Source: Flavobacteriaceae bacterium
Lineage (GTDB): Bacteria; Bacteroidota; Bacteroidia; Flavobacteriales; Flavobacteriaceae
NCBI GenBank assembly: GCA_029238215.1
Contig: JAQWGN010000017.1
Location: 1-64,000 of the forward strand
Reading direction: 5' to 3'
DNA length: 64,000 nt
The notes below the pieces were generated by a model. The model was not told the origin of the DNA and made no database searches. It saw only the letters and a list, made by a program, of their open reading frames with translations. Below, piece after piece: positions 1 through 64,000 of the stretch. Each line of letters opens with the position of its first letter. Position 1 is the first letter of the stretch. The translations under genes and the position numbers were made by a program.

Positions 1-111
1 AATTTATCTTAGCACCACTAAACATACGGTGACGTAAACTATTAAGCTTAAAGTCGACGTAATACATACCGTCGTATCGGCGACAGACTTTCGGATAGGA
101 GAGACTAGAAT

Positions 112-129
112 TTGGCAACTATATGGCAA
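112..129. repeat. 18-bp repeat, left copy (candidate integrase arm site)
   Basis: The sequence TTGGCAACTATATGGCAA contains two spaced near-copies of TTGGCAA. A copy differing at one base lies at 335-352, and the pair flanks the tRNA-derived sequence at 204-260. Short direct repeats on both sides of a tRNA-derived core are the usual layout of arm-type binding sites of tyrosine recombinases. No integrase gene is visible in the window, so the role is inferred. Confidence 0.45.
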
Positions 130-203
130 TTAACTTAAACAACTATTTTTAGGTTTAAGCTAAGTGTCTATGACTCAGTGGTTAGTAACCGAAACGCAAC
201 GTA

Positions 204-260
204 GGCCCCAACTGACTCATAATCAGTTGGTCCCTGGTTCGAGCCCAGGTGGGACCACCA
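204..260 (+). pseudogene. tRNA(CAU) 3' half; D-arm missing
   Basis: A perfect anticodon arm is visible (ACTGA / CTCATAA loop / TCAGT, anticodon CAT), then a five-base variable loop, a T-arm (CCTGG TTCGAGC CCAGG), the acceptor 3' strand TGGGACC, discriminator A and an encoded CCA. This fits tRNA-Met or tRNA-Ile2 (CAU). No normal D-arm precedes it: immediately 5' of the anticodon arm is GGCCCCA, which would pair with the acceptor strand at six of seven positions. A D-arm-like CTCAGTGGTTAG occurs at 174-185 but is out of register. The simplest reading is the 3' tRNA fragment left by integration of a mobile element at a tRNA gene. A D-armless tRNA-like RNA is a less likely alternative. Confidence 0.7.
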
Positions 261-265
261 ACACG

Positions 266-290
266 CCCCTTCTTTACGGAGGGGTTTTTT
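266..290 (+). terminator. Intrinsic terminator after the tRNA fragment
   Basis: A seven-base-pair stem (CCCCTTC with GGAGGGG, one G-T pair) closes a TTTAC loop and is followed by six T residues. It sits six bases after the CCA end, where the terminator of an intact tRNA gene would be. This suggests that the flank to the right of the fragment came with the tRNA 3' end. Confidence 0.75.
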
Positions 291-334
291 CTATAGACGA
301 CTTAGCGAAGAACCTACTGTAAAGCTACTAATTC

Positions 335-352
335 TTGGCAACTATTTGGCAA
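335..352. repeat. 18-bp repeat, right copy (candidate integrase arm site)
   Basis: TTGGCAACTATTTGGCAA matches the copy at 112-129 at 17 of 18 positions and is in the same orientation. It lies 16 bases beyond the stop codon of the FISUMP gene, between that gene and the tRNA terminator. Confidence 0.45.
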
Positions 353-368
353 CCCCTAGAATTTTAGC

Positions 369-1985
369 TTAATTGTCTTTAACAAAACGCACTGAAAAGC
401 CCGTAAGCTTGTTATAGGAAGCCCTTTGCATAATAGACAAAGCGTTACTAAGATTGCGGTACCAAGAATTTATTATGCCGTCCTCAGCGGAACTCCAAAA
501 GGGTGCAAAGACACCCTCACCGTCGAACGAACCATCGAAACCACGGTAACCCCCAGGCAAGGTGTTAAAGCCGCTGCTGTTGTTAAGGCTTTGGTCGTTG
601 CCTACTGCTCCTGTACCTGTGGAATTATTCCAGCCTGTGGTGGAGGCCATCGCTTTGGCTATATTGTTTCCTGTGGAGGTATTATCGTAATTGTAGCCAT
701 TAGCTATGAGGTAATTTTCAAGCGTTGTCCACTCAGCATCATTCGGTACGTCCCAACCTACTGGCGCAAACTCTTTGTTGGGGGTGTTAGGGTCGTTGTC
801 GTGAATTCCTGCTACTGCATACCAATTATATAACTTCCCTTTTGAAGGGTCATTATCATAATAGCACCACGCACCAGTGGTAAGGTTTTCCCACGCTGTA
901 TTATCAGTCACTTGCGGTATTTCAGTACCATCCCTGTATGTTACTACTTCTGCATTTTTTAAGGTCCATAATTGGTCTCCATAGTTTAGGTAAGGGTAAC
1001 TATTACCGTCTTGGTCAGTCACGGTTCCAGAACCTGTTGTAGTCTGTAATGCATCTATTTGCTCTTGAAGGCTAGAAATTAAAGCGTCTACTTCTGCTTG
1101 AGTATACGTGTTTGAAACGCTGTTATCTACATAGTTTTTAGTGGTAACATCCTGTGCCTCTGTAGGATCTGCTACATTCTTAATTTGGTTGTTTTCTGCG
1201 CTCACGGTTCCGTTTAATAGAATACTTCCGTTAGCTCCAATAGAACTAGCGTCTCTGACAAAACGTACCGAAAAGCCATCCCCCATGCCGTAGTCACTGT
1301 CCAGGGTACTGCTATTGTGGTACAGGTTGCGCATCCATGCGTTATCCATCTCAAACTCAGAGGAACTCCAAAAGACCGCGTCTCTACCATCACTACCAAA
1401 CCCACCAAGCGCGGTACGGTAACCCTCAGGGAAGGCGTTAAAACCGCTGCTGTTGTTTAGGCTTTGTTCGTTGCCTATTGCTCCTGTGTTGGATGAACTA
1501 TTCCATCCTGTGGTTGAGGCCATTGACTTGGCTATTTTATTTCCTGTAGTTGTACCATCGTAATTATATCCATTTGCTATTAAGTAATTTTCTAAAGTGA
1601 ACCATTCGGCATCTGTTGGTACGCGCCATCCCTCTGGCGCAAATTCTTTGTTTGGCGTGTTAGGGTCTGTGTCGTGTATGCCCATCACAGCATACCAATT
1701 ATATAACTTTCCTTTACTTGGGTCATTGTCATAGTAACACCAAGCGCCTGTAGTAAGGTTACTCCACGCTGTATTGTCGGTCACTTGCGGTATTTCAGTG
1801 CCATCTCTATACGTAACTACTTCCGATTTTTCTATCGCCCAGTCTTGTGTACCATAGTTTATCCACTCAAAAGTATTACCGTCTTGGTCTGTTGCAGAAC
1901 CGTTAGCGTATCGCTGCTCTCCTTGGCTAAAGGCTGTTGCTGTAAACAAAACAGTCGTAAAAAGTGTATAAAGTAGTTTTTTCAT
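369..1985 (-). CDS. Secreted FISUMP-domain protein with two tandem copies
   Basis: Two copies of the Fibrobacter succinogenes major paralogous (FISUMP) domain lie at about residues 44-253 and 335-546 of the longer ORF. They are joined by a linker with a tail-fibre-like motif (NQIKNVADPTEAQDVTTKNYVDN region) and a predicted coiled coil. The chosen start gives MKKLLYTLFTTVLF..AFSQ, a clear signal peptide; the ORF-track start lies eight codons upstream and is less likely. A TAnnTTTG -7 box sits 21 bp upstream. FISUMP domains occur in extracellular proteins and are thought to have a C-type-lectin-like fold; their ligands are generally unknown. Both copies end in the typical GFSVRFV(R/K)D. The first ~125 residues of the copies are nearly the same, but the last ~65 differ strongly. 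The gene lies between a tRNA fragment and a broken mobile-element gene, so it is probably accessory. Confidence 0.82.
   Translation of the reverse strand: MKKLLYTLFTTVLFTATAFSQGEQRYANGSATDQDGNTFEWINYGTQDWAIEKSEVVTYRDGTEIPQVTDNTAWSNLTTGAWCYYDNDPSKGKLYNWYAVMGIHDTDPNTPNKEFAPEGWRVPTDAEWFTLENYLIANGYNYDGTTTGNKIAKSMASTTGWNSSSNTGAIGNEQSLNNSSGFNAFPEGYRTALGGFGSDGRDAVFWSSSEFEMDNAWMRNLYHNSSTLDSDYGMGDGFSVRFVRDASSIGANGSILLNGTVSAENNQIKNVADPTEAQDVTTKNYVDNSVSNTYTQAEVDALISSLQEQIDALQTTTGSGTVTDQDGNSYPYLNYGDQLWTLKNAEVVTYRDGTEIPQVTDNTAWENLTTGAWCYYDNDPSKGKLYNWYAVAGIHDNDPNTPNKEFAPVGWDVPNDAEWTTLENYLIANGYNYDNTSTGNNIAKAMASTTGWNNSTGTGAVGNDQSLNNSSGFNTLPGGYRGFDGSFDGEGVFAPFWSSAEDGIINSWYRNLSNALSIMQRASYNKLTGFSVRFVKDN
1007..1880. 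repeat. Internal duplication in the FISUMP gene (copy 1 and linker)
   Basis: The DNA for the first FISUMP copy (about 1251-1880) is a direct repeat of the second (about 372-1007), separated by ~240 bp of linker. Blocks such as EVVTYRDGTEIPQVTDNTAW and NNSSGFN are shared exactly. Similarity falls sharply in the 3' ends of the copies (1251-1445 versus 372-572). Confidence 0.8.
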
Positions 1986-2006
1986 TGTGTTACTAAGCTT
2001 ATCTAT

Positions 2007-2014
2007 CAAAAGTA
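2007..2014 (-). promoter_or_regulatory. -7 box (TACTTTTG) of the FISUMP gene
   Basis: Read on the minus strand this is TACTTTTG, an exact match to the Bacteroidetes -7 consensus TAnnTTTG, 21 bp before the chosen ATG at 1985. No clear -33 TTTG was found at the usual spacing. Confidence 0.5.
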
Positions 2015-2037
2015 TTAAAAATTCTAAGTATATGTAG

Positions 2038-2278
2038 TTATAATACTTTAACTGTAAACTCTTTATGCCCTGTAGCCTGTGAGCGTTCTGTTTGTAGCTT
2101 AGGCACTGTGTAGTTTATTAGTATCCTAAGTAGTGCAATACGTTCGCTGTTTGTTAGCTGTTCTGTATTAATTGTATTTAATGTTTGTGTCGCTAGGTCG
2201 CTTAGCTTAGCCCTTATCTCGCTAGAGTATTTAGCCTTTCCGCGTTTACTTTTCTTTCCGGCTTCTATTGCCGTTAAC
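2038..2278 (-). pseudogene. 3' remnant of a phage/ICE-type gene
   Basis: One minus-strand frame is open from next to the end of the large surface-protein gene to a TAA at 2038. It gives about 79 residues without a usable ATG (TAIEAGKKSKRGKAKYSSEI ... HKEFTVKVL). The pattern, a basic start, then a helix with LTNSERIALLRILINYTVPKL, then a short tail, resembles small phage or ICE proteins of Bacteroidetes of the GRPKGS..R..ILxxFVVPKL type (terminase-small-subunit-like / DUF5681-like). That is my recognition and has not been searched. The missing 5' end, directly against the stop codon of the neighbour, suggests a recombination scar. It is too short and startless for the ORF track. Confidence 0.5.
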
Positions 2279-5200
2279 CTACCGAATCAAGCTAAAGTGT
2301 CCCGTAAAATTTCTACCGTCTTCGAGTTTAACATTAAACCAATAATCATCAGCAGGCAAAGGAGTTCCATTATAGGTGCCGTCCCATCCCGGACCACTCG
2401 GGCTAAGTTCCTCCAACAAACGCCCATGGCGATCAAAGATGTAAATAAGAGACTCTGCTTGGAACAAACTATTTAAACCTAAAACATGCCAGGTATCATT
2501 TTGGCCGTCGTTGTTTGGCGTAAAGAAATAGTTATATCCAACTATGGATACCTTTAAACTGCGCATACCACATCCGTTTTTATCGCGAATCCAAACGGTA
2601 TGAATTCCTGGTGGAACATCTTCAAGAACAGGACTGTCTTGAAAAACTCCTCCGTTTAATGCAAAATGATAGTCGCCAACGCCTAAGTCAGCAGTTCCTG
2701 TTTTTAGCTCTATCCGATTGCTGTCATTTCCTGTTAGGTCAAACACAGCAAGATCGGAAGTGTCAAATTTTGGAATTTCTGATTCCGCTACCTCAATGGT
2801 TTTGGTTGTAGAACATTTACTGACGGGATTTGTTGCTGTTACTGTGTAAGTTCCTCCTTCTGTAATGCTGATGCTCTGTGTCGTTTTTGGTAAAGCAATG
2901 CCATTGTGAGCCCATGAATACGCATAGGCAGCACCTACATTAGTCACGCCAATAGTATCCGAACCAAGATCTTTACAAAAAACCTGCGTGTCTGGCAGGG
3001 TAAAATCTGGAACAGGATCAACGATAAAATCGGCCACCTTAATGCGTCCTAAACATGTAATCGTGGATACACCAACATCCTCAATTCCGACCCAAATCTC
3101 TTGAGCATAAGGAGTGTCATTGGTATAAGTAATATTACTGTTAATTGCGTTATTTTGAAACAGCGCATCAAATTCACTTTCGTAATATGTGATTTCAACG
3201 GTAGGGGAGTTATAACTCGGCTCCACAAGGAGTAATTCATTGGTTATTTCGGAAAAAATGGCTGAATCAAAGGTGCCTATACCTGGCGTTGCGCTGCTGG
3301 CGGCATCAAAGCAATCATAAAATATCTTTGGAGTAAAAGTTGCTGGAACACTATTGGTTCCTACCCTTAGATCAATAACAATCTCACCAATTCCAGCAAC
3401 TAAATCGTTGTATCGCTCACATCCAGTGGTATCATTTTGAATAGAGACATATACCTTTATGTCTTTTGTTGAAATAAAAGAGCTGGGATTTAAAACAGGG
3501 GTTAATCGGGCTGCATCTAAATAAAAGGAAAAAGTTTCTTTGGCATGATTATCCGAAAAAGTACTAACCAAACCTGTTAGGTCGTATTTTATTTCCCCAT
3601 CACTTTCACATTGCTCAATAACCAATAGGGAGTTTTTCAGCACGGGTAATTCATCAACCACCAGCTTAAAAGAATTATCAAAACGAACACATTCAGAGGT
3701 TTTGTCTTTAATGCGAACAAATATCTCTTTTTCTCTTGAGTCCGATAGGGTTGTAGTATAGGTCGTAATCGCAGAATTATTTTTAGCCTCCGTTAAAGAA
3801 GCGTGGTAGCTTATCTCATAATTACTGGCAGCCCCGCTCAATAGCCCTTCAATAACAGGGGTGTTTTCCGTTAGGTCAAATTTATGTAAGCCGTCTTTGT
3901 CAGTACCAACGACGCGATCATCACACTTGTGAATGTCAGGAATTACAAGCTCAGGAGGGAGGTCTACAGCGACTAGATTGAAGGTCTTTATTTCTGAGGA
4001 AAAACAACCGGTTAATTTGTTTTTTATTCGGTAGTGTATGGTTTGTGGGTTGGCAGTATTGGTATAGGAACTGGATGTATCAATAGCTCCGGTTAGCGAT
4101 TGCGCATTTGTGTTTGATTCATAAAAAAAGACTTCTCTATCCAAAACACTTCCAATAATATCTTTTTCCTGTTGCGCAAGGTCAAAATCGGCCACGTTCA
4201 TATTGGTGCTATCACCATCTAAATTGGTATCACACTCCTCCACAGCATTCGCAGGTAGCATTAGGGGTAAGTCATTAACGGTTATGGTTATACTATCCGA
4301 ACACGCAATTCCATTAACCTCAACCTCATAAAAGTAAGTCGTAGTTTTAGTAGGAGTTTCTGTAAGTGAATTACTTTTTGCCCCATTGATAAGGGTTTTT
4401 GTTCCTCCACTTTCTTGTGCGTACCACTTCACATCCGACACGCCTGAGAACTCTATAACCGCCCTAGAATTTCCTGTGTTTTCACCGATATCGTTAAAAA
4501 ACTTGCCCATGGAAGCACTGAAATTAAATTGCCCATAATCTTCATTACCGTTTTCTGCACATCCTTCGTCACACCCTAGGGGATAGTCGTTGGGCTCATC
4601 TTGGTATGGTGTTGAGGGATTATCATACCATAGGTTCCACGAAGAATCTAAATCTCTTCCGTCGAGCCACCGCCAGCCCAAATCTATCTGTTCTGGAGTT
4701 CCCTTTAAACCATTGAATTGTTTGAGTCCCAGCCAAAACTTGCCGTTGTTATGGTATCGATTTGCAACTAAAGCATTCCATACCGCATCGTGTTCGGCAA
4801 GTGTGTTGATTTGATACATGGTTGCACCTGAACCAAGCCCAGAAATAAGCGTGTTGGCTTCATCCCATGTTTGAATATCTGGGTTGTAAAAATATGCTGA
4901 ATCTAGATACTCCAAAAACTTAGTTAGTCTAGGGTTGGCAGCCTCAAAATCAGGAACAGTTTGAGGGGCGCCTGTTACAGTCAAGGAAACACTATCGCCC
5001 AAGCAAATGATATTTTTACTTGCATTAATATCAGGACTTGCGATAAGAACATCTGTTTTTGAACGCAAAAGACTTTCGTCCCCTAAAGCATTAAAAGCAC
5101 TAATGAAATAATCTTCTCCGTTAATCAAAGGGGTAGTATTAGCAAGGATGGCACCTCCCGTTTCATTTTCATACACATTGATATCAGTCAATCCAATTAG

Positions 5201-8200
5201 AGCTTTTAAATCACCAACATCTCCAGAATCACAAAAGGCGTATAACTTGTCAAGAATAGGCGAGTTGGGTAATGCCAAAACGGTAAGTGTCGCAGCACTA
5301 GAAGGACTTGTGCATAAATAAGTGTTTGAATGAATTAAAGCAGAGAAACGTTTACCATTCAAAGAGGTGTCTGTCGTAGTGACACGGAGCGTATTTGTAT
5401 TGGTTCCAACAAACGTAGCGCCATCAGTAATGTTTTTACCATCCATTTGCCATTGATAGGCAGCAGCATTAGAACTTTCAACGGAAAAAGTTGTCGTCTT
5501 ATTCTCAGATATTTTTTTTGATTTAGGTTGAATAGAAAAGGTAGCAGAGCTACCAGCCTCTTGAAAATCAAATATTCCATTGCCATTTCTGTCTACGGGG
5601 CTTTGCGTATAATCATATCCGGAATAAACCACACGACCACGAATATCTGCACTCGAAACACTTGCTGAAGGATCATAGAGAATAGGGCTAGTGCCCGCAT
5701 ACGTATCTCCGTCTGGGTTACTATACCCTGCTTCTATTACATCGGGGCAACCGTCATTATCGCTATCATCATCAAAAGCATTTATAAGGCCGTCTCCATC
5801 CAAATCTTTTTTATAATTTATAACCTCTACAACAGCATCGAATTTAGAGTCTGCAGTAGAAACAGCGCTTAAGGCATGGATGTACTCAAACCCAACGATA
5901 TTAACCCCAAGTATTTCAAAAGGAATGGAAGCATCTAGGGGTGAGGGGTTGTATTTAAATTCAAGTTGATTGCTGCTAATTCCTTGCGGAGGTATTATTT
6001 TGAACCCCGTACCATCATTTACAAGAAGCTTTTCTCCCGGGTCTAGTAGAGTAAAGTTTTCAGCAGGTGGAAAAGCAATAAACATAAACGCCTCATCTGG
6101 ATTTGAAGGTTTATTAATGGCATTATTTTCGCGTATCCTTAAATTAAACCCTTCACTCGAAGATACAATAGGGTTTAATTGATATGTGATTTTTTCATTT
6201 GTTCCAGTCACTGTAATTGCACTTGAAAACGCACCACCAGCACCACCTGAAATCGATCCAGAAGTAGCAGTCGTAATGGCGTTTGAGGCAGCAGGACTGT
6301 TAGACGGCAGTGTAATTACTGGTGATCCAATAGCTGTAAAATCAATACTTCCAACGCCAGAAGATTCAACAGCGTCTAAAATACCATCGTTATCATTGTC
6401 CATATCAATATTATCTGGAACACCATCATTATCCGTGTCTTTTGGGCAAACGCTAACAACAATGTCATCAGAAAGGTAATCTACAGTAGGGTAACAATTT
6501 AACTTCCCTAGTAGTTTATAGATTCCTGTTTGTGATGGTTTATAAAAGGATTTAGTATAATCTCCAGGAGCGTCGTTAAATGTACTCGTGGCATCATCAT
6601 ACTTCATCCATTTAAAAGAATCAAAAGCTGAACTGGTTGATAAAATGACATTAGAACTACCATCTTCCAAAATACAGTTTCCTAGGGCAGAAACAGCAAG
6701 CTCATTTCGTATAGGCGGATTTGACACAAAACCAGAGTAATAACTCCCTGAAGATGCCGCATCTCCATAGGTTGTCGAAGCAACATATAATTCTTTATCT
6801 GAAAAAACAGAAATATTTCCAACAAGTGAATTGTCCCCATTCGAATCTAACAAATAGGTGTTGTACCCAGGCTTTCCATCAACTGTTTTGGCAAGCGTAG
6901 TCAAGTTTATGGGAGCGGCTCCAGAGCTATCAGCAAGTAAAACCGTATTACCAGAGGCATCCGTTTTGTAAATTTCGAGAACGGCAGTGTCTTCGGTAAC
7001 GATACTTAGGGTTCCTCCCGTAAAGGTTTTATTTCCAATTTTCTCAACCTCAGGAATATTGTCAATATTTCCCCGAGTTGAGCATGATAGCGGAGGAACA
7101 AACACCAAGGCTTGATTCGCTCGTCCGATATACCCTGTTGTTTGATAAACAAATAGTTTTTTTGCTGGATTTTTAGTCGTTATATACAGATTTCCGGTTG
7201 ATTCATAATCATTATTACTAAAAACTACATGCTCTCCTGAATTTAACACGACGGGTGTAGTTCTATTTCCTCGATACACTTCTGTATTATCAGAATCAGC
7301 AATTACATATATTTTTTCAACCTCAACGTGGCCTAACCCTCGAATTAAAACATACTCATGTCCAACTTTATCTGCCCCAACAATTTGATCCAATCCGAAG
7401 TCTCTGTTCCCAATCGTTGGATCTGAAATAACAGTATTTTGAATGGAGCCAGAAACCACCACCACCGGCTTTTCTGTAGCAGAACCCATAGAATCTGAGG
7501 AGCGAATTAGTGACCCAATAAAGGCTTTTATTTGATCATTATTATTTCCTATGTCGTCACTGTTTGCCGTAATCCCTAAAATCCAACATTCGTTTTGCTG
7601 AAGAGTCTTTTCTAATGGAGTTCCCCCAGTGTAATTCATAAGACTAACACCCGCTGGGATATTAGAAATACGAACGCGAGTATTGTCTTCCGTAGCAAGA
7701 ATAGAAACGAAGCTGTGCCCCTCAGAAATAGTGTTATTATTCGTATACCCAGGAACCCCTATAAAGTTTCCGGGCCTAAAGCTTGTTCCCAAAGCAGCGA
7801 TTCCTTTACTAACATATGCTCCTGAATGGTACTGACCTCTATCTGGAAACTCCTCGGAATTAAAACGAAATGAAACATACGTAACATCATCCGACTCTAT
7901 AATGTATCCAGCATTGTTTACAACGGTATTAGAAACACTTTTTAAGTCTAAAATACTTTTGCTGCCAACCCCATCAAAGGTTATCGAATAAATTGAAAAG
8001 ACCCAAGGATTGTCATTATTAATACTTTTTGTTTCCCAATCCCCTCGGGTACCACCAATGGGCTTAATGGTAACATTTATAAAGCCCTCACTAGGAGTTG
8101 AGATATAAAACCACTGGTCACCCATATTACTTCCAGAAGCAATAGGAGGCATATAATGCACCTTGCTTAGTTGCCCAAATAGATGTGACTGGCAACATAA

Positions 8201-8242
8201 AAGCGCTGCAAGTAGGGCTATTTTTAGAGCAATATTCCGCAT
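2279..8242 (-). CDS. Giant T9SS type B-sorted surface adhesin with C-type lectin domain
   Basis: This 1,987-residue protein begins with a signal peptide (MRNIALKIALLAALLCCQSHLFGQ). About residues 55-400 resemble the IgGFc-binding N-terminal domain. Calcium-binding thrombospondin-type-3 repeats follow near residues 600-620 (DTDNDGVPDNIDMDNDNDG) and 805-845. A C-type-lectin-like domain lies at about 1130-1267 (FWLGL..W.W.DG..; W.PNDYP; ending RAVIEFSG), after which come several Ig-like segments. The C-terminus from about 1900 (FFTPNNDGQNDTWHVLG ... FTGHFSLIR) is the gliding-motility-associated CHU_C type B sorting signal, so export by the type IX system and surface retention or release are expected. 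It is divergent from a porP/sprF gene only 32 bp away, the usual partner of such cargo. Probable role: adhesion or polymer binding. Ligand unknown. Confidence 0.85.
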   Translation of the reverse strand: MRNIALKIALLAALLCCQSHLFGQLSKVHYMPPIASGSNMGDQWFYISTPSEGFINVTIKPIGGTRGDWETKSINNDNPWVFSIYSITFDGVGSKSILDLKSVSNTVVNNAGYIIESDDVTYVSFRFNSEEFPDRGQYHSGAYVSKGIAALGTSFRPGNFIGVPGYTNNNTISEGHSFVSILATEDNTRVRISNIPAGVSLMNYTGGTPLEKTLQQNECWILGITANSDDIGNNNDQIKAFIGSLIRSSDSMGSATEKPVVVVSGSIQNTVISDPTIGNRDFGLDQIVGADKVGHEYVLIRGLGHVEVEKIYVIADSDNTEVYRGNRTTPVVLNSGEHVVFSNNDYESTGNLYITTKNPAKKLFVYQTTGYIGRANQALVFVPPLSCSTRGNIDNIPEVEKIGNKTFTGGTLSIVTEDTAVLEIYKTDASGNTVLLADSSGAAPINLTTLAKTVDGKPGYNTYLLDSNGDNSLVGNISVFSDKELYVASTTYGDAASSGSYYSGFVSNPPIRNELAVSALGNCILEDGSSNVILSTSSAFDSFKWMKYDDATSTFNDAPGDYTKSFYKPSQTGIYKLLGKLNCYPTVDYLSDDIVVSVCPKDTDNDGVPDNIDMDNDNDGILDAVESSGVGSIDFTAIGSPVITLPSNSPAASNAITTATSGSISGGAGGAFSSAITVTGTNEKITYQLNPIVSSSEGFNLRIRENNAINKPSNPDEAFMFIAFPPAENFTLLDPGEKLLVNDGTGFKIIPPQGISSNQLEFKYNPSPLDASIPFEILGVNIVGFEYIHALSAVSTADSKFDAVVEVINYKKDLDGDGLINAFDDDSDNDGCPDVIEAGYSNPDGDTYAGTSPILYDPSASVSSADIRGRVVYSGYDYTQSPVDRNGNGIFDFQEAGSSATFSIQPKSKKISENKTTTFSVESSNAAAYQWQMDGKNITDGATFVGTNTNTLRVTTTDTSLNGKRFSALIHSNTYLCTSPSSAATLTVLALPNSPILDKLYAFCDSGDVGDLKALIGLTDINVYENETGGAILANTTPLINGEDYFISAFNALGDESLLRSKTDVLIASPDINASKNIICLGDSVSLTVTGAPQTVPDFEAANPRLTKFLEYLDSAYFYNPDIQTWDEANTLISGLGSGATMYQINTLAEHDAVWNALVANRYHNNGKFWLGLKQFNGLKGTPEQIDLGWRWLDGRDLDSSWNLWYDNPSTPYQDEPNDYPLGCDEGCAENGNEDYGQFNFSASMGKFFNDIGENTGNSRAVIEFSGVSDVKWYAQESGGTKTLINGAKSNSLTETPTKTTTYFYEVEVNGIACSDSITITVNDLPLMLPANAVEECDTNLDGDSTNMNVADFDLAQQEKDIIGSVLDREVFFYESNTNAQSLTGAIDTSSSYTNTANPQTIHYRIKNKLTGCFSSEIKTFNLVAVDLPPELVIPDIHKCDDRVVGTDKDGLHKFDLTENTPVIEGLLSGAASNYEISYHASLTEAKNNSAITTYTTTLSDSREKEIFVRIKDKTSECVRFDNSFKLVVDELPVLKNSLLVIEQCESDGEIKYDLTGLVSTFSDNHAKETFSFYLDAARLTPVLNPSSFISTKDIKVYVSIQNDTTGCERYNDLVAGIGEIVIDLRVGTNSVPATFTPKIFYDCFDAASSATPGIGTFDSAIFSEITNELLLVEPSYNSPTVEITYYESEFDALFQNNAINSNITYTNDTPYAQEIWVGIEDVGVSTITCLGRIKVADFIVDPVPDFTLPDTQVFCKDLGSDTIGVTNVGAAYAYSWAHNGIALPKTTQSISITEGGTYTVTATNPVSKCSTTKTIEVAESEIPKFDTSDLAVFDLTGNDSNRIELKTGTADLGVGDYHFALNGGVFQDSPVLEDVPPGIHTVWIRDKNGCGMRSLKVSIVGYNYFFTPNNDGQNDTWHVLGLNSLFQAESLIYIFDRHGRLLEELSPSGPGWDGTYNGTPLPADDYWFNVKLEDGRNFTGHFSLIR

Positions 8243-8247
8243 ATTCT

Positions 8248-8255
8248 TAGCTTTG
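8248..8255 (+). promoter_or_regulatory. -7 box (TAGCTTTG) of the PorP/SprF gene
   Basis: TAGCTTTG matches TAnnTTTG exactly and lies 19 bp before the ATG at 8275, inside the 32-bp gap between the divergent adhesin and PorP/SprF genes. Confidence 0.5.
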
Positions 8256-8274
8256 CGTAACTTCGTCTAAGATA

Positions 8275-9288
8275 ATGAAATTTAACATGTCCTCTTTTTA
8301 CAACATACTTGGAATAGCGACAGTACTTTTCATTGTTTTTCTTCAAACGGCAAAAGCACAATATCGGCTGCCTGTGTACACAGACTATTTAACCGATAAC
8401 TACTACATCTTACACCCCGCCATGGCAGGCGCACATTTTGAAGGAATCAAGCTACGAAGTTCTTACAGAACACAATGGTTAGAAACCCCCAACGCACCAT
8501 CAATGCAATCGCTTAATGCACATGCTCGTGTTGGAGAGCGGTCAGGAGTTGGAGGGATGTTTTTTCACGATAAAAATGGATTTCAGTCCCAATCGGGATT
8601 TCAAGCCACCTATGCACACCACATTCCCTTTACTACTAGTAGAACAGATATCAATCAATTTTCTTTTGGCCTTTCAGGTGGAGGATCATTTTACCGTCAT
8701 GATCGATCGTCTTTTGATCCAACGAATGATATTATAGTTCAAGGAACCAATCAAAACAGTTCTAGCTTCTTTGTTGATGTTGGGATAAGTTATAACTACT
8801 ATAATTTATATGCGCATCTAACAGTTAGAAATTTGGTATTCGTAGGAAAACAATTAAGTGACGAAGTAATTCTTGATAAACCCAAACGGGTGTTAGCTTC
8901 AGCTGGAGCGTTTGTGGAAATGTCCGATAGATGGGCATTAGAACCCTCTTTCTTGGCCGACTTAGTTCAATATGTTAACAGGCCTAATGTGGACATAAGC
9001 TTAAAATCACACCACGATTTGCGTAGTAGCCAGCTGTGGGGAGGCCTGTCTTTTAGAAAAGGGCTAACAAATACCTTAACGGAATACAATACCGTTCCCT
9101 ATGCCGAACCCTATTCACAAGTATCAATTATAACAGGGATCCGACAGAACAAGTGGATGTTTTCATATACGTATACGCTTGGGTTGGGAGATAAAACGAT
9201 TAACTCTTCCGGATTTCATCAATTTACTCTAGGGATAGATATTCTCAGTAACGAATTCCGCCCCACATTTATCCGCGGAATACTTTAA
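8275..9288 (+). CDS. PorP/SprF family T9SS outer-membrane protein
   Basis: This 337-residue protein has a signal peptide ending TAKAQ, followed by the family's opening pattern (YRLPVYTDYLTDNYYILHPAMAGA). It then alternates short polar and aromatic beta strands and ends FRPTFIRGIL. PorP/SprF proteins are outer-membrane barrels that work with the type IX translocon and are usually paired with one type B-sorted cargo protein. Here the candidate cargo is the divergent 1,987-residue adhesin. A second PorP/SprF gene lies at 14758-15636, so the two probably serve different cargo. Confidence 0.9.
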   Translation: MKFNMSSFYNILGIATVLFIVFLQTAKAQYRLPVYTDYLTDNYYILHPAMAGAHFEGIKLRSSYRTQWLETPNAPSMQSLNAHARVGERSGVGGMFFHDKNGFQSQSGFQATYAHHIPFTTSRTDINQFSFGLSGGGSFYRHDRSSFDPTNDIIVQGTNQNSSSFFVDVGISYNYYNLYAHLTVRNLVFVGKQLSDEVILDKPKRVLASAGAFVEMSDRWALEPSFLADLVQYVNRPNVDISLKSHHDLRSSQLWGGLSFRKGLTNTLTEYNTVPYAEPYSQVSIITGIRQNKWMFSYTYTLGLGDKTINSSGFHQFTLGIDILSNEFRPTFIRGIL

Positions 9289-9347
9289 CTTTATGAAATG
9301 AAACAGGCACAACTCGTTTTAACGGCTTTTTGCTTCCACCAAATAAT

Positions 9348-9815
9348 ATGTTAGAAATTGAACGCAAGTTTTTAGTCCAGGATGTAAAAGCAAGTATTTC
9401 CCAAGCCACGGCATCGTTTAACATTTTTCAAGGATACCTATCCAATGATCCTGAACGCACGGTACGTCTTCGCATAAGTAATAACAAAGCGTTTTTAACG
9501 ATTAAAGGGGCTTCTTCTGAGGATGGAACAACTCGAGTGGAGTGGGAACAAGAAATTCCCTTGGGTGAAGCCAAAACACTAATGCCTTTATGTTTGCCAG
9601 GGGGTATAAAAAAAACACGCCATTGGGTTCCAGCAGGCAAACATAATTTTGAGGTTGATGTTTTTGAAGCATCACTGACAGGCTTAGTTCTTGCAGAAAT
9701 TGAATTGGAATCTTCAGACGAGAAAGTTGAGTTACCCAATTGGATTGGAGAAGAAGTTACTGGAGATAAACGGTATTACAACAGCTATTTGTCTGTTCAC
9801 GGAATACCATCTTAA
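9348..9815 (+). CDS. CYTH domain protein (triphosphate-binding, probable triphosphatase)
   Basis: The start MLEIERKFLV is the hallmark ExExK motif of the CYTH superfamily (CyaB adenylate cyclase / thiamine triphosphatase / inorganic triphosphatase). Further charged tunnel residues follow (TVRLRISNNKAFLTIKG; RVEWEQEIP; FEVDVF; LAEIELES). The length of 155 residues is that of a single CYTH domain without a CHAD domain. I chose the ATG at 9348 over the upstream TTG because the motif normally begins the protein. Many stand-alone bacterial members are inorganic triphosphatases, but the substrate cannot be read here. The gene converges on the PBP gene with a 4-bp overlap of stop codons. Confidence 0.85.
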   Translation: MLEIERKFLVQDVKASISQATASFNIFQGYLSNDPERTVRLRISNNKAFLTIKGASSEDGTTRVEWEQEIPLGEAKTLMPLCLPGGIKKTRHWVPAGKHNFEVDVFEASLTGLVLAEIELESSDEKVELPNWIGEEVTGDKRYYNSYLSVHGIPS

Positions 9816-12118
9816 AACCCAAGATCGCTTAAATCTTCGTCTTTAAAAAAGGACTTTTGCTGACGCGCCACAGACAATGAGTCGCAGTCTAAGGGGATTG
9901 TGATTTTATCAGGAGCCTCAAAGGAATCTTTTGAAACCACAAGGGTAGAATCGGCATAGCACGATTTCATAAAGCTTCCCCAAATAGGCAACGCCATGGT
10001 GGCTCCTTGGCCGTAAGCAATTGTTTCAAAGTGAATTGCCCTGTCCTCTCCACCAACCCAAACACCCGTCGCAAGGTTTGGCACCATACCAATAAACCAT
10101 CCATCACTTTGGTTTTGGGTTGTTCCTGTTTTACCTGCAATAGGATTTTCAAAGGCATAAGGATAGCCGGTTACAACATCTCTGAAAATTGGATTTGTTT
10201 TATCAACCCCTACATGACGTAGCCGAACACCAGACCCAGACTCAGTAACCCCTTCTAATAACTTTAAAGTTACATAGGCTGATTCTTCGCTCAACACGTC
10301 TTTGGTTTCGGGACTAGCCTGATAGATAATCGTTCCGTTTTTGTCTTCAATACGGGTTACAACTACAGGTTTTACATAAATCCCTTTGTTGGCAAAACTC
10401 GCATAGGCCCCAACCATTTCATAAACACTTAAGTCGGCAGAACCCAATGCAATTGCAGGTACATTTGGAATTCGAGAGCTAACCCCAAGATTACGAGCAA
10501 GGTTTGCAACAGGTCTTGGACCCACTTTGTCAATAAGCCGTGCACTAATGGTATTTACAGAATTTGCCAATGCATTTTTGAGCGTTCGTTTGCCTATGTA
10601 TCGATCGCCAGAGTTTTTTGGGCACCATGCATCGTGTGAGCCAAACTTGGCAGATTCAACACAATAATAACCATCGGGGAGTGAGTCGCAAGGAGAGAGC
10701 TTTAGCTGGTCAATAGCCGTAGCATATACAAAAGGTTTAAAGGTAGAGCCAATTTGACGCTTACCTTGAAAAACATGGTCAAATTGAAAGTGTCGATAAT
10801 TAATACCTCCTACCCAAGCTTTTACATGCCCTGTTTGTGGTTCCATAGACATCATTCCAGCACGTAAAAAGTGCTTGTAGTATCGAATAGAATCAGTAGG
10901 AGTCATGACGGTATCAATATCTCCACTCCAACTAAACACTTCCATCGGGACGGGTTTTTCAAAACTAGCTAAAATGGTTTCTTTATTAAGTCCTTGAGCT
11001 TTCATTTTTCGCCAACGCTCCGATCTACGCTTAGCCTGCTCCATGATGGAATTAACCTCATCTTCTTCAACATCCAAAAAAGGTGCGGTAGCATTAAATG
11101 CAGGAACATTTTGTCTAAAAAACTCGCGCTGTAAATTTGGCATATGCGCCGACACAGCTTCTTCAGCATAGGTTTGCAAACGAGAGTCAATCGTGGTATA
11201 AATGCTTAGTCCGTCTAGGTAAAGGTTATAAAAAGAACCATCTTCTTTTGGGTTGTTTGCAATCCAGGTTCGCATAAATTGTTGAAGATGCGCCCTAAAA
11301 TAAGTCGCTATGCCCTCGCGATGTGATTGCGGGTTAAAATCTAATTCAATAGGCAAGGCCGCAAGAGAATCCTTTTCTTTTTCAGTAATAAGAGTATTGC
11401 GAAGCATTTGTTGATACACAATATTGCGTCTTTTACGAACTAGTTCAGGACGGCGAATGGGGTTATATAAAGAAGAATTTTTTAGCATTCCTACTAACAT
11501 TGCAGATTCACTAAGGGTAAGATCTTCGGGCTTTTTAGAAAAGTAAATGGAGCTTGCCGAACGCAAACCGTCGGCATTGTAATTAAAATCATAAATATTA
11601 AGATACATAGTCATGATTTCATTTTTAGTATACCGCTTTTCTAGGCGAACCGCAATAACCCATTCCTTTATTTTTTGGGCAATGGCCTCAAGGATGTTTC
11701 TCGATCGTACCCCAGTAAATAATTGACGTGCCAACTGCTGTGTAATGGTACTTGCACCTCCTTTTTTGCCTAGATAAAATACAGCTCTAGCAGTTCCTTT
11801 AAAATCAATTCCAGAGTGGTTGAAAAAACGTTCATCTTCTGTGGCAATAAGCGCTTCTAACATTTCGGGCGGAATTTCTTTGAACGATATGGGCGTGCGG
11901 TTATCGTTAAAGTAAAACTTTCCAAGTACGGTATTATCTGCTGAAATAATTTGTGTAGCAAGGTTTGTTTTTGGGTTTTCTAGCTGACGAAAATCGGGCA
12001 TTTCTCCTAACAATCCGGCAGATGCGGCACCAAAAAGCAATATAACCCCCAAGGAGATACTTAAAAAAGTTATCCATAAAACACGGACAAAAGAACGATA
12101 TCCTTTTTTTCTATTCAT
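9812..12118 (-). CDS. Bifunctional penicillin-binding protein 1A
   Basis: A class A PBP of 768 residues builds peptidoglycan at the outer face of the inner membrane. One N-terminal membrane anchor (about residues 10-32) is followed by the glycosyltransferase domain (EDERFFNHSGIDFKG; GGASTITQQLARQLF; about 60-240). The transpeptidase domain then shows all three active-site motifs: STFK (RQIGSTFKPF), SVN (NALANSVNTIS) and KTG (AGKTGTTQNQSDGWFIG). Its start overlaps the end of gldH by 8 bp, within a trhO-gldH-PBP run. Nothing essential appears to be missing. Confidence 0.95.
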   Translation of the reverse strand: MNRKKGYRSFVRVLWITFLSISLGVILLFGAASAGLLGEMPDFRQLENPKTNLATQIISADNTVLGKFYFNDNRTPISFKEIPPEMLEALIATEDERFFNHSGIDFKGTARAVFYLGKKGGASTITQQLARQLFTGVRSRNILEAIAQKIKEWVIAVRLEKRYTKNEIMTMYLNIYDFNYNADGLRSASSIYFSKKPEDLTLSESAMLVGMLKNSSLYNPIRRPELVRKRRNIVYQQMLRNTLITEKEKDSLAALPIELDFNPQSHREGIATYFRAHLQQFMRTWIANNPKEDGSFYNLYLDGLSIYTTIDSRLQTYAEEAVSAHMPNLQREFFRQNVPAFNATAPFLDVEEDEVNSIMEQAKRRSERWRKMKAQGLNKETILASFEKPVPMEVFSWSGDIDTVMTPTDSIRYYKHFLRAGMMSMEPQTGHVKAWVGGINYRHFQFDHVFQGKRQIGSTFKPFVYATAIDQLKLSPCDSLPDGYYCVESAKFGSHDAWCPKNSGDRYIGKRTLKNALANSVNTISARLIDKVGPRPVANLARNLGVSSRIPNVPAIALGSADLSVYEMVGAYASFANKGIYVKPVVVTRIEDKNGTIIYQASPETKDVLSEESAYVTLKLLEGVTESGSGVRLRHVGVDKTNPIFRDVVTGYPYAFENPIAGKTGTTQNQSDGWFIGMVPNLATGVWVGGEDRAIHFETIAYGQGATMALPIWGSFMKSCYADSTLVVSKDSFEAPDKITIPLDCDSLSVARQQKSFFKDEDLSDLGF

Positions 12119-12593
12119 TAGAAATAGGGTTTAATGCGATGCCTATTTGATGAATTCCGGGTAATATTTTTTCCGCAATTAGCGTCTCATTGGCACGTAC
12201 GGCAGGACGCACGCTAAACGTATAAGTTCCAGGCTCATCAAGCAGGAATGTATCTAGAAAAGGCAACGAGAGTTCTTTGACATATAGGCCTGTTCCTAGC
12301 CAACGGCCATTTGGTTCTGCAAGAAGATAACTCAAGGTATCTGAATGTGTAATTCCTTTTGGGTTTTTCCACGCTGCTATAAGGTGAATGTTTGCAAAGG
12401 GATATGCGTTGTCGTGACGTAAAATCCAGTCAAGGGAAACGGTTTTATTAGGAAGGCGGTGTTTGTACGAAAATGAAACCCATTCTTCTTGTAGCCAACC
12501 CTCACTTGGAAGGTCTTCAAATAGCAACACTGTTGATTTGGAGCAACCCATCAGCATCATAAGTAGCACGACAAAAAGAAGCCTATTTATCAC
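12111..12593 (-). CDS. gldH: Gliding motility lipoprotein GldH
   Basis: A 160-residue lipoprotein: signal peptide with lipobox LMGCSK (lipidated Cys at residue 16), followed by a beta-rich domain (FEDLPSEGWLQEEWVSFSYK; pattern W...D.v.F.y) of the GldH family. GldH is needed for gliding in Flavobacterium johnsoniae, where it belongs to the Gld lipoproteins associated with the type IX system and motility apparatus. The neighbours support the call: gldH next to a class A PBP and the rhodanese-type hydroxylase is a recurring flavobacterial order. It overlaps trhO by 4 bp upstream and the PBP gene by 8 bp downstream. Confidence 0.85.
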   Translation of the reverse strand: MINRLLFVVLLMMLMGCSKSTVLLFEDLPSEGWLQEEWVSFSYKHRLPNKTVSLDWILRHDNAYPFANIHLIAAWKNPKGITHSDTLSYLLAEPNGRWLGTGLYVKELSLPFLDTFLLDEPGTYTFSVRPAVRANETLIAEKILPGIHQIGIALNPISNE

Positions 12594-13627
12594 GAGTTGG
12601 TTATGGTTTTTAAATGGTGCGCCCGCCCCTTCTTGAATATTTTATTGCTATTCTGTTTACCCTTTCGTAATGCTTTTTGTTCTTCTTCAGGCAAGGAAAT
12701 AATTTCTGCACAGTCGCTAGAACAACAATGGTAAAATTTTTCAGCGCATGAAGAACATTGAATAAATAGCAAATGACAGGCTTCATTCGCGCAGTTTATA
12801 TGTTCATCGCAAGACGCACCACATTGATGGCAGGATGCGATGACATCATCCGATATGGCTTCACTTCTACGTTCGTCAAACACAAAATTTTTACCAATAA
12901 ACTTGTTTTTAAGCCCTTGGTTTTTGACTTGTTTCGCATATTCTATTATGCCTCCTTCAAGTTGATATACGTTCTTAAACCCTTTGTGTTTAAAATAGGC
13001 ACTCGCCTTTTCACATCGAATTCCACCAGTACAATACATGACCAAGTTTTTGTCTTCCTTATGTTCGGAAAGATTTTTTTCTATAATTGGTAATGAATCT
13101 CGAAAGGTATCAACGTCGGGAGTAATGGCTCCCTCAAAATGGCCGATTTCACTTTCATAGTGGTTTCGCATATCAACCACAATGGTATCTTCTTTTTCTG
13201 CAAGGGCGTTAAACGTCGAGGCATTAACATGGACCCCTATATTGGTTACGTCAAAGCTTTGATCCTCCAAGCCATCGGCAACAATTTTGTTTCGTACTTT
13301 GATGGTTAGCTTTAAGAACGATTTATTGTCTTGTTCAACAGCAACATTAAGGCGGGCATTGTGCAAAAAATCAATGCTATCAATGTGGGCTTTAAAGGCA
13401 TCAAATTTTGGTGCTGGAACCGAAAGCTGTGCATTAATACCCTCGGTTGCCACATAAATTCGTCCAAGGACTTCAAGGGCATTCCAAGAAATAAAGAGGT
13501 GATCACGTAAGAGTTGTGGATTTCCTATTTGCGCATAGGCATAGAAAGATAAAGTTAGGCGTTCTTCGCCTGCGGAATCAATAAGGGCGGCGCGCTCTTG
13601 TGCGCTAAGTGTATTGTACAGTTGCAT
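12590..13627 (-). CDS. trhO: tRNA uridine(34) hydroxylase, rhodanese-like (TrhO/YceA)
   Basis: This 345-residue protein has an N-terminal acylphosphatase-like region (HLFISWNALEVLGRIYVATEGINAQLSVP) followed by a rhodanese domain (about residues 130-235) with the active-site loop CTGGIRCEKAS. The C-terminal part is cysteine-rich (ASCHQCGASCDEHINC ... CSSCAEKFYHCCSSDC) and probably binds zinc. The family hydroxylates uridine 34 of tRNA to 5-hydroxyuridine independently of prephenate. The gene leads a tight run with gldH and the PBP gene. The link between a tRNA modification enzyme and envelope genes is positional only. Confidence 0.92.
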   Translation of the reverse strand: MQLYNTLSAQERAALIDSAGEERLTLSFYAYAQIGNPQLLRDHLFISWNALEVLGRIYVATEGINAQLSVPAPKFDAFKAHIDSIDFLHNARLNVAVEQDNKSFLKLTIKVRNKIVADGLEDQSFDVTNIGVHVNASTFNALAEKEDTIVVDMRNHYESEIGHFEGAITPDVDTFRDSLPIIEKNLSEHKEDKNLVMYCTGGIRCEKASAYFKHKGFKNVYQLEGGIIEYAKQVKNQGLKNKFIGKNFVFDERRSEAISDDVIASCHQCGASCDEHINCANEACHLLFIQCSSCAEKFYHCCSSDCAEIISLPEEEQKALRKGKQNSNKIFKKGRAHHLKTITNS

Positions 13628-13737
13628 GCTATACAGGATTTAGGTTATAAGGACAAAGGTATCAAAATTAATATGCCTAGAAAAAAGTCAGAAATTGGGA
13701 AAAAGTGTACTTTAGCAATACGCTAAAAACACAAGCC

Positions 13738-14742
13738 ATGGCCAACGAAAAAGACGCAAAATTAAAAGCACTCCAACTCACCTTAGATAAATTAGATAAG
13801 GCCTACGGAAAAGGCACCGTCATGAAAATGGGCGATAGTGTCGTCGAAAATATAGAAGCAATTTCTTCAGGGTCACTTGGATTAGATGTAGCTCTAGGTG
13901 TGGGTGGATACCCACGAGGGCGTGTCGTAGAAATTTATGGACCAGAATCATCGGGTAAAACAACACTAACCTTACACGCGATTGCCGAATCTCAAAAAGC
14001 GGGAGGTATTGCCGCATTTATTGATGCTGAGCATGCTTTTGACCGCTACTATGCAAAAAACTTAGGCGTTCAAATTGACGATTTAATCATTTCTCAGCCT
14101 GACCATGGGGAACAAGCCTTAGAAATTGCAGACAACTTAATTCGTTCGGGAGCTGTCGATATTGTTGTTATAGATTCGGTTGCAGCACTTACGCCAAAAA
14201 GTGAAATTGAAGGCGAAATGGGAGATTCCAAAATGGGACTTCACGCGCGACTTATGTCACAGGCCTTACGAAAACTAACGGCCTCCATCAGCAAAACCAA
14301 TTGTACCGTAATTTTCATCAATCAGTTAAGAGAAAAAATTGGCGTGATGTTCGGAAATCCAGAAACTACTACGGGTGGTAACGCCTTAAAGTTTTACGCT
14401 TCAGTTAGGTTAGACATTAGACGTTCTACACAAATCAAAGATGCTAACGGGGCAGTATTAGGAAATAAAACACGTGTCAAAGTAGTAAAAAACAAAGTTG
14501 CACCGCCATTTAAAACAGTCGAGTTTGACATTATGTATGGGCAAGGAATTTCGCGTATTGGCGAAGTACTTGACATAGGTGTTGAGGCAGAAATCATCAA
14601 AAAAAGCGGCTCTTGGTTTAGTTATGGAGACACCAAGCTAGGTCAAGGAAGGGATGCTGTAAAAATATTACTAGATGATAACCCAGAACTGGCCGACGAA
14701 ATTGAAGGTAAGATTAAAGAAATCGTTGCTAACGCAGAGTAA
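13738..14742 (+). CDS. recA: RecA recombinase
   Basis: RecA forms ATP-dependent filaments on single-stranded DNA and drives strand exchange. Visible are the Walker A motif GPESSGKTT, the MAW region (FIDAEHAFD), Walker B ([11 protein letters not shown]), the L1/L2 loops ([41 protein letters not shown]) and the C-terminal domain. I start at MANEKDAK (334 residues); the ORF-track start 11 codons earlier covers the probable promoter box TACTTTAG. No obvious inverted-repeat operator is seen in the short leader. Confidence 0.97.
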
Positions 14743-14757
14743 AGGTCAACATAGCTT

Positions 14758-15636
14758 TTACAACCTTAAGGAAAGCATAAAATATTGACTGCTGTTTGGC
14801 AAACCATTTGTAAATTCAGTTGTTGCGAAATCATAGCCATAAAGCAAATTATATTTGTTTTTTATCAGATATGAAACGGAAAACCCTATTGAACTTTTGA
14901 AGTTAATATTTGCCGAAAGACCAAACTTATCTTTGTAAATCCAATCATTTTTTAGCAGTATTGCAGATGGCGCTCCAGGAGCATTTACATATAAAAGTGA
15001 TGTTGTCATGCGAACACCATCGATTTTTTTAAGCACTAAGTTTTTTCTTCCAATATTTATATAAGTGTGTATTCGTCTTTTGTACACGATATCGTAATCA
15101 TTTCTGTAAGTAAAGACCGAAGCAAAAATACTAGGGCTAGAAATTGAAAAAAACCAGTTGTTATAGCGCATTGAAGCTCCTAACCCCAAATTGGGAAAGA
15201 TCGTATTTAAATTTCCAGAATATACAGGATCTCCCTGATCATAAACATTGAGCAAAGAATTGTCCAATTTTATGGTTCTAATACCTCCCGAGACTCCCAA
15301 GTCGATAAAAAGCTTGTCGGCAGCTTCAAACGTATAAGAATAAAAGCCAGAAATCTCAGTTTGAGATTGAGCTCCAACAATGTCATCACTAAACATGCCA
15401 CCATAAGTCACCTTATTGTTAGCAGAGTTGATTTGTGCAGAAAACAACGTAGATCCTGGAGCCCCTGTAAATCCAATCCAGCGCGATGTATGAAATAAAT
15501 CAAAGGATTTATAATTGGCGTGTTGTGCAGGGTTGTAAAATAAGGGAGTGTTTACAATTTCTGATAGGCGGATGTTTTCTTGCGCATGCGAGACACCACT
15601 AATAATTACCAATAAGAGAGCAAGTCTAAGTTTCAT
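14758..15636 (-). CDS. PorP/SprF family T9SS outer-membrane protein
   Basis: A 292-residue protein with signal peptide (MKLRLALLLVIISGVSHAQ) and the family opening ENIRLSEIVNTPLFYNPAQHANYKSFDLFHTSRWIGFTGAP. Beta-strand alternation continues to a C-terminus ending MLSLRL. It follows the 1,030-residue type B-sorted protein by only 2 bp on the same strand, the standard cargo-plus-partner arrangement of the type IX system. It is quite different in sequence from the PorP/SprF protein at 8275-9288. Confidence 0.88.
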   Translation of the reverse strand: MKLRLALLLVIISGVSHAQENIRLSEIVNTPLFYNPAQHANYKSFDLFHTSRWIGFTGAPGSTLFSAQINSANNKVTYGGMFSDDIVGAQSQTEISGFYSYTFEAADKLFIDLGVSGGIRTIKLDNSLLNVYDQGDPVYSGNLNTIFPNLGLGASMRYNNWFFSISSPSIFASVFTYRNDYDIVYKRRIHTYINIGRKNLVLKKIDGVRMTTSLLYVNAPGAPSAILLKNDWIYKDKFGLSANINFKSSIGFSVSYLIKNKYNLLYGYDFATTEFTNGLPNSSQYFMLSLRL

Positions 15637-15638
15637 AA

Positions 15639-18600
15639 TTAATTAGTAACAAGATTAATAAACCCATTTGTAGTTATCAGCTTTCCGTCTAAGGGCCTTA
15701 TAAAAGAAAACTTGTAAAAATAAGTCCCCATTGGCAAAAGCTTGGCATTGCCTAATGAGCTATTGCTGTTAGAATATCCCTTAAAAAAATTCCCGTTTAC
15801 ACCATAATTTGAAGTTTTAAACACCACCCTGCCATTTCGGTTGTAAACAATTAATTCATTTTCAGGGAAGTATTCGACATTTTCAATGATAAGCGTTTCA
15901 TTTAGTCCATCACCATTTACTGAAAGGGCATTATAAACAGTTGCCGTACACGGGTTAACTTCAATTTCGAAATCGGTCCTAAGAGTACTTTCACATCCCG
16001 TTTCAGGGTCTATAGCTGCCGCATAATATGTCATGCTTTCTAAGGGGGTGTCTAGTGATAGCGGGACATCTGAAATTAAGGAGTTATACCAAACGACTTG
16101 TTCAACGTTTACTTTAATGTTTTTAAGGGTATACAACCCGTCGTTACAAAAAGAATTGGAGGGTTCTAAGATTTGTGGCGCTGAGGCATCGTTTATAAAA
16201 ACCGTTATTGCTGTAGGAAAGCTTCTACAGGCATAGCGATCAATTGCCGAAGCTTCACTAATGATAACCTCGTTGTGCGCATAGTATACTTCACCATCAA
16301 CTAATAAAGTATCAGGGCTTAACTCTTCCAGACCACTGGCGCTATACCACTTAAGATTGTTTGCATAAACTTCAATATCATTAATAGTAGGATAATCATA
16401 AACACAGAAAAACTGTTGCTCCTCTGCAACGGGCACATCCATTGTATTTGGAGTAATAATAATTGAAGACGTTGTCAATCCTGAGCACCCATTACCTTCG
16501 GCAACTATAGCGTATTCAAACTCAGTTTCATAAACGACATTATCGGGAACTCCGACAATCTCAATTATTGTATTGGATAGACTCCAATCTACACCCGGAG
16601 GAAGTCCAGTAACTGTAACCCCTGTTGCTCCATCGCTCAAACGATATTCTATTTTTTCAATTGGCGTAACACCACAGACCAATTGATTCTGGGTTTGTAG
16701 ATGACTGATTAGCGCTACAGAAGACTCAGGATTTATTTTTAAAGAGCCCGTTAAGTAACTTGTATTACAAGTCGTTGATGAAGCAAACGATATGAGAGAT
16801 TCTACAGAGCTAGAAATATTTGCCAACGGAGTTCCCGTTACAGATAATATTTTTGTTACGCTGTTAAAAGAATGACTAAGCCCGTTGGGTAACCCAGCAA
16901 TATTTGTGATATCAGCAGCTCCTTCTAGCGCAATAAGAATAGGCGTTATTGCCTCGCCCTCGCAGAGTGTTTGGTCAAGCGCACCGCTTGAGGGCAATAA
17001 ACTTAGCTGCGCAAGAGGTTCAACCGTAATGGATCCTCTACTAATTTGTTCAACACAGTTACTGCCTGATGTAGCGACGGCAAAACTGAATAATTGTTCA
17101 GTTGTAATATTATCAGAAGGAGTTCCTTCAATGCTAAGAATTCCCGCAGCAGCGTCGAAATTAAAAGTAACGCCGTTAGGCAAGTCTGTAACAGCTGCAC
17201 TAGTGGCACCTCCGCCAACAACATATTCAATAGGGACAATTGCACTACCTTCACAAAGTGTTTGTGATGTGTCCCCAGAAGATAAAACATGCGTCAAAGT
17301 GCTATCACCATTTACTTTAATTATTCCTTGTAGCGTTGTTTCTGTACAGCTTGAGCTAATAGAGCTTACCACATAGGAAAACTCAGAGAAAGAATCAATA
17401 GGGTCTGTAGGTCCCCCAGAAATAGTAACAATTTGAGTGGCTGCGTCAAGGGCATAGTTAATTCCGTTTGGCAACCCAGAAATATTTGCGATATCAGTAC
17501 CGCCTTCAAGCGCAATTAGAATTGGAGTTATTGCATCACCCTCACAAAGTATTTGGTCAAGCGCACCACTAGAGGGCATTAGGCTTAGCTGCGCAAGAGG
17601 CTCAACAGTAATGGATCCCCTACTAGTCTGTTCAACACAGTTGCTACCAGCAGTGGACACAACAAAACTATAAACTTGTTCTGCAGTGATATTATCAGAA
17701 GGAGTACCTTCAATACTAAGAATTCCTGCAGTACCGTCAAAATCAAAAGCGACTCCGCTAGGCAATCCCATAACCGTAGCGCTAGTAGCACCCCCGCCAA
17801 CAACATATTCAATAGGGATAATTGCACTTCCCTCACAGAGTGTTTGTGATGTGCTGCCTGATGAATTAGTTTTATTTAACGACCCATTAATAGTAACGGA
17901 AATTGTTCCAAACGCAGAACTAACACAGGGCACCCCTGCTGGAGTGATTACATAATTATAGTCTTGACTTGCATTAACGTTAGGAGTACCACTAATAATA
18001 ACATTATTCGCATTAATTTCTGCAGAAATTCCAGGTGGCAGCCCTGTAATAACAGCGTCGCTTGCCCCATTCGTAAGTTGATAAATAATATTTGCAGAAA
18101 GGGAATCATCATTGCATACATTAATATTAGCAGATGATGAAAGAAGCACTGGAGATGAGATGGGCTCAATTTGAGCAGTGATTACATTAGAAATAGTACT
18201 ACAACTCATGGATGAATCATATGCAACGGCATAAATATTTTGCCCTGCATTTGGAGTTATTGTTATGGAGTTATTTGGAGAAACAGCTCCGTAAGAACTT
18301 CCGCCTACAAAAAACTCATAAAAACTTCCTCCTGTAGCAGCATATGTAATGGAGGTGTTTTCACAAACCACACCCGAAGCATCACTACTTAAGACAGAAT
18401 TTAATTCAATTATGTTGAGTTCGTTAGGGCTAGTAAAAGAATCAGTGCTAGTCTCTATTATTATGTGATCAGAAGTAGCTCCACTAATATTTAGAATCTG
18501 TAAAGTGGAATCATTGACTAGCGTATAAGAAACAGGCTTAACCCCAATTTTAACCGAAACCACGTCACTAAAGCCAGACCCTAAAACCGTGATAACATTG

Positions 18601-18731
18601 TATGAAGCGGCACATGTTGATGTAGGGTTAAAGCTAGTTATTCCCGACGTTTGGACAATAGAGGCGTGAAGGATACTTGAAATACTGAGGATGAAAACTA
18701 CAGCAAAAGGCAGATAAAATGTACGTAACAT
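15639..18731 (-). CDS. T9SS type B-sorted repeat protein
   Basis: This 1,030-residue protein starts with a signal peptide (MLRTFYLPFAVVFILSISSILHAS) and an IPT/TIG-like region (residues ~25-110). About residues 190-760 are six or so Ig-like units of ~90 residues, each opening near SQTLCEGSA or LDQTLCEG and containing a GLPxGV turn and a IxGTPxxxI strand. Units 288-376/385-475 and 480-570/578-665 form a duplicated two-unit block. The last ~85 residues (ATVYNALSVNGDGLNETLIIENV ... GKLITTNGFINLV) are the CHU_C type B sorting domain. It is probably a filamentous surface protein exported with the PorP/SprF partner 2 bp downstream. Binding partner unknown. Confidence 0.85.
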   Translation of the reverse strand: MLRTFYLPFAVVFILSISSILHASIVQTSGITSFNPTSTCAASYNVITVLGSGFSDVVSVKIGVKPVSYTLVNDSTLQILNISGATSDHIIIETSTDSFTSPNELNIIELNSVLSSDASGVVCENTSITYAATGGSFYEFFVGGSSYGAVSPNNSITITPNAGQNIYAVAYDSSMSCSTISNVITAQIEPISSPVLLSSSANINVCNDDSLSANIIYQLTNGASDAVITGLPPGISAEINANNVIISGTPNVNASQDYNYVITPAGVPCVSSAFGTISVTINGSLNKTNSSGSTSQTLCEGSAIIPIEYVVGGGATSATVMGLPSGVAFDFDGTAGILSIEGTPSDNITAEQVYSFVVSTAGSNCVEQTSRGSITVEPLAQLSLMPSSGALDQILCEGDAITPILIALEGGTDIANISGLPNGINYALDAATQIVTISGGPTDPIDSFSEFSYVVSSISSSCTETTLQGIIKVNGDSTLTHVLSSGDTSQTLCEGSAIVPIEYVVGGGATSAAVTDLPNGVTFNFDAAAGILSIEGTPSDNITTEQLFSFAVATSGSNCVEQISRGSITVEPLAQLSLLPSSGALDQTLCEGEAITPILIALEGAADITNIAGLPNGLSHSFNSVTKILSVTGTPLANISSSVESLISFASSTTCNTSYLTGSLKINPESSVALISHLQTQNQLVCGVTPIEKIEYRLSDGATGVTVTGLPPGVDWSLSNTIIEIVGVPDNVVYETEFEYAIVAEGNGCSGLTTSSIIITPNTMDVPVAEEQQFFCVYDYPTINDIEVYANNLKWYSASGLEELSPDTLLVDGEVYYAHNEVIISEASAIDRYACRSFPTAITVFINDASAPQILEPSNSFCNDGLYTLKNIKVNVEQVVWYNSLISDVPLSLDTPLESMTYYAAAIDPETGCESTLRTDFEIEVNPCTATVYNALSVNGDGLNETLIIENVEYFPENELIVYNRNGRVVFKTSNYGVNGNFFKGYSNSNSSLGNAKLLPMGTYFYKFSFIRPLDGKLITTNGFINLVTN
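17003..17870. repeat. Intragenic supra-repeat (~580 bp period)
   Basis: The segment 17585-17870 closely repeats 17003-17290; for example, acatattcaataggg(a/g)(a/t)... segments recur about 580 bp apart. The block encodes two successive Ig-like units, so the repeat is AB-AB rather than a simple tandem. This suggests a recent block duplication, or correction by recombination. Confidence 0.75.
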
Positions 18732-18742
18732 TTAATTTTTTT

Positions 18743-18750
18743 CAAATATA
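18743..18750 (-). promoter_or_regulatory. -7 box (TATATTTG) of the repeat-protein / PorP operon
   Basis: The minus strand reads TATATTTG, an exact TAnnTTTG match, ending 11 bp before the ATG at 18731. Confidence 0.5.
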
Positions 18751-18842
18751 GTTAAATATTAATATTCAAAAAAAACACAAATAATAGACGAAGTTATTGA
18801 CTCAAAAAGAGTTAAAAAAAATAAAAGATAACAGAAAAAGTG

Positions 18843-19598
18843 CTAGCGATACCCTTCTTCTTTAAGCGCATTACTCATAAATGCATGCACTTCTTCCTTG
18901 AGTTTAGGAAGGTCTTCTTTTGTAAGTCCTTTGGTGTCGAAAGGGGCATGAACATTGGCACGTACGATGCCAGGCCTACCAATCCAGTATTTATACGAAA
19001 ACTGAAAAGGGAAACGCTTTTTACAATCGGGAAGTGTGATGGGCACTATGGGAATTTGATGTTCTATGGCTAAACTAAAAGCACCATTTTTAAAAGGCGC
19101 TAAAAACACATCAGGCTCTGGCACAAGGCCTTCAGGATACAGCATCATGTTAAACCCAATATCCAATTTTCTTTTGGCTTGTACATACACACTTTTTCTA
19201 CTCGCTGCACTATCGCGATTTACTAAAATAGCCGCACGCTTATAAATGGTAGCAAACAAAGGAACACGATCTAGCTCCATTTTCCCCACAAAAACCATGG
19301 GCCTTCTGACAGTCATAAATACCATCATAATGTCAATCATGCTTAGGTGATTGGCAATAAACACGTACTTTTTGCTGTAATCTAGACGCGTTTTATGACG
19401 AATACGTGGAATAAAACCCATGCCTAATAAGATAAATGGCGACCATAAAAAGCGAGCGATATAATAAATCCCTGGATACCACTTTTCTCGAGTAAGACAG
19501 AGTAGTAAGAAAGGGAAAAAAACAAAAACACCAACCCCCGCTAGTACGTAAAACCAAATATTCCAAAGCCCTAAAAGGAGCATACGAACATAAACCAT
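18843..19598 (-). CDS. plsC: 1-acyl-sn-glycerol-3-phosphate acyltransferase
   Basis: A membrane-bound PlsC-type acyltransferase of 251 residues that makes phosphatidic acid. The HX4D catalytic motif is NHLSMID; the second block is FVGKMELDRVP, and the substrate-binding block is LYPEG. Two hydrophobic N-terminal stretches (residues ~5-35 and ~42-60) anchor it. The start at 19598 lies five bases after an exact -7 box, so the next ATG (19583, MLLLGLWN) could instead be used. A second, distinct PlsC-like gene is at 56926-57657. Confidence 0.88.
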   Translation of the reverse strand: MVYVRMLLLGLWNIWFYVLAGVGVFVFFPFLLLCLTREKWYPGIYYIARFLWSPFILLGMGFIPRIRHKTRLDYSKKYVFIANHLSMIDIMMVFMTVRRPMVFVGKMELDRVPLFATIYKRAAILVNRDSAASRKSVYVQAKRKLDIGFNMMLYPEGLVPEPDVFLAPFKNGAFSLAIEHQIPIVPITLPDCKKRFPFQFSYKYWIGRPGIVRANVHAPFDTKGLTKEDLPKLKEEVHAFMSNALKEEGYR

Positions 19599-19603
19599 GG
19601 AGC

Positions 19604-19611
19604 CAAAAGTA
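19604..19611 (-). promoter_or_regulatory. -7 box (TACTTTTG) of plsC
   Basis: The minus strand reads TACTTTTG, with five bases between the box and the annotated ATG. The transcript would be nearly leaderless, or start translation at the second ATG. Confidence 0.5.
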
Positions 19612-19633
19612 AGGATTGATACGTGAAATCTGT

Positions 19634-19641
19634 TATTTTTG
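19634..19641 (+). promoter_or_regulatory. -7 box (TATTTTTG) of trpS
   Basis: TATTTTTG is an exact TAnnTTTG match 16 bp before the chosen trpS ATG at 19658. It supports that start, because the ORF-track start lies upstream of the box. Confidence 0.55.
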
Positions 19642-19657
19642 TGCAGACACGATTTCT

Positions 19658-20635
19658 ATGGCACGCATTCTTACGGGCATTCAAAGTACCGGAACACCAC
19701 ATTTGGGCAACCTTCTAGGCGCTATTTTACCAGCCATTGATATGGCAAGAACAAGCAAGGAAGAAGCATTTTTATTTATTGCAGACATGCATTCCCTTAC
19801 GCAGATAAAGGATGCAACTCAGCTTAAAGCAAACACCCAAGCAACTGCCGCCGCATGGCTTGCTTGTGGCCTCGACCCGGAAAAGGTCTGCTTTTACCGC
19901 CAGTCTGATGTGCCAGAGGTAACAGAGCTCGCATGGTATTTAAACTGTTGCTTTCCTTTTAATCGCCTAACACTTGCACATTCTTTTAAAGATAAATCCG
20001 ATAGATTAGAGGATGTAAATGCTGGGCTGTTTACTTATCCAATGCTGATGGCTGCCGATATTTTATTGTATGATGCCAATTGGGTTCCTGTTGGAAAAGA
20101 TCAATTACAACACCTTGAAATGGCTCGGGATGTTGCGAGCCGTTTTCATGCAATCTATGGCGAAACCTTTGTAATGCCTGAAGCAAAAATTCAAACCGAC
20201 ACACAATATATATTGGGAACCGACGGGACGAAAATGAGTAAGTCTAAAGACAATACCATTAATATCTTTTTACCAGAAAAAAAACTTCGCAAACAAGTCA
20301 TGTCAATCGCTACTGACAGCACGCCTCTTGAAGCCCCTAAAAACCCAGATAGCTGTACCGTTTTTGCGCTGTTTTCTCAACTTGCAACCAAAGAAGCGGT
20401 TGCTACTATGCGTACTCAGTACAAAGCAGGGGGCTTTGGCTATGGTCACGCCAAACAGGCATTGTTTGAAGCAATCTTAGAGCGATTCTCAGATGCTAGA
20501 ACACAATTCGATGCTTACATTCAAGATCCAGAAGCTTTGGAAATTCAACTTCAAAAAGGAGCCGAAAAGGCACGTGCTGTAGGACAGCCAGTCTTAAAGC
20601 GAGTGCGTGAAAAAATGGGGTTTGCTGCTAGGTAG
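19658..20635 (+). CDS. trpS: Tryptophanyl-tRNA synthetase
   Basis: A class I synthetase of 325 residues that charges tRNA-Trp. The start MARILTGIQSTGTPHLGNLLGA carries the HIGH-type motif (PHLGN), and KMSKSKDN is the KMSKS loop. DLLLYDANWVPVGKDQLQHLE-type residues of the tryptophan/ATP site are present. The upstream 14 codons in the ORF track include the promoter and are not translated. Its 3' end overlaps dprA (opposite strand) by 8 bp. Confidence 0.96.
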   Translation: MARILTGIQSTGTPHLGNLLGAILPAIDMARTSKEEAFLFIADMHSLTQIKDATQLKANTQATAAAWLACGLDPEKVCFYRQSDVPEVTELAWYLNCCFPFNRLTLAHSFKDKSDRLEDVNAGLFTYPMLMAADILLYDANWVPVGKDQLQHLEMARDVASRFHAIYGETFVMPEAKIQTDTQYILGTDGTKMSKSKDNTINIFLPEKKLRKQVMSIATDSTPLEAPKNPDSCTVFALFSQLATKEAVATMRTQYKAGGFGYGHAKQALFEAILERFSDARTQFDAYIQDPEALEIQLQKGAEKARAVGQPVLKRVREKMGFAAR

Positions 20636-21722
20636 TTTTAAATTGTTTACCTGCTTGGGCCATTACTACCCCCTTCATTTCCAACTGAAATAACAGACTT
20701 GCAACTTCGCCAACTTTTATAGAAGCCTCTAATGCAATAAGGTCAATATGTTTGGGGATATCACTCATATGGGCCAGCACTAATTTTTCTTTTTCGGTAA
20801 GCTCCACAAATAATTTGGGCTGATACACCGGCTTTGTTTGTTCGGTCCAACCTAAGGCATTGGCTACATCAATTCCAGAAGTAATACAGGCCGCCTGCTG
20901 TGTCTTAATTAAGCTTATGCATCCTTGAGCAGCCTTATCGTTTGGCCTCCCAGGGACAGCAAACACTTCGCGTTGATACCCAAGTGCATAGTATGCTGTG
21001 GTAAGCGCGCCTCCCTTATGTTTTGATTCAACGACAATGGTTGCTTGAGCCATCCCAGCAATAATCCGGTTGCGGCGTAAAAAATGAGTTCTTTGAAACG
21101 CCTCATTAGACCAAAACTCGCTTAAAAAACCACCCGTTTGTTCAATGTCACTTCGGTATTTTATATGCTCTTTGGGATAACAGCTTAAAATACCATGCCC
21201 TAAACACCCATAAGTAATGAGCTTATTTTCACGAGCGGCAAGCTGCGCTTCAATATCTATTCCATAAGCAAAGCCCGAAACAATTACAGGGTTGTATGCG
21301 GCCAGTTCTTCTATAAGTTTACGAACAAAAACCCGCCCTTGATGACTTGGCTGACGCGTCCCCACCACACTTATAATGCGTGTCGTATTAGGAATCGGTT
21401 GTCCGCTGTAAAAAAGAACGAGTGGTGCATCCGAACATTGGTTGAGCGTAGTTGGATAGCTTTCTTGACGAAAATCAATCCAATTGATATGGTACTTTTT
21501 AATGCGAGCAACTTCTTTTTCCGCTGCCACTAGTGCGGTATCTACAGCAACTTGCTTAAATGCTTTTGAGGTAGTTTTAGCATAAGGGTTCGTTGTTGTA
21601 TGTATTTTGTCAAATACTTCTTGTGCGCCACCAAAGTAACGGATGAGCTTTCGCGCGGTTATACAGCCAACTTTTGGGAGTTTAGTAAGCGCAAGCGTTG
21701 CAATAAGTTCGGAATGCTTCAT
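20628..21722 (-). CDS. dprA: DNA processing protein DprA
   Basis: DprA binds incoming single-stranded DNA and loads RecA during natural transformation. This 364-residue protein has an N-terminal SAM/HhH-like region (LPKVGCITARKLIRYFGGAQEVF), the Rossmann-like core with VVGTRQPSHQGR, SGFAYGIDIEAQ, RNRIIAGMAQATIVVESKHKGGALTTA, and a C-terminal winged-helix part (residues ~300-364). All core motifs are present, so the gene looks functional. It is convergent with trpS and divergent from the HU-SPOR gene. Confidence 0.95.
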   Translation of the reverse strand: MKHSELIATLALTKLPKVGCITARKLIRYFGGAQEVFDKIHTTTNPYAKTTSKAFKQVAVDTALVAAEKEVARIKKYHINWIDFRQESYPTTLNQCSDAPLVLFYSGQPIPNTTRIISVVGTRQPSHQGRVFVRKLIEELAAYNPVIVSGFAYGIDIEAQLAARENKLITYGCLGHGILSCYPKEHIKYRSDIEQTGGFLSEFWSNEAFQRTHFLRRNRIIAGMAQATIVVESKHKGGALTTAYYALGYQREVFAVPGRPNDKAAQGCISLIKTQQAACITSGIDVANALGWTEQTKPVYQPKLFVELTEKEKLVLAHMSDIPKHIDLIALEASIKVGEVASLLFQLEMKGVVMAQAGKQFKTT

Positions 21723-21778
21723 AAGATTTGGTGATTTAAAAATACAAAACTTGTTTTTTTGTTTTTGTCTAAAAAATG

Positions 21779-21786
21779 TACATTTG
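21779..21786 (+). promoter_or_regulatory. -33/-7 promoter (TTTG-N17-TACATTTG) of the HU-SPOR gene
   Basis: TACATTTG matches the -7 consensus exactly, with a TTTG 17 bp upstream (21758-21761), the full Bacteroidetes promoter pattern. Only four bases separate the box from the ATG at 21791. The ORF-track start MYICD is the promoter itself read as codons. Confidence 0.65.
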
Positions 21787-21790
21787 TGAC

Positions 21791-22705
21791 ATGCAGCTTA
21801 CAGCACACATACATTATTTGCTTTATCACCACGATTGCGTTACCGTTCCAGGTTTTGGCGCTTTTTTGGTAGAACAAAAGGAAGCCTATTATGACGCTGC
21901 AAAACAACGCTACTTTCCACCTTCAAAAGAGTTGTCGTTTAATGAAAAGCTACAATCTAACGATGGTATTCTAGCATCTCACTTATCCAAATCCTTCCAA
22001 ACCAGCTACGAACGTGCCGTGCTGGATGTGCATCAACAGATGATTGCTTGGAAAGAAAAGCTCGAAAAGGAAACCTTGACGATGGAATCTTTAGGGTCTT
22101 TTGAATTAAATCGAGAAAAAAAATTAGTGTTTACCCCTGCAAAAGGACTTAATTTCTTGGCGGCAAGCTACGCCCTCCACGATATCCCAGCCTATCCGAT
22201 TGTTCGTGGAGCATCTGAAATACCTACCACACCACCGGTATATTTTACGCTAGAGAAAAATAAATCGAGACGTCGTTTTGTGGGCTATGCAGCAGCAGTA
22301 GCTGGAATTGTTTCCTTACTTGCTGTTGGATCAAACGGGTATTTGGATCAACAAGCCGATGCGCAATGGCAAGCCGAACAAAGCCTTCGACAATCGGCTC
22401 GTGAACAAGCGTCCATGTCGGTTTACGATCTTGGGGAGTTGCCTGCGTTAACCATAAAACTTCCAAAAACTAAAGCTCCTGCTTTTTATATAGTAGCGGG
22501 ATCTTTTCGCAATGAATCAAATGCACAACGTTTGGTTAGCAGCTTGCAACGCAAGGGCCATACAAACGCTAGAAAACTGGATAAAACCGCAAAGGGATTT
22601 TACCAAGTTTCGTTTGCATCTTTTGCCACAAAACGCGAAGCCTATAACGCAAAGGCAAAGCTTACCCAAGGTCAGTATCCTGGCGCATGGGTTTTGAAAA
22701 AATAA
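21791..22705 (+). CDS. HU-CCDC81-like and SPOR domain protein
   Basis: This 304-residue protein begins with the prokaryotic HU-CCDC81 pattern (IHYLLYHHDCVTVPGFGAFLV). Charged linkers and a membrane segment follow (about residues 155-175, FVGYAAAVAGIVSLLAVGS). A C-terminal SPOR domain (residues ~230-304, FYIVAGSFRNESNAQRLVSSL ... ASFATKREAYNAKAKL) would bind denuded septal peptidoglycan. The family is common in Bacteroidetes and is expected in the inner membrane with SPOR outside; its cell-division role is inferred from SPOR. The start MQL is chosen because the upstream codons form the promoter. Confidence 0.87.
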   Translation: MQLTAHIHYLLYHHDCVTVPGFGAFLVEQKEAYYDAAKQRYFPPSKELSFNEKLQSNDGILASHLSKSFQTSYERAVLDVHQQMIAWKEKLEKETLTMESLGSFELNREKKLVFTPAKGLNFLAASYALHDIPAYPIVRGASEIPTTPPVYFTLEKNKSRRRFVGYAAAVAGIVSLLAVGSNGYLDQQADAQWQAEQSLRQSAREQASMSVYDLGELPALTIKLPKTKAPAFYIVAGSFRNESNAQRLVSSLQRKGHTNARKLDKTAKGFYQVSFASFATKREAYNAKAKLTQGQYPGAWVLKK

Positions 22706-22709
22706 TTTT

Positions 22710-23219
22710 ATGACACCCAAGCACCCTAAGGATTCCAAGACGGAAATGACCGACTTGGTATTGCCTTCAGACACAAATCCGATTAACAATTTATTTGGTG
22801 GGGAACTTCTTGCCCGTATGGATCGTGCAGCATGTATTGCTGCCCAGCGTCATTCAGGACATATCGTAGTTACGGCTTCGGTAAACCATGTACATTTTAG
22901 AAAGCCCGTCCCTTTGGGTAGTGTGCTTACTTTAGAAGCAAAAGTATCTAGAGCCTTTGGCACATCCATGGAGGTATTTATTGATGTATGGAAGGAAGAA
23001 CACGATAGCAAGGCTCGTGAAAAAGTAAATGAGGCCATCTATACTTTTGTGGCAGTTGACACACAGAATACGCCTGTGGAGGTTGCACCCATTGCCCCTG
23101 AAACAGCCTTGGAAAAAGAACGCTTTGATGGCGCATTGCGCCGCAGACAACTGAGTCTGATTTTGGCAGGTAAACTAAAGCCCGAAGATGCTACCGAACT
23201 AAAAGCGCTTTTTAGTTAA
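22710..23219 (+). CDS. Acyl-CoA thioesterase (hotdog fold)
   Basis: A 169-residue hotdog-fold hydrolase that releases free fatty acids from acyl-CoA. The YciA/BACH-type pattern is clear: LVLPSDTNPINNLFGGELLARMDRAACIAAQRHSG, then VTASVNHVHFRKPVPLGSVLTLEAKVSRAFGTSMEVFIDVW. The catalytic Asn/Asp region is intact. It follows the HU-SPOR gene by 4 bp and is probably cotranscribed. Substrate chain length is unknown. Confidence 0.9.
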   Translation: MTPKHPKDSKTEMTDLVLPSDTNPINNLFGGELLARMDRAACIAAQRHSGHIVVTASVNHVHFRKPVPLGSVLTLEAKVSRAFGTSMEVFIDVWKEEHDSKAREKVNEAIYTFVAVDTQNTPVEVAPIAPETALEKERFDGALRRRQLSLILAGKLKPEDATELKALFS

Positions 23220-23832
23220 GCACAGACCTCCTTTTTTATTCGAGCTGCTTAGACGGAGTTATACGTTTACGGATTCCTAAAACTACAATTCCCACTTTAT
23301 TCAAAAAACACCTAAAAAGATTAAAAAAGTAGTATTTTTGGACGTTTTTAGCCAAAAAAGAACAAAAAACTGCTTAAAATGCTGTTTTTTCCAATTCCCC
23401 CTTGCCTGTATTTTTTCAATTTGAGTTTTGTTACCGCTGAATGTCCCTTTATACGCATTAGGTTTTTCGTAAAAATTCCCTAAAATGGCTCAAAAACTGC
23501 CTGAAAAGAGCAATAAACACTCTTTTTTAGTCTAAAAACGCAAAAAAAACGATTTTCATGATTGCTGTAAAAATGCAGTCTCTACGAATATGGCTTCCTA
23601 ACCACCTTTTTTAGGGTTTTAACATTTAGTAAATCATCAAAATTTGTATAAAATGCCCTAAAATGAGTTAAAAACATATAAAAAAGCTCATTTTTGGGCT
23701 ATAATTGGCTGAAAAATGAAGAAACGTAGTTTTTGATAAACCAAAATTTTCCGCCTGCTAGCGCAAGGCGCTGTCTTGTGCTATTTTTAATGGTTTTTTC
23801 TTGGCACGAGAGAGTTTCTCACCCACTGGCGC

Positions 23833-23865
23833 GCGTCTGCCTGTCGGCAGACAGGTCTGTGACGC
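23833..23865. repeat. Overlapping palindrome element (CTGCCTGTCGGCAGACAGG)
   Basis: Two hairpins compete here: TCTGCC-TGTC-GGCAGA (23836-23851) and CCTGTC-GGCA-GACAGG (23840-23855). An outer pairing GCGTC (23833-23837) / GACGC (23861-23865) encloses them. The element is GC-rich in an AT-rich gap. I recall similar CTGCCTGTCGGCAGACAGG elements scattered between genes of other Bacteroidetes, but could not check it. Confidence 0.6.
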
Positions 23866-23999
23866 GTGACCAATCTTCGTAGTAGTTTTTTAAAAAAAGG
23901 GTGTGCTTTTTTGTGTCATAAGTAGGGTTAGGGGTATTTTAAAGACAATTATAAAATGATCTGCATTAAGTTTGCGTCTCTTACTATTAAAGTGTCTAA

Positions 24000-24023
24000 A
24001 AAAAGAGGTTAAAGTCTCTTTTT
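24000..24023 (-). terminator. Bidirectional-looking intrinsic terminator
   Basis: AAAAAGAG (24000-24007) and CTCTTTTT (24016-24023) form an eight-bp stem over an eight-base loop. On the minus strand it ends in a run of T and lies 80 bp after the stop codon of the EEP-family gene. It could also work on the plus strand. Confidence 0.55.
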
Positions 24024-24103
24024 CATGATTGAAAAACACAGATGTAAAGAATAAATTAGAAGTAAGAAAATACTTATAAAAGATTTTATTTTAAAATTAA
24101 AAG

Positions 24104-25150
24104 CTAACGCACCTCCCGTATCAAATAGGCATACACGGGGAAGTGATCGCTATAGCCACCTGTAAACCTTCCGCTGGAAAAACTCCGAAACGGATAACCT
24201 TTATAAGGCCCTGTTTTTGTGATAAGAAAGGGTTTGTTGTAAATACCTGCTTTCCAAAACCGCCACCCTGTTGTTTTTAAAAGCCCTGCAGACACATGCA
24301 TTTGGTCTAGGACATGCCAGCGGTCTCTGTAGCTCGATGTACCAAGCCCTTTCTTATAAAACGAGTACATGGGATTATAGAAATTGTTTTTTTTAAGCGC
24401 CATGTTTTTTTTACCAACAGCCTTAAATACCTCCGCAATACTTTTATTAGTAGGGTCATCATTGAAATCCCCCATGTTTATAATTTTGGCTGCTGGATTT
24501 TGGTGTAAAATGGAGTCCGCTATTTTTTTATTTAACGCAGCGGCTTCCAATCGGGCGGGTTCACTCCGATTTTGACCACCACTGCGGGAAGGCCAGTGAT
24601 TGACAATAAAATAGAACGGCTCTTTTTCGAGTAACCCATGAACAAGAAGTTGGTCACGGGTATAATCGCGCTCCCCATCAGCATCATAAAGGCGTAGGCC
24701 GTAGTTTTTAAACGAAAGCGGAAGAAAGCGATTCTTTTGGTAGATTAAAGCCACATCGATGCCACGCTCATCTGGGGAATCAAAATGAATAATCCCATAG
24801 TCAAAGGGTTTTAATGCAGCGGATTCTATCACATCTTGCACCACCTGCCGATTTTCTACTTCGCAAAGGCCAATAATAGCCGGAGGATGGTTTGCTGTTT
24901 CTCGACCAATAGTTGCCAATACTTGTGCCACATTGACCACCTTTTTATGATACACCGCTTTGGTCCAACGGTCTCGCCCTGTAGGGGTTCGATCATCATC
25001 TCGAGTATTGGGATTATTTAGTGTATCAAACAAGTTTTCTACGTTGTAAAAAGCAACGCTTAGTACTTCGTATTTTTTGTCATTTTGCTGGCAGAAGATA
25101 AAACAGGCACCAACAAAAAAAAGTAAGAAAAAGAGGCTAATGGAGCGCAT
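24104..25150 (-). CDS. Secreted endonuclease/exonuclease/phosphatase family protein
   Basis: A 348-residue EEP-fold hydrolase. The N-terminus MRSISLFFLLFFVGACFIFC is hydrophobic with cysteines after small residues, so secretion, possibly as a lipoprotein, is likely. Metal and catalytic motifs are visible: VAFYNVENLFDT, IIGLCEVENRQV, NHWPSRSGGQNRSEPARLEAA, INMGDFNDDPTNKS and a final SDHFPVYAY. The family cleaves phosphodiester or phosphoester bonds in nucleic acids or lipids. It is divergent from a TonB receptor, with DUF5689 and YHYH lipoproteins beyond. This suggests extracellular hydrolysis coupled to uptake; the true substrate is unknown. Confidence 0.88.
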   Translation of the reverse strand: MRSISLFFLLFFVGACFIFCQQNDKKYEVLSVAFYNVENLFDTLNNPNTRDDDRTPTGRDRWTKAVYHKKVVNVAQVLATIGRETANHPPAIIGLCEVENRQVVQDVIESAALKPFDYGIIHFDSPDERGIDVALIYQKNRFLPLSFKNYGLRLYDADGERDYTRDQLLVHGLLEKEPFYFIVNHWPSRSGGQNRSEPARLEAAALNKKIADSILHQNPAAKIINMGDFNDDPTNKSIAEVFKAVGKKNMALKKNNFYNPMYSFYKKGLGTSSYRDRWHVLDQMHVSAGLLKTTGWRFWKAGIYNKPFLITKTGPYKGYPFRSFSSGRFTGGYSDHFPVYAYLIREVR

Positions 25151-25198
25151 AGCATGGTTTAAAAATATTTTTTAAATTTAGTCAATATCCCAAATATC

Positions 25199-27919
25199 AT
25201 GAATGGACTATCCCTACTTTTAGTCACATTGTATGTTGGCTGCGCTATGGCGCAGGACGGCATTCGGGGGGTTGTATTTGATCAAGCTGCAAGCCCCTTG
25301 GCTAACGTTTATATTTCGGCAACTCCTTCCAATTTAAACACGACAACAGATTCAGATGGACGCTTTTTCTTGGCAGTATTAGAAGACCAAACCCTTAGCT
25401 TTTCTTTTACCGGGTATGCCCCTTTTGTAATAACGGCATCAATGGGAGATTTAGTTACCATAAGTTTACAACCCACAGCAGTTAACGAAGATCCCTATCA
25501 AAATGCACAGCTTAATATTATCCGCTTAAGCGATGATGAATTGGGTGATGAAACCCATGCACAGGATAATATTTCAGGACTGTTACAAGCGACTAAAGAT
25601 GTATTTCTACGTACTGCTGCATTTGAGTTCAGCGCTTCTTTTTTTAAAGTCAGGGGAATGGATACCGATCATGCCACAGTTATGATTAATGGCCTTCCAA
25701 TGAATAAACTTTATAATGGTCGTCCGCAATGGAGTAATTGGGGAGGACTTAACGATGTACTTCGAAACCGTGAATTGACGCAAGGCATTGAACCCTCCGA
25801 TTTTTCAATAGGCGGGGTATTAGGAACCACAAATATTAGCACGCAAGCTTCAGGATATGCATCCGGAGGCCGCATTACCACATCTTCTTCTGACCGTAGT
25901 TATAATTATCGTGTCTTGGCAAGCTACGCTACGGGCCCTATGGCTAATGGCTGGTCGGCAGCATTTGCATTAGGAAATCGTTGGGGAGCTTCAGGATATC
26001 AAAAAGGGACATTTTGTGATGCTCAATCTGTTTTTATTGCTGTTGAAAAACAATGGCGTACCCACAGCTTAAACATGACGCTTATTGCAACACCCAACCG
26101 TCGTGGGAAATCTTCGCCAAATACGCATGAGGTTTACGACCTAAAAGGAATTCGATATAATGAATATTGGGGACGTCAATCGGGGGAAGTTCGAAATGCT
26201 AGAGTTAAACGACTAGAAGAGCCATTAGTTATGTTAAACCATAGATGGAAGCTTTCTGCAAAATCGACCTTGCTTACTAATGTGGGGTTACAGTTTGGAG
26301 CACTCGGGAACAGCCGCTTGGATTTTCCTGGGGGTGCAAATCCCAGTCCGTCGTATTACCAAAAGCTCCCAAGTTATTTTTTAACCCAAAATGGAGGTCC
26401 TGATTATGAAGGGACATATCGCTTTAAGCAGGAATTTATTGCCGATGGCCAATTGGACTGGAATCGTATATACGATGCCAACATAACGAATAACACCTTG
26501 GGGCTACCTGCCGCATATGTGTTATACGAGGACCTTACCAAGGATACTCAATGGAGTGCCAATACAATTTTTAGCACGGAACTTAATGACAACATAAAAT
26601 TGATAGGGACAATTCAGCTTCGAACATTAACATCAAAAAATAGTGCAGAAATTATTGATTTATTAGGATCGACAGGATACTTAAATGTAGATCCATACGA
26701 TGGCTATCAATACGACTTGAATAACCCCAACAGCATTGTTGGCGAAGGGGGTACTATTAGGTATAACTATCAACTCAATGCCTTTGTTAGTGAGGCGTCG
26801 TTGGTAGCACGATTCAACTATCCGAAGTTTAATGGATACCTGGCTTCGGGATTTTCATCTACGACATATCAAAGAGACGGATATTACTTGCACGAAGCAT
26901 ACCCAACAAGTTCTTTAGGAAAAAGTAAAAAACTTTCTTTTACGGGGGGAAGCCTAAAAGCAGGCGCAACGTATAAAATTACAGGAAAGCAATTTGTACA
27001 GGGCAATGCCGCCTTGACTAATCGAGCTCCTAGCTTGCGGAACAGTTTTTCTAATCCTCGTGAAAACAATGCTTTTATAGGCGAACAAGCTGGCCGCAGA
27101 CTAACAACAGAGCGCATAATTGCCACAGACTTAAGCTATATTTTTAGATCACCAAAGTTGAGTGCTCGATTGACCGCCTTTTTCAACCGTACCCATGACA
27201 CCAATGAAGTCTCGTTTTTCTTTGCCGAAGGGATCGGCGGAGACACTTCTTCTTTTGTGCAAGAGATTATGCACGGAATAGACAAACAACACCAGGGAAT
27301 AGAATTTGGTTTTGAAAGTGAAATCACACCATCATTTACTTTAAAAGGAGCGGCAGCTATTGGGCTTTATACGTATGCAAACAACCCCCATGTTTATCTA
27401 ACTTCTGACGACTTTGAGTATTTGGATTTTGGACAGGCTAAAATGAAACATTTAAAGCTTTCTTCAGGCCCGCAAGAAGCGTATTCATTAGGAGTAGAAT
27501 TTCGAGAAAATTTCTGGTGGTTTGGGATAACTACCAACTATTTTGACCATACCTATTTAGACGTAAGCCCCATAAATAGAACACACAATTTTTTGCTTGA
27601 CCGTGATGGGCTTCCTTTCACGGATTACGATCCAGAACGAGCAAGAATACTGTTGCAGCAAGAACAGTTTGACCCCTATTCAGTCGTGAATTTAGTTTTA
27701 GGAAAATCATGGCGTTTTGGCAATAAGTTTCTTGGGGCTTTTCTTAGTGTTAATAACCTGTTTGGAGCTACATATAAAACGGGCGGATTTGAGCAATCAC
27801 GCAATGCAAATTACCGTGAACTTTTGGAAGACATACAAGCAGAGAAGCGTCGTTTTGGACCCAAGTATTGGTACGGCCGTGCAACGACCTATTTTTTAAA
27901 CATGAACCTACGATTTTAA
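25199..27919 (+). CDS. TonB-dependent receptor with carboxypeptidase-regulatory-like domain
   Basis: A 906-residue outer-membrane transporter. A signal peptide (residues 1-18) is followed by a CarboxypepD_reg-like domain (about 22-95, GVVFDQAASPLANVYISATP..TTTDSDGRFFLAV), a plug domain (about 105-215, FKVRGMDTDHATVMINGLPMN) and a beta barrel ending in FLNMNLRF, a typical terminal aromatic. SusC-like receptors take up large nutrients or metal chelates using TonB energy. No SusD-like gene follows. Instead there is a DUF5689 lipoprotein 18 bp downstream, a partner often seen with such receptors, and the divergent secreted EEP hydrolase. Confidence 0.92.
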   Translation: MNGLSLLLVTLYVGCAMAQDGIRGVVFDQAASPLANVYISATPSNLNTTTDSDGRFFLAVLEDQTLSFSFTGYAPFVITASMGDLVTISLQPTAVNEDPYQNAQLNIIRLSDDELGDETHAQDNISGLLQATKDVFLRTAAFEFSASFFKVRGMDTDHATVMINGLPMNKLYNGRPQWSNWGGLNDVLRNRELTQGIEPSDFSIGGVLGTTNISTQASGYASGGRITTSSSDRSYNYRVLASYATGPMANGWSAAFALGNRWGASGYQKGTFCDAQSVFIAVEKQWRTHSLNMTLIATPNRRGKSSPNTHEVYDLKGIRYNEYWGRQSGEVRNARVKRLEEPLVMLNHRWKLSAKSTLLTNVGLQFGALGNSRLDFPGGANPSPSYYQKLPSYFLTQNGGPDYEGTYRFKQEFIADGQLDWNRIYDANITNNTLGLPAAYVLYEDLTKDTQWSANTIFSTELNDNIKLIGTIQLRTLTSKNSAEIIDLLGSTGYLNVDPYDGYQYDLNNPNSIVGEGGTIRYNYQLNAFVSEASLVARFNYPKFNGYLASGFSSTTYQRDGYYLHEAYPTSSLGKSKKLSFTGGSLKAGATYKITGKQFVQGNAALTNRAPSLRNSFSNPRENNAFIGEQAGRRLTTERIIATDLSYIFRSPKLSARLTAFFNRTHDTNEVSFFFAEGIGGDTSSFVQEIMHGIDKQHQGIEFGFESEITPSFTLKGAAAIGLYTYANNPHVYLTSDDFEYLDFGQAKMKHLKLSSGPQEAYSLGVEFRENFWWFGITTNYFDHTYLDVSPINRTHNFLLDRDGLPFTDYDPERARILLQQEQFDPYSVVNLVLGKSWRFGNKFLGAFLSVNNLFGATYKTGGFEQSRNANYRELLEDIQAEKRRFGPKYWYGRATTYFLNMNLRF

Positions 27920-27937
27920 TCTTTGAACCCCTATGTT

Positions 27938-28825
27938 ATGAACGCAATACAACATATAAAAACCACAGGAGTACTTTTAGGTCTGCTGTTCTTTTTTGGA
28001 TGTCAGCAAGAGGAAACATTTGATATTCCTGCGGAGTTAGGAACTGAGGAAAATACGGAACTCAATGTACTTCTATCCGAAATTGAAAATGGCGATAAAT
28101 CACTTGTTTCTATTCAACAATTAAAAGACTTTTTTGTTTATCGAAATGTACATACAATTTCCTCTGATTTAGTAGTAAAAGGTTACGTTGTTTCCTCTGA
28201 CAGAACAGGTAATTTTTATAAAGAATTCTACCTACAGGACGCCCCTGCAACTCCTACAGTAGCCCTGCATATCATGATTGATCAAGTGGATTCTTACAAC
28301 ATGTTTAACCTTGGTCGTGAGGTGTATATTGATTTAAAAGGATTGCATATTGGTGAGGCAAGAAGAGGAAACGGTATTATTTCTCTTGGAGGAAACTTAA
28401 GTGCCGATGGCAATGAGGTTGAATCAATACGGCAATTAGATATTCAATCCCATTTTTATCGGACCAAAACAACGGCTGAAATAGTGCCGCTTCCAATTCG
28501 ATTTTCAGAAATTAACAGTGATCACATTGGGATGTTTGTTTCGGTGGACGACGTAAGTGTCTCTTTTTCCGAACAAGGCAAGCCTTTCGTGTCCCCAAGA
28601 GATTATTTTGACACCCAACGCACGCTTGAAGGGTGTGAAGGAGGGAACACCGTGTCTTTTATACTTGAAACCAGTGCCTTTGCATCATATAAAGACCTTC
28701 CGCTTCCCAGCGGAACGGGAACGATTAAAGGTATTGTTAGTAAAACCTACAACGGTAGCGACATTGTTTTAACACTAAACGATTCAGCAGACGCAGCACT
28801 TACAGGTCCTGCCTGCGGAGGGTAG
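27938..28825 (+). CDS. DUF5689 domain lipoprotein
   Basis: A 295-residue lipoprotein: MNAIQHIKTTGVLLGLLFFFGCQQE has a lipobox with Cys near residue 21. The rest matches the DUF5689 pattern (SIQQLKDFFVYRNVHTISSDLVVKGYVVSSDRTGNFYKEFYLQDA...ALHIMIDQVDSYNMFNLGREVYIDLKGL), an OB-like fold also found before choice-of-anchor domains. The ATG at 27938 is preferred to the TTG at 27923 used in the ORF track. It is very probably cotranscribed with the TonB receptor upstream, and a surface-exposed accessory lipoprotein role is inferred. Confidence 0.85.
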   Translation: MNAIQHIKTTGVLLGLLFFFGCQQEETFDIPAELGTEENTELNVLLSEIENGDKSLVSIQQLKDFFVYRNVHTISSDLVVKGYVVSSDRTGNFYKEFYLQDAPATPTVALHIMIDQVDSYNMFNLGREVYIDLKGLHIGEARRGNGIISLGGNLSADGNEVESIRQLDIQSHFYRTKTTAEIVPLPIRFSEINSDHIGMFVSVDDVSVSFSEQGKPFVSPRDYFDTQRTLEGCEGGNTVSFILETSAFASYKDLPLPSGTGTIKGIVSKTYNGSDIVLTLNDSADAALTGPACGG

Positions 28826-28912
28826 CGCTGTCAAAACAAACTTTTATTGAGAAGGAAGGTCTAATAAAATGTGTTTGGCCTATTTTGGCATGCATAATAA
28901 ACACGTTGAATT

Positions 28913-29845
28913 ATGAAAAAAATATTCCTTTTAATCCTCTTTTGTGTGGCATGCTCAAAAGACAACGGCAACAGTACAATTGACGACAATACCGATCCAA
29001 CTGTTGAGGCTTGTGCAGATGTTACGCCTACCTTTAGCTTAATCTTAGATGCCTCAGAGTGTGATGTAGATATTCAAACTACCTTAGGCGTTTCTTCTGT
29101 TTACACGGAAGAAATTGTAGGGAATAAACGCCAAATTACGTTTAACAATATTGCCAACCACCATGTTGGAAGATTTCCAAGAGCAGGAAACCCAAATACC
29201 ATATCGGCAAATAGTCATTCGGTAGAAATGACCATAAACCCAGCAGCAGCAACCTCTTTTAAATCTGCGAAAGGCTACGACTTTGGGATATTTTTTAGCG
29301 GAGTTGCTATAGACCCATTTACTGCAGAATTCTTTACCAATGGCGGTCAAGTAAATCGGGACTGGAATGAAACAGCACTTACCAGTTCCGTAAACCTAGG
29401 CACCGATTGTAATAATGCCCATGTACAACCTACGGGAGAGTACCACTACCACGGTACGCCCAATGCGTTTATTGAAAAACTCACCAACGGCCAAACGCCA
29501 ACAACCATGATTAAGCTAGGGTATGCGGCCGATGGCTTTCCTATTTACTACAAATATGGATACGATGATTCGGATAACTTAGTCGCTATGGAAAGTGGTT
29601 TTCGATTAAAAGAAGGCAGTCGCCCAGGGAATGGCGTTAGTGCTCCCGATGGCTGCTATGATGGATTGTATTTTCAAGATTATGAATATGTAGCAGGGGT
29701 TTCTCCACTCGATCAAGCGAATGGAAAAACAGGGAAAACACCTGAAGCAGCAAGTGAATATTATTATGTGGTTACGGACAATTTTCCATCGTCACCACTT
29801 TATTTTCGTGGTACTCCTGATGAGTCTTTTAGCCATAGGCCATAG
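28913..29845 (+). CDS. YHYH domain lipoprotein
   Basis: A 310-residue secreted protein: MKKIFLLILFCVACSKDN has a lipobox ending in Cys14. The body carries the YHYH signature (CNNAHVQPTGEYHYHGTPNAFI), followed by KLGYAADGFPIYYKYGYDD and DGCYDGLYFQDYEYV, the known conserved blocks. The histidine-rich motif suggests metal binding, but no function is established for the family. It stands 87 bp after the DUF5689 gene, with a TATTTTGG box-like element in between, so it may be transcribed separately. Confidence 0.88.
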   Translation: MKKIFLLILFCVACSKDNGNSTIDDNTDPTVEACADVTPTFSLILDASECDVDIQTTLGVSSVYTEEIVGNKRQITFNNIANHHVGRFPRAGNPNTISANSHSVEMTINPAAATSFKSAKGYDFGIFFSGVAIDPFTAEFFTNGGQVNRDWNETALTSSVNLGTDCNNAHVQPTGEYHYHGTPNAFIEKLTNGQTPTTMIKLGYAADGFPIYYKYGYDDSDNLVAMESGFRLKEGSRPGNGVSAPDGCYDGLYFQDYEYVAGVSPLDQANGKTGKTPEAASEYYYVVTDNFPSSPLYFRGTPDESFSHRP

Positions 29846-29872
29846 GATGTAAGTACTCCCTACTCGTTTTTG

Positions 29873-29880
29873 TACCTTTG
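29873..29880 (+). promoter_or_regulatory. -7 box (TACCTTTG) of the yicC-gmk-nadD operon
   Basis: TACCTTTG is an exact -7 match 17 bp before the yicC ATG. The short leader holds a five-bp hairpin, GCACT-TTAATTT-AGTGC (29880-29896), ending one base before the ATG. Confidence 0.5.
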
Positions 29881-29897
29881 CACTTTAATTTAGTGCT

Positions 29898-30758
29898 ATG
29901 ATATTTTCGATGACTGGCTACGGAAAAGCCGAGTATAATACGCAAGGGCTCAAGCTACGCATAGAGGTAAAGTCGCTTAACAGCAAGTCACTTGACCTTA
30001 ATTTCCGAGTACCGTCAAAGTTTCGCGGATTGGAACTCCATGCTCGAAAGGCGTTGGCATCATCGTTGTATCGAGGAAAAGTGGAGGTAAATGTTTTTGA
30101 AGAACGTGTTGAATCTGATGAAGCTGCACAGCTAAACACAGCTGTTGTTGCTCATTATATAAAGCAACTCAAAGCGATTCAACCCCTCTCAGACGAAGCC
30201 TTGCTTCCCCTTGCACTGCGCTTGCCCAACGTGCTGGCTGCTACAAATGACGAGCTATCAGATGACGAACAAGCCTCATTTTTAAAAACACTACATGAAG
30301 CTTCCGAAAACTTGGTTTCTTACAGAGCTCAAGAAGGCGGTTCATTGGAACAAGATTTAAAGACTCAATTGAAAGATATAGAAACTCAATTGGAAGTAAT
30401 TGCAAAAGATGCACCTACACGTATAGAAACCCGCAAAGCAAAACTACTTGAAAACTTGGAGCAGCTAAATGTTGCGCATGATCAAGATCGTCTAGAACAA
30501 GAATTGGTGTATTACTTGGAAAAGTGGGACATTAATGAAGAATTGGTGCGGCTAAAACACCACCTCGATTACTTTACAACAACGCTAAACGAAGCAATGC
30601 CAACCAAAGGCAAAAAACTGGGTTTTATTGCGCAAGAAATAGGTCGCGAAATAAATACGATTGGTTCAAAAGCTAATGATGCAGGTTTACAAAAGCGTGT
30701 GGTTGTAATGAAAGATGCTTTAGAACGCATTAAAGAACAAGTGTTAAATGCCCTGTAA
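29898..30758 (+). CDS. YicC family protein (endoribonuclease-type)
   Basis: A 286-residue YicC/YloC protein. The start MIFSMTGYGKAEYNTQGLKLRIEVKSLNSKSLDLNFRVPS is the conserved N-terminal block, and the C-terminus (EELVRLKHHLDYF ... GKKLGFIAQEIGREINTIGSKANDAGLQKRVVVMKDALERIKEQVLN) is the DUF1732 block. E. coli YicC has been reported as an endoribonuclease. The family sits next to gmk in many bacteria, as here: its TAA overlaps the gmk ATG. Confidence 0.95.
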   Translation: MIFSMTGYGKAEYNTQGLKLRIEVKSLNSKSLDLNFRVPSKFRGLELHARKALASSLYRGKVEVNVFEERVESDEAAQLNTAVVAHYIKQLKAIQPLSDEALLPLALRLPNVLAATNDELSDDEQASFLKTLHEASENLVSYRAQEGGSLEQDLKTQLKDIETQLEVIAKDAPTRIETRKAKLLENLEQLNVAHDQDRLEQELVYYLEKWDINEELVRLKHHLDYFTTTLNEAMPTKGKKLGFIAQEIGREINTIGSKANDAGLQKRVVVMKDALERIKEQVLNAL

Positions 30759-31330
30759 TGAAACAAGGAAAATGCATTGTTTTTTCAGCACCATCAGGAA
30801 GCGGTAAAACCACCTTAGCCAAGCATCTTTTGGGTTTGGAGGAATGTAAATTAGTCTTTTCTGTTTCTGCCACCTCACGGCCACCACGTGGAAATGAACA
30901 GCACGGCAAAGACTATTATTTTTTATCCCCAAATGAGTTTAAAGAAAAAATCAGTCAAAATGCATTTGCTGAATATGAAGAAGTGTATCCAGGAATGTTT
31001 TATGGAACACTAAAATCGGAGATTGAACGTATTTGGACATCAGGAAAGCATGTACTCTTTGATATTGATGTGGTTGGAGGGCTTAACATTAAAAAATTAT
31101 ATCCAAACAACACCCTTTCTATTTTTGTTCGAACGCCTAACATGGAGGCACTTGAAACACGACTGCGACTACGAGGCACAGATTCAGACGAAAAAATAGC
31201 CATGCGATTGGCAAAAGCAGCAAGCGAACTTCAACAGGCAAAAGACTTTGATAATATTGTTTTAAACGACGATTTGGAAACCGCTAAAAAAGAGGTGCAG
31301 ACTTTGGCGACTAACTTTATCCTGTCATGA
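30758..31330 (+). CDS. gmk: Guanylate kinase
   Basis: GMP + ATP to GDP + ADP in nucleotide synthesis. The 190-residue length is normal. The P-loop is FSAPSGSGKTT; the GMP-binding block is SATSRPPRGNEQHGKDYYFLS; the lid follows (ETRLRLRGTDSDEKIAMRLAKA). It overlaps yicC by one base and nadD by 4 bp, so the three genes form one operon. Confidence 0.97.
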   Translation: MKQGKCIVFSAPSGSGKTTLAKHLLGLEECKLVFSVSATSRPPRGNEQHGKDYYFLSPNEFKEKISQNAFAEYEEVYPGMFYGTLKSEIERIWTSGKHVLFDIDVVGGLNIKKLYPNNTLSIFVRTPNMEALETRLRLRGTDSDEKIAMRLAKAASELQQAKDFDNIVLNDDLETAKKEVQTLATNFILS

Positions 31331-31896
31331 AACGGGTAGCCCTATTTTTTGGCAGTTTTAATCCCATTCACAACGGCCATATTCACATTGCTCACGAAGT
31401 TTTAAATCAAAAAAAGGTTGATGAAGTACAGTTTGTATTAAGTCCTCAAAATCCCTTCAAAAACAGCACTGAGCTTTGGCCCGAAAATCATCGCTGGGAA
31501 ATGCTAACACGTGCATTAGCACAAACGCCAGGGATGTCTGCTAATGCCGTTGAATTGGAGCTGCCTAAACCAAGCTATACAGCAACCACGCTAAAAAAGC
31601 TAGTCAGTGACAATCCTTCAACACAATACACCCTTTTACTAGGTGCCGATAGTGCCAAATCACTTCCTACATGGAAACATGCGGATTACCTAATGGAGTT
31701 CCCATTGCTTATTTATCCTAGAGTAGGAAGCAGCATAGCGAGTTTTTCAAAAGAACAAGTATTGAATAAGGTACCAATGCAAGCTATTTCTGCTACCGCA
31801 ATTCGGACTACTTCAGACATGGATTTATTAAAGGCATGGTTGCCAGCATCCGTTTTGACATATATTCAAGAGCACAAACTTCTTAATGATATTTGA
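31327..31896 (+). CDS. nadD: Nicotinate-nucleotide adenylyltransferase
   Basis: NaMN + ATP to deamido-NAD in NAD synthesis. The 189-residue protein shows the nucleotidyltransferase motif GSFNPIHNGHIHIA and the C-terminal ISATAIR (ISxTxxR) motif. The lengths and spacing are those of bacterial NadD. Its end overlaps the convergent AlbA_2 gene by 14 bp. Confidence 0.96.
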   Translation: MKRVALFFGSFNPIHNGHIHIAHEVLNQKKVDEVQFVLSPQNPFKNSTELWPENHRWEMLTRALAQTPGMSANAVELELPKPSYTATTLKKLVSDNPSTQYTLLLGADSAKSLPTWKHADYLMEFPLLIYPRVGSSIASFSKEQVLNKVPMQAISATAIRTTSDMDLLKAWLPASVLTYIQEHKLLNDI

Positions 31897-33019
31897 TTTT
31901 ACGTAAAATACGCTGGGTGTCTTTTAGGCTTTGATAGGCCTTTTCTCCTTGTTTTTTCATTAAAACAGATAGCTCCTTAAGCTTGTCTTTGGCTTCTTCA
32001 AAGCCATTGAGGTAGCACAGCATATAAGTTGGCGCTAGATTTATAACATCTCTTTTTTCTCTAGCGCTAAGAGAACTTCCCTTTTTAAGGGCATCGCATA
32101 GGTTGTTATTGGCGTTGTAGAGATGGAACAACAATTTCTTTTCAAATTTTGGGGGTTCAAACAAAAACGCAGTGTCAACCTGGTAAGAACCTTTATCGTC
32201 AAACAGAAAAGACGTTTGTTCTAGGGGGTAATATTTATATGAATTATTAAACCCTAAGCGAACATACTCGATAAGCTTAAAGGAATCTTCGTTAACTTCA
32301 ATCTCTACCTCGTCATGCGCTGAATAAAACAACTTTACATGTTCGTTGATTAACTCAACATCAACACGAGAATAATAGCGCGTATCATTTACGGTATTTT
32401 CGACGCCCGCCCAACACACAATAAAGGACTCTTTAAACACCTTGTATTGTGGATGTAGCTCTTCATCATAACGATGCACAAACTCAATAACACCATCTAA
32501 AATAAGTTCAATATTGTTCCGCGCATGGGTTTCTATTTCTGCCACAACAGTAGAATTGATGTCTTTGATTTTTAGATCAAAGGTTTTTGACATGGAGATA
32601 CTTCCATCTCTAAAAAACACTGCTCCGCCATAATACTTCCAAATATTCTTTCGCAACGCGGTTATTTGTTCAGTAGGGCGAATGGTTACCAATCCAACGA
32701 CTTTTCCTTCTGGGAGGTGTGGAAAATGAATATTTTCATATAAAACAACAGGGGGATTTTCCAAATAAGCATTGATAAGGTTTTGCAACTTGGCGTCGTC
32801 AAAAAAATCGACCCCTTTAATTTTATTATCTTCATCTTGGACACCAACGACAATGTAGGAATTGTTTTTCGGGTTCGAATTAGAAAGCGCACAGATGTGT
32901 TTTAAAAACTTAGCCTTACCCTCTTTTAAACCTAGATTAAGTTGTCTTTTTTTATCATAAAAGCTATTCTCGTCGTTGTGAGCGAGCAAGTTTTTGATAA
33001 GCAGTCTTTTGTTAATCAT
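31883..33019 (-). CDS. AlbA_2 (Schlafen-type) putative nucleic-acid-binding protein
   Basis: This 378-residue protein has an N-terminal AlbA_2 domain (about residues 15-130): FYDKKRQLNLGLKEGKAKFLKHICALSNSN, then SYIVVGVQDEDNKIKGVDFFDD and FPEGKVVGLVTIRP-like strands. The remainder (residues ~140-378) is not recognised; it is acidic to mixed, without membrane helices or a visible Walker A motif. AlbA_2 proteins are linked to nucleic-acid binding in regulators and some defence modules. Here it stands alone between nadD and moxR, and a -7 box (TAACTTTG, 33035-33042) lies 15 bp before its ATG. Function unknown. Confidence 0.72.
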   Translation of the reverse strand: MINKRLLIKNLLAHNDENSFYDKKRQLNLGLKEGKAKFLKHICALSNSNPKNNSYIVVGVQDEDNKIKGVDFFDDAKLQNLINAYLENPPVVLYENIHFPHLPEGKVVGLVTIRPTEQITALRKNIWKYYGGAVFFRDGSISMSKTFDLKIKDINSTVVAEIETHARNNIELILDGVIEFVHRYDEELHPQYKVFKESFIVCWAGVENTVNDTRYYSRVDVELINEHVKLFYSAHDEVEIEVNEDSFKLIEYVRLGFNNSYKYYPLEQTSFLFDDKGSYQVDTAFLFEPPKFEKKLLFHLYNANNNLCDALKKGSSLSAREKRDVINLAPTYMLCYLNGFEEAKDKLKELSVLMKKQGEKAYQSLKDTQRILRKIKYH

Positions 33020-33034
33020 TGTGTAGGTTTCTTA

Positions 33035-33042
33035 CAAAGTTA
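33035..33042 (-). promoter_or_regulatory. -7 box (TAACTTTG) of the AlbA_2 gene
   Basis: The minus strand reads TAACTTTG, an exact TAnnTTTG match ending 15 bp before the ATG at 33019. Confidence 0.5.
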
Positions 33043-33161
33043 ATAACCTTATCAAACTCTTTTTGTAATCATTACAGTAAACCCTATTTTTAACCTATTA
33101 TTAACAGATGAGCTGCACTTTTTTATTCATTTTGCAGCAAAAATTGTAAAACCCTAAAAAA

Positions 33162-34160
33162 ATGAGCGAAAACGCTGTAGATATTAAGGCGCTCAATGAG
33201 CATATTGAGAAGGAAAGTGCCTTTGTGGATATCCTAACTCTTGAGATGAACAAGGTCATTGTTGGCCAAAACCATATGATTGAACGCTTACTCATTGGTT
33301 TATTGGGCAAAGGACATATTTTGTTGGAGGGTGTTCCAGGATTGGCAAAAACATTAGCGATCAATACATTAAGCAAGGCTGTTAAAGGCAGTTTTAGTCG
33401 TATACAGTTTACCCCAGATTTACTTCCAGCCGATGTTATAGGAACCATGATTTATAACACGAAAGAGAATGACTTCAGTATTAAAAAGGGACCCATATTT
33501 GCCAATTTTGTCCTTGCGGATGAAATTAATAGGGCCCCTGCTAAAGTGCAATCCGCACTGCTAGAAGCCATGCAAGAAAAACAGGTCACAATTGGAGATG
33601 AAACGTTTAAACTTAAGCCTCCGTTTTTAGTGATGGCTACGCAAAACCCGGTAGAACAAGAAGGCACGTACCCACTTCCAGAAGCTCAGGTAGACCGTTT
33701 TATGCTTAAAGTAATTATCGATTATCCCAACTTAAAAGACGAACAACAGATTGTTCGAGCAAATCTTAATGATTCTTTTGGGACGGTGAAACCAGTTATT
33801 TCTACGGCTCAAATTAGTAAAGCTCAAAAAGCAGTTCAGGAAGTTTATATGGATGAAAAAATCGAAAAATACATCTTGGATTTAATTTTTGCTACGAGAT
33901 ATCCGGAACAATATAAACTACAATCTTTAAAACCGCTGATTAGTTTTGGAGCATCGCCTAGAGGGAGTATTAATCTTGCAACAGCAGCCAAATGTTATGC
34001 CTTTATAAAACGAAGAGGGTATGTTATTCCAGAAGATGTTCGTGCCGTTGTTTATGATGTATTGCGTCACCGTATAGGGATTACGTACGAGGCAGAAGCC
34101 GAAAACATCACATCAGAAGACATTATTCAACGCATAGTAAATGCGGTAGAAGTACCTTAG
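33162..34160 (+). CDS. MoxR family AAA+ ATPase
   Basis: A 332-residue AAA+ ATPase, thought to act as a chaperone for VWA-domain partners. Walker A is GVPGLAKT, Walker B is LADEINRAPAK, the sensor region is MATQNPVEQEGTYPLPEAQVDRF, and the C-terminal AAA lid follows. It opens the aerotolerance (Bat) locus: DUF58, a membrane protein, and BatA to BatE follow on the same strand with gaps of 20 bp or overlaps, so they are almost certainly one operon. Confidence 0.94.
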   Translation: MSENAVDIKALNEHIEKESAFVDILTLEMNKVIVGQNHMIERLLIGLLGKGHILLEGVPGLAKTLAINTLSKAVKGSFSRIQFTPDLLPADVIGTMIYNTKENDFSIKKGPIFANFVLADEINRAPAKVQSALLEAMQEKQVTIGDETFKLKPPFLVMATQNPVEQEGTYPLPEAQVDRFMLKVIIDYPNLKDEQQIVRANLNDSFGTVKPVISTAQISKAQKAVQEVYMDEKIEKYILDLIFATRYPEQYKLQSLKPLISFGASPRGSINLATAAKCYAFIKRRGYVIPEDVRAVVYDVLRHRIGITYEAEAENITSEDIIQRIVNAVEVP

Positions 34161-34180
34161 TCTAACGCCACTTTTTTACC

Positions 34181-35047
34181 ATGGATACAAAAGAGCTTTT
34201 AAAGAAAGTTCGGAAAATTGAGATTAAAACCCGCCGGTTGAGTAATCATATCTTTGGGGGGGAATATCACAGTACCTTTAAAGGGCGTGGAATGACCTTT
34301 AGCGAGGTTCGTCAATACCAATATGGCGACGATGTTCGTGCCATTGACTGGAACGTTACGGCACGTTATCAAGAACCCTATGTAAAAGTTTTTGAGGAAG
34401 AGCGTGAACTTACGCTCATGCTCTTGGTGGATGTTAGTGGCTCTACCAACTTTGGAACACAACAACAGCTTAAACGAACCACGTTAACCGAAATTGCAGC
34501 TACGCTTGCTTTTTCAGCCTTGCAGAACAACGATAAAGTAGGACTTTTACTGTTTTCGAATGAAGTGGAGTTGTTTATTTCGCCAAAGAAAGGAAAATCG
34601 CATGTGTTGCGAATCATTCGCGAGCTTTTAGAACAAAAGCCTAAAAGTGCTAAAACGGATATTTCTGGTGCCCTAGAGTTTATGAGCAGGGTACTAAAAA
34701 AACGAGCTATTGTTTTTATGCTGTCAGATTTTCTTGATAAAGATTATACTAAATCAGTTCAACTTGCTGCTCGCAAGCATGATCTTACAGGGATTCGCCT
34801 ATATGATCCAATGGAAGAAAAGCTTCCCGCTGCTGGACTTCTTTTTATGCGTGATGCTGAAACCAACATGCAAAAGTGGGTAAATACTTCATCAAAGAGT
34901 GTTCGGACGGCTTATGCGCTTTCACAACGTAAAACCGCCGATTATTTCAGCACAAATTTTTCACGGTACGGCGCAGGGGCACTGTCGTGTGGATCAAATG
35001 AGAGTTATGTAAAAAAACTATTAACGTATTTTAAAAGCCGTGGGTAG
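34181..35047 (+). CDS. DUF58 domain protein
   Basis: This 288-residue protein has the DUF58 hallmarks: RRLSNHIFGGEYHSTFKGRGMTFSEVRQYQYGDDVRAIDWNVTARYQEPYVKVFEEERELTLMLLVDVSGST. The VDVSGS stretch is a VWA-like metal-site motif. It is a cytoplasmic or membrane-associated partner of MoxR ATPases. Its 3' end overlaps the next gene, whose GTG start lies inside it. Molecular role within the Bat locus is not established. Confidence 0.93.
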   Translation: MDTKELLKKVRKIEIKTRRLSNHIFGGEYHSTFKGRGMTFSEVRQYQYGDDVRAIDWNVTARYQEPYVKVFEEERELTLMLLVDVSGSTNFGTQQQLKRTTLTEIAATLAFSALQNNDKVGLLLFSNEVELFISPKKGKSHVLRIIRELLEQKPKSAKTDISGALEFMSRVLKKRAIVFMLSDFLDKDYTKSVQLAARKHDLTGIRLYDPMEEKLPAAGLLFMRDAETNMQKWVNTSSKSVRTAYALSQRKTADYFSTNFSRYGAGALSCGSNESYVKKLLTYFKSRG

Positions 35048-36626
35048 AAGATTTTATATTGTTTTAGCGCTAATGTGTGCTGTCCTTGGAGGTGCTCAAA
35101 CTAAAGTATCCCTACAAGCAGACACCCTTCAAGCGCGCCTTGCAGAACAAATAAATGTTGCCATTTCGGTAACTACTTCAACTCAGGCGCAAGTTAAATT
35201 TCCCCCATTACAAGCATTTTTGCCGTTCGAGGTCATTGATACTTCAGCAGTTGATACCACCCGCCAAGCGAAGTCTATTATCTATGCTAAAACATACTCG
35301 GTTATTCACTTTGATACAGGTCAGTTTACATTACCCCAACAGAAAGTAGTTGTTGACGGCGCCTTATTTTCAACCGACTCCCTTAGAATTCGCGTGAACG
35401 ATGTTGTGGTAGATACGTTAGAACAGCCATTATACCCGATCAAAACGATTTTACCAATTGCCAAAAACACCATCGGGTGGTGGAAGCCCTATGCATTTGG
35501 ATTCTTAATCATTTTGGGGCTTGTACTTCTTTATTTTTTAGCCATTCGTACACAAAAACGCATTCGAGCAAGTCGTCAAAAACTACCGCCTTTTGAACGT
35601 GCATTGCAAGCGCTACAAGCCCTTGAATCCAAGCAACTCGAAGAACAAGAAGAGTACAAAGTATACTATTCAGCCATGACTGATATTGTAAAAAACTACC
35701 TTGAGGATGAAACCGATATCGATGCGCTAGAAAGCACCTCAGATGAATTATTAACGAAATTAGCATTACTTCGAGATACCGGAAATTTAGACTTAACAAA
35801 TGACACGATAGACCATCTTAACGAAGTACTTCGTACTGCAGACTTGGTAAAATTTGCCCGTGCCATGCCCGAGGAACGTTTGGCTCGAGTCGATCGATCT
35901 AAAATTGAGTCCGTAGTAAAAGAAACACAAGCAGCACTGCCCGAGCCTACGGAAGAAGAGCGTTTACAGAACGAAGCCTATGCACGAATGCGCCAGAAAC
36001 AACGCCAACGCAAGCGGCTGCAACTCGGCGGACTTACTGTTTTGGGATTATCTTTTGTTATAATTATTGGCATGGTAATAAATTATGGCGCTGTTCAAAC
36101 GAAAGATCGTGTATTTGGACACCCTACTTTAGCATGGCTCGAAAAAGATTGGGTAGCAAGCACCTATGGTATTTCAGGAATGCAACTCGAAACCCCAGAT
36201 GTTTTAGGACGTAGATCAAGCCAGAATCGGATGAACCAACAGTTTGTTTTGGGGAGTTTAGACGATGCATTTTTGATTGTTTTACTCATGGAACACAGCA
36301 CATCTAAAGATGAGCAAACCATAGATTTACAACAAAAGGTAGATAAGGTAATTGGTTATTTTGATAGTATGGGTGCCACCAATATTTTCCAAAAGCAAAA
36401 CGATTATACCACCACTTCGGGTATTGAGGGTATTGTTGCATCAGGCTCTTTTGACTGGACCATATCCAATAAAAAATCACAACGCAAAACCTATGAAGTG
36501 TATCACTTTACTGAAAATAAAGGCTTCCAACAGCTACAACTAGTTTATGACCGCGATGATGCATATGCCAAGGAGCTAATCACACGGATATTAGCAAGCA
36601 TACAGTTTAAAAAAGCTAAAAAATGA
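35040..36626 (+). CDS. Bat-locus membrane protein with two transmembrane segments
   Basis: A 528-residue protein starting at GTG (35040), which overlaps DUF58 by 8 bp; RFYIVLALMCAVLGGAQ is a signal peptide. A periplasmic beta-rich region (about 20-140) is followed by a membrane helix (WWKPYAFGFLIILGLVLLYFLAI), a charged cytoplasmic region (~175-325) and a second helix (LQLGGLTVLGLSFVIIIGMVINY, ~325-347). The C-terminal ~180 residues have no match I can name. Its first half looks like the DUF4381/BatD-like protein found at this position in other Bat loci. Note that the true BatD is downstream. Confidence 0.68.
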   Translation: MGRRFYIVLALMCAVLGGAQTKVSLQADTLQARLAEQINVAISVTTSTQAQVKFPPLQAFLPFEVIDTSAVDTTRQAKSIIYAKTYSVIHFDTGQFTLPQQKVVVDGALFSTDSLRIRVNDVVVDTLEQPLYPIKTILPIAKNTIGWWKPYAFGFLIILGLVLLYFLAIRTQKRIRASRQKLPPFERALQALQALESKQLEEQEEYKVYYSAMTDIVKNYLEDETDIDALESTSDELLTKLALLRDTGNLDLTNDTIDHLNEVLRTADLVKFARAMPEERLARVDRSKIESVVKETQAALPEPTEEERLQNEAYARMRQKQRQRKRLQLGGLTVLGLSFVIIIGMVINYGAVQTKDRVFGHPTLAWLEKDWVASTYGISGMQLETPDVLGRRSSQNRMNQQFVLGSLDDAFLIVLLMEHSTSKDEQTIDLQQKVDKVIGYFDSMGATNIFQKQNDYTTTSGIEGIVASGSFDWTISNKKSQRKTYEVYHFTENKGFQQLQLVYDRDDAYAKELITRILASIQFKKAKK

Positions 36627-37624
36627 TGGAATACACCTTTGCATATCCGGAGTTTTTTTGGGGGCTATTAGCCATTCCTTTGCTTATTTTTTGGCATGTC
36701 TTAACCAGAAAAAAGCATGTAGCACACGTGTTAAGCCCAAGCATTGATGCCTTTGCCAAATCTGGAAGATTGCCCAAGTGGCAACCTCTATTGTTTTTAT
36801 TGCGATTAATCGCGATAGGATTTTTCTTAGTTGCCCTGGCTAGACCACAGACTCAAGATGTAAGCACCCAAACTAAAACCAATAAAGGCATCGATATTGT
36901 TATGGCCATAGATGTATCTTCAAGTATGTTGGCACGCGATTTAAAACCCAATCGCCTTTCTGCATTAAAGAAGGTCGCCGCCGATTTTATTGCCAAGCGA
37001 ACTTCTGACCGAATCGGGTTGGTGGTTTATGCCGGCGAGAGTTATACCAAAACCCCAATTACTTCTGATAAAGCATTGGTAATCGATGTGCTTGGAAAAG
37101 TATCTTATGATGGAATAATAAGTGACGGTACCGCCATCGGAATGGGCCTTGCTACTGCTGTAAATCGACTAAGGGACAGTAAAGCTAAAAGTAAAATCAT
37201 CATCTTGCTCACAGATGGGGTAAACAATACCGGCTTTGTAGACCCTAAAACAGCCGCAGGACTTGCAAGCTCCTTTGGTATTAAAACCTATACCATTGGT
37301 TTGGGAAGTAATGGAAGTGCCCCTGCACCTGTAGCACTCCGTCCAGACGGGTCTTTTGTATATCAACTTACAAAAGTTGAAATTGATGAAGAGCTATTGA
37401 AAACCATCGCAGAGGAAACAGGAGGGAGCTATTATCGTGCTACCAACAATAAAAAACTGGAAGCCATTTATGAAGAAATCGATAAATTAGAACGTACAGA
37501 AGTCGAAGAGATTCGCTATACGAAATACCACGAAAAGTACCGTTGGTTTGTGTTTTGGGGATTAGGTGCACTTCTACTTGAATGGACACTACGGCATACG
37601 CTTTTTAAATCGGCATTGGCATGA
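36623..37624 (+). CDS. batA: BatA, VWA domain protein
   Basis: A 333-residue membrane protein of the aerotolerance locus. Membrane segments flank a von Willebrand A domain with metal-site AIDVSSSML and later IILLTDGVNNTG and the T in TAIGMG. The start overlaps the preceding stop by 4 bp and its own stop overlaps batB by 4 bp. In Bacteroides, Bat proteins contribute to aerotolerance; a chaperone-linked or envelope role is suggested. Distinguished from BatB by order and by the DVSSS motif. Confidence 0.88.
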   Translation: MMEYTFAYPEFFWGLLAIPLLIFWHVLTRKKHVAHVLSPSIDAFAKSGRLPKWQPLLFLLRLIAIGFFLVALARPQTQDVSTQTKTNKGIDIVMAIDVSSSMLARDLKPNRLSALKKVAADFIAKRTSDRIGLVVYAGESYTKTPITSDKALVIDVLGKVSYDGIISDGTAIGMGLATAVNRLRDSKAKSKIIILLTDGVNNTGFVDPKTAAGLASSFGIKTYTIGLGSNGSAPAPVALRPDGSFVYQLTKVEIDEELLKTIAEETGGSYYRATNNKKLEAIYEEIDKLERTEVEEIRYTKYHEKYRWFVFWGLGALLLEWTLRHTLFKSALA

Positions 37625-38652
37625 TACAGTACGAACAAACCCAATATTTCTATCTGTTGCTTCTAATCCCTATAATGGTGTTAGCATACCTATTGTTTAC
37701 ATTATGGAAAAAACGCATTCAGAAAACGATGGCCTCTCCATCAATGCTTTTACACATTGCTCCAGAGCAATCCTTTTTTAAAGGGTGGGCAAAGCAGGTC
37801 TTGTTATGGCTTGGAGTGGCGTGTATTTGTATTGGGCTGGTAAATCCCCAAATAGGAACTGAATTAGAAACTGTAAAGAGAGAGGGAGTGGACATCGTTT
37901 TTGCTATTGATGTATCTAAAAGCATGCTTGCGGAAGATATTGCTCCCAACAGGCTTGAGAAGGCAAAACGCTTAACAAGTGAGCTTATTAATAAGCTGGT
38001 TAGTGATCGGATAGGAATTATTGCATACGCCTCTTCGGCGATTCCTCATTTGCCAATTACCACAGACTATGCTGCCGCTCGAATGTTCCTTGCCTCACTT
38101 GATACCAATATGATTTCTTCGCAAGGAACGGCTATCTCGGCTGCGATTCGCTTGGCAGAAACCTATTTTGATGATGAAAATCAATCGAACAAGGTGGTCT
38201 GTATCCTATCAGACGGCGAAGATCATGGTGAGGATGCACTTACAGCAGTTAAACAGGCATCAGACTTGGGAATCACTTTTTTCACGGTTGTTGTTGGTAC
38301 TGAAAAAGGCTCTGTAATTCCAATAAAGCAGGGGAATTCGATCGCCTATAAAAAAGACGAGAATGGAGAAGTTGTGATTACAAAAAGTGATTTTGAGCAA
38401 ATGAAATCCATTGCAGAAGAAAACGATGGTTTATTTTTAGAGGGCGGGAATACCGAAGAAGTTGTGACAGCAATTATTGATCGCCTAAAAACAATGGACA
38501 AACAAGAGTTTGAGGCCAAGCAATTTGTTAAATTCAAGGATCAATTTCAATGGTTTTTGGGGATTGGCTTATTTTTGATTGTTCTTGATTTATTTTTATT
38601 TTATCGAAGCACACAATGGATAAAAAAACTAAACCTTTTTTATGATGCGTAG
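37621..38652 (+). CDS. batB: BatB, VWA domain protein
   Basis: A 343-residue second VWA protein. Two N-terminal helices (residues ~8-25 and ~58-75) precede the VWA domain, with AIDVSKSMLAEDIAPNR as the metal site and ILSDGEDHGEDA as the second loop. A C-terminal helix (FLGIGLFLIVLDLFLFY) closes the protein. It shares the layout of BatA, consistent with an ancient gene duplication, and overlaps batC by 11 bp. Confidence 0.88.
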   Translation: MIQYEQTQYFYLLLLIPIMVLAYLLFTLWKKRIQKTMASPSMLLHIAPEQSFFKGWAKQVLLWLGVACICIGLVNPQIGTELETVKREGVDIVFAIDVSKSMLAEDIAPNRLEKAKRLTSELINKLVSDRIGIIAYASSAIPHLPITTDYAAARMFLASLDTNMISSQGTAISAAIRLAETYFDDENQSNKVVCILSDGEDHGEDALTAVKQASDLGITFFTVVVGTEKGSVIPIKQGNSIAYKKDENGEVVITKSDFEQMKSIAEENDGLFLEGGNTEEVVTAIIDRLKTMDKQEFEAKQFVKFKDQFQWFLGIGLFLIVLDLFLFYRSTQWIKKLNLFYDA

Positions 38653-39469
38653 TCACTTTTGTATTCTTTTTTTCTTTCCACTAGCAGTACTAGCTCAGGA
38701 TGCATTGCAGGTACAACAGACCGATAATTATATCTATGATGGCAATGAAGCTTTTGATGCAGCTAACGACGTAGAAGCGGAAAAAAATTACCGCCGTGCT
38801 GTTGCGTTAGGAGCAAAGAACGATATTGCCCAGTACAACCTTGCAACAACCCTGCAACAAGACAACTATACCCAAGAGGCATTACTAACCTATGCTGAGA
38901 CATTGGAAGCTACAAGAGAGCGTCCTAATAAACATCGTACCTTCCACAATATTGGCAATGCGTTAATGCAACTCAAAAATTATAAAGGAGCCGTGGATGC
39001 CTATAAAAATGCCTTGCGAAACAATCCGAATGACGATGAAACACGCTATAATTATGCTCTAGCCAAAAAAATGCTTGAGGAAGAACAACAAGAACAAGAC
39101 GAGCAGCAGGATCAAGACGATAATCAAGAGAATAAGGAAAACGACGACCAGAAGAAAGACAACGATAAAAACCAAGACAAGGATAAAGAGCAAGAGGGCG
39201 ATAAGGATAACGAAGGGGAGGATTCTCAGGATAAGGAGAAGCCTTCTAAAGAGGACGAAGGTGAGAAAGACCAGAAAGAACCAGAACAGGACGAGGGTCA
39301 AGAAAGCGATACTGATAATAAAAAAAAACAGCCCCAACCTACACAGTTATCACCTCAACAAATCCAGAATTTACTTGACGCGATGAGTAATGAGGAAAAG
39401 AAAGTCCAAGACAAATTGAATGCTAAAAAGGTAAAAGCATCTGGAACCAAAAACAAAAAGGATTGGTAA
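38642..39469 (+). CDS. batC: BatC, TPR protein with charged low-complexity tail
   Basis: A 275-residue protein. The signal peptide (FCILFFFPLAVLAQ) is followed by about three TPRs (residues ~30-140; AQYNLATTLQ, HNIGNALMQLKNYKGAVDAYKNALRNNPNDDETRYNYALAK). The next ~100 residues are made almost wholly of E, D, Q, K and N. The C-terminus (LSPQQIQNLLDAMSNEEKKVQDKL) is a short conserved BatC block. The low-complexity DNA opens false ORFs in two other frames. A partner-docking role is inferred. Confidence 0.85.
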   Translation: MMRSHFCILFFFPLAVLAQDALQVQQTDNYIYDGNEAFDAANDVEAEKNYRRAVALGAKNDIAQYNLATTLQQDNYTQEALLTYAETLEATRERPNKHRTFHNIGNALMQLKNYKGAVDAYKNALRNNPNDDETRYNYALAKKMLEEEQQEQDEQQDQDDNQENKENDDQKKDNDKNQDKDKEQEGDKDNEGEDSQDKEKPSKEDEGEKDQKEPEQDEGQESDTDNKKKQPQPTQLSPQQIQNLLDAMSNEEKKVQDKLNAKKVKASGTKNKKDW

Positions 39470-41214
39470 TGAACAAAACAGCGTTATTGTGTTTTTTGAT
39501 GGTGTGGACAGTTTCACCACACCTCCTAGGGCAAGTACGTTTTGAAGCAACCCTTAGCAAGAATGAACTAGGGATTAACGAACGATTGCGCGTGGAGTTT
39601 ACCATGAATCAAGACGGGGATAATTTCAGACCTCCTTCTTTTGACGACTTCCGAGTAGTTGCAGGCCCAAACCAATCGGTGAGCAATATGTTTGTCAATG
39701 GAAAACGGTCGTTTTCTAAGAGCTACACCTATTTTCTTACACCACTGAAAAAGGGAAAGCTTTCTATAGGGCAGGCTTCTATAGAAATTGAAGGTCAACG
39801 CTATAAAACCTCCCAACTTTCGGTGGAAGTTAAGAATGCCGTAGACCTTCCAAAAAACCCAAATGATCCCAATTATATTGCAGCTGAAAACCTGCATTTG
39901 GTTGTCGAATTATCAAAAAACAAAGCATACATCAACGAGCCAATAACCGTTTTGTATAAACTTTATTTTGGTGGAAATGTTCGTCCTTCGGATGTAAACG
40001 CTATCGACATGCCTGAGTACAATGACTTTTGGTCTCAGGATATTCCTTCACGAAGAACCATTGAAAGGGGAATGTATAAGGGAAAGCAATACAACTATGT
40101 AATTTGGCAGCAAACCGTATTGTATCCACAGCGTGAAGGGAAACTTCCTATAGCTCCTCTAACACTTGATGTTCAGCTAGATGTACCTACAAAGCGGCGA
40201 GATTTTTTTGGAAATCAGGTGTACACTCAAGTATCGCGTATTGTATCGGCAGGGAAGCGATCATTAACAGTAATACCATTCCCTGAAGAAGGAAAACCAG
40301 CCTCATTTAGTGGCGCTGTTGGTAGCTTTGAATTTGATGTAACAACTTCAAAGGCAGCCCTTAACGCTTCTGAATCTTTACAAGCAGTTGTGTCGGTAAA
40401 AGGAAATGGAAATTTAAAGTTGTTTTCACTCCCAGAATTGGTGACACCAAGTGCTTTGGAGCGCTATGATCCAGAACATAATGAACAAGTAAAAACAACA
40501 CTTTCGGGAATGCGAGGTAGTAAGGAAGACAGCTATACCTTGGTTCCTCAATTTCAAGGGAAATATCCAATACCAGCGGTTGAGTTTTCATATTTTGACC
40601 CATCAACAAAGACGTACAAAACCCTTCGTTCCGAAGAGCTGATAATTGATGTATTGGAAGGCCCTAAAATTGCCGGGTCTCCTACACCCACAACACCTAT
40701 TGTCACGGGTAGTACTGTCAATTCTAATGCATTTCAATTTATTGCACAACGCACAAACTTTAAACCAATAGCACAACGCCCATTTTTTGGCAGTACGCTA
40801 TACTATGCGTTGCTTTTCACTCCGATTGTCTTGTTGTTTTTATACAGACTATTACGCAACAGAAAACCCGATGCGATGCGTGTTGCACAACGCAATAAAG
40901 CCCGTTTGGTAAAAAAGTTTTTGGGTAAGGCAAAGCGAAGCATGTCAGAATCTACGTTATTTTATGTCGCTCTAGAACAAGCATTACATAATTATGTCAA
41001 GGCGCGTCTGCAAATACAAATGACAGAATTCAGCAAAGAAAAAATGGAGATTTTACTCACCAAAAAGGGAGTGGATACCCAAACCGTTGCGTTATTTATC
41101 CGCGTGCTTACCAATTGTGAGTTTGCTCGCTATACGCCCAGTTCAAAAAGCAGTATGGAACAAGACTATAACATTGCCGTAGAGGCCATAACTCAAATGG
41201 ATAAACAATTTTAG
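39469..41214 (+). CDS. batD: BatD, membrane protein
   Basis: This 581-residue protein has a signal peptide (MNKTALLCFLMVWTVSPHLLGQ), then a long beta-rich BatD domain (VRFEATLSKNELGINERLRVEFTMNQDGDNFRPPSFDDFRVVAGPNQSVSNMFVNGKRSFSKSYTYFLTP), and a helix at about 440-460 (YYALLFTPIVLLFLYRLL). The cytoplasmic tail (~460-581) resembles the BatD C-terminus. The ATG at 39469 overlaps batC's TAA; the TTG upstream in the ORF track is not needed. It is in the middle of the uninterrupted operon. Confidence 0.87.
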   Translation: MNKTALLCFLMVWTVSPHLLGQVRFEATLSKNELGINERLRVEFTMNQDGDNFRPPSFDDFRVVAGPNQSVSNMFVNGKRSFSKSYTYFLTPLKKGKLSIGQASIEIEGQRYKTSQLSVEVKNAVDLPKNPNDPNYIAAENLHLVVELSKNKAYINEPITVLYKLYFGGNVRPSDVNAIDMPEYNDFWSQDIPSRRTIERGMYKGKQYNYVIWQQTVLYPQREGKLPIAPLTLDVQLDVPTKRRDFFGNQVYTQVSRIVSAGKRSLTVIPFPEEGKPASFSGAVGSFEFDVTTSKAALNASESLQAVVSVKGNGNLKLFSLPELVTPSALERYDPEHNEQVKTTLSGMRGSKEDSYTLVPQFQGKYPIPAVEFSYFDPSTKTYKTLRSEELIIDVLEGPKIAGSPTPTTPIVTGSTVNSNAFQFIAQRTNFKPIAQRPFFGSTLYYALLFTPIVLLFLYRLLRNRKPDAMRVAQRNKARLVKKFLGKAKRSMSESTLFYVALEQALHNYVKARLQIQMTEFSKEKMEILLTKKGVDTQTVALFIRVLTNCEFARYTPSSKSSMEQDYNIAVEAITQMDKQF

Positions 41215-41216
41215 CT

Positions 41217-41981
41217 ATGAAAAGAAGCGTAGTTTTTATGTTACTTGTATCGTTAGTTGCAGTTGGACAATCTCCAAATGATTTCTTTAGGGAAGCGAAT
41301 AATGCCTACAATGAAGGAAATTATAACCGCGCCATTCAGTATTATGATTCTATCAGTAAACAGGGAGTGCACTCTGTAGAGCTGTATTTTAACTTGGCAA
41401 ACGCCTATTACAAACAAAATGCAATTGCACCTAGCATTTTGAATTATGAAAAAGCATTGTTATTAGATGCTGACAATCAGCAGGTACTTAATAATTTGTC
41501 TTTTGCACAAAACATGACTCTAGATCGGTTTGCTCCTTTACCAGAAAATGAATTAAAAAAATGGGGCAACGGACTGGTATTTCTAACATCGGTGCGGGGA
41601 TGGGCTCTAGTTACAATTATGGGATCCTGGTTGGCAATCCTAAGCTTTTTCTTATATGATAAAACAAGAAAAAGTGGGTTTAAGCGCTTGTATTTTACGG
41701 TCTTTGTTGGATTACTCTTCTGTACTGTTTTTTCTTTTGCGTTTGCATTACAACAAAAAGGGAAGCTGCGTAATTCGCGACCGGCTATAGTTTATGCTAG
41801 TTCTGAATCATTTCGGTCAGAGCCTAATTTGCGCTCAGAAGTATTACTTACAATTCACGAAGGAGCAAAAGTATTTGTTCTCGAAAATGTGGAAGATTGG
41901 ATTAAAATCCGCTTAATCAATGGATCAACGGGATGGATTCCACAAAGTAGTATTGCTTATATCAGCTTTGCTGTAGAATAG
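41217..41981 (+). CDS. batE: BatE, TPR and SH3-type domain protein
   Basis: A 254-residue final gene of the locus. The signal peptide (VFMLLVSLVAVGQ) precedes TPRs (about 20-95), two membrane segments (about 125-145 and 155-180) and a C-terminal bacterial SH3-like domain (about 185-254, PAIVYASSESFRSEPNLRSEVLLTIHEGAKVFVLENVEDWIKIRLINGSTGWIP), which may bind peptidoglycan. The TPR-TM-SH3 order is the usual BatE layout. The 3' end overlaps the convergent cvpA by 20 bp. Confidence 0.86.
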   Translation: MKRSVVFMLLVSLVAVGQSPNDFFREANNAYNEGNYNRAIQYYDSISKQGVHSVELYFNLANAYYKQNAIAPSILNYEKALLLDADNQQVLNNLSFAQNMTLDRFAPLPENELKKWGNGLVFLTSVRGWALVTIMGSWLAILSFFLYDKTRKSGFKRLYFTVFVGLLFCTVFSFAFALQQKGKLRNSRPAIVYASSESFRSEPNLRSEVLLTIHEGAKVFVLENVEDWIKIRLINGSTGWIPQSSIAYISFAVE

Positions 41982-42477
41982 GCTCGATTAGATTTTTATC
42001 CGTATTAATTTTTTCAAATAAATATCCTCCCAAATCCTGTAGTGGTTCAAAGAAAAGTGAACTTTCGGTAAGGGTTTCGGGTAAAAAAGGAAAGAACTGG
42101 TTTGCTTGCCCTAAAATCCAAACCAATACGCCACAAATTACGAGCCATTTACAAGTACCAAATATGGCGCCCAACAAACGATTTAAAAACCCGAGTAAAA
42201 TTACCTTAGCGAGTTTGGTTAATAGCTTTCCAATCCACGCAACTCCGATAATAATTCCAATAAATGTTAATGCAAAAGCAAGTAGGGATAGATATTCCCA
42301 TTCTATATAATTGGAAAGTAAATGAGCAGTAAAGCTTGAAAAGTGCAACGCTCCAAAAACACCCAACACCAATGCTAGTAGCGAAGCGATTTCCACAAAA
42401 AACCCTCTAAATGCTCCACGACCAAGACCGTAAACAGCTAAGCAAACAACAGCAATGTCGATATAATTAAGCGGCAT
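41962..42477 (-). CDS. CvpA family membrane protein
   Basis: A 171-residue inner-membrane protein with four or so helices and the family opening NYIDIAVVCLAVYGLGRGAFRGFFVEIASLLALVLG. Conserved FLNRLLGAIFGTCKWLVICGVL follows. Family members affect colicin V secretion and membrane stress, but the mechanism is unclear. An exact -7 box (TACATTTG on the minus strand, 42482-42489) ends four bases before the ATG, so translation is likely leaderless or nearly so. Divergent from pheS. Confidence 0.88.
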   Translation of the reverse strand: MPLNYIDIAVVCLAVYGLGRGAFRGFFVEIASLLALVLGVFGALHFSSFTAHLLSNYIEWEYLSLLAFALTFIGIIIGVAWIGKLLTKLAKVILLGFLNRLLGAIFGTCKWLVICGVLVWILGQANQFFPFLPETLTESSLFFEPLQDLGGYLFEKINTDKNLIEPILQQS

Positions 42478-42481
42478 ACTA

Positions 42482-42489
42482 CAAATGTA
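42482..42489 (-). promoter_or_regulatory. -7 box (TACATTTG) of cvpA, near-leaderless
   Basis: Exact TAnnTTTG match on the minus strand, with four bases to the ATG. Confidence 0.55.
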
Positions 42490-42532
42490 CGCATAGATTT
42501 GTTTGCTGTAGTGGTACTATTTGTGGAATGTG

Positions 42533-42540
42533 TATTTTTG
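42533..42540 (+). promoter_or_regulatory. -7 box (TATTTTTG) of pheS, near-leaderless
   Basis: Exact TAnnTTTG match, five bases before the pheS ATG at 42546. The cvpA and pheS promoters share the 68-bp gap between their start codons. Confidence 0.55.
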
Positions 42541-42545
42541 TCCTT

Positions 42546-43565
42546 ATGATTGATACCATTAAAACACATCTTCAAGACGTAGAAGTATATCAGGCTTCAT
42601 CCTTGGATGAGGTAGAACAGTTTAGGATAGCATATTTAGGAAAGAAGGGACATATTACCCAACTTTTTGCAGATTTCCGTAACGTTCCTAATGAAGAAAA
42701 AAAGGAATATGGACAGTTGCTAAATCAACTAAAAACCGAAGCACAAACTAAGGTCAAGGAACTACAAACACAATTAAGCGGTTCGCAAACTCCTAAAGGA
42801 CTTTTGAATGACATTACCCGACCAGGTCAGCCCATTGCCTTGGGAGCACGTCATCCCATTAGTATCGTTCGCGATAAGGTAATCGATGTGTTTAGCCGCA
42901 TTGGTTATGGTCTATCTTCTGGCCCTGAAGTTGAGGATGATTGGCACAATTTTTCTGCACTTAACTTGCCTGAACATCATCCAGCACGGGATATGCAAGA
43001 CACCTTTTTTGTGCAAACCAACCCCGATGTAATGTTACGCACCCACACTTCTTCGGTACAAGTGCGTCATATGGAAGCCAACCGGCCTCCTATCCGAATT
43101 TTATCTCCTGGTCGTGTTTTTAGAAACGAAGCAATTTCAGCACGATCACACTGTGTTTTTCATCAAGTAGAAGGCTTGTATATCGATAAGAATGTGTCTT
43201 TTGCTGATTTAAAGCAAACGTTAATGTACTTTACAAAAGCAATTTTTGGAACAGCAGAAATCCGCCTTCGGCCATCGTATTTTCCATTTACTGAGCCAAG
43301 TGCTGAGGTAGATATTTATTGGGGGTTAGAAACAGAAGCAGATTATCGCATCACCAAGGGAACAGGGTGGTTAGAGATAATGGGTTGTGGTATGGTAGAC
43401 CCTCAAGTTTTGAAGAACTGTAACATTGATCCTGAGGAATATTCAGGATTTGCTTTTGGAATGGGGCTCGAACGTATGGCCATGCTCTTGTATCAAATTG
43501 AAGATATTCGCATGTTTTACGAAAACGATGTGCGTTTCCTAAAGCAATTTACTTCAATAAGCTAG
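42546..43565 (+). CDS. pheS: Phenylalanyl-tRNA synthetase alpha subunit
   Basis: The class II synthetase alpha subunit charges tRNA-Phe with PheT, which is not in this window. The 339-residue protein shows the N-terminal coiled coil (residues ~1-80), then motif 1 region, motif 2 (RNEAISARSHCVFHQVEGLYID) and motif 3 (GFAFGMGLERMAMLLY). The first six codons of the ORF track form the -7 box and are not coding. Its stop overlaps that of gpsA by 3-4 bp. Confidence 0.97.
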   Translation: MIDTIKTHLQDVEVYQASSLDEVEQFRIAYLGKKGHITQLFADFRNVPNEEKKEYGQLLNQLKTEAQTKVKELQTQLSGSQTPKGLLNDITRPGQPIALGARHPISIVRDKVIDVFSRIGYGLSSGPEVEDDWHNFSALNLPEHHPARDMQDTFFVQTNPDVMLRTHTSSVQVRHMEANRPPIRILSPGRVFRNEAISARSHCVFHQVEGLYIDKNVSFADLKQTLMYFTKAIFGTAEIRLRPSYFPFTEPSAEVDIYWGLETEADYRITKGTGWLEIMGCGMVDPQVLKNCNIDPEEYSGFAFGMGLERMAMLLYQIEDIRMFYENDVRFLKQFTSIS

Positions 43566-44557
43566 CTAAGGACTTGAGCTAATGCTTTCATTTTTTTCTT
43601 TGCAGAGGCTTTTTCATAAAGGACTTGATACACACAGTCTAAAATAGGGAAATCCTCTTCACAAGAATGGCATATAGCATGGGTGGTTTTAGTTCCATAA
43701 TACCCTTCAGCCACCATGGTCATTTCTACCAATGCCGCTTTAACTGTGTAGCCTTTTCCAATCATGTTTCCAAGCATACGGTTTCTACTAAATACCGAGT
43801 AAGCCGTTACGAGTAAATCGCCTAAGTATGCCGATTTATTTACATTCCTTTTTTTCTTGTCAACATGCTTAACAAAGCGCTTCATTTCACGGACAGCATT
43901 ACTAATGAAAACACTTATAAAATTATCCCCGTAACCCAAGCCATGAGCCATTCCTACTCCAATGGCGTATACATTTTTGAGTGTTGCAGCATATTCAGTT
44001 CCAATAACATCATCTGTGGTTGATGAGCGGATATAAGCACAATCTAACTTTTCTTTTAATTCTTTTGCCAGGGCTTTATTGGCACTTGCAACAGTCAAAT
44101 AAGAAAGACGTTCTAGCGCCACTTCTTCAGCATGGCATGGCCCTGCAATTATCCCAAAGTGCTTTTCGGGCACATTGAATTTCTCATGTAAATAGGTGCC
44201 TACTAACGTATTTTGCTCGGGGACAATTCCTTTTATTGCAGAAAAAATAATCTTGTCTTCAATGGGGGTAGTTAGCTCTGCCAAAGAACTATCTACAAAA
44301 TAAGAAGGAATAGCCAAGATTAAAACCTTGTACTTATCTACAATTTCATTTAAATCAGTATGTAAATCAAGCTGCTTTGTGTTGAACTCAACACTACTTA
44401 AATAGTTGGGGTTATGTCCTTCTTTGGAAAGATGTTCATGGATTGTTTCATTCCTTACATACCACCCTACAGAGCTGCAATTTTCACATAGAATTTTAAC
44501 GAGTGCTGTAGCCCAACTACCGCTACCGATAACCGCAATCTTTGAAAAATCTACCAT
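43562..44557 (-). CDS. gpsA: Glycerol-3-phosphate dehydrogenase [NAD(P)+]
   Basis: Makes glycerol 3-phosphate for phospholipid synthesis. The 331-residue protein has the Rossmann motif VIGSGSWATALV at the start (G-S-G-S-W-A; most relatives have G at the sixth position), IAGPCHAEEVALERLSYLTVAS, the catalytic lysine block EYAATLKNVYAIGVGMAHGLGYGDN and the C-terminal SRNRMLGNMIGKG. Length is normal. No same-strand partner lies within 158 bp, so it is probably transcribed singly. Confidence 0.95.
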   Translation of the reverse strand: MVDFSKIAVIGSGSWATALVKILCENCSSVGWYVRNETIHEHLSKEGHNPNYLSSVEFNTKQLDLHTDLNEIVDKYKVLILAIPSYFVDSSLAELTTPIEDKIIFSAIKGIVPEQNTLVGTYLHEKFNVPEKHFGIIAGPCHAEEVALERLSYLTVASANKALAKELKEKLDCAYIRSSTTDDVIGTEYAATLKNVYAIGVGMAHGLGYGDNFISVFISNAVREMKRFVKHVDKKKRNVNKSAYLGDLLVTAYSVFSRNRMLGNMIGKGYTVKAALVEMTMVAEGYYGTKTTHAICHSCEEDFPILDCVYQVLYEKASAKKKMKALAQVLS

Positions 44558-44687
44558 GGTTTTAGTTCTACGAAATATTTAACATATGTTTCACAACTAG
44601 CGCTTAAAGGATATACTACCTTGCAGGTGTAAACAGATAGCAAAAAATGCTTATTAGTTTTTCATAGTTTAATATGGTTGGTTATTA

Positions 44688-44716
44688 GAAGGCACCTTGC
44701 AGGGTGCTTTCTTGTT
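44688..44716 (+). terminator. Terminator-like hairpin with plus-strand T tract
   Basis: GAAGGCACCT and GGGTGCTTTC pair over the loop TGCA (ten pairs, two wobble), followed by TTGTTTTAT. Orientation is plus, yet no plus-strand gene lies upstream in this gap (gpsA and the next gene are both minus). It may end an unannotated short RNA. Confidence 0.5.
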
Positions 44717-45148
44717 TTATAACCATTGATCCCACGGGATTCTACTAATAAGTAAAAGGGTACCAATGCCGTAAAAAACAGCGATTCTAAAAAACTTTTT
44801 ACGACCAGAAGCTACTTTTTTATGCAACGACCAACCCATAGTGATTAGTACAATTGCGAGGATGTTTGTGATTGGGTGTTCTACTAAAAACAGGCGTAAC
44901 GTAGCATCTTTCATTACTGCGCCCATGCCATTTTCCCAAGCAGAAAAATAGGGTGAAACAAAGTATACACCCAAGCCTAACAGCAATTGAATGTGTGAAA
45001 AGATAAGTCCAAAAAGAGAAATACGTAAATTACGACTGCCAAAAGCACGCTTAGTTAATAAGCCCCAAAAGGCGTTTAAAACGGCTAAAACTAAAGTAAA
45101 TAAAACCACGTAAGCCACGCGTGAATGTAGAGAGAGCATAATATCCAT
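44717..45148 (-). CDS. Four-helix membrane protein with conserved-looking histidines
   Basis: A 143-residue protein with hydrophobic segments at about 9-30, 42-62, 91-108 and 119-137. Histidines stand at residues 8, 52, 91 and 109, in or at the ends of helices, as in small cytochrome-b-like membrane proteins. I recall similar flavobacterial proteins labelled cytochrome B, but cannot confirm heme binding. No membership in a named family is certain. It is followed on the same strand by gpsA, with an intervening 158 bp holding a hairpin. Confidence 0.6.
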   Translation of the reverse strand: MDIMLSLHSRVAYVVLFTLVLAVLNAFWGLLTKRAFGSRNLRISLFGLIFSHIQLLLGLGVYFVSPYFSAWENGMGAVMKDATLRLFLVEHPITNILAIVLITMGWSLHKKVASGRKKFFRIAVFYGIGTLLLISRIPWDQWL

Positions 45149-45208
45149 AGGTATATAATTCCTGCTAAAATACAGAATTCATAGCGGTACATGCAATACC
45201 ACTACGTT

Positions 45209-45928
45209 TTAATCGATATAAACAATTTCATTTTCAGTTAATATTGCTTGTAGAGACAACTTTAGATACACTTGCACTAAGGTAATTACGTCCTTTTCGC
45301 AATAATGCACAATGCGTTTTATGTTTTTTTCTTCATAAAAAACCCTTGCCACATCTGCACCACTAATATCATCTTTTGGGGAGGGAATGTCAAAGAAGTG
45401 ACTCAATAAGGCTAACGAAGTATAGTGCTTATAATCTCCAAACCGCCACAAGTCCAAAGTATCCAAATGAGGAACTTCCCAGGGTTTCTTTCCCATTAAT
45501 TGTAGTATCGATGGCAATTCCAATTGATGTTTTAGCATACGCCGCGCTATATAAGGGAAGTCAAACTCCTTGCCATTGTGTGCACAAAGCCTATGTTTGG
45601 AAGCTGAAAAATGATGATCAAGCATTTCTTTAAAATTAACGAGGAGGCTTAGCTCATCGCCATAAAAACTACGGATTCTGCATTGCCGTTTCCTTTCATG
45701 TGGTATTATTAGTCCAACGGAAATACACACTATTTTTCCAAATTCTGCCCAAATTCCAGCTTTCGAATAGTAGTCTTCTGGCGAAATGTTTTCTGCACTT
45801 CGTTTATAGGCTGTTTTTTCCGCAAACAACTCTTGCGCCACTTTATTTAGCGATTTAAATTCAGGCTGTTCAGGAACTGTTTCAATATCTAGGAACAGGA
45901 TGTTTTCAAGGGTGTGTAGTAGTTTCAT
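45209..45928 (-). CDS. 3'-5' exonuclease, PolB-like DEDD family
   Basis: A 239-residue stand-alone exonuclease of the type fused to B-family polymerases. Exo I is LFLDIETVPE, Exo II is RLCAHNGKEFDFPYIARRML, Exo III is HYCEKDVITLVQVYLKL; the four metal-binding acids are all present. No polymerase domain follows, so a repair or RNA-processing role is inferred. It overlaps the 3' end of the serine hydrolase gene by 23 bp and is cotranscribed with it. Confidence 0.88.
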   Translation of the reverse strand: MKLLHTLENILFLDIETVPEQPEFKSLNKVAQELFAEKTAYKRSAENISPEDYYSKAGIWAEFGKIVCISVGLIIPHERKRQCRIRSFYGDELSLLVNFKEMLDHHFSASKHRLCAHNGKEFDFPYIARRMLKHQLELPSILQLMGKKPWEVPHLDTLDLWRFGDYKHYTSLALLSHFFDIPSPKDDISGADVARVFYEEKNIKRIVHYCEKDVITLVQVYLKLSLQAILTENEIVYID

Positions 45929-47078
45929 GGGACAACATGGTAAAGGCTTCTTCCATATACCCCAAATAATCAGCCGAATGACTTTCTCCTGGAAGGTCAG
46001 GAAGCTGTTTGTGCCCTAATCGCACTATAACCACATCATCTTCAGGAAACACAATAGTGTATTGCCCATTATGCCCTCGCATGCTGTAATATGGTTTGTT
46101 CATGTGTGTGCCCAGCCACCAACCGTAGCCGTAATTTGCACCATTTTCAAATTGGGGGGTAATAGAATTTTTTACAAAAGCAGCATTAATTAATTGTTTA
46201 CCGTGCCAGTAGCCGCCATTTTTAAACAGGGTCGCAAAGCGTGCAAAGTCACGAGCATTAGAATTAAAACAACAATACGATTTTTCTATCCCTTTTTTGG
46301 CACTATCCAAACGCCAGTTGGCATCGGCATGCGTTCCAAGGGGATTCCAAAAATAGCGACGAACTAATTCCGAAATTGACTCTCCAGTTGCAGCTGTTAA
46401 GACTTGGGAAAGTAGTTGGGTACTACCACTTTGATAGACAAAGCGTTTTCCAGGCTCATCGACAATTGGAATGGTTTTCATAACACGTGTAATATCACGA
46501 GTGATGTAAGTCAAAGGGGTAATGGTTAGTAGATTGTCATAATCTTCATTCCATTCAAGTCCCGATGACATGGTGGCTAAGTTTCCTACAGTCATTATCT
46601 TAGCAAAAGGCCCTTTTAACCAAGGAAGAAAGTCTATTGCTTTTTGGTCAAAGCTTTTTATATGTCCTTCTTCAATTGCTTTAGCTAAGGAGGCGGAAAC
46701 AATTGTTTTTGCCATAGAAAAGGAGTTCGTTTTGCTACTTTTATTAAAACCTTCAAAGTATTGTTCGTGCCAAATCGAGTCGTTTTTGATTATCAAAAAC
46801 GCCACTGTTTCTTGTTCTTTGTGAATCGTATTTAAAACCTCCGTAGCAGGGACAGTATTGTAGTTCTTGTGGATTGCCCAAGGCATCGGGCGATCACTTT
46901 TAGGAATTTCACGAACGTCAAAGTGAAGATAGTCTTCAAGTCCGGCTTCGGTTTTACCTAACTCAATAACTTTAATGCCCAATTCAACAATATGTCCATA
47001 TCCAGAAATGTATAATCCTGCGATAAGAACGGCGAGGGCACTAACAAGTCCTTTTAAGAATTTAAGTAAGATTTTCAT
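45906..47078 (-). CDS. Serine hydrolase, class C beta-lactamase-like
   Basis: A 390-residue enzyme with an N-terminal membrane anchor or signal (MKILLKFLKGLVSALAVLIAGLYI). Active-site motifs: SXXK is FSMAKTI, the YxS/N motif is YQSG (RFVYQSGSTQLLSQVL), and RGHNGQY holds the HxG equivalent of KTG. Family members are esterases, D-peptidases or lactamases, and the substrate cannot be told. The start at 47078 excludes eight upstream codons of the ORF track. It overlaps the exonuclease gene by 23 bp, an odd pairing with no evident shared pathway. Confidence 0.85.
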   Translation of the reverse strand: MKILLKFLKGLVSALAVLIAGLYISGYGHIVELGIKVIELGKTEAGLEDYLHFDVREIPKSDRPMPWAIHKNYNTVPATEVLNTIHKEQETVAFLIIKNDSIWHEQYFEGFNKSSKTNSFSMAKTIVSASLAKAIEEGHIKSFDQKAIDFLPWLKGPFAKIMTVGNLATMSSGLEWNEDYDNLLTITPLTYITRDITRVMKTIPIVDEPGKRFVYQSGSTQLLSQVLTAATGESISELVRRYFWNPLGTHADANWRLDSAKKGIEKSYCCFNSNARDFARFATLFKNGGYWHGKQLINAAFVKNSITPQFENGANYGYGWWLGTHMNKPYYSMRGHNGQYTIVFPEDDVVIVRLGHKQLPDLPGESHSADYLGYMEEAFTMLSHETTTHP

Positions 47079-47126
47079 GTAAGATTTTACAGCAAAGTAC
47101 AAATTTTTAACGAGCTGCCAAGTAAA

Positions 47127-48098
47127 CTACAACAGCGCAATAGCCGTTGTTGCGTGATAGGAAACAATAAGCGAAGCTCCCGCCCGTTTGAAAGCAATAA
47201 GCTGTTCCATCATTACGGTATCGTGATCGAGCCACCCCTTTTCAGCGGCTGCCTTGAGCATCGCATATTCCCCACTTACTTGATAAACGGCAATGGGGGT
47301 ATGGATTTTATTTGCTAAATCCCGGACAATATCCAGATAGGCAATACCGGGTTTTACCATAACAATATCAGCTCCCTCTTCAATGTCCTGAAGTGTTTCG
47401 TTTATCGCTTCTTTACGATTTGCGATATCCATTTGATAGGTTTTTTTATCACCAAAACCTGGATTAGAATCCAATGCATCCCGGAAAGGACCATAAAACC
47501 CAGAAGCGTATTTGGCGCTGTAACTCATAATTCCTGTGTGAACAAAACCTGCTGTTTCGAGTTGTTTCCGAATGGCCAACACCCGTCCGTCCATCATGTC
47601 ACTGGGCGCAACGATATCCGCACCACTTTCGGCATGACTAACCGCCATTTTTGAAAGAATTTCTACAGTAGCATCATTTAACACTTCCTTGTTTTCTACA
47701 ATTCCGTCGTGACCATAGACAGAATATGGGTCTAAAGCCACATCAGTACAAACCACCATGTTGGGCACGGCTTTTTTAATTGCCCGTATGCTGCGTTGCA
47801 TCAAACCATCCGGATTTAGTGCGGCTATTCCTGTATTGTCTTTTTCTTGGTCGGAGACTTTAACAAAAAGCAGCACCCCGCGTACCCCCATGTCATAGAG
47901 TTTTGCTACTTCTGTTGTGACTAAATCTAAACTGTAGCGAAAATACCCTGGCATTGAGGGAATTTCAGAAGCTGTATTTGTCCCCTCAACAATAAATAAA
48001 GGAACTAAAAAGTCACTGGCTGAAAGGCGTGTTTCTTGAACAAGTTCTCGCATGGATGGCGTTGAACGAAGGCGTCGATTTCTGTTTAGTGGATACAT
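47127..48098 (-). CDS. hemB: Delta-aminolevulinic acid dehydratase (porphobilinogen synthase)
   Basis: Condenses two ALA to porphobilinogen. The 323-residue enzyme has the active-site Schiff-base lysines in SYSAKYASGFYGPFRDA and DIVMVKPGIAYLDIV. The metal loop reads VCTDVALDPYSVYGHDG, with Asp in place of the zinc-binding cysteines, so this is probably the magnesium-dependent, zinc-independent type. It is last in the minus-strand hem run, 10 bp beyond hemF. Confidence 0.97.
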   Translation of the reverse strand: MYPLNRNRRLRSTPSMRELVQETRLSASDFLVPLFIVEGTNTASEIPSMPGYFRYSLDLVTTEVAKLYDMGVRGVLLFVKVSDQEKDNTGIAALNPDGLMQRSIRAIKKAVPNMVVCTDVALDPYSVYGHDGIVENKEVLNDATVEILSKMAVSHAESGADIVAPSDMMDGRVLAIRKQLETAGFVHTGIMSYSAKYASGFYGPFRDALDSNPGFGDKKTYQMDIANRKEAINETLQDIEEGADIVMVKPGIAYLDIVRDLANKIHTPIAVYQVSGEYAMLKAAAEKGWLDHDTVMMEQLIAFKRAGASLIVSYHATTAIALL

Positions 48099-48108
48099 TG
48101 TTATCGTT

Positions 48109-49011
48109 TTAAACCCATGTTTTGGGTTGTTGTAGCAAGGTTACTAATTTTTCTTCTTCAGAGCCTTCTTCAGGGTGCATGTCGTAGACCCATTGAACGT
48201 GAGGGGGTAAACTCATTAAAATACTTTCGATACGCCCGTTGGTCTTTAGGCCAAATAGCGTGCCTTTATCATGCACCAAATTAAACTCAACATAGCGCCC
48301 TCTTCTTATCTCTTGCCATTGCCGTTGTTCTTTAGAGTAAGTAAGAGATTTTCTTTTTTGCACAACGGGTAGGTATGCTTCTAAAAATGCATCTCCCATT
48401 TGGGTTATAAAACTGTACCATGCGTCCGCGGTCATGTTTTCATTGGGGCGGCAATAATCAAAAAACAGCCCACCAATTCCGCGGGCTTCTTCTCGGTGGT
48501 GGTTCCAAAAGTATTCGTCACATTGTTTTTTGTATTTGGTATAAAAGTCGGGATGATGTGTATCGCATACGGTTTTACATACTTGATGAAAATGAATAGC
48601 ATCTTCATCAAACACATAGTAAGGCGTAAGGTCTAAACCGCCTCCAAACCACTGGTCAACTACAGCTTTGTTCTTATCGTAAAGCTCAAAATATCTAAAA
48701 TTTGCATGGACGGTCGGTACCATCGGGCTTTTGGGATGTATGACTAAACTTATACCGCAAGCGAAAAAATCACGATGTTTAACCCCAAGCTGTTGTTGCA
48801 TAGATTCAGGAAGTGTACCAAACACCTCAGAAACGTTAACGCCACCTTTTTCAAACACGCCACCATTTTCAATGACGCGTGTCTTTCCACCACCGCCCCC
48901 TGGACGTTTCCACGAATCCTCCCGAAATGTGGTAGCACCGTCTTCTTTCTCAAGTGACTGAGTAATGTTATTTTGAAGGGATTTAATGTAGGTAATAAAC
49001 CGATTTTTCAT
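48109..49011 (-). CDS. hemF: Oxygen-dependent coproporphyrinogen III oxidase
   Basis: Oxidatively decarboxylates coproporphyrinogen III to protoporphyrinogen IX. Conserved blocks are present: TRVIENGGVFEKGGVNVSEVFG, HANFRYFEL, WFGGGLDLTPYYVF, RGRYVEFNLVHDKGTLFGLKTNGRIESILMSLPP. The start MKNRFITYI (300 residues) is preferred; the ORF-track start is seven codons earlier. An oxygen-dependent enzyme implies aerobic life or tolerance, consistent with the HemJ-type oxidase nearby. Confidence 0.96.
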   Translation of the reverse strand: MKNRFITYIKSLQNNITQSLEKEDGATTFREDSWKRPGGGGGKTRVIENGGVFEKGGVNVSEVFGTLPESMQQQLGVKHRDFFACGISLVIHPKSPMVPTVHANFRYFELYDKNKAVVDQWFGGGLDLTPYYVFDEDAIHFHQVCKTVCDTHHPDFYTKYKKQCDEYFWNHHREEARGIGGLFFDYCRPNENMTADAWYSFITQMGDAFLEAYLPVVQKRKSLTYSKEQRQWQEIRRGRYVEFNLVHDKGTLFGLKTNGRIESILMSLPPHVQWVYDMHPEEGSEEEKLVTLLQQPKTWV

Positions 49012-49021
49012 TGTGAGGGAA

Positions 49022-50047
49022 TTATGAGGCATAAGACTTTATGGCGTTGACAAACGCCTTAGCGTGATCTACGGGGACATTTGGCAAAATACCATGGCCA
49101 AGATTTGCGATATAGTTCTGCACACCAAAATCATCAACCATTTTTTTGGCAAGCCGTTCAATTTCTGGAATTGGAGATAGTAAACGTGCAGGATCAAAAT
49201 TTCCTTGAAGCGTCAGTTGACCACCAGTAAGGTAGCGCGCATTTCTTGCAGAACAAGTCCAATCTATACCCAATGCATGAACTCCCGAACGTGCCATGAT
49301 AGGCAAGGCAAACCAACAGCCTTTTGCAAAGGCAATAACTTTGGTTTCGTATTTAAGCGCATCGATAATTTGTTGCATGTACTGCCACGAAAATGTTTGA
49401 TAGTCATCTTCTCCTAACATACCACCCCATGAATCGAAAAGCTGTACTACATCGACGCCTGCCCGCACCTTGGCTTTTAGGTAGGCAATGGTAGTATCCG
49501 TTATTTTTTGCAATAATTGATGTGCTGCTTCGGGCTGCGCAAAACAAAAGGATTTAGCCAAATCGAAGTTTTTAGAACCTTGCCCCTGAACGGTATAGCA
49601 AAGAATAGTCCATGGAGAACCTGCAAAACCAATTAATGGAACTCGGTTATCGAGGGCTGCTTTTGTTTGTTTAATGGCTTCCATTACGTAATGAAGCCTG
49701 TCCTCTACGTCGGGGACGCTTACTCGTTGAACATCTTCGATTGTCCTGATGGGGTTTGGAAGCCACGGACCAACACCGTCTTTCATTTCTACAGCAATAT
49801 CCATCGCTTGTGGGATGACTAAAATATCTGAAAATAGTATAGCAGCATCGGTTCCAATTTGATCGATTGGCATAATGGTAATCTCCGTAGCCAACTCGGG
49901 AGTTTGACAGCGAGTAAAGAAATCGTACTTCGCTTTTAGTTTCATAAAATCAGGCAAATAGCGTCCGGCTTGGCGCATCATCCAAACAGGGGGCCTAGAT
50001 AGCGATTCTCCTTCAAGCGCTCGAAGTAATATGTCATTTTTAAGCAT
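49022..50047 (-). CDS. hemE: Uroporphyrinogen decarboxylase
   Basis: Removes four carboxyls from uroporphyrinogen III. The 341-residue enzyme has the N-terminal signature [17 protein letters not shown], then [44 protein letters not shown] and a C-terminal [19 protein letters not shown]. It overlaps hemD by 8 bp, part of the hemA-C-D-E-F-B run. Confidence 0.97.
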
Positions 50048-50714
50048 ATTGCTGGGTTTTAAAATAGTGAATGGCTTTTGCTACAACATGCGCTGTTTTG
50101 GGGCTATTCGCAACGTGTACTTCTTTTGGTTTTTGTTTAAAGGCTTTAGCTGTTGTAGTACCAATACAAAAGCAAATACTTTGGCTTAGGTCGTTGTATT
50201 GTTCGTAGCTTTCAACACCACTTGGACTAAAAAATAGCACAGCATCAGGGCGTTCATTAAATACCTTACGCACCTTTTTTGTATGATAAACAATGATTTC
50301 TTTAAAATCACATGTCCACTGGGTCATTTTTTCAGAAAAAAGTGACATCCTCCGATTCCCGCAAAAATGCAAAAAAGAACCTTTTTTATCCATTTTTTCA
50401 ATAAAATAGATTAATTCTGCCATATTTTGAGCTGTTTTGAATGGTTTTACGCCTTTTTCATTTAATAGGATTTCTGATGTTTCACCCACACATAATACCT
50501 TAGTCTCTTGCAACCAATTCACGTGTTTTAATACAAGATTGGTAGCATTTTTACTACTAAGAACCACAAAGGAACTTGGGGTTGGAATTTCAAATGGGAC
50601 AGCCTCAATAGAAATTGCATTATACCCAACATACGCCAAACCTGCATGGGTTATTCGCTCACGCAAACCTGCATCTAAAACTTTGGTTGCCAAAAGAACT
50701 GGTTTAGCCATCAA
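50040..50714 (-). CDS. hemD: Uroporphyrinogen-III synthase
   Basis: Cyclises hydroxymethylbilane to uroporphyrinogen III. The family is poorly conserved; here [37 protein letters not shown] and [18 protein letters not shown] match its two-domain layout and the residues 1-224 length is normal. Position between hemC and hemE supports the call. The first Met may be residue 1 or 2 (ATGATG). Confidence 0.92.
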
Positions 50715-51594
50715 GTAATTTTTTAGCCCCTTGCTTTAGAAGCTGTTCGGCAGCATGCAGCCCTATACCCTCTTGATTGATTGGGAATAGTGCATCAAAA
50801 ACAAGTTGGTTTGTACCCTCCTTATGCGTAACACAGCCTTTGAAAGCGATTTTACCATCAATTTCTTGAGCAACAGCCCCGATAGGAGCAGTACACCCAC
50901 CCTCAAGCGTTCTTAAAAATTCACGTTCTTGGCTTACACAAAAGGCTGTTTCTGGGTGATTCAACGTGCTCAAAGAAGATTTTAATATCTGATTTGAGGC
51001 CAATCCGGTTACTAGTATTGCCCCTTGCGCAGGAGCGGGAATCATCCAGTCTAACACCAGGCTATTTACAGGAAGCACCTCCAATCGTTTAAGCCCTGCA
51101 AGAGCCATTATTGTACCGTGATGGGTTGATTCACTTAATTTTTTGAGCCGTGTAGGGACATTTCCTCTAATATCCACAATATGATGTGAAGGATATTTAA
51201 ACTTCCATTGAGCAGCCCTTCTCAAACTACTTGTAGCGATTACACAATCATCCGTCTCCCAAGAGATATTGTTTGGAACAAATACATCTTCGTAATGACC
51301 ACGCTCTGGAATAAAAAAGGGGATAATCCCTTCTGGAAATTGCGTAGGAACATCTTTCATGCTGTGTACTGCAATGTCCACTTCTTTTGCTAGTAAAGCT
51401 GTGTCTAATTCTTTGGTAAAAATGCCTTGTACCCCCATTTCATATAAGGGCTGCTGTTGCTGTTTGTCTCCTCCAGATTGAATAGGCACAAGCTCACTTT
51501 TAATCCCTATAGAAGTAAGTTGTGCTTGCACCCACCGTGCCTGCCATAGTGCAAGTGCGCTTCCACGTGTGCCAATACGGATTGGCTTATTCAT
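50704..51594 (-). CDS. hemC: Hydroxymethylbilane synthase (porphobilinogen deaminase)
   Basis: Assembles four porphobilinogens. The start MNKPIRIGTRGSALALWQARWV carries the N-terminal signature, IAVHSMKDVPTQFPEG the catalytic Asp loop, and LEGGCTAPIGA the cysteine that holds the dipyrromethane cofactor. I chose the ATG at 51594 (296 residues); the alternative at 51606 adds four residues. Either way the start overlaps the 3' end of hemA. Confidence 0.96.
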   Translation of the reverse strand: MNKPIRIGTRGSALALWQARWVQAQLTSIGIKSELVPIQSGGDKQQQQPLYEMGVQGIFTKELDTALLAKEVDIAVHSMKDVPTQFPEGIIPFFIPERGHYEDVFVPNNISWETDDCVIATSSLRRAAQWKFKYPSHHIVDIRGNVPTRLKKLSESTHHGTIMALAGLKRLEVLPVNSLVLDWMIPAPAQGAILVTGLASNQILKSSLSTLNHPETAFCVSQEREFLRTLEGGCTAPIGAVAQEIDGKIAFKGCVTHKEGTNQLVFDALFPINQEGIGLHAAEQLLKQGAKKLLDG

Positions 51595-52822
51595 GAGTTG
51601 AAACATTAAAAAGCGTTTCGAGTGCTTTTACACTTTCAACCGTATTTTCACTTTCACGTAAGTGATTCGCCATTCTATTGGTAAGTTTTTGGATAAGGCG
51701 TTCCGAAACTGCTACTGCATGGTCAGAATTTAACGAAGGATTTTTTTTGCGCTGAGCTTCCAACTCTTGTTGTTGAATATCAACCATTAGTTTTTTAACA
51801 GCCTGCAGGGCAGGAGCAAATTTTCGTGTCTCCATCCATTGGTTAAACTCAACGATTGCAGATTCAATAATTTGTGTTGCCTTGGGGACATGTGCCTTTC
51901 GCGCAAGAAGCGTTTTGTCAGACATTTTGGATAATTCATCCAAATGAAGTAAGGATACGTTAGGCAATTCTTCCACGTTGGAATGAACGTTTTTGGGCAT
52001 CGATAAGTCGAGGATAAGTAAGGGCTTATCAGAATGGATTAACGATTTAGCAATGGTTGGTTTTTCTGCACCCGTTGCAACAATAAGAATATCTGCTTTT
52101 CGAATTTCGACGGGTAAATCTGCATAGTCTTTCACTTCAATAGCAAATTTTCCAGCAAGTTGTTCGGCACGTTCACGAGTCCTATTTATTAGGATAATGT
52201 TTTTGTTTTTGGTGTGCTTAACAAGGTTCTCACAAGTGTTTCGACCAATTTTTCCAACACCAAAAAGGACAATCTTTTTGTCATCCAAATCGGGGATGGT
52301 ATCTAACATATAACGCACAGAAACATAAGAAACTGACGTTGCTCCCGATGATAATTCCGTTTCGTTTTTTATGCGTTTACTGGCTTGCAATACCGCATTG
52401 AATAAGCGTTCCATATAGGGGTTAAGCATCTGATGCTTTTTGGACAACTTAAAGCTCTGCTTTAGTTGTGCAATGATTTCAAAATCGCCAAGTATCTGAC
52501 TATCTAATCCAGTACCAACTTTAAACAAATGCGCTATTGCGTTGTTTCCTTTATGAGTGAAGCCTATTTTTTTAAAATCTGCTACGGTTCCCCTTGAGTG
52601 TTTACACAATAAATGGATAAGCGCATCTACGTTTTTTGCTTGTGCATAAATTTCGGTACGGTTACAAGTTGAGCTTATCACCAATGAAGAAATCCCTTCA
52701 GCTTGCGCATCCTTATAGATATACGGAACTACCTTTGAAGGCAAGCTAAACGTACCACGAAGAACAGCGTCTGCTTTTTTATAGCTAACACCAATACAAT
52801 AAAAAGGATCCGTTACCGGCAT
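51587..52822 (-). CDS. hemA: Glutamyl-tRNA reductase
   Basis: Reduces glutamyl-tRNA-Glu to glutamate-1-semialdehyde, the first committed step of the C5 heme route. The catalytic cysteine is in VISSTCNRTEIYAQ, the NADPH site is VLFGVGKIGRNTC, and GSQILGDFEIIAQLK-type residues follow. The start MPVTDPFYCIG (411 residues) is chosen because an exact -7 box (52842-52849) lies just upstream; 17 codons of the ORF track are leader. Transcription is divergent from the AraC regulator. hemL, the next enzyme, is not in this window. Confidence 0.96.
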   Translation of the reverse strand: MPVTDPFYCIGVSYKKADAVLRGTFSLPSKVVPYIYKDAQAEGISSLVISSTCNRTEIYAQAKNVDALIHLLCKHSRGTVADFKKIGFTHKGNNAIAHLFKVGTGLDSQILGDFEIIAQLKQSFKLSKKHQMLNPYMERLFNAVLQASKRIKNETELSSGATSVSYVSVRYMLDTIPDLDDKKIVLFGVGKIGRNTCENLVKHTKNKNIILINRTRERAEQLAGKFAIEVKDYADLPVEIRKADILIVATGAEKPTIAKSLIHSDKPLLILDLSMPKNVHSNVEELPNVSLLHLDELSKMSDKTLLARKAHVPKATQIIESAIVEFNQWMETRKFAPALQAVKKLMVDIQQQELEAQRKKNPSLNSDHAVAVSERLIQKLTNRMANHLRESENTVESVKALETLFNVSTHE

Positions 52823-52841
52823 ATGGTTTTTACTTGCAGCA

Positions 52842-52849
52842 CAAAAATA
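52842..52849 (-). promoter_or_regulatory. -7 box (TATTTTTG) of the hemA-C-D-E-F-B operon
   Basis: The minus strand reads TATTTTTG, an exact TAnnTTTG match, 19 bp before the chosen hemA ATG. Confidence 0.55.
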
Positions 52850-52942
52850 ACGTACAGCGGTCTTAAAAAACAACGCTAAAAGTACTTTTTCTATCGCTAT
52901 TGGGGTTCATTAAACAACGCTTAAATCAACGAATTTTCTTTG

Positions 52943-52950
52943 TACATTTG
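52943..52950 (+). promoter_or_regulatory. -7 box (TACATTTG) of the AraC regulator gene
   Basis: Exact TAnnTTTG match 28 bp before the ATG at 52979. Together with the hemA box it frames a ~93-bp divergent control region. Confidence 0.55.
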
Positions 52951-52978
52951 TTTAAATATCAAACAAGAAACAATAGCT

Positions 52979-53866
52979 ATGGCTAAGGAAAACAACGCTT
53001 TACGTCCCAGAACGGATCAGTTAATTGAAGACGGGTTTTATATTTTAACTTACGATAATACCGCAATAGACACCCAGCACATTGTGCGTCATGTAGACGC
53101 TAGCTTGATTCAGTTTCACTTTTGTTTTAGAGGAAGCGCAACCTTTAATTTTAATCAACGTTCATACAGCCTACCCTTGCTTGACGAACACGTATTACTG
53201 CTTTACAACCCTCAGCGAGACTTACCTATGGAGTTAGATGTAGCGCCCAACACACAGCTTGTTACCGTACTCATTTCTATTAAAAAATTTCATAGTTTGT
53301 TTTCACAAGAAGCCAATCAAATAAGTTTTTTGTCTGATGAGAACATCAATAAAAAGTATTATAAGGATCACAATATTACCCCATCAATGGCTGTGGTTTT
53401 AAGTCAAATATTAAACCATCAACCCAATGCAATGATGGGAAGGTTGTATTTGAAGGGCAAAGTATACGAATTATTGAGTTTATACTTCAACCCTATCGAG
53501 GCTACAGACATTTCTGAATGCCCTTTCTTGGTCGATGAAGAAAACGTACGAAAAATTCGTAATGCCAAACAAATTATGTTAGATCGAATGACCGATCCGC
53601 CAAGCTTACAAGCACTTGCCCATGAAATAGGACTTAGCTTAAAAAAACTCAAAGAAGGCTTTAAGCAATTGTATGGAAATACGGTTTATCAATTTGTTTT
53701 AGATCACAAAATGAACCATGCAAGACAACTTCTTGTCACAGGATCACATAATGTAAACGAAGTAGCTCTTGAGCTGGGATACAGTAATTCAAGCCATTTT
53801 ATTGATGCTTTTAAAAAGAAGTTTGGTACAACGCCAAAAAAATACCTATTGTCTTTATCTTCGTAG
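52979..53866 (+). CDS. AraC family transcriptional regulator
   Basis: A 295-residue regulator. The N-terminal ~190 residues form a sensing domain with beta strands (IQFHFCFRGSATFNFNQRSYSLPL); no ligand can be named. The C-terminal ~100 residues are a double helix-turn-helix (SLQALAHEIGLSLKKLKEGFKQLYG and HNVNEVALELGYSNSSHFIDAFKKKFGTTPKKY). It is divergent from hemA and 14 bp upstream of hemH, so control of heme synthesis genes is the natural inference. Confidence 0.9.
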   Translation: MAKENNALRPRTDQLIEDGFYILTYDNTAIDTQHIVRHVDASLIQFHFCFRGSATFNFNQRSYSLPLLDEHVLLLYNPQRDLPMELDVAPNTQLVTVLISIKKFHSLFSQEANQISFLSDENINKKYYKDHNITPSMAVVLSQILNHQPNAMMGRLYLKGKVYELLSLYFNPIEATDISECPFLVDEENVRKIRNAKQIMLDRMTDPPSLQALAHEIGLSLKKLKEGFKQLYGNTVYQFVLDHKMNHARQLLVTGSHNVNEVALELGYSNSSHFIDAFKKKFGTTPKKYLLSLSS

Positions 53867-53880
53867 CGAAAAATGTTGCT

Positions 53881-54900
53881 ATGAAAGGAGTATTGTTGGT
53901 GAATTTGGGTTCCCCTAAAAGTCCCACCCCTAAAGACGTTAAAGCATATTTGGAAGAATTTTTAATGGACGAGCGCGTAATCGACGCGCCCAAATGGTTT
54001 CGAACCTTTTTGGTGAAAGGGATTATTTTAAATACACGTCCGAAACGTTCGGCTAAGGCCTATAAAAAGATTTGGTGGGATGAAGGATCGCCACTTATTG
54101 TATTATCGAAACGATTACAAGAAAAAGTAAAGGAAAAAACATCTGTTCCAATTGCACTTGCTATGCGCTATGGACAACCATCTATAGCCACGGGCTTGGA
54201 AGAGCTTTCCAAACAGGGCGTAAATGAAGTGTTACTGGTTCCACTATACCCTCAACACGCCATGGCTACCACGGAAACCATTATTGTTTTAGCGGAGGAA
54301 ATTAGAGCGAAGCAATACCCCAACATGTCGTTTACGCATCTGCCAGCATTTTATCATCACGCTGATTATATACGTGTGCTTTCACATTCCATTCAAGAGT
54401 ATTTACAAGATAAGCCATGGGAGCACCTTCTGTTTTCTTACCACGGAATACCAGAACGGCACATTCGAAAGACAGATATTACAAAGTCACATTGTAAAAT
54501 TGATGGGCAATGTTGCCAAACGGCTTCTGAAGCGCATACCTATTGTTATCGTCATCAATGCTACGAAACAACAAAGCAAGTTGCGGAGTATTTAGAGCTT
54601 CGTCCGGGAACCTATTCTACTTCGTTTCAGTCTAGATTAGCTGGCGATAAATGGCTCCGACCGTATACGGACAAGACTGTGGAGGCTTTTGCTAAAGAGG
54701 GCACCAAACAGCTTGCTGTTGTCACCCCTGCGTTTATTTCAGATTGTTTAGAAACTCTTGAAGAAATTGGCATGGAGGCAAAAGAAGATTTTGAAGAAAA
54801 AGGAGGAGAAGAAATGCACGTTGTACCTTGTATAAATGATAGAGATGATTGGGTAAATGTACTTAGTCGTTGGATTGACGAATGGGCTACAGCATCCTAA
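53881..54900 (+). CDS. hemH: Ferrochelatase
   Basis: Inserts iron into protoporphyrin (or coproporphyrin) to make heme. The 339-residue protein begins MKGVLLVNLGSPKSPTPKDVKAYLEEFLMDERVID, has AMRYGQPSI, and the catalytic histidine in FSYHGIPERH; the second region is PAFISDCLETLEEIGMEAKEDF. The CKIDGQCCQTASEAHTYCYRHQC stretch has four or more cysteines, as in ferrochelatases that hold a cluster, though that is not proved here. Confidence 0.96.
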   Translation: MKGVLLVNLGSPKSPTPKDVKAYLEEFLMDERVIDAPKWFRTFLVKGIILNTRPKRSAKAYKKIWWDEGSPLIVLSKRLQEKVKEKTSVPIALAMRYGQPSIATGLEELSKQGVNEVLLVPLYPQHAMATTETIIVLAEEIRAKQYPNMSFTHLPAFYHHADYIRVLSHSIQEYLQDKPWEHLLFSYHGIPERHIRKTDITKSHCKIDGQCCQTASEAHTYCYRHQCYETTKQVAEYLELRPGTYSTSFQSRLAGDKWLRPYTDKTVEAFAKEGTKQLAVVTPAFISDCLETLEEIGMEAKEDFEEKGGEEMHVVPCINDRDDWVNVLSRWIDEWATAS

Positions 54901-54933
54901 TCTAGAAAATAATGTACCTTTAGATCAACTTGT

Positions 54934-55482
54934 TTGCACGTGGAAGCCTATAACTACATAAAAGCCCTTCATTTAATTTTTGTAATCACTTATTTTGCGG
55001 GGTTGTTTTACATACCACGCCTTATGGTATATCAAGTTGAAGCAGCAACTCGTCCCAAAGCCGAAGCGGATATCTTGCTCCCACAACTTCAACTTATGAT
55101 GCGTCGTTTATGGACCATTATAACGGTTCCCTCAGGAATATTAGCGACTATATTTGCCGTTTGGCTGCTTGTACTTATGCCTGTTTGGCTTGCACAACCA
55201 TGGATGTGGGTTAAACTTGTTTTTGTGGGACTATTGTTACTATATCATGCCAAAACTCATCAGTTTTACAAGCAATTTTTACGCAACGAGCAACCTCATA
55301 ACGCTACTTTTTTTCGCATTTGGAATGAAGGCGCCACATTAATTTTATTTGCGGTTGTTTTTTTAGCGATTCTTAAAAATAGCGTGCATTGGATTTTTGG
55401 AATCCTTGGTCTTATTGGTCTTGCCGCTTTACTGATGCTTGGCATACGTCTTTACAAGCGTTACCGAACATCAAAACTGTAA
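54934..55482 (+). CDS. hemJ: HemJ-type protoporphyrinogen oxidase (CopD-like)
   Basis: A 182-residue membrane protein with the HemJ/UPF0093 opening YIKALHLIFVITYFAGLFYIPRLMVYQVEA, a conserved His in the first helix, and W.WVKLVFVGLLLLYHAKTHQFYKQF, which carries a second His. About four helices are visible. HemJ oxidises protoporphyrinogen IX to protoporphyrin IX. No hemG or hemY is seen here, so it would fill that step. The start codon is TTG (54934) or GTG (54940); no ATG is available. The CopD superfamily makes the call less than certain. Confidence 0.83.
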   Translation: MHVEAYNYIKALHLIFVITYFAGLFYIPRLMVYQVEAATRPKAEADILLPQLQLMMRRLWTIITVPSGILATIFAVWLLVLMPVWLAQPWMWVKLVFVGLLLLYHAKTHQFYKQFLRNEQPHNATFFRIWNEGATLILFAVVFLAILKNSVHWIFGILGLIGLAALLMLGIRLYKRYRTSKL

Positions 55483-55486
55483 CCAT

Positions 55487-56929
55487 ATGCGGTTACTTTC
55501 ACTTCGCGGCCGAATTTTTATTTCCCTCATTTTCCTTGTGGTAATCGCTTCGTTATTGATAGCAGGAGTAACGATTTTTCAGTATAGCGAACAATCAAAC
55601 ACCTATCATGAACAACGTTTGGAGCGTAAGGAAAATCAATTAACAAAACGAATTTCCTATATCCTTAAGGGGTCAACGGTGCCAGTAACATCAGAAAATG
55701 TAGCGGTTGTTTTTGAGGGTTATATGGATCAGACAGCCGATGTATTAAATATAAACTTTAAGCTGTTTAGTCTTAATGGTGTATTGATTGGATCAACACA
55801 AGTCATGGAGTCTAATGCGCTATCCTTTTTACCAAAGGAATTATTACAGCAATTAGACTCAAGCCCAAAAGATCGTTTTATTGATGTAAGCAACATTGAT
55901 GGCATCCGGTCAAGATCATCATACTTTTATATTTTTAATGCCAACGAAGTTCCAATTGCTATTGTAAACGTCCCTTATTTTGATGATGACTCCTTGAGCT
56001 CTATGGAGCTTAGGGCTTTTCTGTTTAGACTAATCCCTGTATATGTCATCATGCTTATTATTGCTATTGTACTGGCCTTTATAGTGTCCTCCTACGTAAC
56101 AAGATCTTTAGAAACGATCAGTCATAAGCTTAATCAGACCAAGTTGACAAAAACAAACACCAAAATTGAGTTGACCAAAGCGAGTAGGGAAATTTCAGCG
56201 TTGGTTGATGCCTACAATGGAATGGTAGAGGAATTGGAACAAAGCGCTGTAAAACTTGCCAAATCACAACGTGAGGCAGCCTGGAGAGAAATGGCAAAAC
56301 AAGTAGCGCATGAAATTAAAAACCCATTAACTCCAATGCGATTGACCATACAGCATTTTGAACAACAAGCGGCAAAGGGCATTTTAGCTTCTGACGATAA
56401 GGTGCATGAGTTTTGCCAATCGCTTATCCAACAAATTGACACGATGACCGCCATAGCTTCTGCATTTTCTCAATTTGCCGCGATGCCTACTGGGCAGTCT
56501 GAACGAATTAATGTTGTCACAACGGTTCAGCGCGCATTGGAACTTTATAAAGAAGCGCCAATAACATTTGACAGTAGTGAAAAAAGCATTTTTGCAAACC
56601 TAGACGCCAATCAACTACTTCGCATTGTAAACAATCTTGTTAGTAATGCCATTCAAGCAGTTGAAGATGTTTCGCAACCAAAAGTAAGGGTAGCAATTTC
56701 TATTATCAAGGATAATGTGGTTTTGTCTGTTAAAGACAATGGTATTGGGGTTTCAGAAATGGATCGTGCTCGTATATTTGAACCTACATTTACCACTAAG
56801 ACAAGCGGTATGGGACTGGGGCTTAGTATGGTTAAATCTATTGTCGATAGCTTTGACGGATCGGTTCACTTTAGGTCAAAACCAGGAATTGAAACATGTT
56901 TTGAGGTCCACTTTCCACGAGTAGATTAA
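55487..56929 (+). CDS. Sensor histidine kinase
   Basis: A 480-residue inner-membrane kinase. A first helix (FISLIFLVVIASLLIAGVTIFQY) and a second (VIMLIIAIVLAFIVSSYV, residues ~185-205) bracket a periplasmic sensor; a HAMP-like region follows. The H-box is AKQVAHEIKNPLTPMRLT, the N-box NNLVSNAIQAVED, G1 VKDNGIGVSEMD and G2 TSGMGLGLSMV. The chosen start excludes 16 codons overlapping hemJ. No response regulator gene is adjacent, so the partner is elsewhere. Confidence 0.92.
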   Translation: MRLLSLRGRIFISLIFLVVIASLLIAGVTIFQYSEQSNTYHEQRLERKENQLTKRISYILKGSTVPVTSENVAVVFEGYMDQTADVLNINFKLFSLNGVLIGSTQVMESNALSFLPKELLQQLDSSPKDRFIDVSNIDGIRSRSSYFYIFNANEVPIAIVNVPYFDDDSLSSMELRAFLFRLIPVYVIMLIIAIVLAFIVSSYVTRSLETISHKLNQTKLTKTNTKIELTKASREISALVDAYNGMVEELEQSAVKLAKSQREAAWREMAKQVAHEIKNPLTPMRLTIQHFEQQAAKGILASDDKVHEFCQSLIQQIDTMTAIASAFSQFAAMPTGQSERINVVTTVQRALELYKEAPITFDSSEKSIFANLDANQLLRIVNNLVSNAIQAVEDVSQPKVRVAISIIKDNVVLSVKDNGIGVSEMDRARIFEPTFTTKTSGMGLGLSMVKSIVDSFDGSVHFRSKPGIETCFEVHFPRVD

Positions 56930-57657
56930 TCCTCAATATTTGCTTTAATCGTTTTTTCTAAATCTTCTAGCGTTTCTGATACCGTATCACTTGAAAAATG
57001 AATGGGAGGATGTACTTTAAGTTTCACGAAAGCGCCTAATCCCATGGGAAATGAGCCATATTGTGAAAGTTTCCATGAGTGACTAATCGATATACCAACA
57101 AGTTTTGCATCAGGCATGACAGCCATCAATTCTTTTAACCCCCCAAGTTTAAAGGCCTTGGGTTGGTGGGTTCTGCTTCGTGTTCCTTCTGGGAAAATCA
57201 CAACACTTTCCTTATTGGCTGATAACATTTTCCCAAAAGCTTTTATTTGCCCTAAGGCCTCTTTTGGTTTTTTTCTGTCAATAAGCACAGCCCCTCCATT
57301 TTTAAGGTTAAAAGAAATACTGGGAATCCCCTTGCCTAACTCCTTTTTACCAACAAATTTAGGGTGTATTTTACGAAAGCACCATATAAGCGGCGGTATG
57401 TCGTAGGTGCTTTGATGGTTGGCCACAAAAATATAGGATTGCCCTTTTTCTAAGGAAAATGGCATATCAAATTTAAAACGAGTACCCAAAATATTGAGAC
57501 AACGAAGCAGTAAAAAATTGAGGAGAACTACGCTAGCCTTGTGTGCTCTTACACTAAAAGTAAAGCATATGCGTTGTAGCCCATCAAATACGACAAGGCA
57601 ACTACCAAAAAAAAGGTAGTAGACTACGCTAAGCGGATATGATATTAGCTTAGCCAT
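56926..57657 (-). CDS. 1-acyl-sn-glycerol-3-phosphate acyltransferase-like protein
   Basis: A 243-residue PlsC-family protein. HX4D is NHQSTYDIPPL, the second block is KFVGKKELGKGIP and the third is IFPEGTRSR. It is a paralogue of the plsC at 18843-19598, with little overall identity. Which one is the main lysophosphatidate acyltransferase is not clear. The 3' end overlaps the histidine kinase gene by 4 bp. Confidence 0.88.
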   Translation of the reverse strand: MAKLISYPLSVVYYLFFGSCLVVFDGLQRICFTFSVRAHKASVVLLNFLLLRCLNILGTRFKFDMPFSLEKGQSYIFVANHQSTYDIPPLIWCFRKIHPKFVGKKELGKGIPSISFNLKNGGAVLIDRKKPKEALGQIKAFGKMLSANKESVVIFPEGTRSRTHQPKAFKLGGLKELMAVMPDAKLVGISISHSWKLSQYGSFPMGLGAFVKLKVHPPIHFSSDTVSETLEDLEKTIKANIED

Positions 57658-57665
57658 TGAGTTTA

Positions 57666-58076
57666 TTAACAGTGTGTGTTGTAGGCTTCTTTTAGGTTTT
57701 CAGCAATTAACTCTGCTGGGCGTCCTTCAATGTGATGACGCTCTAACATATGGACGAGCTCACCATCTTTAAATAAAGCAATACTAGGCGATGAAGGAGG
57801 AAATGGAACCATTTGCCCACGTGCTTCTGCAGTAGCTTGTTGATCTACACCTGCAAACACCGTTATAAGTTGACTGGGTGTTTTGTCATTGTCTAGCGAC
57901 ATACGCGCTCCTGGACGGGCATTGGCAGCCGCACAACCACAAACGGAATTAACTACTACTAGTGTAGTTCCGTTTTGACTTAGTGCTGTTTTTACATTTT
58001 CTGGGGTGGTACATTGAGAAAAACCTACGGCTGTTAGTTCGTCGCGCATAGGTTGTACAATTTCGGCAGGATACAT
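57666..58076 (-). CDS. Bacilliredoxin-like protein (BrxA/BrxB family)
   Basis: A 136-residue YphP/YqiW protein. The CxC motif is in VNSVCGCAAANARPG, followed by FAGVDQQATAEARGQMVPFPPSSPSIALFKDGELVHMLERHHIEG. In Firmicutes these debacillithiolate proteins; most Bacteroidetes use other or similar low-mass thiols, so the partner thiol is uncertain. It lies 8 bp before the acyltransferase gene. Confidence 0.92.
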   Translation of the reverse strand: MYPAEIVQPMRDELTAVGFSQCTTPENVKTALSQNGTTLVVVNSVCGCAAANARPGARMSLDNDKTPSQLITVFAGVDQQATAEARGQMVPFPPSSPSIALFKDGELVHMLERHHIEGRPAELIAENLKEAYNTHC

Positions 58077-58116
58077 AGCAATTAATTTAGAGTGTAAAGA
58101 TAAGGAAGCTAATGGA

Positions 58117-58638
58117 TTATTTTACACGCTCGCAGTACACCATATAGTACCTAGGTGTAATGTAGCGGAGCAATGGTCGAATCCCAATTTTTGAATAGTC
58201 AGTAGAGGCCCATGTAAGGCTATCTTTGATTTGCCATCCCGAATGTTTTAATAAATAATCAAATTGTTTTTTCTCGAACTCATGATAGTGTTTATCCCAA
58301 TCGTCTTTTTCGTTCCAATATGCCGAAGCAAACCACAATTTAAGGGGGACAGAAGCAATTAGCTTGTCACATTTAATGCGGGAAAGAATGTTAAAAGGGG
58401 CTAGCATATGTTCAAAAATCTCAAAAGCAGTTATACAGTCAACATTAGGAGCTAAAAAGCGTTCATAGTCCGTATCAAGGTTTTCCCCTTTGGTGCTTTG
58501 CACGCTAAACCCCGAGGTATTTAGCAGCTCTGAGAGCGGGTTTGGGGTGCCCAAATCTAATAACGAAGCATCTTCAGGCAAGTGTTTTTTTGCAAAAGCA
58601 ATAGTTTTTTTAAAACGACGATCTTTTGGTGTAAGCAT
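58117..58638 (-). CDS. SAM-dependent methyltransferase-like protein
   Basis: This 173-residue protein is short for a class I methyltransferase. Motif I reads SLLDLGTPNPLSELL, without the usual GxGxG, but the acidic motif II position and FEIFEHMLAPFNIL resemble the UbiE-type fold. Flavobacterial relatives share this pattern, so it is not obviously broken. Substrate unknown. Promoter box TACTTTAG lies ~30 bp upstream on the minus strand, a near match to TAnnTTTG. Confidence 0.72.
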   Translation of the reverse strand: MLTPKDRRFKKTIAFAKKHLPEDASLLDLGTPNPLSELLNTSGFSVQSTKGENLDTDYERFLAPNVDCITAFEIFEHMLAPFNILSRIKCDKLIASVPLKLWFASAYWNEKDDWDKHYHEFEKKQFDYLLKHSGWQIKDSLTWASTDYSKIGIRPLLRYITPRYYMVYCERVK

Positions 58639-58692
58639 CTAGTATTGAAAATTTAATGCTAAAGTAAAGATAAAATCCCCTAAAAACCTTTG

Positions 58693-58700
58693 TACTTTTG
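58693..58700 (+). promoter_or_regulatory. -7 box (TACTTTTG) of the DjlA-like gene, near-leaderless
   Basis: Exact TAnnTTTG match with four bases to the ATG at 58705. Confidence 0.55.
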
Positions 58701-58704
58701 CATA

Positions 58705-59424
58705 ATGCGTTGGCTATTTGCATTTATCGGTTACATGATTTTCAGATTTCCTGGTGCATTGTTGGGTTTTTTTCTTGGTACCATATTAGAAGCTGGTAGT
58801 TCGGGTAGGATTCGTACTTCATTTCAAACCACCCGGGCCTCGGCGCAGGAATTCGAATTACGCCTGTTGGCGCTGGCTAGTATGGTTATTAGAGCTGATG
58901 GCAAAACCACTCAGTCAGAATTGGATTATGTACGGGCACAGTTTGTACAGTTTTTTGGTAAAGAGCGGGCAAATGAAATTTTTCGCGTTTATAACGCAGA
59001 ATTTAAGAAGACAGCAATATCTGCTGCTGAAATAGGAAATTTTTTAGTCTCTCGCACCCGATATGAGGCTCGATTGCAAATGCTTGATTTCTTATTTCGA
59101 ATTGCGAAAGCAGATGGGAAAGTCTCCCCTTCAGAGCTTACCAAGCTTAATGAGATTGCACTATACATGCGAATAAGCCCAGCGGATTTTTCCAGTATTA
59201 AGGCAATGTTTGTTGATCAAACAGATAGCGCATATACGATTCTGGAAGTATCTAAGGCATCGACGGATTCCGAAATCAAAAAAGCCTACAGAGTATTGGT
59301 TAAAAAGCACCATCCAGATAAAGTGCGTAATTTAGGGGCAGCAGCAGAAAAAGCTGCAAAGGAAAAATTTCAGCGCATACAACAAGCGTATGAAGCCATT
59401 AAAAACGAACGTGGATTTAATTAA
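58705..59424 (+). CDS. DjlA-like co-chaperone (TerB and DnaJ domains)
   Basis: A 239-residue protein with an N-terminal glycine-rich membrane segment (residues ~1-30), a TerB-like helical domain (about 50-165, ELRLLALASMVIRADGKTTQSELDYV and IAKADGKVSPSELTKL) and a C-terminal J-domain with the HPD motif (VKKHHPDKV). The order is that of DjlA, an inner-membrane Hsp70 co-chaperone. The upstream codons of the ORF track are the promoter. It is followed within 3 bp by a HupE/UreJ-like gene. Confidence 0.88.
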   Translation: MRWLFAFIGYMIFRFPGALLGFFLGTILEAGSSGRIRTSFQTTRASAQEFELRLLALASMVIRADGKTTQSELDYVRAQFVQFFGKERANEIFRVYNAEFKKTAISAAEIGNFLVSRTRYEARLQMLDFLFRIAKADGKVSPSELTKLNEIALYMRISPADFSSIKAMFVDQTDSAYTILEVSKASTDSEIKKAYRVLVKKHHPDKVRNLGAAAEKAAKEKFQRIQQAYEAIKNERGFN

Positions 59425-59427
59425 CAG

Positions 59428-60006
59428 ATGAACGATTTTCTTTTTTACACCAAACTGGGTCTGACCCATATCCTTAACAGTAATGCGTATGATCACTTAC
59501 TGCTTTTAGTAATTTTAAGTTTACCTTTTTTATACAAACAGCTAAAGCAACTTGTGGTGCTAATAACCGCTTTTACAGTGGGACACACCCTTGCTTTATG
59601 GGCCGCATCCTATGGAGTAATTCGTGTTTCTACGTCTTGGATTGAGTTATTGATACCAGTAACAATATTATTAACGGCATTGCATGTTTTGTATTGGAAC
59701 AACGCTATAAGTACTAAATCACCCATGGCATTTACGGTCCTGACTGTTTTTTTTGGTATTATTCACGGATTGGGCTTTTCTAGTTACTTTACCATGCTTT
59801 TTCCAAAAGATAGTATCGGGCTTCCGTTGCTTTATTTTACGTTAGGAATCGAACTTGCTCAGCTTTTAGCCGTGCTATTCGTTGTTATCATAAATACAAT
59901 TCTAAGTCATTTGGGAGTTAAAAAACGCGACCGTTTATTGGTAGGAAGTAGTGTGATTATCGGTATTTTAGTGCCCATCCTTATTTCATCAGTAAACACG
60001 TTATGA
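59428..60006 (+). CDS. HupE/UreJ family membrane protein
   Basis: A 192-residue protein with six or so helices. Conserved blocks are GLTHILNSNAYDHLLLLVILSLPFLY, FTVGHTLALWAASYGV and VFFGIIHGLGFSSYFTML, with histidines typical of nickel/cobalt uptake permeases (HupE/UreJ_2). No urease or hydrogenase genes are near, so nickel transport is an inference from the family. It overlaps the deaminase gene by 4 bp. Confidence 0.85.
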   Translation: MNDFLFYTKLGLTHILNSNAYDHLLLLVILSLPFLYKQLKQLVVLITAFTVGHTLALWAASYGVIRVSTSWIELLIPVTILLTALHVLYWNNAISTKSPMAFTVLTVFFGIIHGLGFSSYFTMLFPKDSIGLPLLYFTLGIELAQLLAVLFVVIINTILSHLGVKKRDRLLVGSSVIIGILVPILISSVNTL

Positions 60007-60425
60007 CAAAACCCGAACAAAAACAACTTCGATACGATTCTGCATACATGCGAATGGCCGCGGAATGGGCGCAACTTTCTCATTGTGATCGAAAAAAAGT
60101 AGGGGCACTTATTGTAAAAGACCGGATGATAATTTCGGATGGATACAACGGAACACCCACTGGCTTTGAAAATGCTTGTGAAGACGAAGCGCACTACACC
60201 AAGTGGTATGTGCTACATGCCGAAGCAAATGCAATTATGAAAGTGGCCTCATCCACGCAATCTTGCGCTGGAGCAACTTTGTATATAACACTATCGCCAT
60301 GCAAAGAGTGTAGTAAGTTAATCCATCAAGCTGGAATAACACGCGTCGTTTACGCAAAGGCCTATAAAGACACTTCTGGATTGGATTTTTTACAACGTGC
60401 AGGAGTTGCGTTAGTGGCGCTTTAG
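60003..60425 (+). CDS. dCMP deaminase family protein
   Basis: A 140-residue zinc-dependent deaminase. Zinc ligands are in HAEANAIMKVA (with the catalytic Glu) and SPCKEC; GYNGTPTGFENAC matches dCMP/ComEB-type enzymes. Likely converts dCMP to dUMP for thymidylate synthesis, but a cytidine-type substrate cannot be excluded. It overlaps the HupE-like gene and stands just before a convergent small membrane gene. Confidence 0.93.
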   Translation: MTKPEQKQLRYDSAYMRMAAEWAQLSHCDRKKVGALIVKDRMIISDGYNGTPTGFENACEDEAHYTKWYVLHAEANAIMKVASSTQSCAGATLYITLSPCKECSKLIHQAGITRVVYAKAYKDTSGLDFLQRAGVALVAL

Positions 60426-60433
60426 CAGCCGCA

Positions 60434-60628
60434 CTATTTTACTTTTTGTTTTATTTTGAGGGCTAGTTGTAATATTATTAGCAATATTATTGCACACAAA
60501 CTGGCTCCAACGCCAACAACAGCAGCAAAACTATCTCCCATTAAAGGTGCTTCAAAATCGACATGCAGCACATTAAAAACAAGCAGACTTGCCGAAAGAG
60601 CTAAAAATATATAAATAAGTAGTTTCAT
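60434..60628 (-). CDS. Small two-helix membrane protein
   Basis: A 64-residue protein starting MKLLIYIFLALSASLLVFN, with two hydrophobic stretches (residues ~3-18 and ~33-57) and a basic end (LKIKQKVK). The ORF-track start is 26 codons earlier, but a -7 box (TATATTTG, 60684-60691) lies within that extension, so the shorter form is preferred. No family recognised. Convergent with the deaminase gene. Confidence 0.6.
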   Translation of the reverse strand: MKLLIYIFLALSASLLVFNVLHVDFEAPLMGDSFAAVVGVGASLCAIILLIILQLALKIKQKVK

Positions 60629-60683
60629 AAAATAAGGATTAACCTTAATTAAGAAGTGATTATAACGCCAAAATAAAGCATTA

Positions 60684-60691
60684 CAAATATA
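60684..60691 (-). promoter_or_regulatory. -7 box (TATATTTG) of the small membrane protein gene
   Basis: Exact TAnnTTTG match on the minus strand, leaving a leader of about 50 bases before the ATG at 60628, longer than at other promoters here. Confidence 0.45.
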
Positions 60692-60816
60692 GCAATGGAT
60701 GTTCAAATCACCTGTAAAAAGCTATTTTCTCTAAAAAGATGCTTTTTTTTTAAATTTAAATGGAATTTCAGATTCAAAACTTAATAATATTTTGTACTCT
60801 TGCGTAAATTATTATT

Positions 60817-61005
60817 ATGCAAGGAACAGTAAAATTTTTTAACGACTCTAAAGGATTCGGATTTATTACATCTGAGTCTGGAGAAGACGTTTTTGTACAC
60901 ATTAGTGCGTTGGACGGACTATCTATAAATGAAGGTGACAATGTTACATTTGAAATAGTAGATGGTAAAAGAGGAAAAGCGGCCAGCAATGTTCAACTAG
61001 CGTAA
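60817..61005 (+). CDS. Cold-shock domain protein (CspA family)
   Basis: A 62-residue single cold-shock domain that binds single-stranded RNA or DNA. RNP1 is KGFGFI and RNP2 is VFVHIS. A box TACTCTTG (one change from TAnnTTTG) lies 23 bp before the ATG. The leader is short, unlike the long thermosensing leader of E. coli cspA. A weak hairpin (GCGGG/CCCGT) follows at about 61024-61048. Confidence 0.95.
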
Positions 61006-61060
61006 GCTAGTTTACCAAGTTTAGAGCGGGTGTAGTTTGTTATGCCCGTTATTTTCGCCT

Positions 61061-61636
61061 CTATCCTACAAATAGTTGTTGGACATTTCCAGCAAATAGC
61101 TTTACGGCAATAGCCATAAGCACCACTCCAAAAACTTTTCGGATTATATTTATTCCCGAAATTCCTAACGCGTTTTCTATTCGCTTGGACGATTTCAATA
61201 CAATATATACAATTACGATGTTTATTACGATGGCTGCAATGATATTTGCTACGTCATATTCTGCTCGTAAGGAAAGTAAAGATGTTAGTGTCCCTGCACC
61301 TGCAATAAGCGGGAATGCTATGGGTACTACAGACGCTGTTTCGGCCGAATCATCCTTATATAGTTGAACTCCTAAAATCATTTCCAGCGCTAAAAAGAAA
61401 ATGATAAATGCACCTGCCACGGCAAAGGAATTCACATCAATGCCTATTAAGTGAAGGATACTTTCACCCAAAAATAAAAATCCTATCATAATAAGCCCTG
61501 CAACAAAGGATGCTTTTTCAGATTGAATACGCCCTACTTTTTGACGCAAGGCAATTATTACGGGGATACTTCCTATAATATCAATAACAGCAAACAGGAC
61601 CATGGTACAGGTGACAATCTCTTTTATTTCTAACAT
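61061..61636 (-). CDS. MarC family integral membrane protein
   Basis: A 191-residue protein with six hydrophobic helices. FAVIDIIGSIPVIIALR and VVPIAFPLIAGAGTLTSLLSL are the conserved MarC/UPF0056 blocks, the latter with the PLIAGPG-like turn. Despite the name, multiple-antibiotic resistance is not established for the family; a small-molecule transporter is presumed. Confidence 0.9.
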   Translation of the reverse strand: MLEIKEIVTCTMVLFAVIDIIGSIPVIIALRQKVGRIQSEKASFVAGLIMIGFLFLGESILHLIGIDVNSFAVAGAFIIFFLALEMILGVQLYKDDSAETASVVPIAFPLIAGAGTLTSLLSLRAEYDVANIIAAIVINIVIVYIVLKSSKRIENALGISGINIIRKVFGVVLMAIAVKLFAGNVQQLFVG

Positions 61637-61683
61637 GTATTAAATATACTTATTTTTTGAAACCAAAATTGTAGTTTCGTCAT

Positions 61684-62265
61684 ATGTTTCAATTGGGAAA
61701 AACACTGGTTTCGGAGCAGCTTTTTGACCAAGCATTTGCTTGTGATTTGGGCGCATGTAAAGGAGCCTGCTGTGTTGAAGGCGAAGCGGGGGCACCGCTA
61801 GAATTAGATGAAATTGACCGCCTCAAAGCCCAATGGAAAGAACTAATACCATTTCTAACGGAAAAGGGAGTACGTGCGATTGAATCGCAAGGAGTCGCGA
61901 CCCAAAATGCTTTTGACGAGTGGGAGACCCCTTTAATAGATGGTGCTGCGTGTGCATTTATTAATTATAATAAAAACGGAATTGCTCAATGCGGAATCGA
62001 ACAAGCCAATCGTGCAAACACAACGACTTTACAAAAACCCATTTCCTGTCATTTATATCCAATTCGTGTAAAACAGTACAGCGCATTCGTGGCCGTTAAT
62101 TATCATGAATGGTCTATATGTTCTTCGGGATGCTCGCTAGGAGAATCCCTAAAACTCCCTTTGTATCAATTTGTTCAACATGCGTTGGTTCGAAAATTTG
62201 GACAAGCGTGGTATGACGCTCTGCATGAGGCGGCATTAGAACATCAACAAAAACAGTCTTGTTAA
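61684..62265 (+). CDS. DUF3109 family protein
   Basis: A 193-residue protein with the cysteine block CDLGACKGACCVEGEAGAPLELDEID, then AACAFINYNKNGIAQCGIEQA and ISCHLYPIRVKQYSAFVAVNYHEWSICSSGC. The nine or so cysteines resemble the YkgJ type and suggest a metal or iron-sulfur site, which is not demonstrated. It is common in Bacteroidetes. It precedes the nrdB promoter region by ~200 bp. Confidence 0.87.
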   Translation: MFQLGKTLVSEQLFDQAFACDLGACKGACCVEGEAGAPLELDEIDRLKAQWKELIPFLTEKGVRAIESQGVATQNAFDEWETPLIDGAACAFINYNKNGIAQCGIEQANRANTTTLQKPISCHLYPIRVKQYSAFVAVNYHEWSICSSGCSLGESLKLPLYQFVQHALVRKFGQAWYDALHEAALEHQQKQSC

Positions 62266-62382
62266 AAACATTCCCTTCCCATAAGATGGTTTTTAAAACC
62301 CTGACAAACAGTTAATTAAAAGAAGTGTTTTTTCTGCTTTTTGTAGGAAAACCCTGAGTTGTTGTTAAAAACTACATGGCAT

Positions 62383-62391
62383 TGTGGAAAA
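62383..62391 (-). promoter_or_regulatory. DnaA-box-like site upstream of nrdB
   Basis: The minus strand reads TTTTCCACA, which fits the relaxed DnaA consensus TTWTNCACA. It lies 22 bp upstream of the nrdB -7 box. DnaA controls nrdAB in E. coli; here the idea rests on one nine-base match. Confidence 0.3.
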
Positions 62392-62412
62392 GTATGGCTT
62401 TTATTTCTCCTT

Positions 62413-62420
62413 TATTTTTG
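62413..62420 (+). promoter_or_regulatory. -7 box (TATTTTTG) of nrdB
   Basis: Exact TAnnTTTG match, 47 bp before the nrdB ATG. A second partial match, AACATTTG, follows at 62422-62429. Confidence 0.45.
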
Positions 62421-62467
62421 GAACATTTGTAAGGCAATAAAACAGCCATAACCTTTAAATAAAATAT

Positions 62468-63454
62468 ATGTCAAATTCCGCCGAACCCATTCTGTCTGAA
62501 AACAAGAACAGATTTGTAATTTTCCCTATTGAACATCATGATATTTGGGAGTGGTACAAAAAGCAGGAAGCATGCTTTTGGACGGCTGAAGAAATCGATT
62601 TGCATCAAGATCTTACAGATTGGAATACGAAACTAACAGATGACGAAAGGTATTTTGTTAAACATATTCTGGCATTTTTTGCAGCATCTGACGGAATTGT
62701 AAATGAGAACTTAGCCGAGAATTTTGTTAATGAGGTTCAATACAGTGAAGCAAAGTTTTTCTACGGGTTTCAGATTATGATGGAAAATATTCATTCGGAA
62801 ACCTATTCGTTACTTATTGATACATATGTTAAAGACGAGGTCGAAAAGAACGACCTCTTCCAAGCCATTGAAGTTTTTCCGGCAATTAAGAAAAAGGCAG
62901 ATTGGGCCTTGAAATGGATTGATTCAGATTCATTTGCAGAGCGCCTTATTGCGTTCGCTGCAGTTGAAGGAATTTTCTTTTCGGGAGCATTTTGTTCAAT
63001 TTTCTGGCTTAAAAAACGGGGTCTTATGCCAGGCCTAACGTTTTCAAACGAATTAATTTCTCGCGACGAGGGAATGCACTGTGATTTTGCTGTTCACTTG
63101 CACAATACACACTTGGTAAATAAAGTGCCAACCGCGCGTATTCGTGAAATTATTTTAGATGCCCTAATCATCGAACGTGAATTTATTACAGAGTCCTTAC
63201 CTGTGAGTTTGATTGGAATGAATGCCAAACTTATGACTCAGTACTTGGAGTTTGTAACAGATCGCCTACTGCTAGAACTTGGCTTAGAAAAAGAGTTCAA
63301 TGTGACCAACCCATTTGATTTCATGGATATGATTTCACTTCAAGGAAAGACTAATTTCTTTGAAAAACGCGTTTCTGAATATCAAAAAGCGGGGGTTTTG
63401 AACCAAGAAACAAAAGAAGAATCAGAAAAGTACTCGTTCGGCGACGATTTCTAA
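62468..63454 (+). CDS. nrdB: Ribonucleotide reductase small subunit (class I)
   Basis: Supplies the radical for reduction of ribonucleotides. The 328-residue protein shows metal ligands [44 protein letters not shown] (E, H and the radical Tyr at the expected spacing), [10 protein letters not shown] and [10 protein letters not shown] (Glu and His). Presence of the tyrosine suggests a standard Tyr-radical class Ia/Ib type. nrdA begins 82 bp downstream. Confidence 0.96.
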
Positions 63455-63535
63455 ACGACTCCGAATTATTGTACCAATGTTCGATGACCTATTGTGGTTT
63501 GTCGACAGCAACAACCATTTAAAACGTTAGTACAT

Positions 63536-64000
63536 ATGTATGTAGTAAAAAGAGACGGGCGAAAAGAGCCTATAATGTTTGATAAAATCACCGCTCGCGT
63601 TCGTAAACTATGTTACGGACTGAACGAGCTTGTTGACCCAGTTAGAGTAGCGATGCGTGTTATTGAAGGACTATACGACGGCGTTACTACGTCTGCATTG
63701 GATAGCCTTGCCGCAGAAACCGCTGCGAACATGACAACAACACACCCCGATTATGCGCAATTGGCAGCACGTATTTCTGTTTCTAACCTTCATAAAAATA
63801 CCAAAAAGTCGTTTGCGGATACCATGACCGACTTGTATACGTATGTAAACCCAAGAACCAAGAAAAAATCACCTTTATTATCGGATGAGGTATACAAAGT
63901 GATTAAAGACAATGCAGATTTGTTAGACTCAACCATTATTTATAACCGTGATTTCGGGTATGATTTTTTTGGGTTTAAAACACTCGAGCGTTCGTATCTA
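63536..64000 (+). CDS. nrdA: Ribonucleotide reductase large subunit, N-terminal part
   Basis: The frame is open from the ATG at 63536 to the window end, 155 codons. It starts [31 protein letters not shown], an ATP-cone regulatory domain, and goes on to TLERSYL at the beginning of the catalytic barrel. It is absent from the ORF track because no stop falls in the window. Gene order nrdB-nrdA is the reverse of the E. coli order but usual in Bacteroidetes. Confidence 0.93.

Follow-up and report, generated by a model that had tools for sequence, protein, structure and literature searches.

A secreted two-headed FISUMP protein of the Flavobacteriaceae whose divergent tails are probably decayed variable regions of a lost diversity-generating retroelement

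A two-headed FISUMP gene and its divergent tails

The window analyzed here comprises the first 64 kb of C19, one of 19 contigs in a Flavobacteriaceae assembly of 1.67 Mb (88% complete). An open frame on its minus strand (369-1985, ATG at 1985) encodes a 538-residue protein consisting of a signal peptide, FISUMP unit 1 (1257-1904), a linker (1032-1256) and FISUMP unit 2 (381-1031). The product is a member of the FISUMP (Fib_succ_major) family and exceeds the curated cut-offs of both PF09603, which matches it in two stretches (E = 1.9e-66; 224 bits against a cut-off of 33.9), and TIGR02145 (E = 5.3e-41; 141 bits against 41.65); unit 1 is matched by Pfam and TIGR02145, and unit 2 by Pfam. The putative signal peptide, MKKLLYTLFTTVLFTATAFS, was judged by eye. 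The linker carries a tail-fibre-like motif, NQIKNVADPTEAQDVTTKNYVD, which recurs at C19:98072-98212, and a likely coiled coil; its Phage_T7_tail match is weak (E = 0.0037, below cut-off). AF2 models unit 2 with high confidence (pLDDT 96.3), and a Foldseek search of the PDB with this model gave 4eps as its best, weak match (E = 0.18), followed by weak matches to snake lectins; a PDB sequence search gave no match. It has been previously reported that 4eps can be superimposed on TvpA, a protein of a diversity-generating retroelement (DGR) (PMC4159848). The FISUMP heads presumably bind ligands. In all, the genome holds seven FISUMP matches: two in the window gene, three at C19:92.9-95.4 kb and two on C10. 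Upstream of the gene lies a large surface protein of 1987 residues (2279-8242, minus strand), whose ending suggests that it is likely of a gliding or secretion type.

The original prediction held that the two units are copies with divergence concentrated at the C-terminal end, differing at about one position in eight outside the tail and at more than half of the final ~65 residues, with the motifs GYR, FWSS, W.RNL and GFSVRFV fixed in both. A codon alignment bears out each of these points: the units are 70% identical over 216 aligned residues, 87.3% over unit residues 31-156 (126 residues) and 45% over the final 60, and the four motifs are conserved. Identity is therefore not uniform along the units, but the opening 30 residues, unmentioned earlier, are also divergent (50%). 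A permutation test gave no tail divergence as extreme in 100,000 trials, and 17 of 215 circular shifts were as extreme because of these divergent opening residues. From the core to the last 60 residues, NG86 estimates of dN rise from 0.10 to 0.60 and those of dS fall from 1.25 to 0.85, so that dN rises without any rise in dS. The two tails differ from each other at all three codon positions.

The tails compared with a template from other genera

Our reference for the window tails was the template repeat of other genera (L089 type, described below); the lineage's own template could differ. Relative to it, the unit 1 tail is mismatched at 35 of 66 template adenines (0.53) and 16 of 111 other bases (0.14; P-value 6e-8), and the unit 2 tail at 37 of 65 adenines (0.57) and 22 of 112 other bases (0.20; P-value 5e-7), although part of this bias could stem from selection, since the codons that vary are the ones marked by template adenines. 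Mismatch in both tails thus falls mainly at template adenines, as in the variable protein of a DGR, in a decayed form.

Synonymous bases offer a cleaner test. At codons whose residue is shared with the template and is not Asn, and with the L089 gene as the upstream control, unit 1 uses the same codon in 21 of 25 cases in the tail (0.84) and 64 of 112 upstream (0.57; P-value 0.009), and unit 2 in 20 of 25 (0.80) and 56 of 114 (0.49; P-value 0.004). Paralogues that lack the signature, with similar scaffold divergence, reach 6/20, 10/19 and 7/20 (0.30-0.53). The adenine bias and the same-codon excess together mark 1257-1436 in unit 1 and 381-563 in unit 2 (both minus strand) as apparent aged variable regions of DGR type. 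At template Asn codons, third bases are mismatched in 21 of 50 cases in the window and 127 of 175 in signature-less paralogues (P-value 9e-5); within these codons, adenine positions against the third base gave a P-value of 0.047 for the window tails, and a test of C/T order gave 0.04 and 0.19. A count of codons ending in C or T was dropped as evidence, since it comes to 12-21 of 25 in signature-less paralogues as well.

Taken alone, the signal of the window tails is modest. Non-adenine and third positions have also changed in both, a pattern consistent with old, frozen variable regions. In the tandem FISUMP paralogue at C19:92934, the second unit has a fresher DGR-type tail (non-A mismatch 0.11) and the first unit lacks the signature.

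Retroelement machinery and template-type tails across genera

The absence of a reverse transcriptase (RT) and template from the window, as first noted, extends to the whole assembly. A profile search of the assembly (88% complete) found no RVT_1, a protein search for DGR-RTs across 400 genomes of the family found none in this one, and RVT_1 was not found in 16 congeners. DNA searches of the assembly with the unit 2 tail and with a relative's template found no template repeat, returning only FISUMP paralogues and short chance matches; 17 matching bases at C1:503-519 (E = 0.1) were put down to chance. No Avd was found within the 146 kb of the genome examined. Neither the DGR-type RT nor the template repeat that define a complete DGR is thus present in this assembly. 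What stands of the original DGR reading is the type of the region, with adenine-biased mismatch to a template that occurs together with a DGR-type RT in other genera; an active DGR at this locus is contradicted by the missing RT (assembly and congeners) and template, the decay of the tails and the lack of a hairpin described below.

Among relatives' loci, a DGR-type RT (motif GLPIGNLTSQ) was found near the FISUMP gene at two, L089 and L127. Behind the FISUMP gene of L089 (Flavobacteriaceae S4E-18) come a template repeat, which reads FPEGNRNNNGSFNNEGNNAIFWSSTENNTNNAWNRNLNNNNSNLNRNNNNKQNGFSVRFVRD, and a frameshifted RT; L127 has FISUMP, Avd, template repeat and RT in that order, the last a single open frame. 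The 400-genome family survey yielded one more case, G186, whose single contig carries FISUMP, Avd, template repeat and a frameshifted RT. The bAvd profile matches L127 at E = 1.6e-15 and G186 at E = 1.3e-10. An Asn-rich repeat was seen only in L089 and L127 among the relatives' loci scanned, in a scan that predates G186; templates of the L089/G186 type are rich in AAC/AAT codons. Against its own template, the L089 tail is mismatched at 34% of adenines and 3% of other bases, and the G186 tail at 42% and 1%. These two tails are ordinary DGR targets.

Template-type tails are more widespread than this machinery. With a threshold of non-A mismatch ≤0.20 and P-value <1e-4, 12 genomes carry such tails: our own and those denoted L089, G186, G002, G101, G104, G105, G108, G110, G111, G112 and G115. 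A template and DGR-type RT are found in two of the 12 (L089 and G186), with the RT frameshifted in both, and nine genomes besides our own have neither, an absence that is weaker evidence for several of the nine because they are incomplete MAGs. Two fresh tails occur in G110 (Winogradskyella sp. KYW1333), again without template or DGR-type RT. RTs of G104 (BAL38) were rejected as a DGR source, being of SP rather than DGR SQ type and on a different contig from the FISUMP gene. On a scaffold tree the template-type tails are scattered, with 2 of 29 branches starred, a tree too poorly resolved to count gains or judge clustering.

Nine tails were classed as fresh (L089, G186, L084, L087, L094, the second KYW1333 gene, L209, L013 and L088). 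In pairwise comparison, their identity at third bases climbs from 0.60 upstream to 0.90 in the tail, and amino-acid identity runs in the opposite direction, down to 0.27 in one tail segment. The corresponding third-base values are 0.56 and 0.68 for the aged group, which includes the window, and 0.48 and 0.37 for the signature-less group; these averages are descriptive and not a test, because the groups were picked by the same template comparison.

The target site itself also sets the window gene apart. In seven of the nine fresh relatives, a GC-rich hairpin without mismatches, GGGGCTG(C)..(G)CAGCCCC, lies 26-34 nt after the tail; L013 has it with one mismatch, and it was not found at the second KYW1333 gene. 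Retrohoming of the BPP-1 DGR requires a hairpin/cruciform at the target site (PMC3240598), which the fresh relatives resemble in the GC-rich hairpin a short distance past the tail, although their loops are not the GRNA tetraloop of BPP-1. The hairpin could instead be a terminator. It is absent from the 3' flank of the window gene, and by this test the window tails are therefore not a current target.

The retroelement cassette also differs from its target in divergence. The Avd-TR-RT block (TR, template repeat) is 92.8% identical between L089 and G186 over 1631 nt, and the adjoining target gene and upstream neighbour are 79.1% identical; in this one pair, the cassette therefore seems to move separately from the target. 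The single-base RT frameshifts lie at different sites (L089 11789 and L250 11133) and therefore look independent, with sequencing error possible.

The tRNA setting and the origin of the tails

Downstream of the window gene lies a tRNA-Met (CAT) reduced to its 3' half (209-261, plus strand), 90.6% identical to the tRNA-Met that closes the L089 element; ARAGORN called no tRNA at this position. Positions 212-289 are 98.7% identical to the tRNA-Met region of the congener G015, in which a FISUMP gene adjoins an intact tRNA-Met. The half tRNA is likely an attachment-site duplicate. Between it and the gene lies a 3' flank (282-368) shared with the paralogue at C19:92.9 kb (91.6% identity over 282-375), which lacks the DGR hairpin and includes direct repeats, one of which, TTGGCAACTATTTGGCAAC (335-353, plus strand, read from the sequence, with a similar copy at 112-130), is possibly an integrase arm site. 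That paralogue adjoins an intact tRNA-Asn (L008:7722-7796 and 7932-9563; C19 ~92.7-94.6 kb), and the L089 element terminates at its tRNA-Met next to a serine recombinase. Altogether, tRNA 3' ends adjoin four of the FISUMP loci. On the other side of the window gene, a small open frame (2041-2280, minus strand), read without a start codon in the window and without a Pfam match, is 56% identical over 75 residues to its homologue at L253:7864-8088, which in G015 sits between the tRNA-Met and the FISUMP gene. No integrase was found in ~2 kb around the window gene. This setting leads us to infer that the gene is carried by an integrative element that went in at the 3' end of a tRNA gene.

Several smaller observations concern the same neighbourhoods. 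A small protein beside the FISUMP gene of L084 (11118-11453, minus strand), without a Pfam match, resembles by eye the 2041-2280 frame and its L253 copy. Downstream of the G002 FISUMP gene, L252:1-356 is 92% identical over 122 bases to part of a recombinase-like frame of L089 (5743-5863), so recombinase remnants adjoin that gene too. Contigs end less than 370 bases downstream of the FISUMP tail both in the window (1-368) and in G002 (C57:1-356), and a repeat at this site may be breaking assemblies.

The reading that we prefer, at a probability of roughly 75%, is that the window tails are former DGR variable regions of a secreted two-headed FISUMP protein whose gene is integrative-element cargo. 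Two lectin-like heads, joined by the tail-fibre-like linker, would each have had their last ~60 residues copied from a template repeat with adenine-specific errors (mutagenic retrohoming). The DGR (Avd, template and RT) would since have disappeared from the window lineage, leaving the tails to decay like ordinary coding DNA and the scaffold under purifying selection, with the gene carried at a tRNA 3' end. We consider it probable both that these very tails were written by retrohoming and that the DGR was lost from this genome rather than missed.

It is doubtful, though in keeping with the position of FISUMP genes at tRNA ends, like element cargo, that the tails were made by a DGR elsewhere and arrived as 3'-end or whole-gene transfers, with no DGR ever at work in the window lineage; this account agrees with the preferred one on DGR origin and differs only in where it took place. 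In seven of eight fresh relatives, across genera, the 3' flank outside the template is 72-88% identical to that of L089, so that 3' ends are possibly travelling by recombination, but this conservation may instead reflect selection as a homing target. The fresh tails also hold independent states at template adenines, with first-position identity between tails of 0.24-0.32 at template-adenine codons, and each was therefore written separately. The flank of the window gene matches that of L089 at 0.46, near the shuffled level of 0.45.

An old duplication that never met a DGR, with a constrained scaffold and a binding face under relaxed or diversifying selection, seems improbable. It would account for a tail dN six times that of the core with dN/dS below 1, for variation at all codon positions and for an assembly with neither RT nor template. 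Diversifying selection, the other half of the original prediction, agrees with the raised tail dN, yet it accounts less well for tails whose synonymous and non-adenine bases are nearer to a template from a foreign genus than the scaffold is to its counterpart, a pattern absent from paralogues of equal scaffold divergence. Diversification still acting in trans, from a DGR in the unassembled 12% or on an element present in some cells, is very improbable: remote targets are known (PMC7517822), the assembly is incomplete, the contig stops 369 bases downstream of the unit 2 tail, where a DGR often lies, and the second unit at C19:92934 is fresher, but decay has reached the non-adenine and third positions of each window tail, the gene lacks the hairpin and the conserved flank of the target site, and no RT was found in 16 congeners.

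Fossil variable regions are already described (PMC4372165, PMC7517822). Fib_succ_major is listed as a DGR target domain in the human microbiome (PMC4159848), and those targets share with the window gene the Pfam domain and a C-terminal variable segment, but they were identified through an adjacent DGR or a matching template, whereas the window gene has tandem heads and no DGR in its genome. RT-less DGR fragments of Nanoarchaeota, termed possible fossils (PMC4372165), likewise combine an adenine-type history with the absence of an RT gene at the site; their genomes hold other DGRs, whereas our assembly has no RT and the template that its tails match occurs in other genera. The cyanobacterial gene all3226, a lectin-fold paralogue, keeps remnant TR-VR homology without a nearby RT (PMC7517822) and resembles the window gene, whose heads are putatively lectin-like, in retaining template homology after loss of the machinery, but it is one gene compared with its genome's own DGR, and ours is a cross-genus set. 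In the open-licence literature we found nothing on RT loss or DGR transfer in Flavobacteria; within such papers, the contrasts of tail with scaffold across genera and of cassette with target appear to be new.

Most work on DGRs treats target, template and RT as one unit. Here, the apparent product of retrohoming occurs in about a dozen genomes of one family and the machine in two, frameshifted in both. With template-matched synonymous bases as the marker, former DGR activity can be traced in target genes by themselves, and it becomes testable whether DGRs are passing diversifiers rather than residents. The cassette comparison of one pair suggests movement apart from the target. We tentatively extend this, at less than even odds, to a hit-and-run DGR whose Avd-TR-RT cassette would travel between marine Flavobacteriaceae genera separately from its targets, rewrite the 3' ends of resident FISUMP genes and then die or leave; if so, most carriers would retain their individual set of diversified heads for binding after the machine behind it is gone. 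From the tRNA setting, the surface heads that marine flavobacteria secrete are likely to sit on mobile elements.

A phage origin was rejected: FISUMP relatives occur in 41 viral contigs, none of these records with RVT_1, and the window protein matches no phage record. An exact-pattern scan of viral contigs found no virus carrying the template. Two viral FISUMP genes (L043:9998 and L050:10118), in records without an RT, are 93% identical upstream and 57% identical in the tail.
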